Shown: one piece after another, positions 1-64,000 of the stretch
Numbering within the stretch: position 1 is the first letter of the stretch
Layout of the letters: every line of letters starts with the position of its first letter
Assembly (NCBI GenBank): GCA_003222085.1
Contig: QHUK01000019.1
Span: 1 to 64,000 of the forward strand
Source: Gemmatimonadota bacterium
GTDB lineage: Bacteria; Gemmatimonadota; Gemmatimonadetes; Gemmatimonadales; GWC2-71-9
Direction of reading: 5' to 3'
Length of the DNA stretch: 64,000 nt
Program-made: the position numbers and the translations under genes
The notes under the pieces: model-generated
Told to the model about the DNA's origin: nothing
Database searches by the model: none
What the model saw: only the letters and a program-made list of their open reading frames with translations

Positions 1-2
1 AG

Positions 3-75
3 AGCGGGCGACGGGGCTCGAACCCGCGACCCTCAGCTTGGAAGGCTGATGCTCTACCAACTGAGCTACGCCCGC
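3..75 (-). tRNA. tRNA-Gly (anticodon TCC)
   Basis: Folds as a 73-nt cloverleaf on the minus strand. The acceptor stem is GCGGGCG/CGCCCGC with discriminator U, and the T-loop motif GGTTCGAGCC is present. The anticodon loop CTTCCAA reads TCC and so decodes GGA (and GGG by wobble). No CCA is encoded. It is the last of a Thr-Tyr-Gly series on this strand. In many bacteria this order continues into tuf, which would lie just outside the left edge. Confidence 0.95.
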
Positions 76-83
76 GCGCCGAG

Positions 84-166
<83 letters not shown>

Positions 167-236
167 TCGCCGGCCGCGCTGCCGTTCCCCCAAGTCGGTT
201 TTTCGCCCCCCCGCCCCCCCGCCCCCAGTGACAACG

Positions 237-264
237 CACCCCGCGTTTCCCAAAGCGCGGGGTG
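237..264. repeat. 9-bp inverted repeat between tRNA-Thr and tRNA-Tyr
   Basis: The arms caccccgcg and cgcggggtg are exact reverse complements around a 10-nt loop. The hairpin sits in the 157-nt gap between tRNA-Thr and tRNA-Tyr. No T-run follows on either strand, so it is more likely a processing or pausing structure than an intrinsic terminator. The rest of the gap is low-complexity C-rich sequence. Confidence 0.5.
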
Positions 265-323
265 TGTGTATCCCTCCGAACTCGAAAAGGGTCGGGGCAA
301 TGTTGTTCCTCTTCGGCAACGTG

Positions 324-396
324 AGCTGACGAAGGGACTCGAACCCTTAACCTGCTGATTACAAATCAGCTGCTCTACCAGTTGAGCTACGTCAGC
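324..396 (-). tRNA. tRNA-Thr (anticodon TGT)
   Basis: A 73-nt cloverleaf on the minus strand with acceptor stem GCTGACG/CGTCAGC and discriminator U. The anticodon loop TTTGTAA reads TGT. It is the first tRNA of the Thr-Tyr-Gly series and lies 77 nt downstream of the cysS stop codon. Confidence 0.95.
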
Positions 397-473
397 TGGT
401 CGATGCTTGAACTTTCCAGACTCGAAGCTTAAACGGGGAGGGCCGCTAGTGCAAGGGTCGTGCCGTTAACGAC

Positions 474-1895
474 TTAGACGAGTCGCCAGGTCGTCCCGGA
501 GGGGGTGTCCTCGATCTCCACGCCCTTGGCCGTGAGCTCGGCGCGGATCCGGTCGGCTTCCTTGAAGTCCTTGGATCTGCGGGCTTTGTCGCGCGCCGCG
601 ATGCGGCCCGCGATCCAGCGCGCGAGCTCGGTGTCGACGGTCTTGGTGGTGGGCAACACGTCGAGCACCGCCATGGCCCGGTCGAGCACGCCGAGGGCCG
701 CCGCGGCGCCGGACGCTCCGGCGTCCAGCGCGGCGTTCCCCTCGTGCACGAGCTCGAACAGCGCGGCGCAGGCGCGCGGCGCGTTGAGGTCGTCATCGAG
801 CGCCGAGCGGAACTCGGTTTCGAACTTGGCAGCCAGGTCTGCGAGCCGCCCCTCACGTTTCCCGTTTCCCGTTTCCCGCTTCACGCGTTCGTAGAACTCT
901 CCCAGGCGCTTCACTCCCGCCCCCGCCGCCGCGAGCGCTTCGTCGCTGAAGTCGAGCCCCTTGCGATAGTGCGTCTGCCAGAAGAGGAGCCGCACGGCCG
1001 CGGCGTCCACTCCCTGATCGCGCAGATCGCGCGCGGTGAGAAAATTCCCGAAGCGCTTCGACATCTTCGTGCCGCGCACGTTCAGAAACTCGCCGTGCAG
1101 CCAGAAGCGGGCGAACGGCTTGCCGGTGGCCGCTTCGGACTGCGCGATCTCGTCTTCGTGATGCGGGAAGATCAAGTCGACGCCGCCGGCATGAATGTCG
1201 AGCGTCTCGGTGCGGCAACACTTCCCGATCTGCTCGAGCGACATCGCGGAGCACTCGAGGTGCCATCCCGGCCGGCCCCGTCCGAACGGCGCGTCCCACG
1301 CCGCGCCGACCTGCTCGTCCGTCGGCTCGGCCTTCTTCCACAGCGCGAAATCGCGCGGGTCGTCCTTGGTGTACTCGTCGCTCGCGACCCGCGCGCCGAG
1401 CTTGAGCTCCCGCGTGTCGAGTCGCGACAACCGCCCATAGGTCGGGAACTTGGCGATGGCGAAGTACATCGAGCCGTCGTCGCCCTTGTAGGCCACGCCG
1501 CGCTCGAGCAGTCGCTCCACCAGGCGCACCATGGCGGGCACCGACTCGGTGGCGCGCGGGTAGACGTGCGCGGGCGTGATCCGCAGGTAGTCGCGATCCT
1601 CGAAGAACGCCTGCACGAACGGCGCCGTGTGCTCGTCGAGCCGCTTGCCCGCGGCCGCGGCGGCCTTGATGGTGCGATCGTCGACATCGGTGAGGTTCAT
1701 GATGTGGAAGACGTCGTATCCCGAGTAGGCGAGGTGGCGGCGCAGCAGATCTTCGAACAGAAACGTCCGGAAGTTGCCGATGTGCGCGTGGTTCCAGACC
1801 GTCGGGCCGCAGGTGTAGAGCGTGACGCGTGGGGACGCGAGCGGCGCGAACGGCTCGACGCGACGGGTGAGGGTGTTGTAGAGCGCCAGGGTCAT
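474..1895 (-). CDS. cysS: Cysteine--tRNA ligase
   Basis: A 473-aa class I aminoacyl-tRNA synthetase that charges tRNA-Cys in the cytoplasm; the length is normal for CysRS. The N-terminal zinc cysteine and HIGH-type motif read TCGPTVWNHAHIGN near residues 27-40. The other zinc ligands appear in GWHLECSAMS and FPHHEDEIAQSEA. The KMSKS loop is KMSKRFGNF near residue 275, a variant common in this family. An unusual stretch near residues 338-349 (KRETGNGKRE) is encoded by three tandem copies of a 7-nt repeat found elsewhere in the window. It falls where the catalytic core gives way to the C-terminal helical region. The tRNA cluster follows on the same strand. Confidence 0.97.
   Translation of the reverse strand: MTLALYNTLTRRVEPFAPLASPRVTLYTCGPTVWNHAHIGNFRTFLFEDLLRRHLAYSGYDVFHIMNLTDVDDRTIKAAAAAGKRLDEHTAPFVQAFFEDRDYLRITPAHVYPRATESVPAMVRLVERLLERGVAYKGDDGSMYFAIAKFPTYGRLSRLDTRELKLGARVASDEYTKDDPRDFALWKKAEPTDEQVGAAWDAPFGRGRPGWHLECSAMSLEQIGKCCRTETLDIHAGGVDLIFPHHEDEIAQSEAATGKPFARFWLHGEFLNVRGTKMSKRFGNFLTARDLRDQGVDAAAVRLLFWQTHYRKGLDFSDEALAAAGAGVKRLGEFYERVKRETGNGKREGRLADLAAKFETEFRSALDDDLNAPRACAALFELVHEGNAALDAGASGAAAALGVLDRAMAVLDVLPTTKTVDTELARWIAGRIAARDKARRSKDFKEADRIRAELTAKGVEIEDTPSGTTWRLV
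854..884. repeat. Heptad repeat A1 (gtttccc x3) inside cysS
   Basis: Three perfect tandem copies of gtttccc (857-877) plus a degenerate fourth. Only one arm is present, with no inverted partner nearby. On the cysS strand it reads gggaaac and encodes KRETGNGKRE without breaking the frame. The same unit recurs near 15.9, 16.1, 24.1, 38.5 and 62.1 kb. Confidence 0.85.
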
Positions 1896-1932
1896 CGGTG
1901 CGGCTGAAACGTAGGAGCGGCCTCGAGAAGCG

Positions 1933-2163
1933 TCAACGCGCGCGCGGCCCGCGCGGGTGCAGCGCTACGTCGAGCGTCCACGCGCCGGGCGGCCGCTCAC
2001 ACACGACCGGGCCGCGGCGGAACACGAGCACCCGCGCCCCACGCCATCCACCGCGCGCCGCGTCACCCGGCGCGAGCAGCCCGCGGCGGACCAGGCGCGC
2101 CGCCACGTCCGTCACGACCAGCACCGGTGCGCCGTCATCGGGAAACACCCAGGCCGGGGACAC
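1933..2163 (-). CDS. Hypothetical protein, possibly a truncated gene
   Basis: A 76-aa open frame starting at a GTG and ending 37 nt before the cysS start. No family is recognised. The frame stays open upstream of this GTG for 40 more codons (to a stop at 2284-2286). The first part of that stretch is unlike repeat sequence (TDYYGFARGDPIPVAAAVAA), but it then enters the multi-hairpin repeat at 2248-2324 and offers no normal start codon. It may therefore be the 3' remnant of a gene whose front was replaced by the repeat, or a small gene starting at the GTG. It lies between the DUF1611 gene and cysS on the same strand. Confidence that it is expressed is low. Confidence 0.35.
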   Translation of the reverse strand: MSPAWVFPDDGAPVLVVTDVAARLVRRGLLAPGDAARGGWRGARVLVFRRGPVVCERPPGAWTLDVALHPRGPRAR

Positions 2164-2247
2164 GCGGGCGAGACTAGCCGCAACGGCGGCCGCAACCGGT
2201 ATCGGATCGCCGCGAGCGAAACCGTAATAATCCGTGACCCGTGTGAT

Positions 2248-2324
2248 CCCAGGCTGAAGCCTGGGCCCGGCACCACACTGTCCTTACAGGACAGCGACTC
2301 ACCGGGCCCACCCTTCAGGGTGGG
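2248..2324. repeat. Multi-hairpin intergenic repeat D1
   Basis: Three hairpins in a row: cccaggct/agcctggg (2248-2265), ctgtcct/aggacag (2278-2294) and cccaccct/agggtggg (2307-2324). In addition gggcccgg (2263-2270) can pair with ccgggccc (2302-2309) around the middle hairpin. It ends 3 nt before the DUF1611 stop codon. A shorter copy with an identical 20-nt core (2252-2271) occurs at 60941-60990. Confidence 0.85.
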
Positions 2325-2326
2325 AA

Positions 2327-3397
2327 CTATTTCGTGGCGAGCGCCTCTCTGACAATCGCGTCGACCAGCGGCGCCGAATCGAACCGCACCGGATCGGTCG
2401 CCGGCAGCCCGGTCGCTTCCGCCGCACGCGCGACCGCTTCCCGCGCCTGGGCCTCGCTCATGTCGAACGTGTTCAGGCAGATCCCGATCACTTTCGTCGG
2501 GTGGACCGGTGCGGCGGCGCGCTCGTAGATCTCCACGAGGTCCGGGAGCGTGGGGATCTTCACCCATGGCTCGCGGCCGTGGTAATCGCCGATGTAGTCG
2601 CGCGTCGCCTGATGGCACAGGATCAGCGCGTCGGGACACGAGCCGTGCAACAGCCCGAGCGTGACCCCGGAATACCCCGGATGGATCAGACTCCCCTGCC
2701 CTTCGACGAGGATGATGTCGGCGTCTTTCGCCGCCTCGAGCACCAGCCACTCCGACGCCCCGGCGATGAAGTCGGCCACCACCGCGTCCACCGCGATCCC
2801 CCACCCTTCGATGAAGATGCCCGTCTGCCCGGTGGCGACGAACCGCGTGCGGTGGCCGCGTTTGATCAGGGCGTTCCGCAGCTCGACTTGCGCCGTCATC
2901 TTCCCGACGTTGCAGTCGGATCCCACGGTGTGCACCACGTAGGCGTCGACCTCGGCCGCGAGCCCGTCCGCGACCGGGAGGTTCGCTGGGGGCTTGCGGG
3001 CGTCGAAGATGCGGACGCCGCGCTCCCGGGCGAGCCGCCCCAGCTCGGGGTCGTCCCCGATGAACGTGTGCAGGCCGCTCCAGATCTCGAGCCCATGCTC
3101 GATGGCGCGGCGCAGCCAGCCGCGCCACTCGGCCGGCAGCCGGCCGCCCATCGGCGCGATGCCGATCAACACCGCGGTGGCACCCAGGCCGAGGCCTCGC
3201 TCGAAATCCCCCACCACCGGGATCGTGCCGCCGAAGCCCAGCACGTCCTGGACGGTTTTCCCGGCGTGGCCGCGATCGAACACCCCGACGACCCGCTCGG
3301 GCATGTAGCGGATGCAGCAGTTGGCCGTCTTCGATGTCATCGGCTCGAACTGTCCGTCGGCGATGATGAGGAACCGGTGGTTGCTCCGCGCGACCAT
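2327..3397 (-). CDS. DUF1611 family P-loop protein (DgcN-like)
   Basis: A 356-aa protein of the DUF1611 family: a Rossmann-like N-terminal domain followed by a P-loop domain with VGSDCNVGKMT near residues 150-160. Other signatures are the acidic EGQGSLIHPGYSG stretch and PHTK-like HPTKVIG near the end. One characterised DUF1611 member, DgcN, N-acetylates D-glutamate and works with an enolase-superfamily epimerase, DgcA. No epimerase gene is adjacent here, so the substrate is open. The start was placed at the ATG at 3397, whose A is shared with the TGA of the upstream transporter (TGATG). Longer upstream reading is only a shadow of that gene. It is the last gene of the uvrA-led series. Confidence 0.85.
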   Translation of the reverse strand: MVARSNHRFLIIADGQFEPMTSKTANCCIRYMPERVVGVFDRGHAGKTVQDVLGFGGTIPVVGDFERGLGLGATAVLIGIAPMGGRLPAEWRGWLRRAIEHGLEIWSGLHTFIGDDPELGRLARERGVRIFDARKPPANLPVADGLAAEVDAYVVHTVGSDCNVGKMTAQVELRNALIKRGHRTRFVATGQTGIFIEGWGIAVDAVVADFIAGASEWLVLEAAKDADIILVEGQGSLIHPGYSGVTLGLLHGSCPDALILCHQATRDYIGDYHGREPWVKIPTLPDLVEIYERAAAPVHPTKVIGICLNTFDMSEAQAREAVARAAEATGLPATDPVRFDSAPLVDAIVREALATK

Positions 3398-4494
3398 CAG
3401 ACGGGGATCTGCTCCCTCGGCGCGCGGAACTCCGACGTCGTACGAAGCACCGCGGGCTCGAAGTGTTCGGAGTCGCCGTAGATCTCCCCTTGCACGATAT
3501 GTCGCACGACCACCATGGTCACGGCGAGCACCGGCACCGCGACCACGAGGCCCACCACGCCGATCAGGGTCCCCATGGTCAACACGCTGGCGATCGTGAG
3601 GACCGGCGGCAGCGACACCTGGCGCTGCATGATACGGGGCACCACGACGTTCGCCTCGAGCACGTGCACCGCGACGCCGAGCGCGATCACCGCGAGCACG
3701 CGCAGCCAATCGCCCGTGCCCACGACAAACAGCGCGGGCAAGAGGGTCGACACGAGCGTTCCGAAGAACGGGACGACGGCGACGAGACCGGTGAAGATCC
3801 CGAACGCCAGCCAGTAGGGCACGCCGAGGGCCCACAGGCCGAGCGCGGTCAGGATGGCGAGCACCATCATGGCGAGCAGCTGGCCCACCACCCAGGCGCG
3901 CAGCGTGGCTCCCAGGTCATCGAGGATCCGCGCGGCAACGGGGCGGTGCTTCGGCGAAACGAGCGACCGGATCCCGTCGCGATACAGGCGCGGCTGGCGC
4001 GCGAGATAGAGGGCCATCACCACGACGCTCGCCCCCTCGACGAACAGCTTGCCCCCGGCGGTGACGTAGGGGAGGATCGACCCGCGCAGGAAGGCCGCGG
4101 CGTCGTCGATCAAGCGCACCACGATCCCGGAGGAGGGGTCCGCGAGCACGGTGCTCCGCAGGACGGGGTACTCCCGCGCCCAGCTCGCGAGCACGTTCTG
4201 GATATTCGTGAGCGTCTGGGGCAATCCCGACACCAGGGCCTGTGTCTGGTCGATGACGGGCGGGACGAGCAGGGCGCCGATGCCCACCACCGCCGCTAGC
4301 GTCGCCACCACCGCGGCGGTGAGCCCCATCCAGCGCACCAGGCGAAAGCGCCGTTCGAGCACGTCGGTAATGGCCGAGAGGTACACGGCGCACAGCACGG
4401 CGATGAAGACGAGGAGCAGCACCTCGACCACCCGGATGACGAACCAGATGGCCAGGGCGGCAACGAAGAGCGCCACGAACGTGGCGCCCGACAA
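3397..4494 (-). CDS. AI-2E family transporter (PerM/YdiK type)
   Basis: A 365-aa polytopic inner-membrane protein of the AI-2E transporter family (PF01594). Paired hydrophobic helices near the start (FVALFVAALAIWFVIRVVEVLLLVFIAVL) are followed by an amphipathic region with many DQTQ/LTN residues. A second block of helices contains the conserved GLWALGVPYWLAFGIFTGLVAVVPFFGT stretch and a PRIM-type PRIMQRQVSLPP near residue 285. Members export diverse substrates; the name is historical. It starts 26 nt after the PspA-like gene and its stop overlaps the DUF1611 start by 1 nt, suggesting coupling. Confidence 0.88.
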   Translation of the reverse strand: MSGATFVALFVAALAIWFVIRVVEVLLLVFIAVLCAVYLSAITDVLERRFRLVRWMGLTAAVVATLAAVVGIGALLVPPVIDQTQALVSGLPQTLTNIQNVLASWAREYPVLRSTVLADPSSGIVVRLIDDAAAFLRGSILPYVTAGGKLFVEGASVVVMALYLARQPRLYRDGIRSLVSPKHRPVAARILDDLGATLRAWVVGQLLAMMVLAILTALGLWALGVPYWLAFGIFTGLVAVVPFFGTLVSTLLPALFVVGTGDWLRVLAVIALGVAVHVLEANVVVPRIMQRQVSLPPVLTIASVLTMGTLIGVVGLVVAVPVLAVTMVVVRHIVQGEIYGDSEHFEPAVLRTTSEFRAPREQIPV

Positions 4495-4520
4495 CCGCGA
4501 CGAAGCGGACGGCTCAGTGT

Positions 4521-5288
4521 TCAGCGCTGGTGCTCGGGGCCGTCGTCATCCTCGACCAGCTCCGCCTCCGCCGCTCCCTTGCCCAGCTGCTTCGACTGCT
4601 CGGGAGATCCGGCCGGGAGCAGGCCCATCTTGCGCTTGAGCTCGATCAGCTGCTGATCGGCGTCCGCCCGCACTTCCAGGCTCTGGAACTGCTTCACGAG
4701 CGTATCGCCCGAGAGGTCTTCGTGCACCTCGGCCGCGGCGATCAGCTTGCGCTCCTCGTGCTCGATCTGCTCGGTCATGCGCTCGAACGTCTCGAACACG
4801 CTCTTGTCGCCGATCGACGACATCGTTTCCTGAATGCGCTTGTGCGCCTCGGCGCGTTTCTGCCGCGCGATCAGGATGTTCTTCTTGCGCTTCGCTTCCT
4901 CGATCCGGTCGTTCAGCTGGCGGAGGGAGAGCTTGAGCTTCTCGGTCTCCTCGCGGTGCTTGACCCACGTCTCGTGCAGCTGCACGGCGCCCTGCGCGTG
5001 CTCGTTATGGCGCAGCAGCGCCTGCTTCGCGAGGTCGTCCCGCCCCTCCTGCACCGCCAGCACCGCCCGGCGCTCCCAGTCCTCGGCGCTCTTCTTCTCC
5101 GTGTCCACCTGCGCCGAGAGGCGCTTCTCGTCCGCGATGGCCGCCGCCACCTGCTGCTTTGCCTTCGCCAGCTGACTGCGCATGTCGACGATCAGCTGGT
5201 TCAACATCTTTTCCGGGTCCTCGGCACGGTTGATCAGGTCGTTGATGTTCGACCGGATCAGCGTCGAGAGACGGTCAAAGATTCCCAT
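4521..5288 (-). CDS. pspA: PspA/IM30 (Vipp1) family membrane-stress protein
   Basis: A 255-aa, mostly coiled-coil protein. The N-terminal amphipathic helix and PspA signature (GIFDRLSTLIRSNINDLINRAEDPEKML) are clear, and a long heptad-rich rod runs to about residue 190. PspA/IM30 proteins polymerise on the inner face of the cytoplasmic membrane and stabilise it under proton-leak or envelope stress. The C-terminus is acidic (AELVEDDDGPEHQR). Four small TM-plus-coiled-coil genes lie directly upstream on the same strand and a membrane transporter directly downstream, which points to a membrane-maintenance operon. No PspF-type regulator is present. Confidence 0.93.
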   Translation of the reverse strand: MGIFDRLSTLIRSNINDLINRAEDPEKMLNQLIVDMRSQLAKAKQQVAAAIADEKRLSAQVDTEKKSAEDWERRAVLAVQEGRDDLAKQALLRHNEHAQGAVQLHETWVKHREETEKLKLSLRQLNDRIEEAKRKKNILIARQKRAEAHKRIQETMSSIGDKSVFETFERMTEQIEHEERKLIAAAEVHEDLSGDTLVKQFQSLEVRADADQQLIELKRKMGLLPAGSPEQSKQLGKGAAEAELVEDDDGPEHQR

Positions 5289-5315
5289 GAGAGCCCTCGG
5301 TGTACTGGCGGGGCG

Positions 5316-5663
5316 TCACTGTCCCGCGCCCAACTTACGCTCCCGCCGCTCGGCGAGCATGCGCTCGGCGAAATCTAAGCGCTCGGCGAGCTCGGAGACC
5401 TGCCCCTGGAGGTGCGACACCTGCGCCTCCAGCTCCGCGACCCGCTGGGGATCGTCGCCCCCGGCGCCCCCGGCGCCTCCGCGGCGCTGCACCCGCGTCC
5501 TGATGCGCTCGGCGATCGCCTCCCCCACCGGTGTCCGCAAGATGCCGCGCAGCGCGACCGCCACCACCAGGATCACGACCACGGCGGCGATGATGGGCAC
5601 CACCTCGTTGAACACGAGGTTCGGGTCCAACCCCGGGGGCATCGGGGGCATGGGGGTCTGCAT
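5316..5663 (-). CDS. Small membrane/coiled-coil protein, paralogue 4 of a tandem set
   Basis: A 115-aa protein with one N-terminal TM helix (VVPIIAAVVVILVVAVALRG), a basic linker and a short coiled coil ending in ERLDFAERMLAERRERK. The last motif is shared with three upstream neighbours. The layout (TM anchor, then a short helix ending in a leucine-zipper-like motif) recalls PspB, but no direct homology is claimed. The ATG at 5663 shares its A with the preceding stop (TGATG) and was preferred to the GTG one codon upstream. It is 27 nt from the pspA start. Confidence 0.8.
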   Translation of the reverse strand: MQTPMPPMPPGLDPNLVFNEVVPIIAAVVVILVVAVALRGILRTPVGEAIAERIRTRVQRRGGAGGAGGDDPQRVAELEAQVSHLQGQVSELAERLDFAERMLAERRERKLGAGQ

Positions 5664-5947
5664 CACGTAGACGCCGTACGCCTCTCGCCAGGGCCCAGTT
5701 TCCCCGCCTCTCCGTCCCGTCCCTTGGCCAGCAACCGCTCCGTAAAATCTACTCGCTCCGCGAGTTCCGCCACTTCGCGCCGCAGCTCTTCCACCGCCGC
5801 GAGCACGTCGCCCTGCCCTGTTACCCCACCTGCTTGGCTCTGCGCCTTGAGCTTTGCCAGGTAGGTCCTGCTGAGGATGAACGCGATCACGCTCCCGAAA
5901 AACCCCCCGAGCGCCACGATGGGTATCAAGACTTCCAGCTCACCCAT
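5663..5947 (-). CDS. Small membrane/coiled-coil protein, paralogue 3
   Basis: A 94-aa protein: N-terminal TM helix (LIPIVALGGFFGSVIAFILS), then charged helix LAAVEELRREVAELAERVDFTERLLAKGRDGE with the family motif. The start was set at the ATG at 5947 because a much longer upstream frame merely reads through the neighbouring gene. Its stop overlaps the next start by 1 nt. Function is inferred only from position in the pspA gene row. Confidence 0.78.
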   Translation of the reverse strand: MGELEVLIPIVALGGFFGSVIAFILSRTYLAKLKAQSQAGGVTGQGDVLAAVEELRREVAELAERVDFTERLLAKGRDGEAGKLGPGERRTAST

Positions 5948-5966
5948 CAGGTCCTCCCGTCCCCGC

Positions 5967-6254
5967 TCATTGGCTCGGTCCGATCCGCTGGCCCTCGCGG
6001 TTCTTCGCGAGCAGCCGCTCGGCGAAGTCCATGCGCTCGGCGAGCTCCGCCAGCTCGTGCCGCACGGCCTCGAGCTCCTGGTTGAGGGCGTCCTTGTGCT
6101 CGGCCAGCTCGGCTCGCAGCTCGCCGCCATCGGTCGACGGGCTCTTGCCGCGAATCCGGTCGGCCACCGCGCGGCCGATCGGCGAGAACGCGATCGCGAT
6201 GCACGCGCCGCCTCCGAAAATGAGGATGATCGCGAGGACGCCTTCGATATCCAT
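5967..6254 (-). CDS. Small membrane/coiled-coil protein, paralogue 2
   Basis: A 95-aa protein with a glycine-containing TM helix (VLAIILIFGGGACIAIAFS), a PIGRAVADRIRGK segment shared in spirit with paralogues 1 and 4 (PVGKALAEWIRG, PVGEAIAERIRT), and a coiled coil ending in ERMDFAERLLAKNRE. It starts 3 nt after paralogue 1 ends. Confidence 0.8.
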   Translation of the reverse strand: MDIEGVLAIILIFGGGACIAIAFSPIGRAVADRIRGKSPSTDGGELRAELAEHKDALNQELEAVRHELAELAERMDFAERLLAKNREGQRIGPSQ

Positions 6255-6257
6255 GGT

Positions 6258-6566
6258 CTAGTGCGGCCGCGCGATCCGCTGCGCGTCGCGGTCCTTCGCG
6301 AGCAGGCGCTCGGTGAAATCGAGCCGCTCCTCGGCTTCCGCCAGCCGACGCTTGAGCTCGTCGACCTCGGCGAGCAGCTGTGTCGTGTCGCTTCCGAGCA
6401 CGACGCCATGCTTCGCGGCCTTCATGGCCATCCATTGCTCGTCCGTCTTCGACCACCCGCGGATCCACTCCGCGAGCGCCTTCCCCACAGGCCCCGTGAG
6501 GACGACCGTGGTACCGATGACGAGCGCGAGACCGATCATAGCGACTGCCGGGACCCACATTCCCAT
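6258..6566 (-). CDS. Small membrane/coiled-coil protein, paralogue 1
   Basis: A 102-aa protein. The TM helix covers residues 5-25 (VPAVAMIGLALVIGTTVVLT), followed by GPVGKALAEWIRGW, then a coiled coil ending in ERLDFTERLLAKDRD. It is the first of four tandem paralogues and begins 34 nt after the uvrA stop codon. A purine-rich AAGAGGAGGAAA lies upstream of its ATG and is a good ribosome binding site. This suggests the set may also be translated from its own signal. Confidence 0.8.
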   Translation of the reverse strand: MGMWVPAVAMIGLALVIGTTVVLTGPVGKALAEWIRGWSKTDEQWMAMKAAKHGVVLGSDTTQLLAEVDELKRRLAEAEERLDFTERLLAKDRDAQRIARPH

Positions 6567-6600
6567 GCGACGGTTTCCTCCTCTTGGTGAACTTACCGAC

Positions 6601-9441
<2,841 letters not shown>

Positions 9442-9449
9442 AGACTCGT

Positions 9450-9479
9450 AGGCTAGAAGGCAGACGGGTTCCCGGTCAA
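9450..9479 (-). promoter_or_regulatory. Putative promoter of uvrA
   Basis: The minus strand has TTGACC, an 18-nt spacer and TAGCCT, followed 8 nt later by the uvrA ATG. Transcription would start within a few bases of the start codon, giving a leaderless or near-leaderless mRNA. Hexamer match only. Confidence 0.45.
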
Positions 9480-9490
9480 CTCTCCGAGCA

Positions 9491-9603
9491 GGTCGGGGGA
9501 GGTTGGGGAGGTTGGGGGAGGTTGGGGAGGCTGCTCCGCAGAGGTGCCAACCTCCTCTAACCTCCCACAACGTCCCGAGCCTTCCCCAACCTCCTTGCAA
9601 CCT
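9491..9603. repeat. Two-armed gggaggttg repeat C1 in the uvrA-cutA gap
   Basis: The left arm (9491-9530) has four tandem ggaggttggg-type units. The right arm (9546-9603) carries the reverse-complement units ccaacctcc, less regular. The arms flank a 15-nt spacer and could form an imperfect hairpin. It fills most of the 200-nt divergent gap between uvrA and cutA, leaving the two promoters at its edges. Confidence 0.8.
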
Positions 9604-9631
9604 TGCTTAACCCCCTTCCGCTCCCTACGTT
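9603..9631 (+). promoter_or_regulatory. Putative promoter of the cutA operon
   Basis: TTGCTT, a 17-nt spacer and TACGTT, with the cutA ATG 10 nt after the -10 hexamer. It would produce an mRNA with almost no leader. It drives six overlapping genes if real. Confidence 0.4.
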
Positions 9632-9641
9632 AGCCCTCCCC

Positions 9642-9965
9642 ATGGCTCCGACCGCGCTCGTCGTGCTGACCACGCTCGCGAACGATGCCGACGCGCGGGC
9701 GCTCGTCACAGCCCTGGTCGCAGCACGCCTGGTAGCTTGTGGGACGCTCCTCCCGGGCGCCCGCTCGATCTACCGCTGGGAGGGACAGGTGACGGAGGAG
9801 GGCGAGGTCGTGGTCCTGCTGAAGACGGACGCGTCGAGGTGGGAGGCGCTGTGCGCCGCCGTGAGGGAACGGCATCCATACCAGGTGCCGGAACTGCTGG
9901 CGCTGCCGGTCGACCGGGGACTCGAGCGGTACCTGTCCTGGGTCACGCGCGAGGTGGTCGGATGA
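9642..9965 (+). CDS. cutA: Divalent-cation tolerance protein CutA
   Basis: A 107-aa CutA1-type protein (usual length 100-115): a trimeric, ferredoxin-like cytoplasmic protein linked to metal tolerance. Visible family features are the early TTLANDADARALVTALVAARLVACGTLLPG stretch, the SIYRWEGQVTEEGEVVVLLKT core strand and ERHPYQVPELLALPV. The ATG at 9642 (MAPTALVVLTT) was preferred to an upstream ATG that would add 13 residues unlike the family. It leads a six-gene series and overlaps the next gene by ATGA. Confidence 0.93.
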   Translation: MAPTALVVLTTLANDADARALVTALVAARLVACGTLLPGARSIYRWEGQVTEEGEVVVLLKTDASRWEALCAAVRERHPYQVPELLALPVDRGLERYLSWVTREVVG

Positions 9966-10633
9966 TCCGCAAGCGCGAGCCGCGGTGGCAGTCGGCGGCC
10001 GAGCGGGCGCGCGTGGCAGCCGAGCTGATCGAGGAAGCGGAATCGCTCACCGAGACCAGCACCATCGCATCGCCGGCGGATGTAGCCCGCGCTGGGCTGC
10101 CTCCCCCGGTCACCGCGCAGCTGCCGTCGCCTCCACCACCCGCGGTGCCGGGAGACGTGCTGGCACCCGCCGGACCAAGGCCTGAGCCGACGCTCGACGA
10201 CGCCATCGCGGCCGACCCGGACAACGTCTCGCTCTTGGTCGAACGGGCCGGCCTGCTGGCGGGCGCGGCCCACTACCGCGCGGCGCAGGCGGATTACGAG
10301 CGGGCGCTGCGCGTCGACCCGATCCAGGGGCAGGCGCTCACAGGCCTCGGCGTCGTGCTCTCGCGCCGCGGGTTGTGGAGCGAAGCCGTTCCCCACCTGC
10401 GGCGCGCGTCGGAGGTCGACCCCGGCCGGGCGGCCGCCTGGTTTTATCTGGGCGAGGCGCTCAATCACGTGGACGAGCTCGACGGGGCCCAGGCCGCGTA
10501 CGAGCGCGCCGTCGAGCTCGAGCCGCGCAACGCGCGGGCGCTCTACGGCCTGGGGATTGTGCTCGACCGGCTCAATCGCCCGGACGATGCCACGCGGATG
10601 TATCGCCGCTCGCGGGAGGCCGCCGGCAGGTGA
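9962..10633 (+). CDS. Tetratricopeptide-repeat protein
   Basis: A 223-aa protein. A basic N-terminus and proline-rich linker (to about residue 70) precede at least three TPR units (for example AHYRAAQADYERALRVDP, SEAVPHLRRASEVDPGRAAAWFYLG, DGAQAAYERAVELEPRNARALYGLG). There is no signal peptide, so it is probably a cytoplasmic adaptor. The ATG overlaps the cutA stop (ATGA) and its own stop overlaps the next start (GTGA). The partner is unknown. Confidence 0.85.
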   Translation: MIRKREPRWQSAAERARVAAELIEEAESLTETSTIASPADVARAGLPPPVTAQLPSPPPPAVPGDVLAPAGPRPEPTLDDAIAADPDNVSLLVERAGLLAGAAHYRAAQADYERALRVDPIQGQALTGLGVVLSRRGLWSEAVPHLRRASEVDPGRAAAWFYLGEALNHVDELDGAQAAYERAVELEPRNARALYGLGIVLDRLNRPDDATRMYRRSREAAGR

Positions 10634-11145
10634 TCCGCGTGGTCGTGGACGATCTCGCGTTCCTCGCGGCGGCGGCGGTCGTGCGTCCCGCCACGACCCG
10701 TCTCGATCCGACCACACCCGCCGTTCGCCGGCTGGAAACGGTGGGAGGCCCCAAGTTCACGCGCGGGTTGCAGGTGCAGAAGGAGCTCGCGGTGGGAGCG
10801 GCGGTGGTGACCGCGGGTGGAGGTGAGCTGCCGGCGGAGTTCGTCATCCACGCGATCATCCAAAGCGACACCGAGCCGGTGACTCGCGACGGTGTGGCGC
10901 GCGCGTGGCGCGCGACCCTGCATCAGGCGCAGGAGTGGGAGTTCACGAGCCTGGCGGTGCCGCCGATCGGCATCGGGGCCGGGAACCTCTCGGTCGAGGA
11001 CACCGCCGCCATCATGATGCCGATCCTCAAGACACATCTCGCGAACGCCGCGTTTCCCGCGAGCGTATCCATCGTGGTGGAGACCCCCGAAGAGCGCGAC
11101 GTGTTCGAGGCGGCCCTGCGCACGAGCGGGGCGGCCGAGTCATGA
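10630..11145 (+). CDS. Macro (Appr-1''-p-binding) domain protein
   Basis: A 171-aa protein consisting of one macro domain. Visible signatures are AVGAAVVTAGGGELPAEFVIHAII (ligand-binding loop region), VARAWRATLHQAQEWEFTSLAVPPIGIGAGNLSVEDTAAIMMPIL (the second conserved block with GIGAG) and PASVSIVVETPEERDVFEAAL. Macro domains bind or hydrolyse ADP-ribose derivatives. The GTG start overlaps the previous stop. It sits between a TPR protein and a transglutaminase-like protein, and no ADP-ribosyltransferase is nearby. Confidence 0.85.
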   Translation: MIRVVVDDLAFLAAAAVVRPATTRLDPTTPAVRRLETVGGPKFTRGLQVQKELAVGAAVVTAGGGELPAEFVIHAIIQSDTEPVTRDGVARAWRATLHQAQEWEFTSLAVPPIGIGAGNLSVEDTAAIMMPILKTHLANAAFPASVSIVVETPEERDVFEAALRTSGAAES

Positions 11146-12689
11146 CGCGCCGGTCATGGGCGGTCGCGATCCTGGGCGCGTGGGCCGCGTCGCTCGGGTG
11201 GCTCGTGAAGCGGGAGTTCTTCCGCCCCACGGGCACACGGCTGGCGGAAGCGGCGCTGAGCGTGCCGCCAGGCGCCGTCTACTATCGCCTGGACGTCGCA
11301 GGCCAGCAGGTCGGGTTCGCATCGTCCACGATCGACACCCAGGCGACGAGCATCGGCGTGACGGACATCCTCGTGCTCCGCATCCCGGCGCTCGGTGTGC
11401 TGCACCGGACCGCGGCCATGAGCCGCGCGAGCCTGTCCCGAACGCTGCGGCTCGAGCGGGTCGACGCCCGGTTCGACGGCGACCTCGGTCGCTTCGCCGC
11501 GCGCAGCCTCGTCGCGGGCGACACGCTGCTGACGGTGACCCTGCTCGCCGGCCCGGACTCCGAGACCAGCCACATCCCCCTGGCGCGCCCGATCGTGCTC
11601 CCGACCCTGTTGCCGCTGCGGCTGGCGTTTGGCGGCGAGCTGAAGGGCGGGAAGACCTATGCGAGCGTCGTGTTCGATCCGATCCTCCTCGCCGAGCACC
11701 CGGTGACGGTGCTCGTGGCGGCGGAGTCCACGCTCGTCGTCGCCGACAGCGCCGAGTACGACTCGACCGCCCTGGCATGGGTGCCCGCGCATTTCGACAC
11801 CGTGCGGGCGTTCCGCATCGAGCAGCGCGAGGGGGAAGGGAGGGGGGGGATGACGACGCGCGCATGGATCGACGCGCAGGGCCATATCGTGCGCGCCGAG
11901 AACCCGGTCGGCTTCGTCATGGAGCGGACCGCGTTCGAGCTCGCGTACACGAATTTTCGACACCGGGATACGACCCGTCTGATTCGCGCGAGCGCCGCGC
12001 CGGGCCCGGGCGATGTGGTGGCGACGACCATGCTCGCCGCGCGGGCGCCGCTCCCGCGCGACACGCTGTCGGTGGTCCGCGTGCGGGTGCGGGGAGCGGC
12101 GCCCGAGGCGCTCGATGTCGGTGGCGGACGCCAGCAGCTGAGCGGTGACACCCTGGTGATCCGCCGCGAGGCCGGAGCGGCGCTCGTCGCCCGCTACCGT
12201 TTGCCGGTCCGCGACTCGAGCCTCGCCCGCTGGCTCGTCCCCGCGCCATTGATCCAGAGCAACGACCCCCGCCTCCAGGCGCAGGCTCGGCTGATCATCG
12301 GACCAGAGCAGGACGGAGCGACCGCCGTCCGGCGCCTCGCCACGTGGATGCACGCCCATGTGGAGCGACGGGTCACCGCCGCCGTGCCCAGCGCCCTCCA
12401 GGTGCTCGAAAAGCGGGTCGGAGACTGCAACGAGCACGCGGTCCTGTTCGTCGCGCTGGCGCGGGCAGCCGGTCTGCCCGCTCGGACCGTGGTGGGACTC
12501 GTGCCGGTGGACGGGCGCTTCTACTATCACGCGTGGGCCGAGGTGTACCTCGGTGACTGGGTAGCCGTGGACCCCATGCTGGACGAGGTCCCGGCCGGCG
12601 CCGCGCATGTGCGGTTCGGTGTCGGCGGTCTGGCGCGGCAGGCGGAGCTCGTGCGCCTGATCGGGCGCGTCAAGCTCGAGGTGCTATGA
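11142..12689 (+). CDS. Transglutaminase-like membrane-anchored protein
   Basis: A 515-aa protein. An N-terminal hydrophobic segment (SWAVAILGAWAASLGWLV) acts as signal or anchor. A long beta-rich region of unknown type spans about residues 40-390. A C-terminal transglutaminase-like domain follows, with catalytic Cys in KRVGDCNEHAVLFVALARAAGLPAR (about residue 428), His in FYYHAWAEVYLGDW and Asp in VAVDPML. The family includes peptidases and cross-linkers. The outward-facing domain, encoded next to an ABC exporter pair, suggests an envelope role. It overlaps both neighbours by ATGA. Confidence 0.88.
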   Translation: MTRRSWAVAILGAWAASLGWLVKREFFRPTGTRLAEAALSVPPGAVYYRLDVAGQQVGFASSTIDTQATSIGVTDILVLRIPALGVLHRTAAMSRASLSRTLRLERVDARFDGDLGRFAARSLVAGDTLLTVTLLAGPDSETSHIPLARPIVLPTLLPLRLAFGGELKGGKTYASVVFDPILLAEHPVTVLVAAESTLVVADSAEYDSTALAWVPAHFDTVRAFRIEQREGEGRGGMTTRAWIDAQGHIVRAENPVGFVMERTAFELAYTNFRHRDTTRLIRASAAPGPGDVVATTMLAARAPLPRDTLSVVRVRVRGAAPEALDVGGGRQQLSGDTLVIRREAGAALVARYRLPVRDSSLARWLVPAPLIQSNDPRLQAQARLIIGPEQDGATAVRRLATWMHAHVERRVTAAVPSALQVLEKRVGDCNEHAVLFVALARAAGLPARTVVGLVPVDGRFYYHAWAEVYLGDWVAVDPMLDEVPAGAAHVRFGVGGLARQAELVRLIGRVKLEVL

Positions 12690-13465
12690 TCCGACTGGAG
12701 AACGTGACCAAGCATTACGGCAGCTTCGTCGCCGTCGACGACATCTCGCTGGAGGTCCCGCGCGGCCTCCTCTACGGATTCCTCGGCCCGAATGGGGCCG
12801 GCAAGACCACGACGCTCCGCATCATCGCCGGCATCCTCCGGCCCACGAACGGGCGCGTGCTGCTGGGCGGCGACGACGTGCATCGGAATCCGATCCCGGC
12901 CAAGATGCGGCTCGGCTTCATTCCCGACCGGCCGTTCGTGTACGACAAGCTCACCGGAGTCGAGTTTCTGCGTTTCGTGGCCGGGCTGTACGGCCAGGAC
13001 GGCGACGCGGTCGAGCGGCGCATCGCCGAGCTGCTCGAGGTATTCGAGCTGGTGAGCTGGAAGGACGAGCTGGTCGAAGCCTACAGTCACGGCATGCGCC
13101 AGAAGCTGATCATCTCGAGCGCGCTCATCCACCGGCCGCAGTGCATCGTGGTGGACGAGCCGATGGTGGGCCTCGACCCCAAAGCGGCCCGGCTGCTCAA
13201 GGACATCTTCCGCCAGTTCGTAGGCCGGGGCGGCACGGTGCTGATGAGCACCCACACGCTGGAGGTCGCCGACGCGATGTGCGACCGCATCGCGATCATC
13301 CAGCACGGCAAGATCGTCGCCGAGGGGACCGTGGACGACCTGCGCCGGCAGCATCGCGCCGGCGACGCGAGCCTCGAGGAGCTGTTCTTGAAGCTCACCG
13401 GAGGGGCGCAGGTCCGCGACCTGGTCGAGGTGCTGGGCGAAGGAGACGGGGGGCACGCGGCGTGA
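12686..13465 (+). CDS. ABC transporter ATP-binding protein
   Basis: A 259-aa ABC ATPase with Walker A GPNGAGKTTTLRI, signature YSHGMRQKL, Walker B CIVVDEPMVGLDP and switch His in STHTLEVAD. The signature SHGMRQK type and the length match exporters with one large separate permease. The ATG overlaps the transglutaminase stop and the stop overlaps the permease start (GTGA). The pair probably forms one exporter; the substrate is not inferable. Confidence 0.93.
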   Translation: MIRLENVTKHYGSFVAVDDISLEVPRGLLYGFLGPNGAGKTTTLRIIAGILRPTNGRVLLGGDDVHRNPIPAKMRLGFIPDRPFVYDKLTGVEFLRFVAGLYGQDGDAVERRIAELLEVFELVSWKDELVEAYSHGMRQKLIISSALIHRPQCIVVDEPMVGLDPKAARLLKDIFRQFVGRGGTVLMSTHTLEVADAMCDRIAIIQHGKIVAEGTVDDLRRQHRAGDASLEELFLKLTGGAQVRDLVEVLGEGDGGHAA

Positions 13466-15153
13466 AACAGCCGTCGTTGTGGCGGGTGCTCGAGCCCAAG
13501 TGGCGCACGGCGCTGCAACGAATCCGCGAGGAGCGCTCGCGGGGCGGATCCGGGAAGCTGGTCACCCTGGTGATCGTCGGCGTTCTGTTCTGGCTTGCCG
13601 TCTACCTGCTGCTGTACCTGGTGCTGCGGCACTTCCGGGCCGACCCCGACCTGGGTTCTCTGCTGGCCGGGAAGGTGCTCGGCGTGGTGCTCCTTTCCTT
13701 CATTGCGATCCTCGTGTTGTCGAACGTCATCACGGCGCTGTCGAGCTTTTTTCTCGCGAAGGACCTCGATCTGCTCGTCTCGGCGCCCGTGGACTGGCTG
13801 CGCATCTATCTCGCGAAGCTGAGCGAAACGCTGCTGCACTCGTCGTGGATGGTCGCACTGATGGCGGTGCCGATCCTGACCGCGTACGGGGTGACCTACC
13901 GGGGCGGTCCCCTGTTCGTCCCCTACGCCGTGCTCACGATCTTTCCGATGCTCGTGCTCCCGGCCGTCGCGGGCTCGGCGCTCACGCTCGTGCTCGTGAA
14001 CATTTTCCCGGCGCGCCGCACGCGCGATCTGCTCTCGATCGTCGCGCTCGGGGCGGCGGGCGTGGTGATCCTGCTGTTTCGGCTGATCCGACCGGAGCGG
14101 CTCGTCTCCCCGGAAGGGTTCCGCAACCTGCTCGACTTCATCGCGGTGCTGCGCACACCGACCTCGCCGCTCCTGCCGAGCGAGTGGGCGACGAAGGCGA
14201 CCATGGGTTTCCTGCAGGGGGCCATCGACCCCCTGCCGCTGGTCTTACTGTGGACCACGGCCGCCGCGGCGGTCACGCTGGGCGCGCTGCTGCACCGCCA
14301 GCTGTACGCGACCGGGTTCACCAAAGCCCAGGAGGGGGCCGAGCGGTTCGTGCGCGGCGGGCTGTGGCGGTGGACGGTGGGCACGCTGCTCGCCTTTCTC
14401 CCGGTCGCCAAGCGAGAGTTCGTCCTCAAGGACATCAAGCTCTTCTTCCGCGACACGACGCAGTGGAGCCAGCTCATCCTGCTGGCGGTGCTCGTGGTGG
14501 TCTACCTGTTCAACATCAAGATGCTGCCGCTGCACCGGGGCGAGCAGGTGGGCTTCTTCTACGTCACCCTGGTATCGTTTCTCAACCTCGGGCTCGCGGG
14601 CTTCGTGTTGGCGGCCATCGCCGCGCGCTTCATCTTTCCCGCCGTGTCGCTCGAGGGCCGGCACATGTGGCTCCTGCGCTCGAGCCCGCTCGACCTGCGG
14701 GCGCTCCTCTGGTCCAAGTACTGGGTGGGAACGCTCCCCCTGCTCGCGCTGGCGCTGCTGCTCACCGGACTCACGAACGTGTTGCTTCAGGTCCGACCCT
14801 TCATGATGGTGGTGGGCCTGGTGACGATCTGCGGGCTCACGTTCGCGATCGCCGCGCTGGCGCTCGGCTTCGGCGCGTTGTACCCGCAGTTCGAGACCGA
14901 GAACGCAGCCCAGATCCCCACGTCGTTCGGCGGGCTGGTCTTCATGATGGCGACGATCGCGCTGCTCGGTGCCGTGATCTTCCTGCTGTGGCAGGCGGTG
15001 TACCAGTACGTCCGGGCCGTCTTCCTGGGGCAGCCGGTGGTGGTGGACGCGTGGATGATCGCGTGGTTTGCGGCGGCCGCCGCGCTGTGCGCAGCGGCCA
15101 CGGCGGTCCCGCTCTGGGTCGGATTGCGGCGGATCGAGCGCTTCGAGTTCTAG
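13462..15153 (+). CDS. ABC transporter permease
   Basis: A 563-aa polytopic membrane protein. About ten to twelve hydrophobic segments can be read, for example LVTLVIVGVLFWLAVYLLLYLVL, VLGVVLLSFIAILVLSNVI and the C-terminal IAWFAAAAALCAAATAVPLWVGL. The motif-free layout with paired halves resembles ABC-2-like exporter subunits working with a separate ATPase. The GTG start overlaps the ATPase stop. Its stop codon abuts the stop of the opposing barrel gene with no space between. Confidence 0.88.
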   Translation: MKQPSLWRVLEPKWRTALQRIREERSRGGSGKLVTLVIVGVLFWLAVYLLLYLVLRHFRADPDLGSLLAGKVLGVVLLSFIAILVLSNVITALSSFFLAKDLDLLVSAPVDWLRIYLAKLSETLLHSSWMVALMAVPILTAYGVTYRGGPLFVPYAVLTIFPMLVLPAVAGSALTLVLVNIFPARRTRDLLSIVALGAAGVVILLFRLIRPERLVSPEGFRNLLDFIAVLRTPTSPLLPSEWATKATMGFLQGAIDPLPLVLLWTTAAAAVTLGALLHRQLYATGFTKAQEGAERFVRGGLWRWTVGTLLAFLPVAKREFVLKDIKLFFRDTTQWSQLILLAVLVVVYLFNIKMLPLHRGEQVGFFYVTLVSFLNLGLAGFVLAAIAARFIFPAVSLEGRHMWLLRSSPLDLRALLWSKYWVGTLPLLALALLLTGLTNVLLQVRPFMMVVGLVTICGLTFAIAALALGFGALYPQFETENAAQIPTSFGGLVFMMATIALLGAVIFLLWQAVYQYVRAVFLGQPVVVDAWMIAWFAAAAALCAAATAVPLWVGLRRIERFEF

Positions 15154-15639
15154 CTAGAGGGGGAAGTTGAGCCCCGCCAGGACATTGAACGACGTGTTGT
15201 CGGCAAACACGAACTTGGCTTCGAGAAACGGCTTGAACGGGCGCGCTCGGCGGCCCTCCCAGCCCGCGAACAGGTTGGCGCCGGCGTCGCTCGCACCGCT
15301 GGCGTGCAGGTACGCGAACCCCGCGCCGAAATAGAACAGGCCGTACACGGTGGGCGGATGGTATTTCAGGTCGGCGTTCAACCGGAACAGGGAGCCGGTC
15401 TGGCCCGGATAAAACTCCGCCGACGGCACGAGCGCCCAGCGCCGCCCCACCGGCAGGTTGAGCTGGCCGCCGAGGAACAGGTGGTCGACGTTGAAGTCGT
15501 AGCCGACGCGCGGCCCCAGTCCGGGCCGATCGACCATCACGGCGCGCCCTCCCCGGATGCGCCGCTGTCCTTGTGCCGCCGTCGCCACGACGGCCAACCC
15601 CACGAGGACGATCCCGACGCGCGCTGAGAGTCTCGTCAC
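15154..15639 (-). CDS. Small outer-membrane beta-barrel protein
   Basis: A 161-aa protein with an N-terminal signal peptide (LSARVGIVLVGLAVVATAAQG, cut likely after AQG). Alternating hydrophobic strands rich in aromatic and glycine residues end in NVLAGLNFPL, a beta-barrel type C-terminus. The GTG at 15639 was chosen because it places the signal peptide at the N-terminus. The longer upstream frame is basic low-complexity sequence. It lies 64 nt after the ccmI-like gene and may be independently transcribed. Confidence 0.75.
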   Translation of the reverse strand: MTRLSARVGIVLVGLAVVATAAQGQRRIRGGRAVMVDRPGLGPRVGYDFNVDHLFLGGQLNLPVGRRWALVPSAEFYPGQTGSLFRLNADLKYHPPTVYGLFYFGAGFAYLHASGASDAGANLFAGWEGRRARPFKPFLEAKFVFADNTSFNVLAGLNFPL

Positions 15640-15703
15640 ACCGGCGCTCCCGGTTGAAGGTCGCACACTGATACGGGAGCGCGTCGCGAAAAGCAAGAGC
15701 CCA

Positions 15704-16228
15704 CTAGGCGGCGACGCGCGCCCCACACGAATGGCAGTAATGGGCGTCGCGCTCGAGCGCCGTGCCGCACCGGGCGCAATAGCCGGGCGCGGTCGCGAGG
15801 CGGCGCCCGCACTCGGAGCAGAAGACGGCGTCCGCTTCGGGGCGAGGACCGTGGGTCGGACAGACGGGAAACGGGACACGGGAAACGGGAAACGGCGGTG
15901 CAGCCACGTTTCCCGTTTCCCTTTTCTCGCTTCCCGGCCGTTCGGCCCGTAGCGCGGTAAGAGCTTCGGCGGTGTATCGGTTCTTCAGCGCGTCGTAGTC
16001 TGCATCGGAGAGCTTGCCGGTCGCGCGATCGAACTCGATCTCTTTCAGCGCGCGGAGGGCGACGGCGCGCGGCGAGAAATCATCTTCGGGATCCTCCCCG
16101 TCACTCCCGTTTCCCGGTTCCCGATTCCCGTTTCCCGTTAGCTGGGGTCGAAAGATCGGCCGCAGCACGAAATACACGGCGCCCGCCGCGAGCAGGATCC
16201 CCGCGACCAGCTCGAGCACCGTGGTCAA
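15704..16228 (-). CDS. CcmI-like membrane protein with C-terminal zinc ribbons
   Basis: A 174-aa protein. The N-terminal TM helix (LELVAGILLAAGAVYFVLRPIF) is followed by a CcmI-like helical segment (ALRALKEIEFDRATGKLSDADYDALKNRY). Two zinc ribbons end it (CPTHG...CSECGRRL and CARCGTAL...CHSCGARV). CcmI normally continues into TPRs that hold apocytochrome c; here the zinc ribbons replace them. Two stretches, TGNGNREPGNG (about 30-42) and EKRETGN...FPVSRVPFPV (about 98-120), are encoded by heptad repeats. A TTG start overlaps the ccmH stop (TTGA), with GTG three codons inside as alternative. Confidence 0.72.
   Translation of the reverse strand: MTTVLELVAGILLAAGAVYFVLRPIFRPQLTGNGNREPGNGSDGEDPEDDFSPRAVALRALKEIEFDRATGKLSDADYDALKNRYTAEALTALRAERPGSEKRETGNVAAPPFPVSRVPFPVCPTHGPRPEADAVFCSECGRRLATAPGYCARCGTALERDAHYCHSCGARVAA
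15865..15936. repeat. Two-armed heptad repeat A2 inside the ccmI-like gene
   Basis: The left arm (15865-15895) has gggaaac units and the right arm (15906-15936) the complementary gtttccc units. About 26 of 30 positions pair, around a loop of about 10 nt. It lies between the helical segment and the zinc ribbons and keeps the frame open. Confidence 0.85.
16109..16136. repeat. Single-arm heptad repeat A3 inside the ccmI-like gene
   Basis: Four tandem heptads gtttccc, ggttccc, gattccc, gtttccc. It encodes the glycine-rich linker just after the TM helix. It is the second repeat insertion in the same 174-codon gene. Confidence 0.85.
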
Positions 16229-16848
16229 ACCGAGAGCCGATCGAGCTCGCCGCGCAGTCGCTCGAGCTCCTCGGGCGTGCCAGCGGCGGCGAGGGGTCGG
16301 GCGGGAACCGGGTCCGGCGCCGCCGTCCGCGCCCAGCGGCGCAGCACCAGGGTCAGGACCACGCCCGCCGCGATGATGGCCAAGGAGGGAACGAAGTAGC
16401 CGGCCAGGTTGAATCCGCGTTTGGGCGGCGCCATGAGGATCGCGACGCCATGCTGGCGCACGAACTGATCGATGATCTGGGGCCCTGTCATCCCCTGCGC
16501 TGCCAGGTCGACCACCTGCTCGTGCATCGCCGGGCTGACCGTGCAGGTGAAGTCCGTCGTCCGGCAGGTGTACACGTCGAGATTGCAGCCGCATGTGCAG
16601 TGGAGCTGCTTCTCGATCGCCCGGATGACGGCGTCATTATCGGCGGTGGTGACGGGCTCGAGGGGCCTGCCGGCGCGGGCCGGATCCCAGAGGCGGCCGG
16701 ATGGTCCGGTGCCTGGGAGGGAGTCGGGGCTCTGAAGCGTTGCATGACGCCACGACGCCACGACGCCGAGGAAAGACCCGGCTCCGAGCGTCAGGAACGC
16801 ACGGCGGTTCAGGTGTAGCTCGCCGTCGTGGCGTCGTGTAACGGTCAT
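16225..16848 (-). CDS. ccmH: CcmH-like cytochrome c biogenesis protein
   Basis: A 207-aa protein. RRAFLTLGAGSFLGVVAS at residues 17-34 is a Tat-like signal or anchor. The CcmH-like core reads IEKQLHCTCGCNLDVYTCR, then MHEQVVDLAAQGMTGPQIIDQFVRQHG, and a second TM helix (YFVPSLAIIAAGVVLTLVL) follows. Typical CcmH has a redox pair LRCxxCQ that reduces apocytochrome. Here the site is cysteine-rich (CTCGC plus another C), which is unusual. It overlaps ccmF (ATGA) and the ccmI-like gene (TTGA). A role in delivering reduced apocytochrome to CcmF is inferred. Confidence 0.8.
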   Translation of the reverse strand: MTVTRRHDGELHLNRRAFLTLGAGSFLGVVASWRHATLQSPDSLPGTGPSGRLWDPARAGRPLEPVTTADNDAVIRAIEKQLHCTCGCNLDVYTCRTTDFTCTVSPAMHEQVVDLAAQGMTGPQIIDQFVRQHGVAILMAPPKRGFNLAGYFVPSLAIIAAGVVLTLVLRRWARTAAPDPVPARPLAAAGTPEELERLRGELDRLSV

Positions 16849-18869
16849 CGGTCCTCCCCCACCAGCCGCACCGCATACCCCGCCTGCGACCGTTTGGCGG
16901 CCGGCGAGCCTCCCGGCCACATCACGATCAGGCCCCCGAGGGCGATGATCATCCCGCCGTACCACACCCACCACACGAGCGGGTTGATCGTGAACCGGAA
17001 CACCGCCTGCTCGGTGCCGTTGACCACGCCGCCGAGGACGACGTAGAGATCCTCGCGCAGATCGCTCCGGATGCCGACCTCGCTGGACGGCTGGAACGTC
17101 GGCCGACCGAGCCCGTCCACGTGCTGGCGTTTCTCGGGGGTGAGCACGCCGAGCCGTTTGCCGTCCCGGGTCACCTCGAGCGTCGCCGCGGTCACCTGGC
17201 GGTTGAGCGCGTCGTACTGCGAGATCCCGAGATGCGTGAGCCGGTAGGTCCAGCCGTACGGGCTCTTGATCGACGCGGACTCACCCGGCCGCAAGCTGGC
17301 CTCGGTCTCGGTCTTGAACGCCATGCCCGCGAACGCGACGAACAGGATGACGATGCCCGTGTGCACGATGTAGCCGCCGTACCGCCGGCGGTTGCGGGCC
17401 AGCAGGCGGCCGAGCGCCAGCGCATACCCCTCCCCGTACTGGCGATGCCGGGCGCGCGCCCCGCGGGCGAACTCCTGCACGACGGTGCCCGCGACAAACC
17501 CGCCCAGCGCCATCGCCATCAGCGCGTAGAAGTCCCGCATTCCCGCGACCAGCAGGATCAAGGCGGTGAACACGCCGACGGTGCCGGGCACGGCGAACTG
17601 ACGCTGCAGGTTCGGGATCGAGGCTCGGCGCCAGGCGATGAGCGGCCCGATGCCGGTGAGCGCGAGCAGCGCGAGTCCGAGCGGGATGTTCACCTGGTTG
17701 AAGAACGGCGGTCCCACGGTCACCTTGGTCCCCTGGACCAGCTCGGACAGGATCGGGAACAGGGTGCCCCACAGCACGGAGAAGGCGATCCCGATGAAGA
17801 GCAGGTTGTTGAACAGGAAGCTCGCCTCGCGGCTCACCATCGACTCGAGGCGCGCCTCGGCCGCGAGCAACGGCAGCCGGCTCGTGTACAGCGCGAAGCT
17901 CGCCGTCCCCGCCACGATCAGGAACGCGAGGAAGAAATACCCGACGCTCGACTGCGTGAACGAGTGCACGCTCGAGATCACACCGGACCGCGTGATGAAC
18001 GTGCCGAAGATCGACAGGAGCCACGACCCGATGATCAGGGCCAGGTTCCACTTTTTCAACATGCCGCGCTTTTCCTGGATCATCACCGAGTGGAGGAACG
18101 CGGTCATGGTGAGCCACGGCAGGAGCGATGCGTTCTCCACCGGGTCCCACGCCCAGTAGCCGCCCCACCCGAGCTCGACGTAGGCCCACCACATGCCGAG
18201 ACAGATCCCGATCGAGAGAAACAGCCACGACAACAGCGTCCATTTGCGAATCGCGACCAGCCAGTCGGTGTCGAGCCGTCGGGAGAGCAGCGCGGCGATC
18301 GCGAACGCGAACGGGATGGTGATGGAGATGTAGCCGAGGTACAGCATCGGCGGGTGGAACACCATGCCGGGGTTCTGGAGCTGCGGGTTGAGGCCGTTTC
18401 CGTCCAGCGGCGTGTACGGCAGTCGCTGGAACGGGTTCGCGTGCCCGAACAGCATGACCGAAACGAAGAAGGCGGCGGCGAGCGACACGACGCCCGCCAC
18501 GTAGGGGAGGAGCTCGCGATGGTGGCGCGGCGTGAGCACCAGCGCGAGCGACCCGAACACCGACAACACCGTGGCCCAGAAGAGGAGGCTGCCCTTTTGG
18601 CCTGCGTACAGGGCCGACCAGGTGTAGAAGATCGGCAGATTACGGCTCGTGTAGGCGGCAACGTACTCGACGTTGAAGTCGTGCTGGAACAGCGCCCACT
18701 CGAGCGAAACCACGGCCACGAGGAGTGCGCCGCACATCGCGAACACGGCGTGGCGGGCGCTGTGCGCGAGGTCGGCACGACCGTTGAGTCCCCCCACGAA
18801 TCCCGCGAGCGCCCCCCAGACCCCCACGAGCAGGGCGAGCCACAGGGCCAACGTGCCGAGCAGAGTCAT
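16845..18869 (-). CDS. ccmF: Heme lyase CcmF
   Basis: A 674-aa polytopic inner-membrane protein that transfers heme from CcmE to apocytochrome c. The WWD signature appears as GWGGYWAWDPVENASLLPWL (about residues 232-252). Periplasmic histidines are in the expected surrounding loops, and roughly fourteen TM helices are readable from the hydrophobic pattern. The C-terminal periplasmic domain (ASIKSPYGWTYRLTHLGISQYD) and last helix (LVWWVWYGGMIIALGGLIVMW) match CcmF. It begins directly after the ccmE stop codon, with no gap. Confidence 0.96.
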   Translation of the reverse strand: MTLLGTLALWLALLVGVWGALAGFVGGLNGRADLAHSARHAVFAMCGALLVAVVSLEWALFQHDFNVEYVAAYTSRNLPIFYTWSALYAGQKGSLLFWATVLSVFGSLALVLTPRHHRELLPYVAGVVSLAAAFFVSVMLFGHANPFQRLPYTPLDGNGLNPQLQNPGMVFHPPMLYLGYISITIPFAFAIAALLSRRLDTDWLVAIRKWTLLSWLFLSIGICLGMWWAYVELGWGGYWAWDPVENASLLPWLTMTAFLHSVMIQEKRGMLKKWNLALIIGSWLLSIFGTFITRSGVISSVHSFTQSSVGYFFLAFLIVAGTASFALYTSRLPLLAAEARLESMVSREASFLFNNLLFIGIAFSVLWGTLFPILSELVQGTKVTVGPPFFNQVNIPLGLALLALTGIGPLIAWRRASIPNLQRQFAVPGTVGVFTALILLVAGMRDFYALMAMALGGFVAGTVVQEFARGARARHRQYGEGYALALGRLLARNRRRYGGYIVHTGIVILFVAFAGMAFKTETEASLRPGESASIKSPYGWTYRLTHLGISQYDALNRQVTAATLEVTRDGKRLGVLTPEKRQHVDGLGRPTFQPSSEVGIRSDLREDLYVVLGGVVNGTEQAVFRFTINPLVWWVWYGGMIIALGGLIVMWPGGSPAAKRSQAGYAVRLVGEDR

Positions 18870-19274
18870 CTACGCTTTCGGCACCGCTTCGTAGCGCGAC
18901 CCGCACTTGGCGAGCACGTTCGTCGCGTAAATCACGCCGTCCCGCTTGAGCCGACCCTCGACCACGACCTCCACACTGTCGGTGAACGTATCGGGCGGCA
19001 GGCCGTGAAACACGACCGGATAGCGGGCGCTACCGTCGGTCACCTGGAAGCGCAGCGTCTGGGTGGCGACGTCCCTGGACACGGTGCCCGGCACCACGCG
19101 GGCCCCGACCTTCATGCCGACTTCATAAAAGGAAGGGTCGACCGCGATCTTCTGCGTCAGCTCCGTCGGCGTCAGGAAGTACTGGCCCGTCTGCTTCACG
19201 CCCGATGCCATGAGGTAGCCGACCGAGCCGACGATCAGCACCGCGCCGACGGCGAACTTCGTTCCCGCGTTCAT
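18870..19274 (-). CDS. ccmE: Heme chaperone CcmE, cysteine (CxxxY) type
   Basis: A 134-aa membrane-anchored heme chaperone. The N-terminal TM helix (FAVGAVLIVGSVGYLMASG) is followed by an OB-fold domain. The heme-attachment motif near the C-terminus reads LAKCGSRYEA, i.e. CxxxY, whereas proteobacterial CcmE has HxxxY. Cys-type CcmE is known from Desulfovibrio and archaea in the variant called System I*. It lies between a LOG-like gene and ccmF on the minus strand. No ccmA, B, C, D or G is in the window. Confidence 0.92.
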   Translation of the reverse strand: MNAGTKFAVGAVLIVGSVGYLMASGVKQTGQYFLTPTELTQKIAVDPSFYEVGMKVGARVVPGTVSRDVATQTLRFQVTDGSARYPVVFHGLPPDTFTDSVEVVVEGRLKRDGVIYATNVLAKCGSRYEAVPKA

Positions 19275-19282
19275 ACGCTCAA

Positions 19283-19753
19283 TTATACCTCCCGGCGCCG
19301 CGCCTGCTCCAACGCCCAGCGCACCGCCTCTTCCGGCCGCTCGACACGCGGAATGTCCACACTCGGCATGAAGGAATCATGCAGCCCCACCACGGGCGTC
19401 TCGATGCGGCGCGCCAGGGCGATTTCCGAGAGCGTGCCCCAACCGCCTCCGATGGCGATCAGGGCGCCCGCCGCACGCACGATCAGCGCGTTGCGCATCT
19501 CGCCCATTCCCGTCGCGAGCGCGACATCGATGTCCGGATTCGCTGCGGCCGGATCGCTGCCCGGGAGAATGCCGACGGTGAGCCCGCCGGCCTGCTTCGC
19601 GCCGCGCGCCGCCGCGGCCATCACGCCGCCGAGCCCGCCGCACAGCAGCACCGCTCCCTGCCCGGCCAGCAGCCGTCCGACGGCGGCCGCCCACTCGGCT
19701 TCCTGCGGCGTGCACGTGGCGCTTCCCACCACGGCGACGAGGGGGCCCCTCAC
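19283..19753 (-). CDS. LOG/TIGR00725-like nucleotide-binding Rossmann protein
   Basis: A 156-aa Rossmann protein of the lysine-decarboxylase-like (LOG) superfamily. Visible motifs are VAVVGSATCTPQE at the start, LLCGGLGGVMAAAARGA, and IGGGWGTLSEIALA in place of the usual PGGxGTxxE. Classical LOG proteins release cytokinin bases from nucleotides. Short members such as this are usually annotated only as nucleotide-binding. The GTG start overlaps the mtnA stop (GTGA). A longer upstream frame is the mtnA shadow. Confidence 0.82.
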   Translation of the reverse strand: MRGPLVAVVGSATCTPQEAEWAAAVGRLLAGQGAVLLCGGLGGVMAAAARGAKQAGGLTVGILPGSDPAAANPDIDVALATGMGEMRNALIVRAAGALIAIGGGWGTLSEIALARRIETPVVGLHDSFMPSVDIPRVERPEEAVRWALEQARRREV

Positions 19754-20787
19754 CCGCGTCCCGCCGCGTCCCCGAACGGCGGCTGCTCGAGACCGCGGTC
19801 GGTCACGAACCCGCTGACGTAGCGCGCCGGCGTGACGTCGAAGGCGGGATTGAGCGCGGCGGCGGCGGCCGGCGCGACGGGCCGCCCCGCTACCGTCTTC
19901 ACCTCCTCGGGGCCGCGCTGCTCGATCGGTATGCCGTCGCCGTCGGCGAGCGCAGGATCGATCGTCGTGGAGGGCGCGGCGCAGTAGAACGGCACACCGT
20001 GATGCCGGGCCAGCACGGCGAGCGAGTAGGTGCCGATCTTGTTGGCGAAGTCGCCGTTCGCCGCGATGCGGTCGGCGCCCACGATCACGAGGTCCACTCG
20101 CGCCTGGCGCATCAGCAACCCGGCGACGGCGTCCGCGATCACGGTGCAGGGGATCCCGGCATGCACGAGCTCCCAGGCGGTGAGCCGGGCGCCCTGGAGC
20201 ACGGGCCGCGTTTCGTCGACGAAAACGTGCAGCCGTCGCCCCGCTTCGTGAGCGAGATAGATAGGCGCGAGCGCGGTCCCGATCCCGCCGGTGGCGAGCG
20301 CTCCGGCATTGCAATGGGTGAGCACCTTCGCGCCGTCCGGGAGGAGCGGCAACCCCGCCTCGCCGATCCGCCGGCACATGGCGCGGTCTTCCTCCCAGAT
20401 GGCCGTCGCCTCGGCCTGGAGGCGCTCCCAGACCGCCGCCCCTCCCCACGTCCCAGGCGTCCCCCTCGCGACCCGCGCCATGCGGTCGAGCGCCCAGCGC
20501 AGGTTCACGGCGGTGGGCCGCGTGGCCCCAAGCAGCCGCACCAGCTCGTCGACCCGAGCCAGGAAGCGTTCGCGCGGCGCCGCCCGCAGCTCCCGCGTTC
20601 CCGCGACGAGGCCCATCGCGGCCGCGATCCCGATGAGAGGCGCGCCGCGCAGCTGCAGCGTGCGGATCGCTTCCGCCACCGCTTCCCCACTCTCCAGGTC
20701 GCGCTCGATCTTCGCCTCGGGCAACGCGCGCTGGTCCACGATGCGAACGGCGCCGGAGGGAGACCAGGCGATGGCTTGGACGGGCAT
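19750..20787 (-). CDS. mtnA: S-methyl-5-thioribose-1-phosphate isomerase
   Basis: A 345-aa enzyme of the methionine salvage pathway, isomerising 5-methylthioribose-1-phosphate to 5-methylthioribulose-1-phosphate. Signatures are LQLRGAPLIGIAAAMG, the catalytic-Cys region THCNAGALATGGIGTAL, and VGADRIAANGDFANKIGTYSLAVLA with the catalytic Asp. The eIF2B-like fold and the length are typical. It is the first gene of the minus-strand row that runs into the ccm genes. No other methionine-salvage gene is in the window. Confidence 0.95.
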   Translation of the reverse strand: MPVQAIAWSPSGAVRIVDQRALPEAKIERDLESGEAVAEAIRTLQLRGAPLIGIAAAMGLVAGTRELRAAPRERFLARVDELVRLLGATRPTAVNLRWALDRMARVARGTPGTWGGAAVWERLQAEATAIWEEDRAMCRRIGEAGLPLLPDGAKVLTHCNAGALATGGIGTALAPIYLAHEAGRRLHVFVDETRPVLQGARLTAWELVHAGIPCTVIADAVAGLLMRQARVDLVIVGADRIAANGDFANKIGTYSLAVLARHHGVPFYCAAPSTTIDPALADGDGIPIEQRGPEEVKTVAGRPVAPAAAAALNPAFDVTPARYVSGFVTDRGLEQPPFGDAAGRG

Positions 20788-20798
20788 GGGATCAACAT

Positions 20799-20884
20799 AA
20801 CGCGGAAGTGGGAACTCGGAACGCGGAACATCAAGGCGAGGGCCGGCCCGCCTGTTCCGCCTTCCGAGTTCCGACTTCCGCGTT
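20799..20884. repeat. Two-armed heptad repeat B1 (near-perfect 32-bp hairpin)
   Basis: The left arm 20799-20830 and the right arm 20853-20884 pair at 30 of 32 positions around a 22-nt spacer. The unit is gcggaac. It fills the divergent gap between mtnA and the enoyl-CoA hydratase gene, ending 20 nt before the latter start codon. The likely -10 of that gene (TACCAT, 20892-20897) lies just outside. Confidence 0.9.
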
Positions 20885-20903
20885 TTCGTTGTACCATTTC
20901 GCC

Positions 20904-21686
20904 ATGAGCTACCAAACTCTCCTCTTCGAGATCAAAGACGGCGTCGCGCTGATCACCATCAACCGCCCCGACAAGCTGAACGCCCTGAACAACCAGGTGG
21001 TGGACGAGCTGGCCGACGCGGCGGAGCGCGTGGCCACCGAGGACGCGATCAAGGGCGCGATCCTCACGGGTGCCGGGCCGAAGGCGTTCGTGGCGGGGGC
21101 GGACATTGGGGACCTCGCGAAGCAGGGCCCGTTCGACGGGAAGGCCCGGGCGCGGCGCGGCCAGGCGATGCTGCGGCGCTTCGAGACCGGCGGCAAGCCC
21201 GTCATCGCCGCGGTGAACGGCTACGCGCTGGGCGGCGGCTGCGAGCTCGCCATGGCCTGTCACCTGCGGATCGCGAGCGATGCCGCGAAGTTCGGCCAAC
21301 CAGAGGTCAAGCTCGGCATCACCCCGGGGTATGGCGGCACGCAGCGACTGCCGCGGCTGGTCGGCAAGGGTAACGCCCTCCGCTTGATCCTCACCGGCGA
21401 CATGATCGACGCCCACGAAGCCCACCGCATCGGCCTGGTGAACGAGGTGGTTCCGGCGGCGGACCTCCTGGCGACCGCGGAACGCACGCTGCGGGGTATC
21501 CTCGCGATGGGCCCGCTGGCGGTGCGCCTCGCCCTGGAGGCCGTGGACCAGGGGCTGGAGATGACGCTGGATGAGGGATTGCTGCTCGAAGCCAATCACT
21601 TCGGCCTCCTCGCGGCGACCGAGGACATGAAGGAAGGGTTGACGGCGTTCCTGGAGAAGCGGCCGCCGCGCTTCCGCGGGCGATGA
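20904..21686 (+). CDS. Enoyl-CoA hydratase/isomerase family protein
   Basis: A 260-aa crotonase-fold enzyme that hydrates trans-2-enoyl-CoA. Oxyanion-hole and active-site motifs are visible: GPKAFVAGADIGDLA (about residue 60), NGYALGGGCELAMACHLRIAS (catalytic Glu region) and QPEVKLGITPGYGGTQRLPRLVG with the second catalytic Glu. The ATG at 20904 (MSYQTLLFEI) was chosen; an upstream reading would translate repeat B1. It probably serves fatty-acid or butanoyl-CoA metabolism, but no other beta-oxidation gene is adjacent. Confidence 0.95.
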   Translation: MSYQTLLFEIKDGVALITINRPDKLNALNNQVVDELADAAERVATEDAIKGAILTGAGPKAFVAGADIGDLAKQGPFDGKARARRGQAMLRRFETGGKPVIAAVNGYALGGGCELAMACHLRIASDAAKFGQPEVKLGITPGYGGTQRLPRLVGKGNALRLILTGDMIDAHEAHRIGLVNEVVPAADLLATAERTLRGILAMGPLAVRLALEAVDQGLEMTLDEGLLLEANHFGLLAATEDMKEGLTAFLEKRPPRFRGR

Positions 21687-21695
21687 GAGTAAGTC

Positions 21696-21724
21696 TTGCC
21701 ACGACAATAACTTCTGGGTATTTT
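21696..21724 (+). promoter_or_regulatory. Putative promoter of the DUF721-gyrB pair
   Basis: TTGCCA, a 17-nt spacer and TATTTT in a locally AT-richer stretch. Transcription would begin near 21731, giving a leader of about 75 nt that contains the 24-bp palindrome. This contrasts with the very short leaders predicted elsewhere in the window. Confidence 0.5.
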
Positions 21725-21762
21725 TAGTGGGTTATCTGGGGCACTCGCGGCGCCGCCGCGCG

Positions 21763-21786
21763 GCGCCACGGGGTACCCCGTGGCGC
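21763..21786. promoter_or_regulatory. Perfect 24-bp palindrome upstream of DUF721-gyrB
   Basis: The half-site gcgccacggggt is followed at once by its exact reverse complement. The palindrome ends 19 nt before the DUF721 start codon. A second GC-rich inverted repeat (ggcgcc type) lies just upstream. It could be an operator for a dimeric protein or an RNA hairpin in the leader. Confidence 0.6.
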
Positions 21787-21805
21787 TTCTTGTAGGGGGG
21801 GACCC

Positions 21806-22123
21806 ATGGCCGAACGGAGGCGCGGAGGGGGGAAGCCGACGGGGGTGGGAGAGGCATTGCGGGCCTATCTCACCAAGGCGGGGCTCGCTACGCGGCTCGC
21901 GCAGGCACAGGTGATTCCCGACTGGCCCGGGCTGGTCGGCCCGCAGATCGCCCGAGTCACGGCGCCCGAGAGCGTGACCCCCGACGGGACGCTGTTCGTG
22001 CGGGTCGCGACGAGCCCCTGGATGACCGAGCTGCAGCTCATGGGGCCGCAGATCATGGCGGCGATCAACGTCGGCCGCGGCGCCGGACGGATCAAGACGA
22101 TCCGCTGGCTTCTCTCTCAGTAG
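21806..22123 (+). CDS. DUF721 (DciA-like) protein
   Basis: A 105-aa DUF721 protein. The family core is visible as VIPDWPGLVGPQIARVTAPESVTPDGTLFVRVATSPWMTELQLMGPQIM. DUF721 includes DciA, the ancestral loader or stabiliser of the replicative helicase DnaB in bacteria without DnaC. It sits 6 nt upstream of gyrB, and a dciA homologue beside replication genes is a common arrangement. The start ATG has a purine-rich tract (aggggggaccc) upstream. Confidence 0.85.
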   Translation: MAERRRGGGKPTGVGEALRAYLTKAGLATRLAQAQVIPDWPGLVGPQIARVTAPESVTPDGTLFVRVATSPWMTELQLMGPQIMAAINVGRGAGRIKTIRWLLSQ

Positions 22124-24091
<1,968 letters not shown>

Positions 24092-24096
24092 GAAGT

Positions 24097-24163
24097 GGAA
24101 ACAGGATACGAGAAACGGGAAACGTGGCTTACGTGTCCCGTTTCCCCTTCCCCGTTTCCCGTG
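24097..24163. repeat. Two-armed heptad repeat A4 between gyrB and deoA
   Basis: The left arm (24097-24124) and right arm (24131-24163) pair at about 24 of 30 positions around a 6-nt loop. The right arm forms the last eleven codons and stop of deoA. It lies at a convergent junction, so it could end transcription from both sides, although neither strand has a T-run. Confidence 0.8.
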
Positions 24164-25490
24164 CCAGTTCCTCGGTGCCGTCTTTCGAGACGCGGTGCGA
24201 CACGAGCGGCAACGGTTTCTCGGTGAGCTTGTCGCCGATCACGATTGCCTGCTCCAGCGCCTCGAAGCCGAGCTTGATCCCCGCCGGATCCCTGGCGAAC
24301 ACCGAGGCGATCGGCTCCCCCGCCGGGATTTTGTCGCCGGGCTTCACCGTGATGACGAACCCGACCGTGGGATCCACCGCATCGTCGACGGCGAGACGCC
24401 CGCCCCCCATCGCGACGACGGCCCGGCCGACGACCTTCGGCTCCACGCGCTGGACCACGCCGGTGCGGGGCGCGTTGTATACCTCCACCTCCTGCGCTTG
24501 CGGGAGCACCGAGGCATCCTCGACGACCTTGGGGTTGCCGCCCTGCGCCTCGATCACCCGCTCGAACGTCTCGGCGGCGAGCCCCGACCCGAGGGCGTTC
24601 GCGAGGCGCTGGCGCGCCTTCTTGGACGTCTTCTCCACACCGGCCGCGAGCAGCATCTCGACGCCCAGCGCGTAGGTCACCTCCATCAGATCCGCCGGCC
24701 CCTCGCCGCGCAGCGCGAGGATCGCCTCCTCGGTTTCGAGGGCGTTGCCGCAGGCGCGCCCGAGCGGGCGGTCCATGGCGCTGAGCAGCGCGACGGTGGG
24801 GCAGCCGCGATCCTCCCCGAGCGCGATCATCGTCTGCGCGAGCTCGAGACTCTGCTCGAGCGTCGGGAGGAACGCGCCGCTGCCGCGCTTCACGTCGAGG
24901 ACGAGCGCGTTCAGCCCCTCGGCGAGCTTCTTGGACATGATGCTGGCGGCGATCAGCGGAATCGCGGCGACGGTGCCGGTCACGTCCCGCAGCGCGTACA
25001 ACCGGCGGTCGGCGGGGGCAATCTCGGGCGTTTGCCCGATCATCGCGCAGCCGAGCCTCATCACCTGCGCCCTGGCCTCCGCGAGCGAGAGTCCCGTGCG
25101 GAACCCGGGGATCGCCTCGAGCTTGTCGAGGGTGCCGCCGGTGTGGCCGAGCCCGCGTCCCGACATCATCGGCACGGCCACACCACACGCGGCGACGAGC
25201 GGTGCGAGTACCAGCGAGACCTTGTCGCCCACGCCGCCCGTCGAGTGCTTGTCGACGCGCGGGGTCGCCCACGAGTCGAACGTGAGCCGCTGGCCCGAGG
25301 CGAGCATCGCGTCCGTCAGGGCCGCGAGCTCCTGGCGCTCGAGCCCGCGGAGCAGCACCGCCATGAGCAACGCCGACATCTGGTAGTCGGGGACGCGGTC
25401 GGCCGTGTAAGCCGCGACCAGAGCGGACCACTCCTCCGGCGTGAGCGCGCCGCCGTCGCGCTTGCGCTCGATGAGGGGCACGACCAACAT
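24129..25490 (-). CDS. deoA: Thymidine/pyrimidine-nucleoside phosphorylase
   Basis: A 453-aa enzyme that cleaves pyrimidine nucleosides with phosphate to base and (deoxy)ribose-1-phosphate. The family signature is visible as SGRGLGHTGGTLDKLEAIPGF, preceded by the phosphate-binding KHSTGGVGDKVSLVLAPLVAACG. The C-terminal PYNP domain (RTGVVQRVEPKVVGRAVVAMGGG) is complete. The last residues, LARETGKGKRDT, come from heptad repeat A4 and are not family sequence. The true ancestral end probably lay near DGTEE. It could equally be called pdp; substrate preference is not readable. Confidence 0.94.
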   Translation of the reverse strand: MLVVPLIERKRDGGALTPEEWSALVAAYTADRVPDYQMSALLMAVLLRGLERQELAALTDAMLASGQRLTFDSWATPRVDKHSTGGVGDKVSLVLAPLVAACGVAVPMMSGRGLGHTGGTLDKLEAIPGFRTGLSLAEARAQVMRLGCAMIGQTPEIAPADRRLYALRDVTGTVAAIPLIAASIMSKKLAEGLNALVLDVKRGSGAFLPTLEQSLELAQTMIALGEDRGCPTVALLSAMDRPLGRACGNALETEEAILALRGEGPADLMEVTYALGVEMLLAAGVEKTSKKARQRLANALGSGLAAETFERVIEAQGGNPKVVEDASVLPQAQEVEVYNAPRTGVVQRVEPKVVGRAVVAMGGGRLAVDDAVDPTVGFVITVKPGDKIPAGEPIASVFARDPAGIKLGFEALEQAIVIGDKLTEKPLPLVSHRVSKDGTEELARETGKGKRDT

Positions 25491-25519
25491 TACCGCCCTC
25501 CCTTTTCGCGGAGCCTGCG

Positions 25520-26320
25520 ATGCGCGGTCCCGGGTCCCTGCTGATCTGCCTCGCCGTTCCTGTGCTGCTCGCCGGCCAGGCGCAGCCCACGGTGGCGGAG
25601 CACATCGCGCTCGGCGACAGCGCGCACGCGGCGCTCGCGCCGCAGCAGGCCCTGGGACACTATCGCGCCGCGCTCGCCCGCGATTCGACCAACTACGCCG
25701 CGCTGTGGAAGGCGGGGCGCGAGGCCGTGGACATCGCGAAGCAGATCGCCGGCAAGGACGACTCCTCGAAACAGGTGCGGGACAGCCTCTACGCCGCGGC
25801 GCGCGCCTACGGGGAAGCGGCGGTGCGCGTGAACCCGAACGGGGCGGACGGGCATTTCACGGTCGGCCAGGCGCTGGGCCGGCTGTCGCGTACCAAGGGC
25901 GGCAAGGAGCGCGTCCGCTTTGCCAAGCTCATTTACGACGAGGGCATGAAAGCCCTCGAGCTCGACTCGACGCACGACGGCGCGAATCACCTGCTGGGAG
26001 CGTGGCATGCCGAGGTCAAGCGGCTGTCGGGGTTCCAGAAGTTCTTCGCCAAGGCGCTGTTCGGTGGCGGGTTTCTGGACAAGGGCAATTGGGAGGACGC
26101 CCAGCGGTACCTCGAGCGGGCCGTGGCCCTGAAGCCGCAGAATATTTTCCACCGCCTCGAGCTCGGGGAGGTGTACGTCGACGTCGGCAAGTACTCCAAG
26201 GCGCGCGAGCAGTTCACCGCGATCGACCCCCTGCCCATCGCCGACGTGCTCGACCACGAATACAAACGGGAAGCCAAGCAGATCCTCGACGACATCAAGG
26301 GCGAGAAAGACGAGACCTAG
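25520..26320 (+). CDS. Exported TPR protein (RMD-like)
   Basis: A 266-aa protein with a signal peptide (GSLLICLAVPVLLAGQAQP). Helical repeats follow: HIALGDSAHAALAPQQALGHYRAALARDSTNYAALWKAG, then HLLGAWHAEVKRLSGFQKFFAKALFGGGFLDKGNWEDAQRYLERAVALKP. The pattern of a long interrupted repeat with a KALFGGG insertion resembles TPR proteins annotated as regulator of microtubule dynamics-like, also found in bacteria. It probably acts in the periplasm. Its TAG stop shares the ctag palindrome with the stop of the opposing peptidase gene. Confidence 0.75.
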   Translation: MRGPGSLLICLAVPVLLAGQAQPTVAEHIALGDSAHAALAPQQALGHYRAALARDSTNYAALWKAGREAVDIAKQIAGKDDSSKQVRDSLYAAARAYGEAAVRVNPNGADGHFTVGQALGRLSRTKGGKERVRFAKLIYDEGMKALELDSTHDGANHLLGAWHAEVKRLSGFQKFFAKALFGGGFLDKGNWEDAQRYLERAVALKPQNIFHRLELGEVYVDVGKYSKAREQFTAIDPLPIADVLDHEYKREAKQILDDIKGEKDET

Positions 26321-27657
26321 CGCCGGCCCATCAGGCGCTCGATCTCGGCCGTGGTCTTGGGCGCCTTGGCGGAGAGCCACTCCGCCCCGGTCACGGTCAC
26401 CAGCACGTCGTCCTCGATCCGCACACCGAGTCCCTCCGGCGCCAGGTAGATGCCGGGCTCGATCGTGAAGACCATCCCCGGCTTGAGCGGCGTGCTGTAG
26501 TCGCCCACGTCGTGCACGTCCATGCCCAACCAATGTGACAGGCCGTGAATGAAATAGGCATCGCACGTCTGCGCGCCGCACAGCGTGCCCGAATGCGCGC
26601 GCATGTAGTCGCGCGCGATCCGGTTGAGCTGGGCGATGGTCGCGCCGGGACGGGTGGAATCGAATGCCGCCTGCTGGGTCGCCAGCACGAGGTCGTAGAT
26701 CGCCTTCTGGCGCGGCGTGAACTTCCCGTTCACGGGGAATGTGCGCGTCACGTCGGCGGTGTACTGTCCCCATTCCGCTCCGGCGTCCACCACGATCAAG
26801 TCGCCGTCCCGCGTCTGGCGCCGGTTGACGTCGTAGTGGAGCGTGGTGCTGTTGGGACCGCTGCCCACGATCGACGGATAGCCGAGGCGATCCGCGCCGT
26901 TCCTGCGGAACTCGGCCTCGAGGGCGGCCTCGATCTCGTACTCCCAGGCGCCCGGCCGGGCCGCCTGCATCGCGGCGACGTGCCCGAGCCCCGAGATGTC
27001 GATCGCCTTTCGCATGCGGGCGAGCTCATCGGCGTCCTTCACCAGCCGCAGCGAGTCCACGACGGGACGCAGGTTGCGCACGTCGCGCCCGACGAAGACG
27101 AGGTCGCGAAGCCGCGGCTCGTCGCGGGTCGCCTGGTCGAGGGGCACGTAGAGGGGGCCGCGCACGCGGGCCAGGAGGGCCGAGAGCACCGGATCGAGCG
27201 AGTCCGTGGGGAGGACGCGCGCGATGCCCGTGAGGCGGGCCGCCGTGCTGTCCGGCCCGAGGCGGAGGCCGGTCCACCGCTCCTGGAACGGGTTGCGCGG
27301 CGGCAGGAACAGCACGGTCTCCGGGGCGCCGCCGCCGGCGATCAGGAGGAGCCACGCGTCCTGGGTCTCGAGCTCCGTGAGGTAGAAGAACGTGTTGCTC
27401 TGGCGGAAGTCGTTGTCCTGGAGGTAGTCGCGCTCGAGCTCGCGCTCGTGGGCAGCGGGCACCAGCACGACCCCGCGGCCGATGCGGGCCAGCAGCGCGC
27501 GCCGCCGGGCGGCTACGCTCGCCGTGTCGACGGGGCGGCCCATGCCCGGCAACTCCGGCACCGGCGTCCAGGCGCCGAGCGGCGGCGCGGGGCTCGCGCG
27601 CCCTTGCGCGGCGAGCGTGGGCACGACGACGCAAGCAACGAGGATGAGCATTCGCAT
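26317..27657 (-). CDS. Secreted M24 family Xaa-Pro aminopeptidase
   Basis: A 446-aa protein with a signal peptide (LILVACVVVPTLAAQG). The N-terminal creatinase-like domain starts near residue 60 (REL-ERDYLQDNDFRQSNTFFYLTELE), followed by the pita-bread catalytic domain. Metal ligands are visible: IVVDAGAEWGQYTADVTRTFP (two Asp), HGLSHWLGMDVHD (His), MVFTIEPGIYL (Glu) and VRIEDDVLVT (Glu). It cleaves N-terminal residues preceding proline, here probably in the periplasm. A start ATG with strong signal peptide supports 27657. Confidence 0.93.
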   Translation of the reverse strand: MRMLILVACVVVPTLAAQGRASPAPPLGAWTPVPELPGMGRPVDTASVAARRRALLARIGRGVVLVPAAHERELERDYLQDNDFRQSNTFFYLTELETQDAWLLLIAGGGAPETVLFLPPRNPFQERWTGLRLGPDSTAARLTGIARVLPTDSLDPVLSALLARVRGPLYVPLDQATRDEPRLRDLVFVGRDVRNLRPVVDSLRLVKDADELARMRKAIDISGLGHVAAMQAARPGAWEYEIEAALEAEFRRNGADRLGYPSIVGSGPNSTTLHYDVNRRQTRDGDLIVVDAGAEWGQYTADVTRTFPVNGKFTPRQKAIYDLVLATQQAAFDSTRPGATIAQLNRIARDYMRAHSGTLCGAQTCDAYFIHGLSHWLGMDVHDVGDYSTPLKPGMVFTIEPGIYLAPEGLGVRIEDDVLVTVTGAEWLSAKAPKTTAEIERLMGRR

Positions 27658-27672
27658 GGGCTCCGAAGCTAT

Positions 27673-27688
27673 CGCGCGCGCGCGCGCG
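27673..27688. repeat. (CG)8 tract in a divergent gap
   Basis: Sixteen alternating C and G bases between the M24 peptidase start and the GAF-protein start. Alternating CG is the classic Z-DNA-forming sequence under negative supercoiling. It is the only such run seen and lies where the two divergent promoters must be. Confidence 0.8.
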
Positions 27689-27699
27689 CGGCAACTTGA

Positions 27700-30495
<2,796 letters not shown>

Positions 30496-30508
30496 GTTGG
30501 CGTCCCAG

Positions 30509-31063
30509 ATGAGCGCCCCCCCATCCATCGCCGCCGCGACCGAAGCGCTCACGATCGGCCGCGCCGCCCTGCGGCAGCTCCACGACAGCCTGCTCCGCGA
30601 CGCGCCCGACGCCGCCGTCTCCATCCTCCAGGAGGTCGGGTTCGCCGCCGGCGGGGGCGTATTTCAAGCGTTTTGCGGCTGGCTCCCCGCCGAGACGGGC
30701 GTCGCGCGGCCCGCCGACCTCGACGCCGGCCGGCTGAACGACGTCCTGTCGACGTTCTTCCGGACGACGGGGTGGGGCGCGGTCAGCGTCGCGCCGCTCG
30801 GCCACGCCGCGCTCGTCGTGGACTCGAGCGACTGGGTCGAGGCCGCTCCCGGGAGCGCGCAGGAGCCGATGTGCTTCTTCTCCGCGGGCATGCTGGCGGA
30901 GTTCTTCGGCCGGCTGTCGGGGGAGCCCGTCGCGGTGATGGAGGTCGAGTGCCGGTCTCGGAACGACGAGCGGTGTCGCTTCCTGTCGGCATCGCCGGAT
31001 ACCCTGAACGAGGTGTACGAGCAGATGAAAGAGGGGAGAGGCTACGAAGAGGCGCTTCGATAG
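30509..31063 (+). CDS. V4R domain protein
   Basis: A 184-aa protein made of a helical N-terminus and a V4R (4-vinyl reductase) domain. The V4R core is visible as SAGMLAEFFGRLSGEPVAVMEVECRSRNDERCRFLSASP, whose CRSRNDERCRF pattern is the family's Cys-rich end. V4R domains bind small molecules such as hydrocarbons or act in bacteriochlorophyll- and gas-vesicle-related proteins. No such genes are near. It begins 13 nt after ligA. Confidence 0.85.
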   Translation: MSAPPSIAAATEALTIGRAALRQLHDSLLRDAPDAAVSILQEVGFAAGGGVFQAFCGWLPAETGVARPADLDAGRLNDVLSTFFRTTGWGAVSVAPLGHAALVVDSSDWVEAAPGSAQEPMCFFSAGMLAEFFGRLSGEPVAVMEVECRSRNDERCRFLSASPDTLNEVYEQMKEGRGYEEALR

Positions 31064-31084
31064 TCTTCCGTCATCAGTCATCCG

Positions 31085-31513
31085 TTGAATCACCCCGAAG
31101 CCGAGATCCGCGAGATCGTCAACCGCGAGACGCGCGCCTGGGATACTCAGGACGCCGACCTGCTCGTCTCCTGCTTCCATCCGGCCATGGTCTGGCCCTG
31201 GCCCCCCACGGCACAATCGCACGATCCGATGACGTGGGTCATGGTGTGGGGTCGCTTCAACGCGGCGCGCTGGCGGCGGGGGTGGCAGGAGCTGTTCGAC
31301 ACCCACACCCTGGTCCACAATCGGCGCGACATCAAGAAGATCGTCGTCTCGGCGGAAGGCGACGGCGCATTTGCCGTCGTGGACATCGATACGCTGTGGC
31401 GACACACGCAGACGGGCGTGGAGCAGAACTGGCAGGGGCGGACCTGCAAGATCTACACGCAGGTCGGCACGCAGTGGAAGATGATCGCGCAAACGGGAGT
31501 GCTGCAATACTGA
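31085..31513 (+). CDS. NTF2-like (SnoaL/DUF4440-type) protein
   Basis: A 142-aa cone-fold protein. The pattern is that of NTF2-like proteins: helix AEIREIVNRETRAWDTQDADLLVSCFHPAMVWPWPP at the start, then beta strands ending in GRTCKIYTQVGTQWKMIAQTGVLQY. The nominal start is TTG at 31085, 21 nt after the V4R stop. No ATG is available without losing the first helix. Function is unknown. The gene is followed by a gggaggttg repeat. Confidence 0.75.
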   Translation: MNHPEAEIREIVNRETRAWDTQDADLLVSCFHPAMVWPWPPTAQSHDPMTWVMVWGRFNAARWRRGWQELFDTHTLVHNRRDIKKIVVSAEGDGAFAVVDIDTLWRHTQTGVEQNWQGRTCKIYTQVGTQWKMIAQTGVLQY

Positions 31514-31557
31514 GGTTCGGGAGGTTGGCGGAGGTCGGTGGAGGTTGGTGGAGGTTG
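31512..31557. repeat. Single-arm gggaggttg repeat C2
   Basis: Five imperfect tandem units of ggaggttgg-type sequence fill the 51-nt gap between the stop codons of the convergent NTF2-like and pmbA genes. No inverted partner is nearby. Confidence 0.8.
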
Positions 31558-31564
31558 ACCCCGC

Positions 31565-32935
31565 TCACCGCCGCGCCACGCTCACCCCGTCAAAGCGCAC
31601 GGACGGCGCCCACCGGGACCCCGTCCAGCGCGCGTCGTTCCCGAAGCCGGCGACCTGCTTCCACAGCTCGTACGCGTTTCCCGCGACCGCGGCATCCTTC
31701 ACGCGGCCCGTGATCTCGCCACGCTCGATGCGGTACGCCAGCGCGACGGGATGACTGAACGCCCCGCCGATCACATTCCCCTGCCCCACGCCGATCAGCT
31801 CGTCCACCAGTAGGCCATCCGGGATGTCTCCGAGGAGTCCGCCGCCTAACTGTAGGGGCGCAGCATGCTGCGCCCCTACAACGTTCGTGACCGCCCCTGT
31901 TTCGTTCATCACAATATTCGTGTATCCCGGCACCGGTTTCCCGAAGATCCCGCGAGTCCCGTGTCCCGTGCTTTCGGTCTTCGCGCGCGCCGCCGTCTCG
32001 AGGTCGTAGATGAACCGTTGCACGACGCCGCGTTCCACGAGACACACGGTCCGGGAGGGCACGCACTCGTCGTCCAGGGGACGAGACGCGGTGCGACCGA
32101 CGCGCAGGGGATCGTCGGCGAGTGAGAGCCGGGCGTCGAACACCTGCGCGCCGACTTTGGCCCCCAGGGGGGAGATGCCCTGCAGCACCGCTTTGCCAGA
32201 GAGGGCCTGCGTCACGGGAAGCATCAGCGCGGAAAGGCCGGCGGGGGTGAAGACGACGGGGAGGGCGCCTTCGGGCGGCACGACCAGGCGCAGCGCATGA
32301 TCGAGCCGCGCGTTGATCGAGGCGACCAGGGCCGCCAGCGCCTCGTCCGAGGGAAGATCCGCTCCCTCGAGCGCATCCGAGACCACGAGCACATCGTCGC
32401 CGGCGATGCGCCACACGTCGGCGCTCACGCCGCATGCCGTGCCGCCATACTCCCCCCCAGCCCCGGCGGTGTTGGCGACCCGCGTCGCCGTCGTTTCGCG
32501 CTCGATCGCGACGTTGACCCGGCATCCCTCGCGCTCCAGCCGGGCCAGGAGCGCGCGACCGATGCCGATCAGGTCGTCGAGGGACGCGTTCGCCGCGCGG
32601 TCGAAGAACGTCCCCACAGTGGGAAAGGAGGTCGATGGGGGGCCCGGAAACCCGAGCTCCAGTGCCTCGCCCAGTTCGGCCGACGCGAGCGCGCGTTCCA
32701 GTAGGGGCGCCGCATGCTGGGCCCCGACATCGCTTCCGCCCACCGCAGTCGTTCCCGCGACGCCCACCCGCCCGCGGTGACGGACCCGGAGATTCGCTCC
32801 GGCTTCTTCGGTGGTAGCGGCAGACTTGAGTCGCCCCCACTCGAACGCAACCGTCGTTCGCTCGAAGCGACGCCACAGCGCATCGGCGCCGCCGTCGACA
32901 CGGCGCTGGGCCAGCTCGACGAGCGGCGCGATCAC
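31565..32935 (-). CDS. pmbA: TldE/PmbA family metalloprotease subunit
   Basis: A 456-aa TldE/PmbA-type protein, partner of TldD in a heteromeric protease that trims peptides such as microcins and CcdA. The C-terminal family region is clear (FIYDLETAARAKTESTGHGTR, GDIPDGLLVDELIGVGQGNVIGGAFSHPVALAYRIERGEITGRVKDAAVAGN). There is no HExxxH, as expected for TldE. The peptide VGAQHAAPL occurs twice (about residues 75 and 352), each encoded by a copy of a palindromic repeat. The GTG start overlaps the tldD stop (GTGA); an upstream frame is a shadow. Confidence 0.88.
   Translation of the reverse strand: MIAPLVELAQRRVDGGADALWRRFERTTVAFEWGRLKSAATTEEAGANLRVRHRGRVGVAGTTAVGGSDVGAQHAAPLLERALASAELGEALELGFPGPPSTSFPTVGTFFDRAANASLDDLIGIGRALLARLEREGCRVNVAIERETTATRVANTAGAGGEYGGTACGVSADVWRIAGDDVLVVSDALEGADLPSDEALAALVASINARLDHALRLVVPPEGALPVVFTPAGLSALMLPVTQALSGKAVLQGISPLGAKVGAQVFDARLSLADDPLRVGRTASRPLDDECVPSRTVCLVERGVVQRFIYDLETAARAKTESTGHGTRGIFGKPVPGYTNIVMNETGAVTNVVGAQHAAPLQLGGGLLGDIPDGLLVDELIGVGQGNVIGGAFSHPVALAYRIERGEITGRVKDAAVAGNAYELWKQVAGFGNDARWTGSRWAPSVRFDGVSVARR
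31851..31880. repeat. Perfect 30-bp palindrome E1 inside pmbA
   Basis: An exact palindrome centred on gcatgc (half-site tgtaggggcgcagca). On the pmbA strand it encodes VVGAQHAAPLQ. It falls in a region between the conserved MNETGAVTN and GGGLLGDIPDG segments. Confidence 0.95.
32701..32728. repeat. Decayed palindrome copy E2 inside pmbA
   Basis: Resembles E1 (gtaggggcgc...catgctg...cccc) with several mismatches between the arms. It is read in the same frame as E1, giving DVGAQHAAPLL. It is the second copy in this gene, 850 nt from the first. Confidence 0.85.
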
Positions 32936-34329
32936 GCCTCCCCCACCCCCCCTACTTCGCCGCCGACCAGCGCCTCCTCGATGCGGACGTGTGGTGCCCC
33001 TTCGGTGACCGGGAGGGGGTACTGGCCCGCCTTCCCGCACCCGCCGCCCATCTGGTTCCAGCGAAAGTCGGCGGCGATATGATCAATGCGGTCGAGCGTC
33101 TGGAACAGGTTCCCTGCGAGGACGACGTCCTTCACCAGCTCCGCCACCCGCCCGTCGCGGATCATTCGACCGTAGGCCGCCGTGAACGAGAAGTTCTCGA
33201 GCATGGTCTGGCCGCCGAACGCGCCGCAGGCGTAGACCCCGAGTCTCACGTCGCCGATCAGATCCTCGAAGCTGCCGCCCCCCGGGACGCCCGCGATATA
33301 GGTGTTCGTCATGCGCACGATCGGCGCGTGGCGAAACGATGTCGCGCGCGCGTTGCCGGTCGGCCGCTCGCCCATCGCGGCGGCGGTCTCGCGCGAGTGC
33401 AGCCGCCCGACCAGGATGCCGTCCTTGATGAGGGTGGTGTCCTGGGTTGGTGTTCCCTCGTCGTCGAACGGGAGCGTCCCGCGCAGCCCGGGGGCCGCGC
33501 CGTTGTCTCCCACGGTGAGCACCGGCCTCCCGAAGCGGCGGCCCAAGGTCATCATCTCGCGCGCCTGGGGGTTCTCGTACACGAAGTCCGCTTCGGAGAG
33601 GTGCCCGAACGCCTCGTGGATGAACACGCCGGCCAGCTCGGGATCGAGGACCACGGGATACGTGCCGCCCTTCACCATGGGCGCGTCGAGCAACTCGACG
33701 GCCCGCTCCGCGACCTCGCGGAAGCCGGCCGCCTTGTCCTGCACCGAGTTCCAGCCCCGGCGCAGCCCGATGGACTCGAGTCCCTTTTCGATCGTGCCGT
33801 CACGGCGCGCCACTGCGGTCCCGGACAGCGTGATTTCGGGCCGCAGCTCGTGCAGGATGGTGCCCTGCGAGTTCACGTACCAATACTCGCGCACCTCGTC
33901 GCGGTACAGGGCGAGCGTGTCGACGATCCGGTCGCTCACGGCGAGCATGACGCCGTTGTACGCCTCGAGCAGCCGCTTCTTCTCAGCGATGGGCACGCCG
34001 CGCACGTCTCCGTCGAGATCGAGCAGGGCGTCGGCCTGGTGGGGGGAGACGTCGGCGAGACGGATGGGCGGCTCCACCGGCACGGCGCGCGACAGGTCGC
34101 CGGCGCGCGCCACCATCGCCGGGAGCCGATCGAGCGACGTGAAGGAGGCGACCCCCCAGCCGCCCCCGGCGTGCAGCGCGCGCACGAAGCCGCCCTGGTC
34201 TTCGCTCGCCGTGGCGGAGTCGAGCCGCCGGCCGCGGAAAGTCACGGCCGTGCTCCAGGTGCGTTCGACGCGGATTTCGGTGTAGTCGGCGCGAGAGCGG
34301 GCGAGCGCCGCGGTCAGCCGGTCGATCAA
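32932..34329 (-). CDS. tldD: TldD family metalloprotease
   Basis: A 465-aa TldD, the catalytic subunit of the TldD-TldE zinc protease. The metal-binding HEAFGH motif reads VFIHEAFGHLSEADFVYENP (about residues 233-252). The conserved LPFDDEGTPTQDTTLIKDGILVGRLHSRETA and the C-terminal GVYACGAFGGQTMLENFSFTA region are present. A TTG start overlaps the phosphoribosyltransferase stop (TTGA), and its stop overlaps pmbA. tldD followed immediately by pmbA is a common arrangement. Confidence 0.93.
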   Translation of the reverse strand: MIDRLTAALARSRADYTEIRVERTWSTAVTFRGRRLDSATASEDQGGFVRALHAGGGWGVASFTSLDRLPAMVARAGDLSRAVPVEPPIRLADVSPHQADALLDLDGDVRGVPIAEKKRLLEAYNGVMLAVSDRIVDTLALYRDEVREYWYVNSQGTILHELRPEITLSGTAVARRDGTIEKGLESIGLRRGWNSVQDKAAGFREVAERAVELLDAPMVKGGTYPVVLDPELAGVFIHEAFGHLSEADFVYENPQAREMMTLGRRFGRPVLTVGDNGAAPGLRGTLPFDDEGTPTQDTTLIKDGILVGRLHSRETAAAMGERPTGNARATSFRHAPIVRMTNTYIAGVPGGGSFEDLIGDVRLGVYACGAFGGQTMLENFSFTAAYGRMIRDGRVAELVKDVVLAGNLFQTLDRIDHIAADFRWNQMGGGCGKAGQYPLPVTEGAPHVRIEEALVGGEVGGVGEA

Positions 34330-34934
34330 CCGCCGAGTTCCTTGAGCTTCACGGCGTAGTCGGGCCGCATGACGATCTCCCCGTCGATGATGACCTCGCG
34401 GTCCCAGGGAAGAATGATGAAGTTCTCGGTCGCGAGCGCGTGGAAGTCCGGCCGGAACTCGCCGGTGCGGAACGAGACGGCGGTCTTCACGGCGGCGGGC
34501 TTGAGCTCGCGCACGGCGTTGAGGGCGAGCTTCATGGTGGCCCCGGTGTCGCAGGTCTCGTCCACGATCAGCACCCGCCGGCCCGTCACGAGGCGCGTCG
34601 GTCCCGCGATGACCACCGGTCGCCCCCCGGTCTCCGTGCGGGTGATGGCCATGGAGGCGAAGTCGCGCTGCAGGATGCTCGCCACCACCGCCCCGGGGAT
34701 CACACCCGCCCGAGCGATACCGATCACCACCTCCGGGTCATATTCCCGAAAGATCTTGAGCGCCAGCGCCCGGCACATCTCGCCGAAGAACGGCCAATCC
34801 ACCTCGAGGACGCCGTGCGGCTGCTTGCGCGCGGCGCGTGCGTCCCGGGGCCGCGAGGCCTGTGGGGGCTGCGCCGGCGGGGGCGCGCGGGGCGGGCGCG
34901 GGGGCGGGGGCGGGGGCGGGGGCGGGGCAGGCAT
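34326..34934 (-). CDS. Phosphoribosyltransferase-domain protein with poly-proline N-terminus
   Basis: A 202-aa protein. Residues 1-35 are almost all Pro, Arg and Ala, encoded by a G/C tract. A type I phosphoribosyltransferase domain follows, with VDWPFFGEMCRALALKIFREYDPEVVIGIARAG and the PRPP loop RVLIVDETCDTGATMKLAL (about residue 118). The core resembles short xanthine/hypoxanthine-type PRTases; the acceptor base is not inferable. The poly-proline head is probably not part of the fold, and a later start cannot be excluded (no ATG before the core). Confidence 0.85.
   Translation of the reverse strand: MPAPPPPPPPPPRPPRAPPPAQPPQASRPRDARAARKQPHGVLEVDWPFFGEMCRALALKIFREYDPEVVIGIARAGVIPGAVVASILQRDFASMAITRTETGGRPVVIAGPTRLVTGRRVLIVDETCDTGATMKLALNAVRELKPAAVKTAVSFRTGEFRPDFHALATENFIILPWDREVIIDGEIVMRPDYAVKLKELGG
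34878..34927 (+). repeat. G-quadruplex-prone tract
   Basis: The plus strand has seven or more runs of three to five G, mostly separated by a single C (gggggcggggg type) across 34898-34927. This meets the usual intramolecular G4 pattern many times over. It encodes the poly-proline head of the PRTase on the other strand and lies just upstream of the promoter of the plus-strand TPR gene. Confidence 0.8.
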
Positions 34935-34950
34935 GGGGTGTGAAGCTACA

Positions 34951-34980
34951 TTGCACAGTCGCGCGGCCGCAAGCTATTTT
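34951..34980 (+). promoter_or_regulatory. Putative promoter of the TPR-lipoprotein-acyl-CoA synthetase row
   Basis: TTGCAC, an 18-nt spacer and TATTTT, then cggccc and the ATG at 34987. The start codon lies 6 nt after the -10 hexamer, so the mRNA would begin at or beside the A of ATG and be leaderless. Confidence 0.5.
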
Positions 34981-34986
34981 CGGCCC

Positions 34987-35445
34987 ATGGGTTTCTGGCG
35001 CCGCCTGTTCGGCGGCTCGGGCGCCGACGACATCAATCCCCAGCGCCTCGATTATCTGAACGAGGCGCTCGCCCTCGAACGCCAGGGCGACTACGACGCG
35101 GCCCTCACCTCGTACCGCCTGGCGCTGCGCGACCACCCCCACGACGCGCGCATCCTCCAGAACATGGCGATCGCATTCACGAAGACGCGGCGCATCGACG
35201 AGGCGATCCGCCACTACCGGCGCGCGCTGGAGCTCGACCGTGAGCTCGCCGGCGCCCACTACGGGCTCGCGTTCCTGCTCCTCAAGCGCGGCGACCCGGA
35301 CGGCGCGGCGCAGCACCTGCGCGCGTTCCTCACGCACCCGCCCAAAGGGCCCGACGCGCAGAAGTGGATCGAGCACGCGACACAGGCCCTGCGCGACCTC
35401 GGCGCCTCCGGACCCACTCAAGCCGCCGCGGCGGAGGCGCCCTGA
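34987..35445 (+). CDS. Small TPR protein
   Basis: A 152-aa protein with an N-terminal MGFWRRLFGG amphipathic segment. At least three TPR units follow (LNEALALERQGDYDAALTSYRLALRDHPHDARILQNMA, RIDEAIRHYRRALELDRELAGAHYGLA, DPDGAAQHLRAFLTHPPKG). It is cytoplasmic and probably an adaptor. It is the first gene of a three-gene plus-strand row. Confidence 0.83.
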   Translation: MGFWRRLFGGSGADDINPQRLDYLNEALALERQGDYDAALTSYRLALRDHPHDARILQNMAIAFTKTRRIDEAIRHYRRALELDRELAGAHYGLAFLLLKRGDPDGAAQHLRAFLTHPPKGPDAQKWIEHATQALRDLGASGPTQAAAAEAP

Positions 35446-36233
35446 CCAGCCGGCCCCCCCTCCCCCGGTCCCCGGGGAGGGGGAGGGGGGGGAGCTGGGT
35501 CGGCGGCGTCTTGGTGCTCGCGGCGGCGCTGGCCTGCGGTAAGTTCGGCCCCGGTGACTTGAGCCGCACGATTGCGATCGAGATCACCGCCCCGGACAGT
35601 CTCGAGGAGTACGACACCATCACCCCGCACGCTCGACTGCTCGACGGTCGCGGCGACCCGGTCGCCGCGACGATCGCCTGGTCCTTGCCCGACAGCGCGG
35701 ACACCGTGGCGCTCACGCTCATCGACACGAACACCGGCACAATCACGGTGAACCACACCGGCCTGACCGGCCGGCTGCTCGCCCGCTCCGGCGGGTTCGT
35801 CGGCAACCCCGTCTCGATCCGCACATTGGCGGCGGCGGATACGCTGTTCGCGACGTCACTCTCGACCGTGGATACGGTCGCGCTGCCGGCCGACTCGGTC
35901 TCCGACTCGCTCAAGGTCGAGGTGGCGGACACCATCGAGTCGGCGAGCGGCGGGGGCTCGCTGACGGTCGGCCTCGCGGGCCGGCCCGTGCTGTACTCGA
36001 TCACGGAGCCGGTGTCCCCAGGCCCCGTCACGCTGGTCACGAACGACTCGACCCACAGCCCGGTCACGACCGACACGGTGACGACAGGCGCGTCCGGAAT
36101 TGCCTTCGTCAAGGTGCGACTCCTGGGTCCGCCCGTTCCCGACAGCGTCGTCGTGCAGGCGATTGCCCGGCGCGCCGGAGGAGACACGGTGCCGGGCTCG
36201 CCCGTCAGCTTCGTCGTGAGGTTCCGACCATGA
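35442..36233 (+). CDS. Lipoprotein with beta-rich domain
   Basis: A 263-aa protein. WVGGVLVLAAALACGKFG is a lipoprotein signal with lipobox LALAC, preceded by a basic stretch. The mature part is Thr/Ser/Val-rich and beta-rich, Ig-like in feel (ITAPDSLEEYDTITPHARLLDGRGDPVAATIAWSLPDSA), but no family is recognised. The start is uncertain: there is no ATG, GTG or TTG that leaves a full signal peptide except a far-upstream ATG (35364) deep in the TPR gene. A CTG at 35442 overlapping the previous stop (CTGA) would fit the overlap pattern of this region. Its n-region is encoded by repeat G. Confidence 0.7.
   Translation: MTSRPPLPRSPGRGRGGSWVGGVLVLAAALACGKFGPGDLSRTIAIEITAPDSLEEYDTITPHARLLDGRGDPVAATIAWSLPDSADTVALTLIDTNTGTITVNHTGLTGRLLARSGGFVGNPVSIRTLAAADTLFATSLSTVDTVALPADSVSDSLKVEVADTIESASGGGSLTVGLAGRPVLYSITEPVSPGPVTLVTNDSTHSPVTTDTVTTGASGIAFVKVRLLGPPVPDSVVVQAIARRAGGDTVPGSPVSFVVRFRP
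35453..35492. repeat. C/G-tract inverted repeat G
   Basis: A run of ccccccctccccc on the left is matched by gggggaggggggg on the right around a ccccgggg centre, pairing about 17 bp with a 2-nt bulge. It encodes the basic front of the lipoprotein signal (PPLPRSPGRGRGG). Confidence 0.75.
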
Positions 36234-38059
36234 GCGCCTCGCCTCGTACCCTGACGGAGCTGTTGTTCGACGCGGCGGAGCGCTACGCACACCATGCAGC
36301 CGCGTTCCGCTACAAGGCCGATGGCGCGTGGCACGACCTCACCCATACGGAAGCGGCGGCGCGGGTGCACGCGCTGTCCCTTGGCCTGCGCGAGCTGGGA
36401 CTCGGGGTCGGCGAGAAGGTCGCGATCCTCGCGGAAACGCGCCTCGAGTGGGCCCTGACCGACTACGCCTGCCTGTGTGTCCGTGTCACCGACGTGCCCA
36501 TCTACCCGACCCTCCCCGCCAATCAGGTGGAATACATTCTGCAGGACGCGGGGGTGGCGGCGGTGTTCTGCTCGACGGCGACCCAGGTGGACAAGATCCG
36601 CGCCGTGCGCGGCGCCGTGCCGTCGCTGCGCCACGTGATCGTGTTCGACCGAGCCCCGGGGGCGCCAGGCGACGGCGTGCTCACGCTCGCCGAGGTGGAA
36701 GCCCGTGGCCGGGCGGCCGCGGCCAAGTACCCTCGCTTCAAGGAGGAAGCGCTCGCCGTACGACCGGACGAGCTCGCGACCCTGATCTACACCTCGGGGA
36801 CGACCGGCCAGCCCAAGGGGGTGATGCTGACGCACGACAACATCTGCTCCAACGTGCGGGGCGCCGTGGAAACGATCCGCGTCAGCGACGACGACAGCTG
36901 TCTCGCCCTCCTGCCGCTCTCGCACATTCTCGAGCGGATGGTGGACTACTACTTCCTCCACGTGGGCGTGACCATCAACTACGCCGAGTCCGTGGACGCG
37001 TTCGCGCAGAACCTTCGGGAGGTCCGGCCGACGGTTGTGGCCGCGGTGCCCCGCGTCTACGAAAAGGTCTACGCGCGGGTGCTCGAGAATGCGATGACGG
37101 GCGGTGCGGCGAAGCGCCGCATTTTTCAGTGGGCGAAGCGCGTGGGCGAGCGGTGGGCGGCGCATCGCTTGGCCGGCGTCGGCGTGCCCCTGGGGCTCAA
37201 GCTCACGCACCTGATCGCGGACCGACTGGTGTTCTCGAAGCTGCGGGCGCGCACCGGCGGACGGATCAAGCTGTTCGTCTCGGGAGGCGCACCGCTCTCG
37301 GCCGAGATCGGGCGGTTCTTTTACAGCGCGGGCCTGCCGGTCATCGAGGGGTATGGCCTGACGGAAACGTCGCCGGTGTTGACCCTGAATCCCCTCGCGC
37401 GGCCGAAATTCGGCTCGGTCGGCAAGGCGATCCCGGGAGTCCAGATCCGGATCGCGGCCGACGGCGAGATCCTCGCCAAGGGTGCGAACATCATGCAGGG
37501 CTACTACAACAAGCCGGCGGAGACTCGCGAAGCGATCGATGCGGAAGGGTGGTTCCACACGGGGGACATCGGTGAGCTCGATGCTGACGGCTACCTCAAG
37601 ATCACCGACCGGAAAAAGGACCTGTTGAAGACCGCCGGCGGGAAGTATGTCGCGCCGCAACCGATCGAGAACACGGTGCGGCTGAACAAGTTCGTGGCGA
37701 GCGCCGTCGTGCTCGGCGACCAGCGCAAGTTCCCCATCATTCTCGTCGTGCCCAACCTGGAGCAGCTCGACCGGTGGGCCAAAGAGCGGAATCTCGCTTA
37801 CACCTCCCCGGCCGAGCTCATCCGGCTCCCCGATGTCAAGGCCAAGATGGAGCGCGAGGTGATGGGGGGCTTGCGCGACCTCGCCAAGTTCGAGATGCCG
37901 AAGAAGGTGGTGCTCATTGCGCGGGACTTCACCATCGAGTCCGGCGAGCTCACCCCGTCCCTCAAGGTCAAGCGCCGTCAGGTCGAGAAAAACTACAAGG
38001 ACCTGATCGATCGGGTGTACGCGGAGGCCGATCCCACCGCCGCCGCCGTGGAAGGCTGA
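36230..38059 (+). CDS. Long-chain acyl-CoA synthetase (AMP-forming)
   Basis: A 609-aa ANL-superfamily enzyme that activates fatty acids to acyl-CoA through an acyl-adenylate. The P-loop motif is LIYTSGTTGQPKGVMLTH (about residue 185), followed by EGYGLTETSPVLTLNP, the adenylate-binding TGDIGELDADGYLKITDRKKDLLKTAGGKYVAPQPIE and a complete C-terminal domain. The closest functional class by length and order is FadD15-like. The ATG overlaps the lipoprotein stop. Its TGA abuts the opposing gene's stop, forming tgatca. Confidence 0.94.
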   Translation: MSASPRTLTELLFDAAERYAHHAAAFRYKADGAWHDLTHTEAAARVHALSLGLRELGLGVGEKVAILAETRLEWALTDYACLCVRVTDVPIYPTLPANQVEYILQDAGVAAVFCSTATQVDKIRAVRGAVPSLRHVIVFDRAPGAPGDGVLTLAEVEARGRAAAAKYPRFKEEALAVRPDELATLIYTSGTTGQPKGVMLTHDNICSNVRGAVETIRVSDDDSCLALLPLSHILERMVDYYFLHVGVTINYAESVDAFAQNLREVRPTVVAAVPRVYEKVYARVLENAMTGGAAKRRIFQWAKRVGERWAAHRLAGVGVPLGLKLTHLIADRLVFSKLRARTGGRIKLFVSGGAPLSAEIGRFFYSAGLPVIEGYGLTETSPVLTLNPLARPKFGSVGKAIPGVQIRIAADGEILAKGANIMQGYYNKPAETREAIDAEGWFHTGDIGELDADGYLKITDRKKDLLKTAGGKYVAPQPIENTVRLNKFVASAVVLGDQRKFPIILVVPNLEQLDRWAKERNLAYTSPAELIRLPDVKAKMEREVMGGLRDLAKFEMPKKVVLIARDFTIESGELTPSLKVKRRQVEKNYKDLIDRVYAEADPTAAAVEG

Positions 38060-38692
38060 TCAGCGCCGCTCGCCAACGAACAGGCCATGCCCGAGGACCA
38101 ACCGCGCGAGCCCGGCCGGCGCGGCGATCTGCTCGCTCTCGACCACCAGCCGCCGCCCCGGGAGTAACACTCGGCGCGCCTCGGCGAGCCACTCGGGGCC
38201 CAGGCGGTCGGGTCCGACGACCGCAGCCCGCACCACCGTCTGTCGCAGCGGAATCATCGTCTCGCAGGCGAGCAGGCTCAGCACCGGGAGCTCCTCCACA
38301 TCGTCCGGTGCGTTGACACCCACAAAGTGGACGCCGCCGATGAGCGCCGCGAGCCCCACCGCGTGCCGGGCGGCGGAGCCGAGCAACAGGACATAGCCGC
38401 CGGGGCCGCTGAGATCCAGGAGCGCTTGGAGAGATGCGGCCTCGACGGCGGGAAACGGGAAACGGGAAACGGGAATGGTGGCTCGGTCGTCCTGCACGTT
38501 TCCCGTTTCCCCTTTCCCCTTTCCCGAGAAGTGCGCGATCCCTTTCACTATGGGGAATTCCCGCTGGCAAATCGGGCATCCGAGTGTCCCCGACCGCACC
38601 ATCCGCCCGAGCATTTCGCCCGTGGACATCACGAGATACCCCTCCTCGTGCCGCTCCGGGCAACGGAGCATCTCCGTCAGCTCAATGTGCAC
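38060..38692 (-). CDS. Trm112-like zinc protein with Rossmann-like domain, repeat-containing
   Basis: A 210-aa protein. Residues 1-55 form a Trm112-type zinc domain (MLRCPERHEEGYLVMSTGEML...LGCPICQREFPIVKGIAHFS). Residues from about 85 resemble a small-molecule methyltransferase Rossmann domain (GGYVLLLGSAARHAVGLAALIGG, RRVLLPGRRLVVES). The two are joined by GKGKGETGNVQDDRATIPVS..., translated from heptad repeat A5. The repeat may have been inserted into a linker. The GTG start overlaps the M23 gene by 11 nt. Enzymatic activity is not demonstrated by any motif. Confidence 0.65.
   Translation of the reverse strand: MHIELTEMLRCPERHEEGYLVMSTGEMLGRMVRSGTLGCPICQREFPIVKGIAHFSGKGKGETGNVQDDRATIPVSRFPFPAVEAASLQALLDLSGPGGYVLLLGSAARHAVGLAALIGGVHFVGVNAPDDVEELPVLSLLACETMIPLRQTVVRAAVVGPDRLGPEWLAEARRVLLPGRRLVVESEQIAAPAGLARLVLGHGLFVGERR
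38450..38527. repeat. Two-armed heptad repeat A5 inside the Trm112-like gene
   Basis: The left arm (38450-38475) and right arm (38496-38527) contain gggaaac and gtttccc units; about 25 of 27 positions pair around a spacer of about 20 nt. It codes for the linker between the zinc and Rossmann-like parts and leaves the frame open. Confidence 0.88.
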
Positions 38693-40559
38693 TCGAGCCG
38701 AACTCCACCCACGTGACGCGGTCCGCCTCGACGCGGACGCGACGCGTCATCCGCCGGCCGCCCACCACGACCGCGAGCGTGTACTCGCCGGGCTCGACAT
38801 CCGAGACGGCGAAGTGCTCCCGGTAGTCCGGGTCCGGGTGCGTGTGCTCGCCGTACGTTTCGGCGTAGGAGTAGGGCGTCTCCTGCGGCTCCGCCTTGAC
38901 CAGCCCGTACACGCGCACCTGCGGCGCCGGCCGGCCTGGCGCGTCCCAGACCCGCCCCGCCACGATCCCCGTGCCGGGCAACGGACGGATCCAGAGCTCG
39001 GGATTGACGGTGTACTTCGGATAGCGCTCGTTCGGATCCACGATCAACGGGACGGAGTCGACCGGCGCGGCGTGGATCTCCAGATGCAGGTGATCGTTGG
39101 TCGCACGGCCGGTGTTGCCGACCAGCGCAATCACGTCACCGGCCTTGACGCGCTGGCCCACCGACACGAGGAGCCGCGCGTTGTGGTAGTAGGTGGAAAA
39201 GATGAACAGCCCCTTGAGCTTGCGGTCGTGACGGATGGCGATGGTGTTCGCCCCGCGCTCCGCCGGACCCGCGAACACGACCACACCATCGCCGATCGCC
39301 CGCACCGGCGTACCGTTGGGGTTGTTGAACTCGACCCCCTGATGCTCTTGGAAACTGCCGCCCATCGTGGAGCCGTAACGGTACGTCTGATCGATGTACG
39401 GCTGGTCGGTGAGGGCGATGGGACGAGCGAACCAGGTGTGTCGTGTGCCGTGGGCGTCCGTGTCGGGCCGCTCCTGGTAGGTGACGCCCACGAGAGTCAG
39501 CCGTTGATCGATGCGGCAGGTGCCCACACCGGTGGGTCTCCCGGCGGCGTAGACTCCGGGCGCGAGCAGCAACAGCGCGCTGACGCTGCGGGTCATGTCG
39601 CAGACGTTGAGCGCGTCGCCGTCCTCCGCGTACACACCGTCGCGCGTACCGGCAAACGCATGCGCCGGCCCCCCGCGGACGAGTGCCTCGACCGGGGGCA
39701 GATCCACACGGCAGCCTCTTACCACGGGGGCGATCGGGCAAGACGGATTCCCCCGCTTATCGAGCCATGCGCTGCGTGTGGGATCGAGCCGGTACAGCCC
39801 TCGTTCGGTCCCCACCCAGACGAGACTCCCGGTATCGGGAGCGAGCGCCCGCACGCGGTTGACACACCCGGCGCCGGGGGGAGGGCACTGCACGGGCGCG
39901 GGGTACTCCGTCCAGGTGCGCCCGCCGTCGGTCGAGCGCGCGAGCCCCCGCAGGTGGCCGGCCCAGACGCTGCCGTCGGCGCCGCGGGCGAGCGCCAGCA
40001 CATAGGGGCTGCGCAACCGGCCCCACGGATGGGACGCCGTGACGTCCCCCCCCGAGTCGGTGACCTCCGCCCACGTCGTGCCGCGATCCCACGTCAGTCT
40101 GATGCCGTCGGCCGTGCCCACGTACACGGTGTCGCCGCGCGTGACGATGCCGTTGGGCGCGACATATTGCCACTCGGGCCCGAGCTGCTTGAACTCCCAG
40201 TTGGTCCAGGTCTTGCCCCCGTCGGTCGACAGGCCCCACCCATTCCCCACCGTGCCGTACCAGATCTCCCCGTTCGGTCCGAACCCGAAGGCGTGGACGA
40301 AATCGAAGGAAATCGTCCGCCCGGTCGTGTCGCTCGAGTGCTTGATCTGCTCCCAGCTCCCTGCTCCCTGCCGTAGGACGAAGATCCCCTGTCCATAGGT
40401 GCCGACCCAGACGGCATTGTCGGGCGCTCGGGCCAGGGCGAGTACGTGCACGCCGAAGCCGGTCGTGTCCGGGAGCGGGGGGAGGGTTTGGGCGCGGGCG
40501 AGGATGGGAGCGCAGACGACCACGAGGCTCGCCAAGAACGACTGCCGCATTTGCCTCAA
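38682..40559 (-). CDS. M23 (LytM) peptidase with N-terminal propeller
   Basis: A 625-aa secreted protein. The signal peptide is SFLASLVVVCAPILARA. About residues 30-320 form a beta-propeller with repeated WVGTxxGLxRS/LD blades, like extracellular sensor propellers. The LytM endopeptidase domain then shows HQGVEFNNPNGTPVRAIGDGVVVFAG and NDHLHLEIHAAP; the usual HxH reads HLHLE. A C-terminal strand-rich tail follows. M23 enzymes cut peptidoglycan cross-links or act as inactive activators. A TTG start at 40559 overlaps the SDR stop; an ATG three codons in (40550) is the alternative. Confidence 0.85.
   Translation of the reverse strand: MRQMRQSFLASLVVVCAPILARAQTLPPLPDTTGFGVHVLALARAPDNAVWVGTYGQGIFVLRQGAGSWEQIKHSSDTTGRTISFDFVHAFGFGPNGEIWYGTVGNGWGLSTDGGKTWTNWEFKQLGPEWQYVAPNGIVTRGDTVYVGTADGIRLTWDRGTTWAEVTDSGGDVTASHPWGRLRSPYVLALARGADGSVWAGHLRGLARSTDGGRTWTEYPAPVQCPPPGAGCVNRVRALAPDTGSLVWVGTERGLYRLDPTRSAWLDKRGNPSCPIAPVVRGCRVDLPPVEALVRGGPAHAFAGTRDGVYAEDGDALNVCDMTRSVSALLLLAPGVYAAGRPTGVGTCRIDQRLTLVGVTYQERPDTDAHGTRHTWFARPIALTDQPYIDQTYRYGSTMGGSFQEHQGVEFNNPNGTPVRAIGDGVVVFAGPAERGANTIAIRHDRKLKGLFIFSTYYHNARLLVSVGQRVKAGDVIALVGNTGRATNDHLHLEIHAAPVDSVPLIVDPNERYPKYTVNPELWIRPLPGTGIVAGRVWDAPGRPAPQVRVYGLVKAEPQETPYSYAETYGEHTHPDPDYREHFAVSDVEPGEYTLAVVVGGRRMTRRVRVEADRVTWVEFGSSAH
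40350..40371. repeat. Short gctccct heptad run F2 inside the M23 gene
   Basis: Three tandem heptads (gctccca, gctccct, gctccct). It encodes QGAGSWEQ in a propeller blade. It is the same unit type as the run at the end of nurA (55603-55629). Confidence 0.6.
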
Positions 40560-41284
40560 CCTCGCAGCGAATACACGGTGGGCAGCAACCGGATCTCCGT
40601 GACGTCGACGCGCGGGGCCCGCGTGACCGCGAACAGCACCGCCTCCGCTACGTCGCCCGCCTGCAGCATCGCGCTGCGCTTGGTGAATCCGGGCCGCGCG
40701 TCGGGGTCGATCGGGTCCCAGATCGGCGTGTCCACCGGTCCCGGCGAGACGATCGTCGTGCGCACGCCCGTGCGCGCCAACTCGGCCCGCAGCACCTCGT
40801 GCATGCCGCGCAGGCCGAACTTGCTCGCGGCGTAGGCGGTCGAGCCCGTGAACGCGACGTGGTCGGAGATGGAGCCGATGGTGACGAGGTGACCGGTGCC
40901 GCGCCGCACGAGGTGGGGGACGAGGGCGCGCGCCAGGAGAAACGGGGCCACGAGATTCACGGCGATGGTGCGGGAGAACTCGTCGGGCGTCGTCTCCGCG
41001 ACCGGTTTGACGAAGAAGATGCCCGCGTTGTTCACCACGATGTCCGGGACGCCCCGGTCGGTCAGGACGCGGCCGACGACGCGCTCCACGGCCGCGGGAT
41101 CGGTCACGTCACAACGCAGGTCCGTCCGACCGTCGGCCGTGGCGTCGACGAGGCTGCGGGCGAGCCGCACGACGTGCGCCCGCGCGGCGTGCAGCACCTC
41201 GGCCACGGCGAGTCCGATGCCGCGCGAGGCGCCGGTCACGAGGGCGAGCTTCCCGGCGAGGGCGGCGGGCGCAGCGTCGCTCAC
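40556..41284 (-). CDS. SDR family NAD(P)-dependent oxidoreductase
   Basis: A 242-aa classical short-chain dehydrogenase. The cofactor motif is [13 protein letters not shown] (about residue 16), NNAG is in [12 protein letters not shown], the catalytic Ser is in [13 protein letters not shown] and YxxxK is YAASKFGL. The substrate is unknown. The GTG start overlaps the folE stop (GTGA) and its stop overlaps the M23 gene (TTGA). A sepiapterin-reductase-like role is conceivable beside folE but no motif proves it. Confidence 0.92.
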
Positions 41285-41937
41285 CCCGGGCCCCGGCCGC
41301 CGTGCACCAGCCGCAGGAATTCGTCCCGGGTCTTCGCGTCCTGGAGGAGCGCGCCCCGCAGGGCGCTCGTGACCGTCTTGGAGTTTTGCTTCTCGACGCC
41401 GCGCATCATCATGCAGAGGTGGTACGCCTCGATCACCACCCCCACGCCGCGCGGGTCGAGCACTTCCATGAGCGCGTCCGCCACCTGGTCGGTGAGTCGC
41501 TCCTGCACCTGAAGCCGGCGGGCGAACACCTCGAGCACACGCGGGATCTTGGAGAGACCGACCAACCGGCCGTTCGGCAGATACGCGACGTGCGCCCGGC
41601 CGAAGAAGGGCAGCAGGTGGTGCTCGCACAACGAGTAAATCTCGATGTCGCGGACGCAGACCAGGTTCTCATGGCGCTCGCTGTACAGCGCATCGCCGAT
41701 CACGTCCGCCACCGACATGTGGTAGCCGCGGGTGAGCCACTTGAGGGACGCCTCGACGCGGGTCGGCGTCTGCCGGAGGCCCTCGCGGCTCGGGTCCTCG
41801 CCGAGCTGGTCGAGCATCTCGCGCACGAGAGTCTGGAACGGCGTCCGCGCCCCCGGCGCCGACGCGGGTGGCAGCGGCTCGGTGTGCTCGTCGTGGAAGC
41901 TGTGCAGGCTGGCGGACTTCATCTTGTCGCGTCCCAT
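41281..41937 (-). CDS. folE: GTP cyclohydrolase I
   Basis: A 218-aa enzyme that opens GTP to 7,8-dihydroneopterin triphosphate, the first step of folate and pterin synthesis. Zinc ligands and active-site residues appear in [37 protein letters not shown] and in the C-terminal [23 protein letters not shown]. The N-terminal 25 residues are variable. The ATG at 41937 fits. It is the first gene of a three-gene row with an SDR and the M23 gene. Confidence 0.97.
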
Positions 41938-41939
41938 GC

Positions 41940-41968
41940 TTGTTGAGCCTCCGGGGCAGGACTATCTT
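41940..41968 (+). promoter_or_regulatory. Putative promoter of the CaCA exchanger gene
   Basis: TTGTTG, a 17-nt spacer and TATCTT, with the GTG start codon 8 nt after the -10 hexamer. This implies a leaderless transcript. It occupies nearly all of the 39-nt divergent gap to folE. Confidence 0.45.
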
Positions 41969-41976
41969 CGGCGCAC

Positions 41977-43200
41977 GTGAAACTAAAGGTACTCGCTTTC
42001 CTGTCCACGGCGGGAGGCTCCGCGCTGTCCGCGCTGTGGACGTTCCCCAGCATTCTCATGTCGGCGTTCCTCGTCGCCTGGGGTGCGGAAGCCGCCCAGT
42101 TCCTCATCTCCCAGGGCCTCGCCCTCGCGATCCTCGCCTGGTTACAGACGCTTCCCGAATTCGCCGTCGAAGCGGTGATCGCGTGGGACGCCGGGCGGGA
42201 GCCCGAGCGGGCGCACCTCGCGATCGCGAACCTCACCGGCGCCATCCGATTGCTGCTCGGGCTCGGGTGGCCGATGATCTACTTCGTGTTCGCGGTCGCC
42301 GGCCGCAGGCGGGCGACGGGAGGGGCGCCGCAGGCCGCGCCCCGACTCCCCGCGATCCGGCTCGAGCGCGAGCACGCGGTCGAGATCGTGGGGCTCGTCC
42401 CACCGCTCCTGTACTTCGGCGTGATCCTGTTCAAGCGAAGCCTCAGCTGGGTGGACGCGGTGGTGCTCGTCGGTCTGTACCTCGTCTACCTCGTGGTGCT
42501 GTTCCGCAACGCCCCGCACGGCGTCGATCACATCGCGGACGCCCCGGCGGTGTCGCGCTGGGCGTACCGCCAGTCCGGTTGGCGCCGGCCCGTCGCCGTC
42601 GCCGCGCTGTTCGGCGGGGGTGGGCTGCTGCTGTTCGTCACGGCACATCCATTCCTCGAATCGATGCTCGCCGTCGCGGGGTTGTTCGGCGTGAGTCAGT
42701 TCGTGCTGGTGCAGTGGGTGGCGCCGTTTCTGTCCGAGTTTCCGGAGAAGGTCTCGGCGTTCTATTGGGCCCGGCGCGTCACCCGCGCGCCGATGGCGCT
42801 CATGAACATGGTGTCGAGCAACATCAACCAGTGGACCGTGCTCGCCGCCATGATCCCGCTGGTGTACGGCTATTCCAGCCTCCGCCATCATGGGGTGTGG
42901 TCGGATTTCCATTTCGACGCGCCCCAGCGGCTCGAAATCCTGCTTACCCTGCTGCAGTCCGGCCTCGCGATGATGGTGCTCGCGAACATGGAGTTCGACT
43001 GGCGTGACGCGACGGTCTTGTTCGTGCTGTGGCTGGTGCAGTTCCTGCGGCCGGGCCTGCGCGAGGTCGTGGCGATCGCGTACGGCGCATGGATGGTGAT
43101 TCTCGCCATCGAGTTCGTGGTGGGACGGAAGGCCCTGCTCGCGCCGAAGTATTTCTGGGAGATCATCCACCAGAAACGCGATCGGCCGGCACCGCAGTAA
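41977..43200 (+). CDS. Sodium/calcium exchanger (CaCA) family protein
   Basis: A 407-aa polytopic membrane protein with two related ion-binding repeats. The alpha-1-like segment is LQTLPEFAVEAVIAWDAGREPERAHLAIANLTGAIRLLLG and the alpha-2-like segment is VAPFLSEFPEKVSAFYWARRVTRAPMALMNMVSSNINQW. Both keep the acidic residue after Pro (LPE, FPE) that binds the cation in this superfamily. About ten TM helices are readable. It probably exchanges Ca2+ or another cation for Na+ or H+. The GTG start is favoured by the promoter-like sequence just upstream. Confidence 0.85.
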   Translation: MKLKVLAFLSTAGGSALSALWTFPSILMSAFLVAWGAEAAQFLISQGLALAILAWLQTLPEFAVEAVIAWDAGREPERAHLAIANLTGAIRLLLGLGWPMIYFVFAVAGRRRATGGAPQAAPRLPAIRLEREHAVEIVGLVPPLLYFGVILFKRSLSWVDAVVLVGLYLVYLVVLFRNAPHGVDHIADAPAVSRWAYRQSGWRRPVAVAALFGGGGLLLFVTAHPFLESMLAVAGLFGVSQFVLVQWVAPFLSEFPEKVSAFYWARRVTRAPMALMNMVSSNINQWTVLAAMIPLVYGYSSLRHHGVWSDFHFDAPQRLEILLTLLQSGLAMMVLANMEFDWRDATVLFVLWLVQFLRPGLREVVAIAYGAWMVILAIEFVVGRKALLAPKYFWEIIHQKRDRPAPQ

Positions 43201-43464
43201 CGCGGCCCGGCCGACCGGTACGACCGGAACGGAGAGGATTATTGAAGCCCGAAAGTAATGACTGGTCCCTCACCATGGCGTCTGCCTTCCCCCCGAGGGG
43301 GCCTGACATCGGTCACAGTATCTGGGTCCACGATCGAGCTGTTGGCTCAATAATTCTTCTCCCCGTCCCTGTCACTACAATACTACGTGGACCGCATACG
43401 TCAAGCGAAGACGTCGCGCGACATCGTCACGCGAAATCGTCACCGAGACTCGCGAGGTAGCGAC
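43201..43464. other. Intergenic stretch, locally AT-richer
   Basis: A gap of 264 nt between the exchanger and a small membrane protein. It has lower GC than its surroundings. A TACAAT -10-like hexamer lies near 43377 but no good -35 is present. No ORF, RNA fold or repeat of the families described was recognised. Translation of the small gene is supported by gaggta just before its ATG. Confidence 0.5.
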
Positions 43465-43626
43465 ATGAACCTGACCCTGATCGCCGCGGTGGTGCTGCTC
43501 CTGCTGTGGGGCATCCTCGTGTTCGTGATGCACCTCGGCAGCGGGCCGGTGCAGGTGCTGTACCCGCTGGCGGTGGTCCTGTTCGCCCGCCGCATCATCG
43601 TGGGGGCGCCGAAGTTCCTGTCGTGA
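43465..43626 (+). CDS. Small two-helix membrane protein (DUF5670/lmo0937-like)
   Basis: A 53-aa hydrophobic protein with two TM helices (LIAAVVLLLLWGILVFVMHL and GPVQVLYPLAVVLFARRIIVG). The WG in the first helix and the short PVQVLYPLAVV second helix resemble the DUF5670/lmo0937 family of tiny membrane proteins. A longer upstream frame exists, but GAGGTAGCGAC just before this ATG is a plausible ribosome site. Its stop codon abuts that of the opposing barrel gene. Confidence 0.72.
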   Translation: MNLTLIAAVVLLLLWGILVFVMHLGSGPVQVLYPLAVVLFARRIIVGAPKFLS

Positions 43627-44193
43627 CTACTTCGCGCCGAACGTCACCCCCACCGTGACCGGGATGAACTTCGTCGACACGCCCGAGCTCTGAATGCTGA
43701 CGTAGCGGCCCTCGACGAAAAAGCGCGCCGGACCGACGCCCACCTTGAGCCCGCCGCCGAAGGCGTACGCGAACTTCGATTCCGAGGTGTCCACTGGGGG
43801 CACGGCAGAAGGAAGCGTGATCTTGACGTTGTAGAACCCTCCGCCGACGAGCACGTACGGCTTCACCATCGGAGCCGGAATCGGGACGCTCCAGACGACG
43901 CTCGCCAGCCCGCCGATGAGTCTGGTCTTGCCGTCCACCGGACTGGTGCCGATGTCCTGGTGCTTCGTCTGGCCGTACAAGCCGTCCACGCGAACGCCGA
44001 CGGGCGAGAGGGGAATTCCGAACTCGACATTCGCCGTCGCCTGCCACCCCGCCTTATCGGCGTCCTTATAGTCGCTCAAGGGAGCGACGAGCCCGCCGCC
44101 CACGCCGAAGCGGGCGCTTTGCGCTGAAACCAACGCGACGCTCGCGAGCGATGCGAGCGTCACCACGAGCATCCCCTGCACAACTCGGTTCAT
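43627..44193 (-). CDS. Outer-membrane beta-barrel protein
   Basis: A 188-aa protein with signal peptide (GMLVVTLASLASVALVSAQS) and alternating strands typical of OmpW/OmpA-like barrels (PYVLVGGGFYNVKITLP, KFAYAFGGGLKVGVGPARFFVEGRYVSI), ending in VTVGVTFGAK. The ATG at 44193 has an ideal ribosome site AAGGAGG 8-10 nt upstream, in contrast to many genes here. A longer upstream frame was rejected for that reason. The function is unknown. Confidence 0.85.
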   Translation of the reverse strand: MNRVVQGMLVVTLASLASVALVSAQSARFGVGGGLVAPLSDYKDADKAGWQATANVEFGIPLSPVGVRVDGLYGQTKHQDIGTSPVDGKTRLIGGLASVVWSVPIPAPMVKPYVLVGGGFYNVKITLPSAVPPVDTSESKFAYAFGGGLKVGVGPARFFVEGRYVSIQSSGVSTKFIPVTVGVTFGAK

Positions 44194-44276
44194 GAAGCCG
44201 CCTCCCTCCTTCGAAGAACGTTCGGGTTTGGGGCGCGCTCCATGATTGGGGATTCGTCTTCCCGGCGCAAGCACGA

Positions 44277-44307
44277 GGGGGGCCCGCTCGGTCGCGCGGG
44301 GCCCCCC
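44277..44307 (-). terminator. GC-rich hairpin downstream of the S8 protease
   Basis: ggggggccc-gc pairs with gc-gggg-cccccc (one bulge) around an 8-nt loop, 22 nt after the S8 protease stop codon. It has the position and stability of a terminator, but no T-run follows on the minus strand. Confidence 0.45.
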
Positions 44308-44329
44308 GTCCAGTGGAACTGCGGAAGCG

Positions 44330-45508
44330 CTACAGCCCTGACTTGAACAACAGCAGGTTTGGCGTCCCGGACGGATTGCCCGTGATCACGCCCGACGTGG
44401 CGTTCGCGATGAGCCAATTCGAAACGGTCCCGGACGGTTGGTCGCCATTGGTCGCCTTGTAGAGCGCCGCGACCCCGACCACGTGCGGCGTCGCCATCGA
44501 CGTGCCGCTGAGCGTCATGGTCGTCCCGGCGAGGAAGGTCGACTTGATGGCCGAGCCCGGTCCGTACGCTTCGACGCAGCGGCCCCAGTTCGAGTACGAC
44601 GCCTTGGCGTCGGTTTTCTCCGATGCCGCAACGGTGAAGACGCTGGGAGCACCCGACGGCGACTCGGTGCAGGCGTCGACGTTATCGTTCCCGGCCGCGA
44701 CCGCGAGGAACACCCCGGAGTTCCAGAGACTGGTGACCGCCTGGTCGAGCGCCGACGACTTGCCGCCCCCGAGCGACATGTTCGCCACGGCGGGGCTCAC
44801 GTGGTTCGCGCTCACCCAGTCGACGCCGGCGATCACGTCGGAGTTCAGACCGATGCCGGCGCAGCTCAGGACCCGGACGCCGTGCAGCGAGACGCCCTTC
44901 GCCACCCCGTAGGTCGCGGAACCGATGGTCCCCGCAACGTGGGTGCCGTGGCCGTTGCAGTCCTCGCCGGTGGCGTGATAGGCATCGAACACGTTGTTCG
45001 CCCGACCGCCGAACTCCGGGTGCAGCGTCCAGATCCCGGTGTCGATGATGTAGGCGTGCACGCCGGTCCCGGTGGACGTGTACGTGTACGTCCGGGAGAG
45101 CGGGAGCGTGTTCTGATCGATGCGGTCGAGCCCCCACGGATCGCCGTTCGCGTCCATGGATTGCGTGACGTCCGCCCGCATGACCTGATCGGCTTCGACG
45201 TACGCGACGAGCGGGTTGCTCTGCAGCGCGACGGCCGCGGACGGGGACAGGCGCGCGGCGAAGCCTTTGAGCGCGCTGGTGTAGACGTGGAGCAGCGACC
45301 CACCGGCCGCGGTGACGAGAGCGGTCGCCACCGTCGTCGGATCGGCGACGCTGTTCTGCAGCACGACGATGTATTGCCCGGGCACGGACTCGACAGCCGC
45401 CGTGCGGTTGCCCGGGTCCGGCGTCTGCTGCGCCGGGTTCGACATGGAGTCGCAACCCGCGAGTGCGGCCAGGAATGCGAGAGCGACTACGCGCGCGGCT
45501 GATTGCAT
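44330..45508 (-). CDS. S8 family (subtilisin/proteinase K-like) lipoprotein protease
   Basis: A 392-aa secreted serine protease. The lipobox ALAGC follows VVALAFLAA, so it is probably lipid-anchored. An inhibitor I9 propeptide spans about residues 42-110 (PGQYIVVLQNSVADPTTVATALV). The catalytic triad is visible: Asp in YIIDTGIW, His in NGHGTHVAG, Ser in SGTSMATPHVVG. The cysteine positions (ATGEDCNGHG, RVLSCAG, VDACTES, WGRCVEAYG) match the proteinase K/aqualysin group. A GGAGGGG ribosome site precedes the ATG. Confidence 0.95.
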   Translation of the reverse strand: MQSAARVVALAFLAALAGCDSMSNPAQQTPDPGNRTAAVESVPGQYIVVLQNSVADPTTVATALVTAAGGSLLHVYTSALKGFAARLSPSAAVALQSNPLVAYVEADQVMRADVTQSMDANGDPWGLDRIDQNTLPLSRTYTYTSTGTGVHAYIIDTGIWTLHPEFGGRANNVFDAYHATGEDCNGHGTHVAGTIGSATYGVAKGVSLHGVRVLSCAGIGLNSDVIAGVDWVSANHVSPAVANMSLGGGKSSALDQAVTSLWNSGVFLAVAAGNDNVDACTESPSGAPSVFTVAASEKTDAKASYSNWGRCVEAYGPGSAIKSTFLAGTTMTLSGTSMATPHVVGVAALYKATNGDQPSGTVSNWLIANATSGVITGNPSGTPNLLLFKSGL

Positions 45509-45788
45509 GGCTACCCCTCCGTGACGGTTGAAACGCCATTCGACGGTGGGGGGGGCAAAATTCGTTCCGAATCCGTCGCGCCCACGCCGCGCGGGTTGCA
45601 GTCAGCAACCGGGCGCGGTGGGGGGCGCAGGCAGCGTGCGGCGACGCAACGGTGTGGCGCAGGGGCGACGGCGCTCCACGGACGGAAGACAAGTGCCCCG
45701 GAGCGGCGTGAGGGGCGTCACCGGTGTGGGACGCGGGCAACGCGTAGTGATTGCGGAGCGTGCCACCGGTCTGAAAGCGGGGTGCTCA
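45509..45788. other. Divergent intergenic region
   Basis: A gap of 280 nt between the S8 protease and a lipoprotein gene. Frames crossing it are basic low-complexity shadows. It holds a run of eight G near 45547-45554 and no repeat of the families described. Promoters for both genes must lie here, but no convincing hexamer pair was found. Confidence 0.5.
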
Positions 45789-46817
45789 ATGCCGGAAGTC
45801 ACGAGCGGGAGGATCATCGGGCGCGGACTCGTGTGGGGTGCTCTGGTCCTGGCGGCAGCATGCAAGGAGTCGAACAGTCCACCGACGCCGCCGTCGGGAG
45901 CACAACGCCTCGCCGACCGCTACCCCTGTGATCAGGGGATCGCCGGCGATCCGGCGGTGGTCTGGGCCGAGAACTTCGAGGAGGGCTCGGTGTCCGCCGT
46001 GACGTCGCGCTACCACGACTACAAGAACCCAGGCGGCATGGCCCTGGTCCCCGACAAGCCGTCAGGAAGTTGTGGGTCGGCGTCGATGAAATTCACCGCG
46101 GACGGCGGCAACGCAGCCACGCAAGCCACGGACCTCTACCGGCGCTTCGACACCGGGCAGGACGAGCTGTACGTACGCTGGTACGCCAAGTACCAGGCGG
46201 GCGCTCCCTGGCACCACACGGGCGTGTGGTTCGGCGGCTACAACCCGCCCAGCGACTGGCCGAACCCGCAAGCGGGCATCAGACCTCTCGGAAACGACCG
46301 GGTCTCCTTCGCGATCGAGCCGGTGTGGGGCAGCGGCAGTCCCGATCCCGTTCTCGATTTCTACAATTACTGGATGAAGATGCATACCTGCTCGGGCTGC
46401 GGCGGCTCCTACTGGGGCAACGCGCTCATCAGCCGGACCGCGTTCACCGCATCCGACAACACGTGGGCGTGCCTCGAGGTTCACGCCAAACTCAATACGG
46501 ACATGGCATCGGACGCGGGGGCGGTACTCGAAGTGTGGAACAACGACATCCTGATCCAGCGCTTCCCCGATCCCGTGGGGATCGGGTATTGGGTGCAGGA
46601 CCACTTCTGTCCGGCGGGCGCCGACGGCGCGCAGTGCAATTACTCGCCGACCGCAGCGGGCCCGCCCGATGTCCAGTTCCGGACCACCGTGGATCTGAAG
46701 CTCAATGCCTTCTGGCCGCAGAACTATATCACGGACCCGGTCGCGGGCAGCGTCTGGTTCGACGACATGGTGATTGCCAAGCAGCGGATCGGGTGCCTCC
46801 GCCAAGCGGCACGTTAG
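45789..46817 (+). CDS. Lipoprotein with a polysaccharide-lyase-like beta domain
   Basis: A 342-aa protein. The N-terminus GLVWGALVLAAACKESN is a lipoprotein signal (lipobox LAAAC). The mature domain has a beta-jelly-roll look (FEEGSVSAVTSRYHDYKN, YVRWYAKYQAGAPWHHTGVWFGGYNPP, VWFDDMVIAKQRIGC) recalling ConA-like polysaccharide lyases, but no catalytic motif was identified. The ATG at 45789 was chosen because it puts the signal peptide first. Its TAG stop overlaps the opposing transporter stop. Confidence 0.7.
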   Translation: MPEVTSGRIIGRGLVWGALVLAAACKESNSPPTPPSGAQRLADRYPCDQGIAGDPAVVWAENFEEGSVSAVTSRYHDYKNPGGMALVPDKPSGSCGSASMKFTADGGNAATQATDLYRRFDTGQDELYVRWYAKYQAGAPWHHTGVWFGGYNPPSDWPNPQAGIRPLGNDRVSFAIEPVWGSGSPDPVLDFYNYWMKMHTCSGCGGSYWGNALISRTAFTASDNTWACLEVHAKLNTDMASDAGAVLEVWNNDILIQRFPDPVGIGYWVQDHFCPAGADGAQCNYSPTAAGPPDVQFRTTVDLKLNAFWPQNYITDPVAGSVWFDDMVIAKQRIGCLRQAAR

Positions 46818-48043
46818 CCCATCACAACCAGCACGACGATCCCCCACACGAGCGTCAGCAGCGTCACCGGCACCCCGATTCGCGCATACTCCGCGAACCC
46901 GATGCGCACGCCCCTGGTCTCCGCGCGCTCGGCGACGATCAGGTTCGCCATCGAGCCGATGAGGAGCAGGTTCCCGGCGAACGTGGAGCTCATCGCGAGC
47001 ACCCGCCAAATGAGATCGGGGTGCGGGATGGTGGGCACGGTGTGGCGCCAGAGGATGACCGCGGGCACATTCGAGATCAGGTTGGACAGCGTCGCCATCA
47101 CGCCGCTCACCACCACGGCGGCGCGCCAGGGAGGCGCGTCCTGCATGAGGGCGAGCGCGTGACGGTCGATCCACCCGACCGCTCCCGTCTGCTCGAATCC
47201 GCGCATGACGACGAACAACGCGGCGAAGAACAACAGCAGCGACCATTCGACGCGGTCGATCGCGTACGCCGGATCCCGTTGGGCGATCGCGACCATGGCG
47301 GCGCCCGCGGTGATCGCGACGAGGGGAAGCGATCCGCCCGCGAGCCACGCGACCACCGCGACGCCGAACAGCGTCAGCCCCTTCACCACCAGGGGGCGAT
47401 CGAGTGCGACGGGCACCGTTTCGAGCCGCTCGCGGAATGGCTCGCGCAGCTCGGCGCGATATGCCCACCGGAGATAGAGGTGGGTGATCGCGAGACCGCC
47501 TCCACCCACCGGCAGCATGTGGGCGAGGAACCCGCCGAACGACGCGCCGCTCCAGATCCCGACGAGCATGTTCTGCGGGTTGCCGGTCACCGATAACACC
47601 GACCCCACGTTCGCGCCCATCGCGAGCCCGATCAGGTAGGGAGTGGGCTTGACGCGCAGCGGCCCGATCGCGGCGAGCAACACCGGCGTGACGACAAGGC
47701 AGACGGTGTCGTTCACGAACAGCGCGGAGAGGAGACCGCCGCCCACCACCACGCCCAGCAACAGCCGCTCGGGCGTTCCGGCCCGCCGCAGGATCCATTC
47801 GGCCGCCCACTCGAAGAACTTGCCCACCTCGAGATAGCCGACGATCAGCATGAGGCCGAGCAGGAACACCAGCACGTCGAAGTCAATCGCCGCGTAGGCG
47901 TCGCTCAGCGGCAGCACGCCCAGGACGACCATCGCGACCGCGCCGAGCAGGCTCGCCGCCGGCCTGTTCAGGTGGACGAAGGGCAGGCGTTGGACGGAGA
48001 TCAGCAGATAGGTCGCGGCGAAGACGACGAGGCCGGTGGTCAT
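46814..48043 (-). CDS. ArsB/NhaD (ion transporter superfamily) membrane protein
   Basis: A 409-aa polytopic protein of the ion transporter superfamily. Visible signatures are FDVLVFLLGLMLIVGYLE, the discontinuous-helix region LFVNDTVCLVVTPVLL and the GANVGSVLSVTGNPQNMLVG motif. A second repeat has TLSNLISNVPAVILW and FAGNLLLIGSMANLIVAE. These place it among ArsB, CitT and NhaD-like transporters; the substrate (arsenite, citrate-type anion or Na+/H+) cannot be read. The ATG lies at the edge of heptad repeat B2. Confidence 0.88.
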   Translation of the reverse strand: MTTGLVVFAATYLLISVQRLPFVHLNRPAASLLGAVAMVVLGVLPLSDAYAAIDFDVLVFLLGLMLIVGYLEVGKFFEWAAEWILRRAGTPERLLLGVVVGGGLLSALFVNDTVCLVVTPVLLAAIGPLRVKPTPYLIGLAMGANVGSVLSVTGNPQNMLVGIWSGASFGGFLAHMLPVGGGGLAITHLYLRWAYRAELREPFRERLETVPVALDRPLVVKGLTLFGVAVVAWLAGGSLPLVAITAGAAMVAIAQRDPAYAIDRVEWSLLLFFAALFVVMRGFEQTGAVGWIDRHALALMQDAPPWRAAVVVSGVMATLSNLISNVPAVILWRHTVPTIPHPDLIWRVLAMSSTFAGNLLLIGSMANLIVAERAETRGVRIGFAEYARIGVPVTLLTLVWGIVVLVVMG

Positions 48044-48167
48044 GCGAACGCGGAACGTGGAACGCGGAACGCGGAATTGATCGAGCGACGGTCGAGCGAG
48101 ATGGCCGGCATTCGGGATCGCGCGTGCCCTTTCAGTTCCGCGTTCCGACTTCCGCGTTCGGCGTTTT
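48044..48167. repeat. Two-armed heptad repeat B2
   Basis: The left arm (48044-48079) and right arm (48134-48167) have gcggaac and gttccgc units and pair at about 27 of 32 positions around a 54-nt spacer. It exactly fills the 124 nt between the GNAT stop codon and the transporter start codon. Confidence 0.85.
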
Positions 48168-49136
48168 CTATATCTCCCAATTCGAGAACAGCACGCCGTT
48201 GGCCGGATGGGGCTCCGAATACCCCTCGTACGTCATCCGCAGGTCGGTCCAGCGGACGCGATAGCCGCGGGCGACGAGCCGGCGGAAGGCGTCGTCGAAG
48301 CGGGTCTGGCAGCGCACGGCTACGCGGCGGATCCCGGCCCGGGCGGCGGCGGCTTCGGTCGCCGCGATCGCGGCATCGAAAGTGCGCGGGTCGCGCGCGG
48401 CGAGCTTAAGCACGCGGACCTCGTCCTTCGGCCGGCCATCGGCGAGCGGCGCGGAGTGCCACAGCACCAGGGCGTCCAGCCCGTCGTCCCCGTCGACGAG
48501 CGAGGTGTCGCCGAGGCCGAGCTCCGCGGTGAGCAGGATCTCGCGCGTAAAGTCGTAGCCCGGGGCGAGCGCGGCGACGAGGTCGCGCGCCGCCTCGAGC
48601 GTGGGGCCGCTCGCCGCGCTCTTGCGCTGCGACAACAGCACCGGGGCCTGATGCCCGCGCGTGACGATATCGTTGGTCAGCGTCACGGTGAGATGGCCGG
48701 GGAAGAAACCGAGCCGGGCATAGAACCCGATGTTCTCCACGGTCCGGGGCATGGTCTCGAGGCCCAGCGTCGCCACGTCCTGCTCGAGCAGCCAGTCGAG
48801 CGCGGTCCGCACGATCGTCTTCCCCACGCCCGCGCCCTGGCGATCGGGCCGCACGGCGAGGGGACCCATCCACCCCTCGGCGCCCGAGCGGTGGGCGATA
48901 TTGAAGGCGACGACATGCCCCGCCTCGTCGCGCCACAGCATGGCGCCCGGACCGGCGTCGAGCAGGGCGTAGCGCCACACCTGGGGATTGAGATGCGGCA
49001 CGCGCACGCCCACCAGCCCGTCGCGGCGGTACCGGTCGGTGAACGCGTCCGCGAAGACGCGGTTCAGTCCCTCGGTGTCGCGCTCGGCCGCGGGCTCGGG
49101 CCCGTAGACCTGGCGCTCAGGCAGCCACGCCCGCAT
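48168..49136 (-). CDS. GNAT family N-acetyltransferase
   Basis: A 322-aa protein. The N-terminal GNAT domain (residues 1-150) has the acetyl-CoA loop region WMGPLAVRPDRQGAGVGKTIVRTALDWLLEQ with Q/RxxGxG/A and the following TLGLETMPRTVENIGFYARLGFFPGHL. The C-terminal part (to residue 322) is a second, degenerate GNAT-like half. The acceptor is unknown. It overlaps the sbcC end by 20 nt and is the most downstream gene of the ubiG-to-sbcC row. Confidence 0.85.
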   Translation of the reverse strand: MRAWLPERQVYGPEPAAERDTEGLNRVFADAFTDRYRRDGLVGVRVPHLNPQVWRYALLDAGPGAMLWRDEAGHVVAFNIAHRSGAEGWMGPLAVRPDRQGAGVGKTIVRTALDWLLEQDVATLGLETMPRTVENIGFYARLGFFPGHLTVTLTNDIVTRGHQAPVLLSQRKSAASGPTLEAARDLVAALAPGYDFTREILLTAELGLGDTSLVDGDDGLDALVLWHSAPLADGRPKDEVRVLKLAARDPRTFDAAIAATEAAAARAGIRRVAVRCQTRFDDAFRRLVARGYRVRWTDLRMTYEGYSEPHPANGVLFSNWEI

Positions 49137-51546
49137 CGGCGGCTCCCAGGGTGGCGGTGTCGTCCCGGACGACGCTCGCGCCGCGCGCCGGGTCGAAGTC
49201 CACGCGGATCACGCGATCGAGACCCTCTCGCACCTGCTCAATGTGCGTAATCAGGATGACCTGGGGGAAGCGGTCGGCCAGCCGGCGCAGCAGGCCGACG
49301 ACGTGCAGGCGCCGGGTCTCGTCGAGCGAGCCGAAGATCTCGTCGAGCACGAGCAACGACAGCGGCTGACCCGCCCGCTCGGCGATCATCTGCGAGATCG
49401 CGAGCCGCAGCACGAGACTCGCGATGTCCTCCTCGCCGCCCGAGATGACGGGCTTCGCGATCCCGCCTTCGAGGATCGTGAGCGTGTAGTCCTCCGTCAG
49501 CTCGAGCTCGTCGTAGCGGCCGTCGGTGAGATCCGAGAGGAAACCGGAGGCGAGCTCGGCAATGTCGGGGCGCATGCGCGCGTTCAGCTCGCCCCGGAGG
49601 TCCGAGAACGCCCGGTCCAGCTCGTTGTGGAGGCGCTGGCGCGCCCGCAGCGCCGCGATCTGGCGCTCCCGCTGCGCCCGCTCGGCTTCCCGGCGCTTCG
49701 CCGCCGCGACGTCTTCTTCGGCGCGGCTCAGCTCGCCGCGGGCCTCGACCACCGCGAGCTCGGCCTCGCGGAGCGCACCCACGGCCCGATCGTAGCGATC
49801 CTTGGCCTGCCGGTACTCGGCATCCGAGAAGCCCTCCGCGCGGACCGCCTCCGTGAGCTCCCGCACCCGGCGCTCGCCGACCGAGAGCTGGTGCTCGGCC
49901 TGCTCGGCCTCCTGTACCAGCCGCTCCGCGCGCCGGGCGCGCTCTTCGAGCGCGGCGGCCTCGAGCGCCACCGGCTCCAGTTTTGCGAGCTCGGCCCGCA
50001 GCGCGTCGTGTCGCGTCGCGTCGTACCCGGCGGGCCGCGCGGTGAGCCGGCGCTCGAGGTCGCCCGCCCGCCGCCGCGCGCCCCCGAGCTCCGCGCTCGC
50101 GCGATCGCGCTCTTCAGCCTGCGCCCGCAGCTCTCCGGCCCGCGCACTGGCGCGACGGCTCTCCTCGAGCACCCGGTCCCGCTCGGCTTCGGCATCGAGC
50201 AGCTTGGCGGGTGGCTGGGCGAGCTGCTCGAGCCGCTGCCGGAAATACTTCCCGTCTCCCGTGATCACCTCGAGCTGAGCATCGAGCAGCGCGAGCACAC
50301 CCGCGTATTCCGGCCCGAGCGGACGCTTGCAGGTGGGACACGTCCCCTCCGGGCCCAGCGTCACGATCTGGTCGCGCTGCTCTTTGACCTCTTCGTACAG
50401 CTTGAGCAGCTCCGTGCGCTTCGTCTCGGCATACTGCCGGTCCCGCACCCACGCGGTGCGCTCCTCCTTCGCGGCCCCCTCGACCGCCTCGAGCCGCTCC
50501 TGCAGTCCCCGCGCCGCCGCGTCCGCCCGGACGACGGCCTCCGGCACGTCGCCGAGCTCGGTGAGCCGACGCTCGAGCATCCGTATGTTGCGGGCCAGCT
50601 CGGCCAACTGCGCCTCTTCCGTGCGCCGCGCCGCCGTCTCCCGCTGCAGTCGCTCGAGCGCCGCGACTTCCTCCTTCAAGCGCGCCACCGGGGCGAGCTC
50701 GGCGGCGAGCAGGCGGAGCTGCTCCCGGGCGCCGAGCGCGTTGGCGAGCTCCTTGTCGAGCCGCTGGAAGTCCTGGCGTGACGCCACCACGGCCTGCTCC
50801 GCCATGCGCCGCTCGCCGTCGAGCGACAGCGTGCGCTCGCGGCGGGCCATCCACTCGTTCCAGCGCGGCTCCTCGCGACCCAACGCGGCCTCCGCGGCGC
50901 GGCGCGCGGCGTCCACACGCTTCGCCGACCTCCGCGCCTCCGTCAGCCGCTGCTCGGCCGCCTGCCGCGCCCCGGCGAGCGCGGCGCCGTCGGGAAGGCC
51001 CGCCTCGAGACCTCGCACCTCCGCGGCCACCGCGTTGCGCACTTCGCGCACCCGCTCCTGCGCCTCGCGCAAGCGCTCGTAGCCGAGCACCCGCGACAGG
51101 AACCCCGCGCGCTCGGTCTTGCCGAGCGCCGCCATCACCGCCAACTCCTTTTGGCCCGTGAAGTAGGTGTTGAAGAACTCGTCGTGGGTCATCCCCAGCG
51201 TGCGCTCGAGCTTGTCGGTGACCGCCTTGAGGGAATTCGCGATCACCTGGCCGTCCTGGTGCAGCGCCGCGGTGGACAGCCCGCGCGTCACGCGGTACTC
51301 ATGGGCGCCGAGCCGGAACTCGAGTTCCACGTCGACGCCCGCCCGGCCCTTGGCGCCCAGCCGCCGGATCGAGTCCTTGTCTCCACGCACCGCCTGCGCG
51401 CCGTACAGCGCCCAGGCGATCGCCTCGAGGATGGTCGTCTTGCCGGAGCCGTTGGGCCCGATGATCCCCATGATCCCCGGCCCGAACTCGAGCTCGGTAT
51501 CGGCGTGCTGCCGAAAGTTCACGAGGCGGAGCCGCAGCAGCTGCAT
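49117..51546 (-). CDS. sbcC: SbcC/Rad50-type ATPase
   Basis: An 809-aa SMC-like ATPase, partner of the SbcD nuclease in DNA-end processing. Walker A is IGPNGSGKTTILEAIAWALYG (about residues 32-50). A long coiled coil is broken by the zinc hook CPTCKRPLG at about residues 402-408. The C-terminal head has SGGEEDIASLVLRLAISQMIAER (signature) and LLVLDEIFGSLDE (Walker B). The length is closer to archaeal Rad50 than to E. coli SbcC. The ATG shares its A with the sbcD stop (TGATG). Confidence 0.95.
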   Translation of the reverse strand: MQLLRLRLVNFRQHADTELEFGPGIMGIIGPNGSGKTTILEAIAWALYGAQAVRGDKDSIRRLGAKGRAGVDVELEFRLGAHEYRVTRGLSTAALHQDGQVIANSLKAVTDKLERTLGMTHDEFFNTYFTGQKELAVMAALGKTERAGFLSRVLGYERLREAQERVREVRNAVAAEVRGLEAGLPDGAALAGARQAAEQRLTEARRSAKRVDAARRAAEAALGREEPRWNEWMARRERTLSLDGERRMAEQAVVASRQDFQRLDKELANALGAREQLRLLAAELAPVARLKEEVAALERLQRETAARRTEEAQLAELARNIRMLERRLTELGDVPEAVVRADAAARGLQERLEAVEGAAKEERTAWVRDRQYAETKRTELLKLYEEVKEQRDQIVTLGPEGTCPTCKRPLGPEYAGVLALLDAQLEVITGDGKYFRQRLEQLAQPPAKLLDAEAERDRVLEESRRASARAGELRAQAEERDRASAELGGARRRAGDLERRLTARPAGYDATRHDALRAELAKLEPVALEAAALEERARRAERLVQEAEQAEHQLSVGERRVRELTEAVRAEGFSDAEYRQAKDRYDRAVGALREAELAVVEARGELSRAEEDVAAAKRREAERAQRERQIAALRARQRLHNELDRAFSDLRGELNARMRPDIAELASGFLSDLTDGRYDELELTEDYTLTILEGGIAKPVISGGEEDIASLVLRLAISQMIAERAGQPLSLLVLDEIFGSLDETRRLHVVGLLRRLADRFPQVILITHIEQVREGLDRVIRVDFDPARGASVVRDDTATLGAADAGVAA

Positions 51547-52730
51547 CAGGCCCCTCCCTCTCCCTCGCCCTCTTGACCCACCTGCGCGACGTACTCGACG
51601 CCGAGCCGGACGAACTCCGCGCGGTCCAAATCGGCGTCGAGCGGCCGGTGCTCGAGAAACTCCCGGACCGTCTCGGGGAGCGTCTGTCGGCGGCCGGGCG
51701 CGCCCGACGCCTCCACGCGGTGGACCTCGGGCCGGCGCAGGTCGAGCTGGAAGTGGAGCGCCCGGGCCTTGTAGGCGCGGATCGCGGCGTGATCCAGGTC
51801 CCGGGCGGTGGCCCGCGACACATCGAACACCAGCTGCCGGACGATCTGATCATCGATCGCCGGCTTCGCACCGGCGACGGCGGCGGCGATCCGCTCATCC
51901 AGCTCCTTGGGCGTCAGACCCTTGCCCTCGATCGGCGGGAGCTCGACGTGACGCCGCACCGGGGAGATCGACCGGAACGTTACCCGCGAACCCGGGAGCT
52001 CGGCGACGAGGTACCCCTTCCCGGCGCGCCCGCCGTCCTGCTCGTCTTGCAGCTGGCCCCAGGGGTTGGGACTGATGTACTCGAGGCTGCCCGCGTACCA
52101 GACGTTGGGCTCGACCTGGTGCGCGACGTGATAATGCCCGAGCGCGACGTAATCCCACTGCGCCGGCGCGAGCGTCTCTCGCGTCACCAGCGCGCCCCCG
52201 TATTCCATCGTGCCGCGCTCCTCGCCGAGGCCAGGAAGCTGTCCGTGCGTCGCCAGGACGTTGAACCGGGTGCCGCGCTCGGGGCGCAAGGCGGGCCGGT
52301 CGTCCCCAATGAGTGCCTGGTGGGGAACGGCGAGCACGGAGCAATCGAGCCGGGAGAACACGATGCGGCGCGGCTGCTCGACGGCGATCTCAACCCCGAG
52401 CGCCTCGTACAGGCGGAGAATGGTGCCCGTCTCGGTGGAGCGGGGAGTATCGTGGTTGCCCGCGACGACGACGATGGGCGCGTCGGGCAGCCCCACCCGC
52501 AGGCGCTGGAGCTCACGGAAGCAGAATAGGATCGCGGCATTGGTGGGCCGGACGGAGTGGAAGATGTCGCCTACGAGGAGGATCAGGTCCGGGCGTTGAG
52601 CCAACACGTCGTCCACCGCCCGGCGGAACGCTTCGGCGACGTCGGCCTCGCGCTGATTCCCTCCCCGTGGCGTCTGTCGGTCGTACTGGCGGAAGCCGAG
52701 GTGCAGGTCGGCGAGGTGCGCGAGCTTCAC
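51546..52730 (-). CDS. sbcD: SbcD/Mre11-type exonuclease subunit
   Basis: A 394-aa metallophosphoesterase nuclease. Metal-binding motifs appear in order: LADLHLGF, LVGDIFHSVRPTN, VVAGNHDTPRST, NVLATHGQLPG and YVALGHYHVAHQ. The C-terminal part (DQIVRQLVFDVSRATARDLDHAAIRAYKARALHF) is the capping and SbcC-binding region. It forms the Mre11-Rad50-like complex that trims DNA ends and hairpins. A GTG start lies 4 nt after the upstream lipoprotein gene stop. Confidence 0.95.
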   Translation of the reverse strand: MKLAHLADLHLGFRQYDRQTPRGGNQREADVAEAFRRAVDDVLAQRPDLILLVGDIFHSVRPTNAAILFCFRELQRLRVGLPDAPIVVVAGNHDTPRSTETGTILRLYEALGVEIAVEQPRRIVFSRLDCSVLAVPHQALIGDDRPALRPERGTRFNVLATHGQLPGLGEERGTMEYGGALVTRETLAPAQWDYVALGHYHVAHQVEPNVWYAGSLEYISPNPWGQLQDEQDGGRAGKGYLVAELPGSRVTFRSISPVRRHVELPPIEGKGLTPKELDERIAAAVAGAKPAIDDQIVRQLVFDVSRATARDLDHAAIRAYKARALHFQLDLRRPEVHRVEASGAPGRRQTLPETVREFLEHRPLDADLDRAEFVRLGVEYVAQVGQEGEGEGGA

Positions 52731-52734
52731 CGTG

Positions 52735-53613
52735 TCACTTGGCCTCGGTGAGCTGGAGCGAGGTCTGCTGCGTCATGGCCATCGTCATCTCGGGTTGACC
52801 GGTGGTCCCGGTCTTCATGGTGATCGTCCCGCCCATCATCGCGCGCACCTGCGCACTCCGCTGGAGCGAATACAACTGCTCTCCCGAGAGGTTGCCGGAG
52901 AGCCGCAGCGTGCCGGTCTGCTGCGCCCCGCCCTCGCCTCGCTGCATGAGCGTGATCGGGGCCTCCGGAAAGCTCGTCTCGATGCCGAGCAGCACGGAGG
53001 TGTCCGCGCCGGCTATTTGGATCTCCCTGACGGTAATCTTGGTGCGCGACTTCAGCGGACCGCTCGCGTTCAGCGCTTGGTGGCCGAGCGGCAGCTCGTG
53101 CTCCGCCACCCAGGAGTCGCCGACGCCCACCGGCCCCTCGGGCAACGGGAACGCCATCGATTTCATGCTGCTCCCCAGTTGCTCCGTCACCGGAGACGGG
53201 GCGCCGGTGAGCCCGGTAAAGGCGGCGCTGAGCACGTGCATGCGATCGTCGTAGACGACGTCGCTCCTCATCCCGCGCATCCGGTCGAGCGCCGGACGCA
53301 TGGCGCCCGGACCCATCCCTGGGGCGTCGAGCGACGTGGAATCGAAGGTCACCGTCACGGCCACCCCACCCTGTGCGGGGCCCTTCACGACCTGGGTGTA
53401 ATACATGCGCATCCTGAAGGTCTGCTCGGGCAGGGCGCTCATCGGTCCACCCACGATCCGCATCGCGTTCTGCTGATCGAGCGAGTAGTGGTAGGCCGCA
53501 CCCGTCGGGGGGTGGTAGCGCAGGGTGATCTTGGCTCCGCTCGCCCCACCACGGCAGGCGCCGATCGTGACGAGCACCGTCGCGGCGCGGGCGAGTGAAC
53601 GGGGAGCGACCAT
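52735..53613 (-). CDS. Predicted lipoprotein of unknown function
   Basis: A 292-aa protein. LARAATVLVTIGACRGG gives a lipoprotein signal (lipobox TIGAC). The mature domain is beta-rich with YHPPTGAAYHYSLDQQNAM at the start and repeated polar strands, like small exported DUF6263-type proteins. It has no visible link to DNA repair, although it sits inside the herA-sbcD row with 4 nt to sbcD and 18 nt to herA. Confidence 0.7.
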   Translation of the reverse strand: MVAPRSLARAATVLVTIGACRGGASGAKITLRYHPPTGAAYHYSLDQQNAMRIVGGPMSALPEQTFRMRMYYTQVVKGPAQGGVAVTVTFDSTSLDAPGMGPGAMRPALDRMRGMRSDVVYDDRMHVLSAAFTGLTGAPSPVTEQLGSSMKSMAFPLPEGPVGVGDSWVAEHELPLGHQALNASGPLKSRTKITVREIQIAGADTSVLLGIETSFPEAPITLMQRGEGGAQQTGTLRLSGNLSGEQLYSLQRSAQVRAMMGGTITMKTGTTGQPEMTMAMTQQTSLQLTEAK

Positions 53614-53631
53614 TCGGGGACTCCTATCGTC

Positions 53632-55590
53632 TCAGTACGGTTCGTCGGAGATCCGATTGAGCGGCGCCACGCTCTCGCGCGCGGCGGCCGGGACGGCGGC
53701 GACGCGACCGCCCAGATGCTTCTTGAAGTGGGCGAACGCATCCTGGGGCCGGGCCTGGCGGGTGTGTGCGAGGGCGCGGCGCACGTCCTCCTCCCGCCGG
53801 TCGGCGATGAGATCCTTCACCTGGTTCGGCCGCACCCGCCGGTCGAGCTTCACGAGCTGCCGCACCACGGCGTCCTCGAACGGCAGGTCCGCCGCGGGCG
53901 GGAACCGCTCCACGCCGTCCCGGCCGCGCAGCACTCCCGGCCGCGGGAAGCGCACGAAGATGGGTTGCGTGAAGTGCGGGTGACGCACCATCAGCTCGCC
54001 GATGGGGAGCGTGGCGAGCTTGATTTTGGTGGCGGGCGAGAGCACCTGGTACCCGGGCGTCGCGAGCTCATCCGAATCCATCCGGCCGAAGACGATCGTT
54101 CCCGCGTTCCCCACCACCCGCCGGTGCACCTGGGAGCGGAATTGCTCGGCGCCAAACAGCACCAGGCCAAGGTAACGCCCGCGCTCCGAGATATCGAGCA
54201 GCATTTTCTTCACGTACGTGTCCGGGCCGTCGCCGGGAGCGTACTTGTTCAGCTCGTCGACGAACACGACGACGGCGTCGACGCCCAAGTCGCGACGCTC
54301 CAGGTGCTCGCGCAGCTTCGACACGGCGCGGGCGAACACCAGATCCTGCCCGAGCGGATCGACGTTCGCCACGTCGACCACGTAGACGGCGCGATCCTCG
54401 AACCGGCCCCACGGCAGATCGCTCGACGGGCCGTCATCGGTCACCAGGCCCTTGCAGCGCGTGGAGATGTTCGACAAGCGATTGCGCACCTTGCGGATCG
54501 TCGCGATGTGGTGCGTCCGCCAGGTGTCCCCGCGCCCGGCGAGCTCCAAGCCGTCAAAGATCGACCGGAACAGGCGCTCCAGGTCGGCGAAGGTGACCAC
54601 GCGATGGGCCCCGCCGAACCCGTCGTCGAACTCCTTGTCCACGACCCGATCCGCGAGGAAATCGATGAAGGCGTCCGCTTTGGCATCGATGTCGTCGCGG
54701 TTGAGCAGGACCTCGGCGTAGTCGAGCACCTCGCGCAGCCCCCAGACGAGCGGTTCCACGTCGCCGACCAGATCGGGGTGCGTGCGCAGCGTGTTCAGGT
54801 TCACCCCGTCCGCCTTGAAGGGGGCGTAGTAGCGCACTCGCTCGAACGGCTGCGCCTGGACGGCGAGCCGCTCGTAGCGACGGCGGTCTTCGTCCTCGAG
54901 GGCGCCGGGCTGGTCGAGGAAGCACAGGTCCGGACCCTTCACGTTGAAGCACACCGCGGCGACCCGCCCCTTGTGGGGCGGGAAGTGCTGGAAGATGGAC
55001 GCCAGCAGGAACTCCACCGCGCTCGTCTTGGTGGCGAGCCCCGAGACACCGGAGATGTTCAAGTGCGCCGCTTCCGGTCCGAGGAGGAAATCGGCATCGA
55101 GGTACACCGGCGCCTCGAGCCCGCCCGACGTGTAGAGGCCGACGGGAATCGCCGTGGGCTGTTCCCCCCCGAGATACGCGTCCATGCGCAGCGCCTGCGC
55201 CACGTCGACGTCGCTGGCGACGTGCACCGCCCCGAGCGGGACGGGCTGCAACGGCTCCTCGGGCCGTTGACGCAGTACCGCCGCCGTCCAGAGGCGGATT
55301 TCCTGGCGTACCGTCGGGTGCTCCGCGGCACGCGCCGGATCTCCCTCCGCGCCGACCACGTCGTGCAGCGGCGTCGCCAAGTCGGAGTAAGCGAACCCGT
55401 CGGTGACCACACCGTATACGACCCGCCCCGAATCCCCAGCGCCGAACCCCTCGACCCTGACGATCGCCCCGATCCCGATGCTCGTCTCGTTCGCGGTCCA
55501 GAAGTGGAATTGGTGGGGCGTCGCCGGCTTCTGCTCCGTCGCGACGACGCGACCGATGGGGGGAGGCTGAAACGAGGCCTTGTCGATCAC
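53632..55590 (-). CDS. herA: HerA-family (DUF87) ATPase
   Basis: A 652-aa ATPase of the HerA/FtsK superfamily. An N-terminal HAS-barrel-like domain (residues 1-110: GRVVATEQKPATPHQFHFW, VYGVVTDGFAYSDLATP) precedes the ATPase core. The P-loop region reads NISGVSGLATKTSAVEFLL (about residues 175-195), differing from the usual GxTGSGKS by one residue spacing and lacking the final Gly. Walker B is AVVVFVDELNKYAP, and a sensor region GNAGTIVFGRMDSDEL follows. HerA forms a hexameric DNA pump that works with NurA. The GTG start overlaps the nurA stop. Confidence 0.85.
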   Translation of the reverse strand: MIDKASFQPPPIGRVVATEQKPATPHQFHFWTANETSIGIGAIVRVEGFGAGDSGRVVYGVVTDGFAYSDLATPLHDVVGAEGDPARAAEHPTVRQEIRLWTAAVLRQRPEEPLQPVPLGAVHVASDVDVAQALRMDAYLGGEQPTAIPVGLYTSGGLEAPVYLDADFLLGPEAAHLNISGVSGLATKTSAVEFLLASIFQHFPPHKGRVAAVCFNVKGPDLCFLDQPGALEDEDRRRYERLAVQAQPFERVRYYAPFKADGVNLNTLRTHPDLVGDVEPLVWGLREVLDYAEVLLNRDDIDAKADAFIDFLADRVVDKEFDDGFGGAHRVVTFADLERLFRSIFDGLELAGRGDTWRTHHIATIRKVRNRLSNISTRCKGLVTDDGPSSDLPWGRFEDRAVYVVDVANVDPLGQDLVFARAVSKLREHLERRDLGVDAVVVFVDELNKYAPGDGPDTYVKKMLLDISERGRYLGLVLFGAEQFRSQVHRRVVGNAGTIVFGRMDSDELATPGYQVLSPATKIKLATLPIGELMVRHPHFTQPIFVRFPRPGVLRGRDGVERFPPAADLPFEDAVVRQLVKLDRRVRPNQVKDLIADRREEDVRRALAHTRQARPQDAFAHFKKHLGGRVAAVPAAARESVAPLNRISDEPY

Positions 55591-56576
55591 GTCCCGGTTC
55601 TCGGGAGCCGGGAGCCGGGAGCGGGGAGCAAGTCGCGCGGCGCGCGCGCTCTCAAGTAGGACTCCACGTCATAGATAGGGTAAAGTAACCGATCCCACCG
55701 GCGGTCGGGGGTCGCGAGCGGAGCGCGCTCGCCCACGAGCCACGCCGAGATTCGGGGCGCGAGCGCGACGGTGCCTGGATGAGCGCGCGCCTCCACCCGG
55801 AGCAGCCCGTACAGCAGGTCGTTTCCCTCCCAGGGCCACAGCCGCAGATACCAGGAATAAATCTCGCGGCGCGCGCCGCGGCGCTTCGGCCGGAACACGC
55901 TGGTGCGGTGCAGCACGGGCAGGGTGAGCGCGCGCTCGAGCTCCGGGCCCTCGAAGTACTCGGCCCCGTGACTCTTGACGACGCCCACCGCGCGCGGGTG
56001 CGCGGACAGTGCGGGGGAATCGGAGAGCACCCCGTCTACGACGAGCCATTCGTCGGAGCCGAGCCTCGCGAGCCGCCGCTCCGCGAGCCGCCGCTCGAGC
56101 GCGGCGCGGGCTTTCTGCACCTCAAGTCGCGCGGCCGGCAGGGCGCGGGCAGGCTGGCCGGCGTCATCGGCGGGGATCTCGACGACCCGGACCCCCGTTC
56201 CCGCGAGCGCCCCGCGCACCGCGTCCGGCAGGCGGTCGAGCCGGGTGATGGCGAGCTCGTCCGCGTTCTCGGCAACCGTGCGCAGGCGGCGATCGCCCTC
56301 CCGGAGGCGGATCGCGGCGGCGACGTGCGCCCGCACGATGGGCGTAACCCCCGCGTACCCCACGACCCGCCACTGCTCGATACCGTCGAGAAAGCCGACC
56401 GACGGGGGCGCGAGCGCGGGCGCGCCGACCAGCGAGCGCACCCGGAGCTCCGGATCCTCGACCGGGTCGGCCCCGGTGAACTCCTCGAGATCGACGCGCC
56501 CGACGCTCGCTTCGGGGACGTGAGAGGCCGGCACCACCCCCGCCGCGAGGATCGCGTCGACCCAGGAGCGCGACAC
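55587..56576 (-). CDS. nurA: NurA-family nuclease
   Basis: A 329-aa NurA-type nuclease. Motifs with the family spacing are VGFLDGIEQWRVVGYAG (first acidic site), EWLVVDGVLSDSPAL (second acidic site), RAVGVVKSHGAEYFEG (conserved Lys) and LLYPIYDVESYLRAR (C-terminal YP motif). NurA is a 5'-3' nuclease of the HerA-NurA resection machine, well known in archaea. The C-terminal residues LLPAPGSRLPRTGT are encoded by a gggagcc heptad run and are probably not family sequence. It lies 2 nt after ubiG. Confidence 0.82.
   Translation of the reverse strand: MSRSWVDAILAAGVVPASHVPEASVGRVDLEEFTGADPVEDPELRVRSLVGAPALAPPSVGFLDGIEQWRVVGYAGVTPIVRAHVAAAIRLREGDRRLRTVAENADELAITRLDRLPDAVRGALAGTGVRVVEIPADDAGQPARALPAARLEVQKARAALERRLAERRLARLGSDEWLVVDGVLSDSPALSAHPRAVGVVKSHGAEYFEGPELERALTLPVLHRTSVFRPKRRGARREIYSWYLRLWPWEGNDLLYGLLRVEARAHPGTVALAPRISAWLVGERAPLATPDRRWDRLLYPIYDVESYLRARAPRDLLPAPGSRLPRTGT
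55603..55629. repeat. gggagcc heptad run F1 at the end of nurA
   Basis: Three to four tandem heptads of gggagcc type. One arm only. It forms the last codons of nurA, as repeat A4 does for deoA. Confidence 0.75.
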
Positions 56577-56578
56577 GG

Positions 56579-57313
56579 TCAGCGTGTCCGAAGCGCCCAG
56601 CCGAGGTAGGTCACGCGCAGATCGTCGGTGAGCACCCGCCGCCCGGTTCCGTCGCCCGCGCGCTCGACGCCTTTCATCTCCTGTACCACCATATCATGGC
56701 GGGCGAGCGCCTCGGTCAGCTGCGGGGGCGTGATGAAGCGCGCGAAGTCGTGGAACCCCTCGGGCATGGTGTGTTGCACGTACTCTTCGTCCCACACGAC
56801 CTGCAGGAAGCCGGCGATGGTGCGGTTGTGGGTGAGAACGCCGAGCCCGCCGCCGGGGGCGAGCACCCGGGCAATACCGGCGATCGTGCGCTCCAAGTCG
56901 TCGACGTGCTCCAGCACGTCGACGGCGAACACGAGGTCGAAGGTGCCCTCGAGGCCGGCGCCGCCCAGGTCCTCGGCCGTCCCGCGGCGGTAGTCGATGG
57001 TCACTCCCGAGCGCCGGGCGTGCTCGCGTGCCGCCGCGAGTGATTTCTCCGACGGGTCGATGCCGGTCACGGTCGCCCCCTCGGCGGCGAGTGTCTCGGC
57101 CAGGATGCCCCCACCACAGCCTACGTCGAGGACCCGCTTACCCCCGAACCCGCCGAACACGCGCCGGAAATATTCGACGCGCAGCGTGTTCAGCTCGTGG
57201 AGCCCGGCGAAGGGCCCGGCGTTGCTCCACCAGACGCCGGGGACCCGCTCCACCAGGCGCTCGTACTTCTCGGGCTCGGAAAGGCCGCCGAGGCGGGGGA
57301 GCTGGTCGGACAT
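56579..57313 (-). CDS. ubiG: UbiG/Coq3-type O-methyltransferase
   Basis: A 244-aa SAM-dependent methyltransferase. SAM motif I is VLDVGCGGGILAETLA (about residue 63), followed by GIDPSEKSLAAAREHA and FDLVFAVDVLEHVDD. The UbiG-specific features WWSNAGPFAGLHELNTLRVEYF and TITHN-like GLGVLTHNRTIAGFLQVV are visible. It methylates ubiquinone precursors at the O positions. No other ubi gene is in the window, so another acceptor remains possible. It leads the row that runs into nurA and herA. Confidence 0.88.
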   Translation of the reverse strand: MSDQLPRLGGLSEPEKYERLVERVPGVWWSNAGPFAGLHELNTLRVEYFRRVFGGFGGKRVLDVGCGGGILAETLAAEGATVTGIDPSEKSLAAAREHARRSGVTIDYRRGTAEDLGGAGLEGTFDLVFAVDVLEHVDDLERTIAGIARVLAPGGGLGVLTHNRTIAGFLQVVWDEEYVQHTMPEGFHDFARFITPPQLTEALARHDMVVQEMKGVERAGDGTGRRVLTDDLRVTYLGWALRTR

Positions 57314-57332
57314 GGCGATGAAATCTACGGCG

Positions 57333-57374
57333 TGGGGGAGGTTGGGGGAGGTTGGGGAGGTTAGGGGAGGTTGT
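57333..57374. repeat. gggaggttg repeat C3 (left flank of the four-helix gene)
   Basis: Four tandem units of ggggaggtt type. It is the inverted counterpart of C4 (57799-57838) on the other side of the four-helix-bundle gene. Confidence 0.85.
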
Positions 57375-57727
57375 TACCGACCCAGGGCTTGGTACAGCTG
57401 CCATGTGAGAAAGCGGGCGCGGCTTTGGAGGTCGCTCAGGCCAGGCCAGTCCTCCTCGCTCAGTATGCCGGCTTCGTGGGCGAATCGCAGCGCGTACCCG
57501 ACCTCGCTCAGCGATGAAAGGGAGATGTCGAGGAATCGACGGAATTCCTTAGTGCTGCGGCGTGCGGATCCTTCGACGATGTTCACGGCGGCGGAGAACG
57601 CAGCGCGGCGCGTTTGCGAAGTGAGCCCGTAGCGCTCGTCATCTGGGAATTTTCTTGTCACCCGGTAGACCGCCAGGGCGAGCTCGTGGCATTCGCGCCA
57701 AGCGTGAAGCCTTTCGTACCGCGACAT
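57374..57727 (-). CDS. Four-helix-bundle protein (23S rRNA intervening-sequence type)
   Basis: A 117-aa protein of the four-helix-bundle/S23 family (TIGR02436). Signature stretches are LHAWRECHELALAVYRVTRKFPDDERYGLTSQTRRAAFSAAVNIVEGSARRSTKEFRRFLDISLSSLSEVGYAL. Members occur inside 23S rRNA intervening sequences, in DGR accessory proteins (Avd) and as free genes. The RNA or protein partner is unknown. Here it is flanked by inverted gggaggttg repeats. Confidence 0.93.
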   Translation of the reverse strand: MSRYERLHAWRECHELALAVYRVTRKFPDDERYGLTSQTRRAAFSAAVNIVEGSARRSTKEFRRFLDISLSSLSEVGYALRFAHEAGILSEEDWPGLSDLQSRARFLTWQLYQALGR

Positions 57728-57798
57728 GCGCTCGAAAATACGGGGCGCGGGCAGGAAGCTGGGACCATTCTGGCGCGTGGAGAGTCATTACACCGCGA

Positions 57799-57838
57799 TC
57801 AACCTCCCCCGACCTCCCCCGACCTCCCCCAACCTCCC
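57799..57838. repeat. gggaggttg repeat C4 (right flank of the four-helix gene)
   Basis: Four tandem units of acctcccccg type, the reverse complement of C3. Together C3 and C4 bracket a 506-nt unit containing only the four-helix-bundle gene and its 71-nt upstream stretch. Confidence 0.85.
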
Positions 57839-57845
57839 GATAGGC

Positions 57846-58361
57846 TCAGGCTGTCGCCTCGACATTCGGGAACGGCGGCACGTCCAGGAACCACAGCCCC
57901 GCGAGCCGCGAGTTCTTATCCACCTCGACGAGCAGCAGGTCGGCGACGCGCACGACGGTGGCGGCCCGCTGGCGCCCCACGCGGATGTGGAGCACCGATT
58001 CGGTTTGGTTCTTCTCGACCGTGAGCGCCGTGTCCACCTCCACCGCCGCCACCCGCGGCTGCGATTTGCGTCCTGGGAACACGACCCGTCCGTCCTTGGC
58101 GGGCTCTGGGACCGCGAGGTCGTCGCGAGTGCGGATGTCGTCCGGCCACGTGACGACATCGACGCCGTGGATGGCCCCGCCGGCGACGTCGATCACCACG
58201 AACGAGCCATCGCCGCCCTCGAGGTCCACGGTCCCGTTGAGCCCCGTGGTCTTGCCGGTGCCTTTGCACGCGACGGAGAGGATGTCGGTTTCCGGGTCCC
58301 AACGATAGCTCACCTTGGGCAGCTTGCCCGTCAGTGGCTCGATCCGTGCCTCGAATTGCAT
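57846..58361 (-). CDS. Protein with two DUF2283-like halves
   Basis: A 171-aa protein. Each half has the short YDPETD-type signature of DUF2283-like proteins: SYRWDPETDILSVACKG...FVVIDVAGGAIHGVDVVTWP in the first half, and TVEKNQTESVLHIRVGRQ...LLLVEVDKNSRLAGLWFLDVP in the second. The resemblance is by pattern only. The ATG at 58361 was chosen; the longer upstream frame covers the next gene's promoter and repeat. Cytoplasmic, function unknown. Confidence 0.7.
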   Translation of the reverse strand: MQFEARIEPLTGKLPKVSYRWDPETDILSVACKGTGKTTGLNGTVDLEGGDGSFVVIDVAGGAIHGVDVVTWPDDIRTRDDLAVPEPAKDGRVVFPGRKSQPRVAAVEVDTALTVEKNQTESVLHIRVGRQRAATVVRVADLLLVEVDKNSRLAGLWFLDVPPFPNVEATA

Positions 58362-58431
58362 CGGGAACCCGCCTTCCAGCCTCCGCGGAGGGCGGGTAAT
58401 ATAGGCCGCACCTTCGGGAGGAGCTAGGACG

Positions 58432-59682
58432 ATGGAGCGGCGGGAGTTTGTCGCGGTGGCGGGGGCGATCGCGGGGCAGTACCAAACGCGGAACGCGGAA
58501 CGCGGAACGCGGAACAGAATGCCCGAACACCTGTTCCGCGTTCCGACTTCCGACTTCCGCGTTATCCCGAGCCAGGAGCCTTCCCTTCCCCCAGAGGTCT
58601 TCGCCCGCCGCCTGGAGCGGGCCCGGAGCGAGCTCAAGGGCCGCGGGCTCGACCTCCTCATCGCGACGCCCGGCACCAACTACGAGTACCTGGCCGGTTA
58701 CAATCCCGGGCGGAGCGAACGCCTGATCGCCCTGCTCCTGCCGGTCGCGGGCCCGCCGGCGATCGTTTGCCCATCGTTCGAGGTCGAGCGGATCAGGCGC
58801 CACGGCGTCATCACCGAGCTGCACGGCTGGGAGGAGCAGGAGGATCCCCACGCCCTGGTGCGCGACACGGTCCACCGGCTCAGCCCGGGATCGGGGGGCG
58901 GCACCATCGCGCTCGAATCCTCCACGGCGTACCAAACGTTCCTCGGGCTGAGGCGCGCGCTGCCGGGCTGGAAGTTCGTCGACGCAGCGCCGGTGACGGA
59001 GCGATTGCGCGTCATCAAGTCACCCGAGGAGGTGGCGCTCCTGCGCCGCGCGATCGCGATCACGCAGGACGCCATGGCGGCGACGTTCGCCCAGCTCGCG
59101 GTCGGCACCACCGAGGTCGCGGTCGCGCACGCGTTGTCGCGGGAAATGGAGCAGCGTGGCGCACCCGGTGGCGGGCTGGTGCAGTTCGGCCCCTCGAGCG
59201 CGTTGCCGCATGGCGGCCCTGCCGGCCCCAAGCTGGAGCGCGAGACGGTGGTGCTGATCGACTGCGGCTGCCGCGTGGGGGGCTACACCTCGGACATCAC
59301 CCGCACCATCTGGTTCGGCGATCGTCCCTCGGATGAGTTCCGGCGCGTGTTCAACGTGGTGCATGACGCCCAGACCGCCGCGATGGAGCTGGGGCGCCCG
59401 GGCACGCCCGGCGAGGAGATGGACCGCGCCGCGCGCCACGTCATCACCGCCGCACACTACGGTCCCTTCTTCACCCACCGCCTGGGCCATGGGCTCGGCA
59501 TGGACGGCCACGAGCCCGAGTACCTCGTCGAAGGCAACAAGACCCACCTCGAGCCCGGCATGGTGTTCACGATCGAGCCCGGGATCTATCAGCTCGGCAA
59601 GTTCGGAGTCAGGATCGAAGATGACTGCGTGATGACGGAGAGCGGAGTCGAGGTCTTGAGTCAGCGAGCATCCAAGCTCTAG
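58432..59682 (+). CDS. M24 family Xaa-Pro peptidase with repeat-interrupted N-terminus
   Basis: A 416-aa protein. Residues 1-16 (MERREFVAVAGAIAGQ) look like the start of a Tat-type signal (RREF). Residues 17-47 are translated from repeat B3. From about residue 50 a complete creatinase N-domain and pita-bread M24 domain follow, with metal ligands in LIDCGCRVGGYTSDITRTIW, HRLGHGLGMDGHEPEY, MVFTIEPGIYQ and VRIEDDCVMT. The GGGAGGAG ribosome site before 58432 supports this start; an internal ATG (RMPEHLF) would make a shorter cytoplasmic form. Substrate is probably an X-Pro peptide. Confidence 0.9.
   Translation: MERREFVAVAGAIAGQYQTRNAERGTRNRMPEHLFRVPTSDFRVIPSQEPSLPPEVFARRLERARSELKGRGLDLLIATPGTNYEYLAGYNPGRSERLIALLLPVAGPPAIVCPSFEVERIRRHGVITELHGWEEQEDPHALVRDTVHRLSPGSGGGTIALESSTAYQTFLGLRRALPGWKFVDAAPVTERLRVIKSPEEVALLRRAIAITQDAMAATFAQLAVGTTEVAVAHALSREMEQRGAPGGGLVQFGPSSALPHGGPAGPKLERETVVLIDCGCRVGGYTSDITRTIWFGDRPSDEFRRVFNVVHDAQTAAMELGRPGTPGEEMDRAARHVITAAHYGPFFTHRLGHGLGMDGHEPEYLVEGNKTHLEPGMVFTIEPGIYQLGKFGVRIEDDCVMTESGVEVLSQRASKL
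58484..58564. repeat. Two-armed heptad repeat B3 inside the M24 gene
   Basis: The left arm (58484-58516) has four tandem gcggaac units and the right arm (58531-58564) the complementary, slightly different units; about 29 of 33 positions pair around a 14-nt loop. It lies in frame between the signal-like start and the peptidase domain. Its right arm closely resembles those of B1 and B2. Confidence 0.92.
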
Positions 59683-59701
59683 CTACCGAGATAAGCCACG
59701 T

Positions 59702-60895
59702 TCAGTCCGCGAGCTTTTTCCCGAACCCGATGATCCGATCGAGCGCCTTCTGGACGTTGTCCAACGAGGCCGCGTACGATAACCGCACGTAGCGATCGTC
59801 GCCGAACGCCGCGCCCGGTACGAGCGCCACGCCGCTGGCGGTCACGAGCCGAGTGCAGAACTCCGTCCCACTGACCCCGCCGAAGGAGTCCACCCGGAAG
59901 AAGAAATAAAACGCGCCGAGCGGCTCCACGAACTCGACGCCGGGGAGCTCCTGTCGGAAGCGCGCCACCACCACATCCCGCCGCTTGCGGAACTCCGCTA
60001 CCATCCGGGCCACGTCCCGTTCCACCTGGTCGTCGCCGAGCGCGGCGGCGGCGGCGAACTGGGCGGGATGATTCGCCCCCGTCGTGGTGTGCGACTGCAG
60101 CGCCGCCATCGCCTTCGCCACCGGGCCGGGCGCGAGCGCGAGCCCGATCCGCCATCCGGTCATCGCGTAGGCCTTGCTGACGCCGTAAATCACCACGACG
60201 CGCTCGAGCAGCTCGTCCGGCAGATCGAGGAAGGAGGGTGCGGGGCCGGTCCCGTAGTGGATGCGGCGATAGATCTCATCCGCGACGATCCACACCTTGC
60301 GGTCGCGCGCCCAGTGCGCGATCGCCTTGATCTCGGCCTGCGTATACACCGCCCCCGTAGGATTGCACGGTGAGCAGAGGATCAGACCCCGCGCTCCGGG
60401 GACCACGCGATCGAGATCCCGCACGCTCACTTTGAGGCTCCACTCGGGCTCGCCGGGGACGAGCACGGGCCGGGCGCGGGAGAGGTACACGATCTGGGGA
60501 TAGGACACCCACGCCGGAGCGGGAATCGCCACCACGTCGCCGGGGCCAAACAGGGTGAAGCACGCGTTGAACAGCGACTGCTTCGATCCGTTCGACACCA
60601 CGATGTTGTCGGCGTTCACGGGACGGCCGCCGGAGAGCAGCGACAGGTGTTTCGCCGCGGCGGCCCGCAGCTCCAGGATCCCTTCGTTCGCCGGGTAGTG
60701 GGTCTTGCCCTCGCGAATGGCGCGAACGCCGGCGTCTGACGGGAGGGCCGGCGTCGGGAAATCGGGCTCCCCCGCTCCGAGGTCGATCACGTCCTCGCCC
60801 GCCGCCTTGCGCCGCTTCGCCTCTTGCGAGATGGCGATCGTCGCGGACGTCTCGAGGTGCTGCAGGTTGGGGGAGAGGCCGGAGCCCGGAGTCAT
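59702..60895 (-). CDS. Class I/II pyridoxal-phosphate aminotransferase
   Basis: A 397-aa fold-type I aminotransferase resembling aspartate aminotransferases of the Iγ/Iβ groups. Visible: DLGAGEPDFPTPA and SNGSKQSLFNACFTLFGPGD near the N-terminus, CNPTGAVYTQAEI and ADEIYRRIHY (PLP Asp and Tyr), and the Schiff-base Lys in VVIYGVSKAYAMTGWRIG (about residue 230). The C-terminal Arg region YVRLSYAAS binds the substrate carboxylate. Substrate not inferable beyond dicarboxylic or aromatic amino acids. Confidence 0.94.
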   Translation of the reverse strand: MTPGSGLSPNLQHLETSATIAISQEAKRRKAAGEDVIDLGAGEPDFPTPALPSDAGVRAIREGKTHYPANEGILELRAAAAKHLSLLSGGRPVNADNIVVSNGSKQSLFNACFTLFGPGDVVAIPAPAWVSYPQIVYLSRARPVLVPGEPEWSLKVSVRDLDRVVPGARGLILCSPCNPTGAVYTQAEIKAIAHWARDRKVWIVADEIYRRIHYGTGPAPSFLDLPDELLERVVVIYGVSKAYAMTGWRIGLALAPGPVAKAMAALQSHTTTGANHPAQFAAAAALGDDQVERDVARMVAEFRKRRDVVVARFRQELPGVEFVEPLGAFYFFFRVDSFGGVSGTEFCTRLVTASGVALVPGAAFGDDRYVRLSYAASLDNVQKALDRIIGFGKKLAD

Positions 60896-60940
60896 GCGCG
60901 GGACGATAGCCCTGTTCGGTCACGCCACGCAACCGGGTTC

Positions 60941-60990
60941 CCCGGGCTGAAGCCTGGGCCCGGCGCAACGCTGCCCTTAGGGTGGGAACC
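60941..60990. repeat. Short copy of the multi-hairpin repeat (D2)
   Basis: Shares an identical 20-nt core with D1 (60945-60964) and its agggtgggaac end, but lacks the middle hairpin. It lies in the divergent gap between the aminotransferase and the helicase-like gene, ending 5 nt before the latter start. Confidence 0.85.
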
Positions 60991-60995
60991 AGGCG

Positions 60996-62342
60996 GTGCA
61001 GTTGCCTTTCCACGTAGCGCACGGTACGATCCTGCCGCTGGCTCGCCCTTTGACAACCGAGGACGGTGTGACGGGAGCGGATGCGAAGGCGGCGCTGGAG
61101 CGCGGCAGGCCGGTGGTGCTGGTGTGCCCCCCGGCCCCGGAGCAGGCGCACGCCTTGTGGGACCTGTTGGGTCCGACGCTGGGGCTCGGCCCCGGGGTCG
61201 GACCGCCCGTGCTCATCGTCTGCGCCGACGACGCGGCCGCGGCCGGGTGGCCCTCTCTCGCCCCCGCGGGGCTCCGGATCCACGCCGTCACCGGGCTCGC
61301 CCGCAGCGCCCGCCGGCTCAAGGAGCGCTCGCCCCAGGTCCTGACCGGGGCCGTGAAGGACCTGGCCGCCCTGGTCCAGCGCGCCGTGCTCAAGCTCGAT
61401 CAGGTCGCGTCACTCGTGGTGGCGTGGCCCGAGGCGCTCATCGCCGGGGAGCATGCCGGCGCGCTCGACACGCTGCTGGGCGAGGCGCGCGAGGCGCGCC
61501 GCCTGGTGCTCAGCTGGAATCCCGCCCGGTTGACCGATTTTCTCGAGCGGCATGCCCGCAGGCCGCTGGTGGTAGGGACGCTGCCCGTGGACGAGAGCGG
61601 CGCCCCGCTCCCTTCCGTCGGGCGGGTGCGCTACTGCATCGTGCCACCGGGCCGCCGACCGGCGGTCGTGCGGGACGTCCTCGACTCCCTGGACGCCCGG
61701 GAGCCCCTGATCTGGCGCGGCGGTCCGGTTTCCGTGCCCGAGGACCGGCCCGACGCCGTGATCTGCACGGCCCTGCCGTCGCGCGAAGAGCTCGCGGCGC
61801 TCATCCGGTTGGCCGAGCCGGTGGTCTTCATCAGCGCGGCTCAGCTGCCGTACCTGCGCTCCATCGCCACCGTGGCGCCCCTGGCCCTCCCCGGCACGGC
61901 CGACCGCGCACGTGATCGCGCCGAGGAGCTGCGCGAGCGCGTGGCTCGCGTGCTCGAGACCGGTGTCGACCAGGAGCTCGCCCTGCTCGATCCGCTGTTC
62001 GAGCGGTTCGATCCTGCGGAAGTCGCGGCGGCGTTGCTGGCGCTACAACGGGAAACGGGAAGCGGGAAACGGGATGCGGTCGTCGCCGCGACTGGCGAGG
62101 GCGCGCGTGTGAAAGTCTTCGTCAGCCTGGGAAAGAAAGACCGCGCGAGCGCCAAGGATCTCGTCGGGGCCCTCATCCGCGAAGCCGGCGTGGCGAAAGA
62201 CGACATCGGCCGCATCGACGTGCGCGAGACGTTCAGCCTGGTCGAAGTGGCAGCTGGGGCGGCGGATCGGGCCGTGCGGGGCCTCACGGGGACGACGATC
62301 CGCGGGCGCCGGGTGATCGCACGGCTGGACCGGGAGCGGTAG
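60996..62342 (+). CDS. Helicase-like protein without ATPase motifs, with DbpA RNA-binding domain
   Basis: A 448-aa protein. Residues 1-330 follow the outline of two RecA-like helicase domains, but the motifs are missing. There is no GKT P-loop (RPVVLVCPPAPEQAHAL where it should be), WPEAL stands in place of DEAD, and SWNP in place of SAT. Residues from about 368 form a complete DbpA RNA-binding domain (VKVFVSLGKKDRASAKDLVGALIREAG...IDVRETFSLVEVAAGAADRAVRGLTGTTIRGR). The linker RETGSGKRD between the parts comes from heptad repeat A6. It probably binds structured RNA, for example rRNA, without unwinding it. The GTG start follows repeat D2. Confidence 0.78.
   Translation: MQLPFHVAHGTILPLARPLTTEDGVTGADAKAALERGRPVVLVCPPAPEQAHALWDLLGPTLGLGPGVGPPVLIVCADDAAAAGWPSLAPAGLRIHAVTGLARSARRLKERSPQVLTGAVKDLAALVQRAVLKLDQVASLVVAWPEALIAGEHAGALDTLLGEAREARRLVLSWNPARLTDFLERHARRPLVVGTLPVDESGAPLPSVGRVRYCIVPPGRRPAVVRDVLDSLDAREPLIWRGGPVSVPEDRPDAVICTALPSREELAALIRLAEPVVFISAAQLPYLRSIATVAPLALPGTADRARDRAEELRERVARVLETGVDQELALLDPLFERFDPAEVAAALLALQRETGSGKRDAVVAATGEGARVKVFVSLGKKDRASAKDLVGALIREAGVAKDDIGRIDVRETFSLVEVAAGAADRAVRGLTGTTIRGRRVIARLDRER
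62048..62075. repeat. Single-arm heptad repeat A6 inside the helicase-like gene
   Basis: Tandem units gggaaac, gggaagc, gggaaac. It forms the in-frame linker between the helicase-like region and the DbpA domain. Confidence 0.85.
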
Positions 62343-62376
62343 GCTGTCGGAACGCGGACGGCGATATGCCGGTACC

Positions 62377-62796
62377 ATGCCCGTGCACACGACATCCAGC
62401 GAGCCCACGTCACCTGCCGCCGCACGAACGCAGCAGGTCCTCTTACGGGGTTACCACGGCCAGCCCAGCTCCGGTACCGTCACGATCCGCCACTTCAGCC
62501 GCGACGAGCGTGTGCGTCGCGCGTTCGCCGGGCTCGGCAGGTGGTGGGGCGTCGCGGTCGTGTCCGTGCTGATCCCCGTGGCGCACTTCGTCCTCGTCCC
62601 ATCGTTCCTCGCCTACGGCGCCTGGCAGTTCTTCCAGCGGCTCGGCACCGTCGAGCTGGTGATCGACGCGCGCGGCATCTGCCCCGACTGCGGCGCCGAG
62701 CAGCCGCTCGACTTGGCGCAGCGGTGGCGGGCGCCCCAGCCTGTGACCTGCCGCCAGTGTCACCGCGGGCTGCAGCTCGTCCTTCCTTCTCCCTAG
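62377..62796 (+). CDS. Membrane protein with C-terminal zinc ribbon
   Basis: A 139-aa protein. A TM region spans about residues 53-85 (GLGRWWGVAVVSVLIPVAHFVLVPSFLAYGAWQFF). A zinc ribbon follows (CPDCGAEQPLDLAQRWRAPQPVTCRQCHRGL) with CPDC...CRQC. Nothing more specific was recognised. Its TAG stop shares the ctag palindrome with the stop of the opposing esterase gene. Confidence 0.72.
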   Translation: MPVHTTSSEPTSPAAARTQQVLLRGYHGQPSSGTVTIRHFSRDERVRRAFAGLGRWWGVAVVSVLIPVAHFVLVPSFLAYGAWQFFQRLGTVELVIDARGICPDCGAEQPLDLAQRWRAPQPVTCRQCHRGLQLVLPSP

Positions 62797-63758
62797 CGCG
62801 CGATTCGGTCGGCGAGCCAGCGGTAGCTCTCGCCCACGTGTGCATGCCAGTACTTCCAGTCGTGCCTCCCGGGCCACTCCGCATACGTACTGGCGATGCC
62901 CAGCGCCGCGAGCTCGGCGTGGAACGCACGCGCCTGGTCCGCGAGCCTGTCCTGGGTACCCACGTCGATGAACAGCGCGGGCATCGGGCCGCGCGCGGCC
63001 GCAAGGCGTCGCGCCAGCTGCGCCGGATCGCGCGCGGTCCATGATGCGATCGTCCGCCCGAACGCCGGGGCGATCGCCTCCCAGATCCCTCGCCAGTCGG
63101 CGGCGAGCGAATCGATCGACCTGTGGTAGTGCGCCGGCGCCGCGAACGGATGCGGCCCGGCGTAGAGCGGCGACAGCACGCCCGAATGACTCGCGGCCGC
63201 CGAGAATACGTCGGGATGCTCGAGGGCGATCGTGACGGCGCCGAACCCCCCCATGCTCAGGCCCGCGATGCCGCGATGCCGGCGGTCGCCGAGCGTGCGG
63301 TAGGTCGAATCGACGTGACGGACGAGGTCGCGCGCGATGTAGTCTTCGTACCGAGCCTGGACCACACACAGCGCCGGCGCCGCGCGATTCAACAGCGTGT
63401 CGACCAGGCACGCGCCGTAGGGCTGAGGCGCTTCCTCCCAGTTGGTGTACCAGCCGTCGTCGCCGTCCGGCATCACGACGATCATCTCGGGGCTGCCGCC
63501 GGCGATGAGCGAGTCCGCCACCACGTCGATGCTGGCCAGCGATACCCAGTCGGCTTCGTTCCCCGTCAAGCCATGGAGGTAGAAAGCCACCGGGTAGCGC
63601 CGGGCCGGCGCCGTCGCGTACGACGGCGGCAGGTACACGACGTAATGCTTCTCGACGCCGAGTGCCGGGGAGAAGAACCGCTCCACGCGCACCGCGCCGC
63701 GGGGCGGGGCGAGCAGCAGGGCGACGCCGGCAAGCGTCGCGCAGGACCGAGCGAGCAC
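62793..63758 (-). CDS. Secreted alpha/beta-hydrolase esterase (esterase D/antigen 85 type)
   Basis: A 321-aa protein with signal peptide (TLAGVALLLAPPRGA). The alpha/beta-hydrolase core shows the oxyanion region YPVAFYLHGLTGNEADW, the nucleophile elbow IAGLSMGGFGAVTIAL (Ser in GLSMGG), the acidic residue in FIDVGTQDRLADQA and the His in EWPGRHDWKYWHAHVGE. The layout matches esterase D and mycolyltransferase-like carboxylesterases. The GTG start at 63758 gives a full signal peptide. Substrate unknown. Confidence 0.87.
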   Translation of the reverse strand: MLARSCATLAGVALLLAPPRGAVRVERFFSPALGVEKHYVVYLPPSYATAPARRYPVAFYLHGLTGNEADWVSLASIDVVADSLIAGGSPEMIVVMPDGDDGWYTNWEEAPQPYGACLVDTLLNRAAPALCVVQARYEDYIARDLVRHVDSTYRTLGDRRHRGIAGLSMGGFGAVTIALEHPDVFSAAASHSGVLSPLYAGPHPFAAPAHYHRSIDSLAADWRGIWEAIAPAFGRTIASWTARDPAQLARRLAAARGPMPALFIDVGTQDRLADQARAFHAELAALGIASTYAEWPGRHDWKYWHAHVGESYRWLADRIAR

Positions 63759-63775
63759 GACGAGCCTCCTCTCTT

Positions 63776-63809
63776 AAAAGCCGACGGGCCGCCCAGCGGG
63801 GCGACCCGT
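63776..63809 (-). terminator. Intrinsic terminator downstream of the HU gene
   Basis: On the minus strand ACGGGTCGCCC pairs with GGGCGGCCCGT (one G·T wobble) around loop CGCT, followed after CGGC by TTTT. It lies 31 nt after the HU stop codon and is the only hairpin in the window with a good T-run. Confidence 0.75.
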
Positions 63810-63840
63810 GAACTGAGAACCCCGACGCCTACGCGCCGGG

Positions 63841-64000
63841 CTATTTCCGATTATTCACCGCCTGCTTCAGCTGCTTGCCGGCGCGGAACGCGGGGGCGAT
63901 CGACGCCTTGATCTGAATCACGCCGCCCGTCTTGGGATTGCGGCCCATGCGCGCCGCGCGCTTGCGGGCTTCGAAGTTCCCGAAGCCGGTGATCTGAACC
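63841..64000 (-). CDS. HU-family DNA-binding protein, C-terminal part
   Basis: The last 52 codons of a gene that continues beyond the right edge, translated by hand from the minus strand. It reads [25 protein letters not shown], then [23 protein letters not shown]. The [21 protein letters not shown] segment is the HU/IHF signature containing the DNA-binding arm with its NPKTG turn. HU is a nucleoid protein that bends DNA. An intrinsic terminator follows. Confidence 0.93.

Follow-up and report, generated by a model that had tools for sequence, protein, structure and literature searches.

Tandem transmembrane coiled-coil genes upstream of pspA in Gemmatimonadota, a candidate multiplied membrane arm of the PspA system

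Four paralogous genes encoding small transmembrane (TM) coiled-coil proteins, designated A to D, lie in tandem directly upstream of the only pspA gene found in the Gemmatimonadota genome analyzed here. The best explanation available, which we hold with about even confidence, is that these proteins constitute a multiplied membrane arm within a PspA (bacterial ESCRT-III) system, serving in both sensing and anchoring and derived from an ancestral single CesT-PspA partner.

PspA is a membrane-repair protein and a bacterial ESCRT-III. In well-studied bacteria, membrane anchoring and stress sensing for PspA are the task of one or two proteins, and how PspA/ESCRT-III finds its place on bacterial membranes is known mainly from Escherichia coli and Bacillus subtilis. 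The pspA loci compared here, from the family of the analyzed genome (f1) and from other families (f2 to f7), form a natural series. They have no TM-coiled-coil gene (f2, f4, and f5), a single one (f6 and f7), one fused to CesT, or 1 to 11 of them with or without CesT. Such a series makes it possible to test which component is responsible for PspA recruitment and for what reason more than one recruiter would be needed in a cell. The host lineage comprises soil and groundwater bacteria, in which the array members stand in conserved order directly before pspA. Moreover, the tail motif and gene position together provide an annotation handle for a PspA-linked membrane family that is unnamed by Pfam and NCBIfam.

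The window, i.e., the whole 64-kb stretch of DNA that was analyzed, is part of a 3.54-Mb draft genome in 70 contigs. Four tandem TM-coiled-coil paralogs had been claimed upstream of pspA in a preliminary description of this DNA, and they were confirmed on the minus strand at positions 5316 to 6566, with a uvrA-like gene on one side and pspA on the other (Table 1). The range originally given, 4521 to 6566, holds the paralogs but also takes in pspA itself. The locus carries a PspA_IM30 protein (Table 1) and thus represents a PspA/IM30 system, and a whole-genome search returned this PspA as its single match. From the uvrA-like gene to pspA, the intergenic gaps calculated from the coordinates are 34, 3, 19, −4, and 27 nt, so these genes are likely to form one transcript. 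The AI-2E transporter gene on the other side adjoins pspA in many relatives.

Table 1. Array genes and neighboring genes in the window, listed in reading direction
Feature	Position	Strand	Size (aa)	Remarks
UvrA-like excinuclease subunit gene (name presumed from the sequence)	6601..9600	−		Conserved upstream neighbor; start at 9441 or 9600
Paralog A, TM-coiled coil	6258..6566	−	102	Tail EERLDFTERLLAK; first after uvrA-like gene; profile E 8.2e-41
Paralog B	5967..6254	−	95	Tail ERMDFAERLLAK; ORF, alignment, and profile match
Paralog C	5663..5947	−	94	Tail ERVDFTERLLAK; ATG at 5947, preceded by GGGAGGA; profile match
Paralog D, proline-rich N terminus	5316..5666	−	116	Tail ERLDFAERMLAE; adjoins pspA; 4-nt overlap with C
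pspA	4521..5288	−	255	PF04012, 153.5 bits, E 8.3e-45
AI-2E family transporter gene	3397..4494	−		Conserved downstream neighbor; PF01594, E 2.7e-54
DUF1611-like gene (name presumed)	2327..3460	−		Downstream neighbor conserved in f1; placed by phmmer with the window protein; start uncertain

In a multiple alignment, the other paralogs are 36 to 39% identical to A, and a profile built from the four genes recovers each of them from the whole genome at E values of 2e-29 to 8e-41. A to D are therefore homologous. The same profile detects seven more copies elsewhere in the genome at E 5.3e-8 or better, giving a total of 11. Scans of A to D against Pfam and NCBIfam gave nothing above the cut-offs. Compared with six close relatives, NG86 dN/dS values were 0.15 to 0.63 for A to D (the highest, 0.63, being a paralogous pairing in locus L075) and 0.02 to 0.13 for pspA, which points to purifying selection on the four genes that is weaker than that on pspA. 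On the basis of these ratios, spurious or noncoding open reading frames (ORFs) in GC-rich DNA were rejected as an explanation.

The coiled coils of all four proteins were described as ending in ER[LMV]DF[AT]ER[LM]LA. Indeed, a six-frame search of the window gave exactly four occurrences of this motif, one per paralog, and none turned up when all 763 ORFs were shuffled 200 times. A short basic juxtamembrane motif, described as frequent, was recognized in A, B, and D, whereas C has a degenerate version. As proposed, each protein has a single TM helix, represented by one hydrophobic stretch with a Kyte-Doolittle score of 2.4 to 3.0. There are no Lys or Arg residues just before this stretch and three to six in the 20 residues that follow it, a charge pattern that predicts an N-out/C-in orientation by the positive-inside rule.

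AlphaFold2 models of A (helices 4-24, 26-52, and 57-98; pLDDT 88.5) and D (helices 15-44, 46-63, and 73-114; pLDDT 83.8) share the same build: the TM helix is followed, after a break, by a juxtamembrane helix, and a loop leads to the C-terminal helix of 42 residues, which mostly reaches a pLDDT of 93 to 98. A common predicted fold, on which the original proposal depended, is thus borne out for these two proteins at the level of single chains, the helical models having pTM values of 0.38 to 0.43. A sequence search of the PDB with the family profile yielded mainly K+ and Na+ channels, matched at their generic TM-coiled-coil ends (best E 0.0026). Across 152 array copies, a simple hydropathy rule counted one TM helix in 124, two in 17, and none in 11, and 138 retained the tail motif in relaxed form.

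The arrays were surveyed at 34 pspA loci of f1 (the window plus 13 plus 20 that were fetched); genomes G106 and G131 have no usable pspA locus. An array is present at 32 of the 34 loci, each time between the uvrA-like gene, if the contig reaches it, and pspA. All 149 copies are upstream of pspA and on its strand. Locus L218 (genome G142), where the contig ends inside pspA, was scored as having no copies in the 34-locus count yet is uninformative. Genome G104 has no array; CesT occupies the site, and 13 family matches are found elsewhere. As some arrays are clipped by contig ends (e.g., L200, L209, and L214), the observed range of 1 to 11 copies per locus gives lower bounds. Neighboring array domains are separated by a median of 22 bp, and 118 of 119 gaps are at most 120 bp.

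A tree was calculated from the 149 f1 copies and three f3 copies (97 columns); it is poorly resolved, with 76 of 149 branches open. The nearest relative of a copy was in another genome in 141 of 152 cases, and the locus label changed 126 times on the tree, compared with 124 to 135 changes after shuffling. Positions 1 (D) and 2 (C) of the loci without CesT each form a clade, the latter with 10 rows and an SH-aLRT value of 99. Copies therefore group by array position and not by genome, which indicates that they are old and distinct and have kept their order. Recent tandem duplication or gene conversion was rejected on the basis of this tree. The orthogroup of paralog B is the most widely spread among the arrays. 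Locus L129, titled "Terrabacteria ANGP1," is possibly a misbinned contig.

Outside f1, 40 loci were compared (nine from f2, one from f3, five from f4, 15 from f5, two from f6, and eight from f7). The order of the uvrA-like gene, pspA, and often the AI-2E transporter gene is kept, and CesT_Tir_1 (PF22550) is encoded directly before pspA, without an array. No TM-coiled-coil gene of the array type was found at the pspA loci of f2 (0/9), f4 (0/5), or f5 (0/15), i.e., at none of 29 loci, where PspA is present and mostly accompanied by CesT. The single f3 locus combines three array members with CesT. A single TM-coiled-coil gene precedes the CesT-pspA pair by 3 to 37 bp at both f6 loci and seven of eight f7 loci (9/10), these small genes having been separated by eye from other hydrophobic ORF ends (e.g., at L182 and L250). 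The f6 protein of genome G052 has the array juxtamembrane motif after its TM helix (GPIAKAYADRI), a tail reading DEQSFMVQLL, and an array profile match at E 4.7e-6. The single f7 genes, whose products share the C-terminal end EEQRFMTRLLEG, are weakly similar to array members in sequence (L196 scores 11.0 bits, equaled by 8 of 1,000 tail shuffles).

At the eighth f7 locus (L197, genome G120), the gene adjoining pspA encodes a 201-aa in-frame fusion of a TM head, GPIARAIAASIE, and CesT_Tir_1 (residues 76 to 198, E 9.5e-21). Among the matches listed, this TM-CesT protein alone covers the whole query. The CesT search covered 346 genomes, 243 of which had a match; the fusion was seen once, in a single draft genome. 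Among the f1 loci, CesT is retained at 18 and missing from 15, with one contig-edge locus set aside; all 15 loci without CesT carry at least three array copies. Neither the window genome nor five other listed genomes of its genus had a CesT match, and at the window locus pspA is accordingly without the adjacent CesT of a CesT/Tir-PspA dyad.

The family to which A to D belong extends well beyond the pspA loci. Of 150 genomes sampled across the phylum, 106 were matched by the four-gene profile (E up to 0.01) and 134 had PspA. All 36 f1 genomes have between 3 and 17 matches, about 335 in total; set against the 149 copies at pspA loci, this places over half of the f1 family copies elsewhere, the two counts (36 genomes and 34 loci) resting on different models and thresholds. 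In the window genome, 4 of 11 copies are at pspA. In 36 genomes outside f1, 1 of 96 family matches is beside pspA and 95 are elsewhere; these genomes were chosen mostly for having four-gene-profile matches, and 35/36 among them is therefore not a frequency. Linkage to pspA everywhere was thus rejected. Of the linkage implied by the preliminary description, what stands is that of the psp-locus orthologs (32/34 loci, 149/149 copies), whereas the motif family as a whole is mostly unlinked, an outcome named in that description as speaking against its proposal.

These unlinked copies bring up the first alternative, namely, that the proteins are lineage-specific, membrane-anchored coiled-coil scaffolds for envelope complexes (cell wall, division), with the psp array as one site among others and no special contact with PspA. 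Members recur at other conserved sites, above all between bshC (PF10079) and murJ (PF03023) in several families, including the window genome (L043), and the family tail is found on other membrane heads such as TM2 (L042, PF05154, E 3.3e-14). Furthermore, genome G125 (single contig, 90% complete) has four family matches and no PspA. However, the architecture fills the site before pspA in four families (f1, f3, f6, and f7), as a lone gene close to CesT-pspA in f6 and f7, and there is one case of a TM head joined to CesT in a single protein. The family also co-occurs with PspA genome-wide: the four-gene profile matched 102 of 134 PspA-positive genomes versus 4 of 16 PspA-less genomes (Fisher p 8e-5), and a broader profile matched 3 of the 16 (G131, G038, and G125). 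Genera g51, g23, and g49 have lost the family and PspA together, with g65 as a counterexample. As the PspA-less genomes are mostly small, this co-loss may reflect general genome reduction. We regard the scaffold explanation as rather unlikely.

Descent from a proteobacterial-type PspB, with its function kept, is a further alternative and, in our judgment, an unlikely one. The layout of the paralogs was said to recall PspB, and this is supported: like the PspB of the proteobacterial psp operon, they are small proteins with an N-terminal TM helix and a helical or coiled-coil cytoplasmic tail, encoded at a psp locus. The accompanying claim that the sequence motif differs from PspB fared less clearly. 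All scores are far below the cut-off, yet the PspB model TIGR02976 is the most frequent NCBIfam match of the family (39 of 65 members, compared with 10 of 65 for the model ranked next), and its match was lost upon reversal of the cytoplasmic tail (20/30 forward versus 0/30 reversed), suggesting that residue order matters for the likeness. The best match to the PspB model across the 150 genomes is, moreover, an array member. Its 28.3 bits nevertheless fall short of the curated cut-off of 51.7 bits, which was reached in 0 of 150 genomes, and plain filing as PspB was rejected for this reason.

Other comparisons weigh against true PspB ancestry as well. The Pfam PspB model (PF06667) matched 6 of 65 members (best E 8.4e-4), behind DUF5798 with 13 of 65. 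In the reverse test, E. coli PspB scored 12.5 bits, a value equaled by 13 of 1,000 tail shuffles; its search against the PDB gave no relative at E up to 1. With hhalign, the probability of a match to PspB was 50 to 73%, against 29% for the tail-reversed profile, the PspB profile consisting of two rows because the PspB sequences obtained from plasmids were almost only enterobacterial, plus one Aeromonas sequence below 60% identity. The nearest relatives outside f1 mostly had no PspB match (1/10 and 0/5). PspC (PF04024), with which a PspB would work, had no match in the window genome and was absent from 53 of 61 f1 genomes, the other eight having one. In E. coli, PspB makes no direct contact with PspA and reaches it via PspC (PMC3068692); in a genome without PspC, the paralogs could work like PspB at most in part. 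PspB is also usually encoded by one gene downstream of pspA, whereas here 1 to 11 copies are upstream and end in the conserved ERxDFxERLLA motif. Finally, a selectively neutral expansion by tandem duplication within the spacer that separates two conserved genes, without a distinct role for each copy, would fit copy numbers ranging from 0 to 11 across genomes but is already disfavored by the tree and dN/dS values and by the retention of the tail motif in most copies, which make it very improbable.

We therefore return to the explanation given at the outset, a multiplied membrane arm. The preliminary description proposed several sensors or anchors for one PspA, and this remains the best reading in view of the linkage to pspA in f1, the PspB-like layout, the single gene in f6 and f7, the TM-CesT fusion, and the single PspA. 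Points that speak against it are the many family copies away from pspA, the f2, f4, and f5 loci with PspA but no such gene, the family matches in G125 despite its missing PspA, and the indirect contact of PspB with PspA in E. coli; in addition, the TM-CesT fusion is a lone case, and the f7 genes resemble the array members weakly in sequence. Most likely, the array proteins act as membrane anchors or stress sensors for PspA; as the genome has no PspC, they probably serve as both. The ancestor would have been one small N-out protein in which a single TM helix continued, through a basic juxtamembrane helix, into a coiled coil in the cytoplasm; its gene would have directly preceded those for a CesT/Tir-type chaperone and PspA. 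By binding CesT or PspA, this protein may have tethered the CesT-PspA complex to the inner membrane. In f1, the ancestral gene would have been duplicated long ago into 1 to 11 nonidentical genes that keep their order, and in the subclade including the window, CesT would have been lost and the proline-rich D type would have taken the place next to pspA. Sensing could occur through the differing TM heads and linkers, and PspA anchoring or nucleation through the shared C-terminal helix, with A to D likely forming hetero-oligomeric coiled coils. The combination of variable heads and linkers with a constant tail suggests that one PspA receives several inputs.

A bolder version, which we consider doubtful, extends this to the whole family. 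Here, the ERxDFxERLLA helix would be a transferable docking tail for one PspA, carried by about ten membrane proteins per genome that differ in their heads (single TM, TM2, or several TMs) and are encoded at psp, between bshC and murJ, and elsewhere. If true, each protein would direct a common pool of PspA to its particular place or stress, and the system would amount to a multi-input bacterial ESCRT-III hub that takes over from PspB and PspC and, in the subclade of the window, from CesT as well.

Literature searches combining PspA, PspB, CesT, or phage shock with Gemmatimonadetes, Gemmatimonadota, or Gemmatimonas found no paper on such arrays. The word stem "Gemmatimon" is absent from the main texts of PMC11237479 and PMC9239133 (the latter presumably Popp et al. 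2022), the supplements of which may list single loci. Several known systems nevertheless resemble parts of this one. Ravi et al. (2024; PMC11237479) described CesT-PspA dyads, duplicated PspB, and divergent PspB fused to PspC. The CesT/Tir-PspA dyad operons of that study are matched by relatives in the same phylum with CesT_Tir_1 directly before pspA; they differ in that a TM-coiled-coil gene precedes the dyad in f6 and f7, arrays are present in f1 and f3, and CesT is gone in the window's subclade. Likewise, duplicated pspB (AOL22920.1, PMC11237479) provides more than one PspB-type gene per operon; it represents PspB proper in a pspABC-type operon, whereas the arrays contain up to 11 strongly divergent paralogs that separated long ago. 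In B. subtilis, YdjG/YdjH anchor PspA at the membrane (PMC8581546), a precedent for proteins dedicated to this role. The pspA-ydjGHI operon, which differs in gene order and domains and shows no sequence relation to the array members in Pfam and NCBIfam scans, also encodes membrane proteins together with PspA and may be regarded as a functional analog in which anchoring is the role of these proteins.

PspA was not found in five genomes (G001, G003, G005, G007 and G009) of f9, a more distant family within the phylum sample of 150 genomes, and a broader profile search likewise did not find the TM-coiled-coil family in these five. A single family match came from a record titled Terrabacteria ANGP1 (L129), which is possibly a misbinned Gemmatimonadota contig. 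In one instance, in G120 of family f7, a gene located directly upstream of pspA encoded a TM head fused in frame to the chaperone domain CesT_Tir_1 (PF22550).

The family tail also occurred on other membrane heads. In the window's own genome, it was carried by a TM2-domain protein, whose gene was flanked by a thioredoxin gene and an alanine dehydrogenase/PNT gene. Two further proteins carried the tail on longer N-terminal parts (L041 and L046), a further sign that it is joined to differing membrane heads; these parts apparently contained more than one hydrophobic stretch. Elsewhere in the own genome, a bacterial PH-domain gene was flanked on both sides by dispersed family copies that were very similar to each other.

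Small TM-coiled-coil genes of the same broad family as those of the pspA array were also observed between bshC and murJ in several families of the phylum. The former gene functions in bacillithiol synthesis, and the latter encodes the lipid II flippase. The TM-coiled-coil gene at this site possibly has a cell wall-related role.

Coordinates (within each locus) of family-related features
Feature	Locus	Position	Strand	Source
PH-domain protein (PF10882)	L040	5116-5577		own genome
TM2-domain protein with family tail, ERLDFAERLLAQ	L042	4887-5324		own genome, contig C19
Family tail, longer N-terminal part	L041	5509-5847		
Family tail, longer N-terminal part	L046	5884-6276		
TM-CesT_Tir_1 fusion	L197	4668-5273	minus	G120
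TM-coiled-coil gene between bshC and murJ	L043	5046-5327		own genome, contig C12
TM-coiled-coil gene between bshC and murJ	L157, L161, L163, L169-L171, L173, L178

Follow-up and report, generated by a model that had tools for sequence, protein, structure and literature searches.

In Sulfolobus, Pyrococcus/Thermococcus and other archaea, the genes for NurA, HerA, Mre11 and Rad50 are classically clustered. The window analyzed here, a 64,000-nt stretch that is contig C62 of a Gemmatimonadota genome (3.54 Mb, 70 contigs, 93% complete), carries nurA, herA, sbcD and sbcC in one row, and a sequence-only reading of it had proposed an archaeal-style resection pathway working instead of, or beside, RecBCD/AddAB. 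What are the proteins of this row, how widely is the row kept, and what does it do in a bacterium? The five genes which that reading placed on the minus strand at 49117–56576, including a lipoprotein-like gene, are all confirmed as open reading frames (Table 1), as are the overlaps of 4 nt between nurA and herA and of 1 nt between sbcD and sbcC. The tight run extends beyond these five: a UbiG-like methyltransferase gene lies 2 nt before nurA, and the last 20 nt of sbcC are shared with a GNAT-family gene. From the methyltransferase gene to the GNAT gene every gap is 18 nt or less, an operon-like run as known from the ORF layout, and the GC content of the region resembles that of its surroundings.

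Table 1. Genes of the nurA-herA-sbcD-sbcC row and its immediate neighbors in the window.
Gene	Position	Strand	Description
UbiG-like methyltransferase gene	56579..57313	-	directly upstream of nurA; TIGR01983, 172.9 bits
nurA	55587..56576	-	329 aa, GTG start; NurA-family nuclease, assigned by profile and fold
herA	53632..55590	-	652 aa; HerA-family ATPase of the Deinococcus type, assigned by profile and fold; hexameric translocase activity predicted
lipoprotein-like gene	52735..53613	-	292 aa; between herA and sbcD
sbcD (Mre11 family)	51546..52730	-	394 aa
sbcC (Rad50 family)	49117..51546	-	809 aa; CPTC zinc hook
GNAT-family protein gene	48168..49136	-	322 aa; after sbcC; Acetyltransf_1 Pfam E = 9.9e-12

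NurA is the least conspicuous of the four proteins. As a single sequence, it gives no match in Pfam, NCBIfam, PADLOC or PDB searches, and the Pfam NurA model (PF09376) matches 10 of 23 homologues, the window protein itself not among them. When searched against the PDB, however, a family profile made from the alignment of these 23 homologues finds NurA of Deinococcus radiodurans (7f6d_H) at E = 1.2e-31 and, less strongly, TM1739 of Thermotoga (E = 7.8e-16). Consistent with this, DrNurA and TM1739, with an RNase H-like fold, are the only hits below 1e-3 in a Foldseek search with the AlphaFold model (pLDDT 87.6), at a moderate TM-score of about 0.55. E161, D181, K201 and Y243 are invariant among the 23 homologues and D64 is found in at least 90% of them; we take D64, E161 and D181 to be the catalytic acidic residues, from what is known of archaeal NurA. 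Because profile and fold searches match where single-sequence searches failed, the identity of the protein as a NurA-family nuclease, on which the earlier proposal depended, is supported at the level of sequence and model, while its HerA-dependent 5′–3′ activity is a prediction.

HerA matches DrHerA (7f6d_B) at E = 1.1e-42 as a single sequence and at 2.4e-163 as a family profile, over its full length (profile positions 4–567), covering the HAS barrel and the RecA-like core. In Foldseek, DrHerA ranks first, followed by archaeal HerA and Sir2-HerA proteins. The P-loop is a variant Walker A, GVSGLATKTS, rather than the classic GxxxxGKS, and its ATKTS portion recurs in DrHerA; the Walker B is DELNKY. 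K188, T189, D445 and E446 are invariant in 24 homologues and correspond to K175/T176 and D487/E488 of DrHerA, of which K175/T176 contact the nucleotide and Mg (PMC9960219). The window protein also has a C-terminal extension, which is absent from the HerA type of families f5–f7 of the same class. It falls below the cut-offs of the Pfam HerA (PF01935) and HAS-barrel models; PF01935 fails to detect HerA in its own genome and overlooks the whole family. As judged from profile and fold, this HerA is of the Deinococcus, bacterial type, with a profile score of 548 bits for HerA of Deinococcus but 15.5 for an archaeal one (9x1l).

Assignment of the remaining pair is more straightforward. SbcD matches the Metallophos Pfam (E = 5.6e-14) and, as a profile, E. 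coli SbcD (9.4e-42), and holds all of the phosphoesterase motifs, DxH, GD, GNHD, H and GHxH. In some relatives (L032, L044 and L069), the nearest one included, the first His of GHxH is replaced by Asp or Glu; it is His in the window. SbcC matches AAA_23/SMC_N in Pfam and E. coli SbcC as a profile (2.6e-75); invariant columns include C403 and C406 of the CPTC hook, the Walker A and the SGGE signature of a split ABC ATPase. Among solved structures, both are nearest to bacterial SbcCD/Mre11-Rad50 from E. coli and Thermotoga. Profile, motif and fold searches therefore agree on all four names given in the earlier reading. Its term "archaeal-style" holds for the gene content and fails for the proteins, since HerA and NurA are nearest to those of Deinococcus, and SbcCD to those of E. 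coli and Thermotoga, among solved structures; this placement outside archaeal clades comes from structure-database comparison.

The row is widely kept. HerA is found in 102 of 150 genomes sampled across the phylum and in 244 of 288 genomes of the order, or, counting those at least 90% complete, in 136 of 159 (85%). Of 41 loci of the phylum, 40 have sbcD and sbcC next to herA; nurA lies in the stretch in 38 and was not found there in three. Forty-seven further loci with enough flank, taken from a species-level genome collection that overlaps the first set in some genomes, gave sbcD and sbcC in 45, nurA in 43 and all four genes in 42. Within the order, the genes are single-copy and at a conserved site. 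In families f5–f7, whose HerA is about 30% identical to that of the window, the gene order is partly changed, several loci reading herA-sbcD-sbcC-nurA, and the four genes are still together. Trees of the four proteins within the phylum are largely congruent, with distance correlations of 0.85–0.98, which in part reflects shared descent. The unrelated histories and lack of co-occurrence that would have spoken against the earlier proposal are thus not what is seen.

There are more distant cases. The row occurs in three Armatimonadota loci (in one, nurA is off the contig), in Actinomycetota, in Chloroflexota and on a cyanobacterial plasmid; linked sbcCD is absent at a cyanobacterial MAG locus and at Gastranaerophilales and Chthonomonadia loci. 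All four genes are found on plasmid records of Streptomyces, Ca. Chlorohelix and Sphaerospermopsis, and on an 11.85-Mb Nonomuraea record filed under plasmids, where NurA and HerA either go by the names hypothetical protein or ATP-binding protein or lack an annotation. A Marinitoga phage has nurA-herA only. The retention of herA-sbcD-sbcC in 40 of 41 loci and of nurA in 38, and the reappearance of the set in further phyla and on plasmids, show that the row is not a chance arrangement. Beside the plasmid-borne rows of Chloroflexota and Streptomyces lie genes for ImmA/IrrE metallopeptidases (L195:6092-6826; L196:6141-7313), with TIR/HEPN or Wadjet-like (TIGR02680/TIGR02678/DUF2397) genes nearby, neighbors that suggest a context of damage control or defense.

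Other members of the run are less constant. Linkage of the methyltransferase gene is limited to the closest relatives (ubiG profile matches in 3 of 41 loci). The lipoprotein-like protein, with a Cys after a hydrophobic signal (VTIGAC) as read from its sequence, gave no confident family in the Pfam search; its gene is found in some relatives only, a part of the order, and in some genomes without herA-nurA it remains with sbcD, with no evident link to DNA repair. Of the 47 further loci, 43 have the GNAT gene, and most sites that lack herA-nurA retain it together with sbcCD; its product is a possible partner of SbcCD.

What else could process DNA ends in this cell? A genome-wide search of the host (93% complete) found no RecBCD, AddAB or AdnAB, in line with the earlier reading, with no PDDEXK_1 (PF12705) match and no RecB (TIGR00609) at E ≤ 1e-100. 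There are only two UvrD-type helicases. One is a PcrA/UvrD; the other, a 987-aa UvrD encoded on contig C20 (L184:2512-5475), carries a DnaQ/RNase T exonuclease domain as an insert and is possibly a single-chain helicase-nuclease. The genome does encode RecQ, RecO and, with two matches, RecJ, so that the row stands beside a RecJ/RecQ-RecFOR route and would replace RecBCD/AddAB only. Both RecJ matches are full-length (G000:C56:15877-17481 and G000:C50:26156-27760), and nearly all relatives have one; the second may be a paralogue, a strain duplicate or contamination. Of the alternatives "instead of" and "beside" RecBCD/AddAB, the former thus fits the host genome, while AddAB-like pairs, strong PDDEXK_1 matches in frames of about 1000 aa, coexist with the row in families f5–f7. 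In family f1, 34 of 36 genomes resemble the host in lacking a strong PDDEXK_1 match. Across the phylum, PDDEXK_1 contrasts strongly with HerA; the difference lies between families and no contrast is seen within the order at strict cut-offs, and it was set aside as evidence of replacement. One of the weak PDDEXK_1 matches is a Cas4-Cas1 fusion (G013), and such matches were therefore left out when AddAB was scored.

NurA is found in none of 48 HerA-less genomes of the phylum, while row-type SbcD is retained in all nine HerA-less genomes of the order tested. At such sites, the upstream aminotransferase gene and, downstream, sbcC and usually the GNAT gene are as in HerA-bearing relatives, and nurA-herA is gone from between them. 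RecB is found in 17 of 44 HerA-less against 28 of 244 HerA-bearing genomes of the whole order, and in 13 of 23 against 16 of 136 when genomes at least 90% complete are counted (Fisher p = 6e-6, from counts that are not phylogenetically independent). The HerA-less genomes with RecB fall in four genera (g25, g45, g101 and g23), of which g25 and g45 dominate the contrast; besides the genomes having both HerA and RecB, some have neither. Genes for RecC and RecD beside that for RecB were confirmed in one HerA-less (G055) and one HerA-bearing (G039) genome. The HerA-NurA pair thus appears to be one unit that can be dispensed with more often in genomes having RecBCD. As SbcCD survives without the pair, it does not depend on it and presumably has a use of its own.

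Probably, the row encodes a putative two-part DNA-end-processing machine that substitutes for RecBCD/AddAB in this lineage. SbcCD would recognize and trim or nick blocked or hairpin ends. By analogy with Deinococcus and archaea, a HerA hexamer would then pump the duplex into a NurA dimer, and NurA would degrade it with removal of the 5′-strand, leaving 3′ single-stranded DNA on which RecFOR would load RecA. Threading of duplex DNA by the HerA hexamer into the NurA dimer has been described (PMC9960219; PMC12977600), and D. radiodurans, in which NurA-HerA has been studied, is without RecBCD/AddAB (PMC9960219; PMC4663267). Whether HerA-NurA makes recombinogenic 3′ tails or plainly destroys DNA is disputed, a 2026 study of the Thermococcus proteins arguing against end resection (PMC12977600).

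HerA-NurA could indeed be mainly a shredder of double-stranded DNA that acts in defense or clears away foreign or broken DNA. SbcCD would then open protected ends, and repair would be secondary. The Thermococcus enzyme cuts both strands and was proposed in the same study to be antiviral (PMC12977600), related HerA ATPases among the structural neighbors act in Sir2/DUF4297 defense, and the plasmid cassettes of Streptomyces and Chlorohelix lie beside ImmA/IrrE and Wadjet-like or TIR/HEPN genes. The single copy, conserved site, congruent trees and presence in 85% of genomes in the order are, however, unlike the patchy occurrence of defense genes; PADLOC gives no match for NurA and a weak one for HerA, and no Sir2 or DUF4297 partner gene lies beside herA in the window, its neighbors being nurA and, past the lipoprotein-like gene, sbcD. 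A mainly destructive role is therefore fairly unlikely. RecBCD itself both repairs breaks and destroys foreign DNA, so that shredding and end processing are only partly exclusive.

Or the two pairs may be co-transcribed and act separately, HerA-NurA in processing breaks and SbcCD in cleaving hairpins or cruciforms. This would fit the SbcD kept in HerA-less genomes, and in Thermus nurA-herA is apart from sbcCD (PMC5448004). Since the adjacency recurs in distant phyla and survives local reordering, and since Mre11 of Sulfolobus acidocaldarius is reported to interact with HerA (PMC2288612), separate action is quite unlikely. Recent transfer of the row as a unit from archaea is suggested by the match of its four genes to those of thermophilic archaea; it was rejected on the HerA profile scores given above and is highly improbable, with SbcCD nearest to bacterial proteins, the row present order-wide with congruent trees, and its GC content like that of its surroundings.

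The end-processing machine proposed here may have a wider meaning. Tentatively, NurA-HerA-SbcCD might be a third general bacterial end-processing system, evolutionarily exchangeable with RecBCD and AddAB, present in at least six phyla and spread by plasmids, which would have escaped notice since its proteins receive from standard models only the names "ATP-binding protein" and "hypothetical protein". Recent papers treat bacterial HerA-NurA as a peculiarity of Deinococcus-Thermus (PMC12977600). In the order studied here, it appears as a near-core module invisible to annotation, encoded adjoining SbcCD and absent chiefly where RecBCD occurs. The row thus bears on the dispute over resection and destruction, and it offers other bacteria for testing. 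In the open-access literature, we found no description of the order-wide row, its carriage by plasmids or the contrast with RecBCD, while the archaeal cluster, Deinococcus NurA-HerA and one bacterial precedent, Oceanithermus, are already known.

Compared with RecBCD/AddAB, which is not found in the host genome, the proposed role, preparing broken ends for RecA, is alike and the proteins are unrelated. The archaeal cluster encodes the same four protein families together; the window row differs in having proteins of bacterial types and genes for a lipoprotein-like and a GNAT-family protein in the run, in a cell that also has RecJ, RecQ and RecO. NurA-HerA of D. radiodurans (7f6d and 7wrw) is the closest among solved structures for both proteins, with the same ATKTS Walker A and a host likewise without RecBCD/AddAB; to our knowledge, sbcCD is not in one row with nurA-herA in Deinococcus. 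The nearest precedent is Oceanithermus profundus, in which sbcD-sbcC were noted downstream of nurA-hepA (Blesa et al., 2017; PMC5448004). Its gene order is the same as in the window and it is a bacterium as well, but it is one organism, read as a later recruitment of sbcDC (PMC5448004), whereas the row of the window is order-wide, extends to other phyla and is also carried by plasmids.
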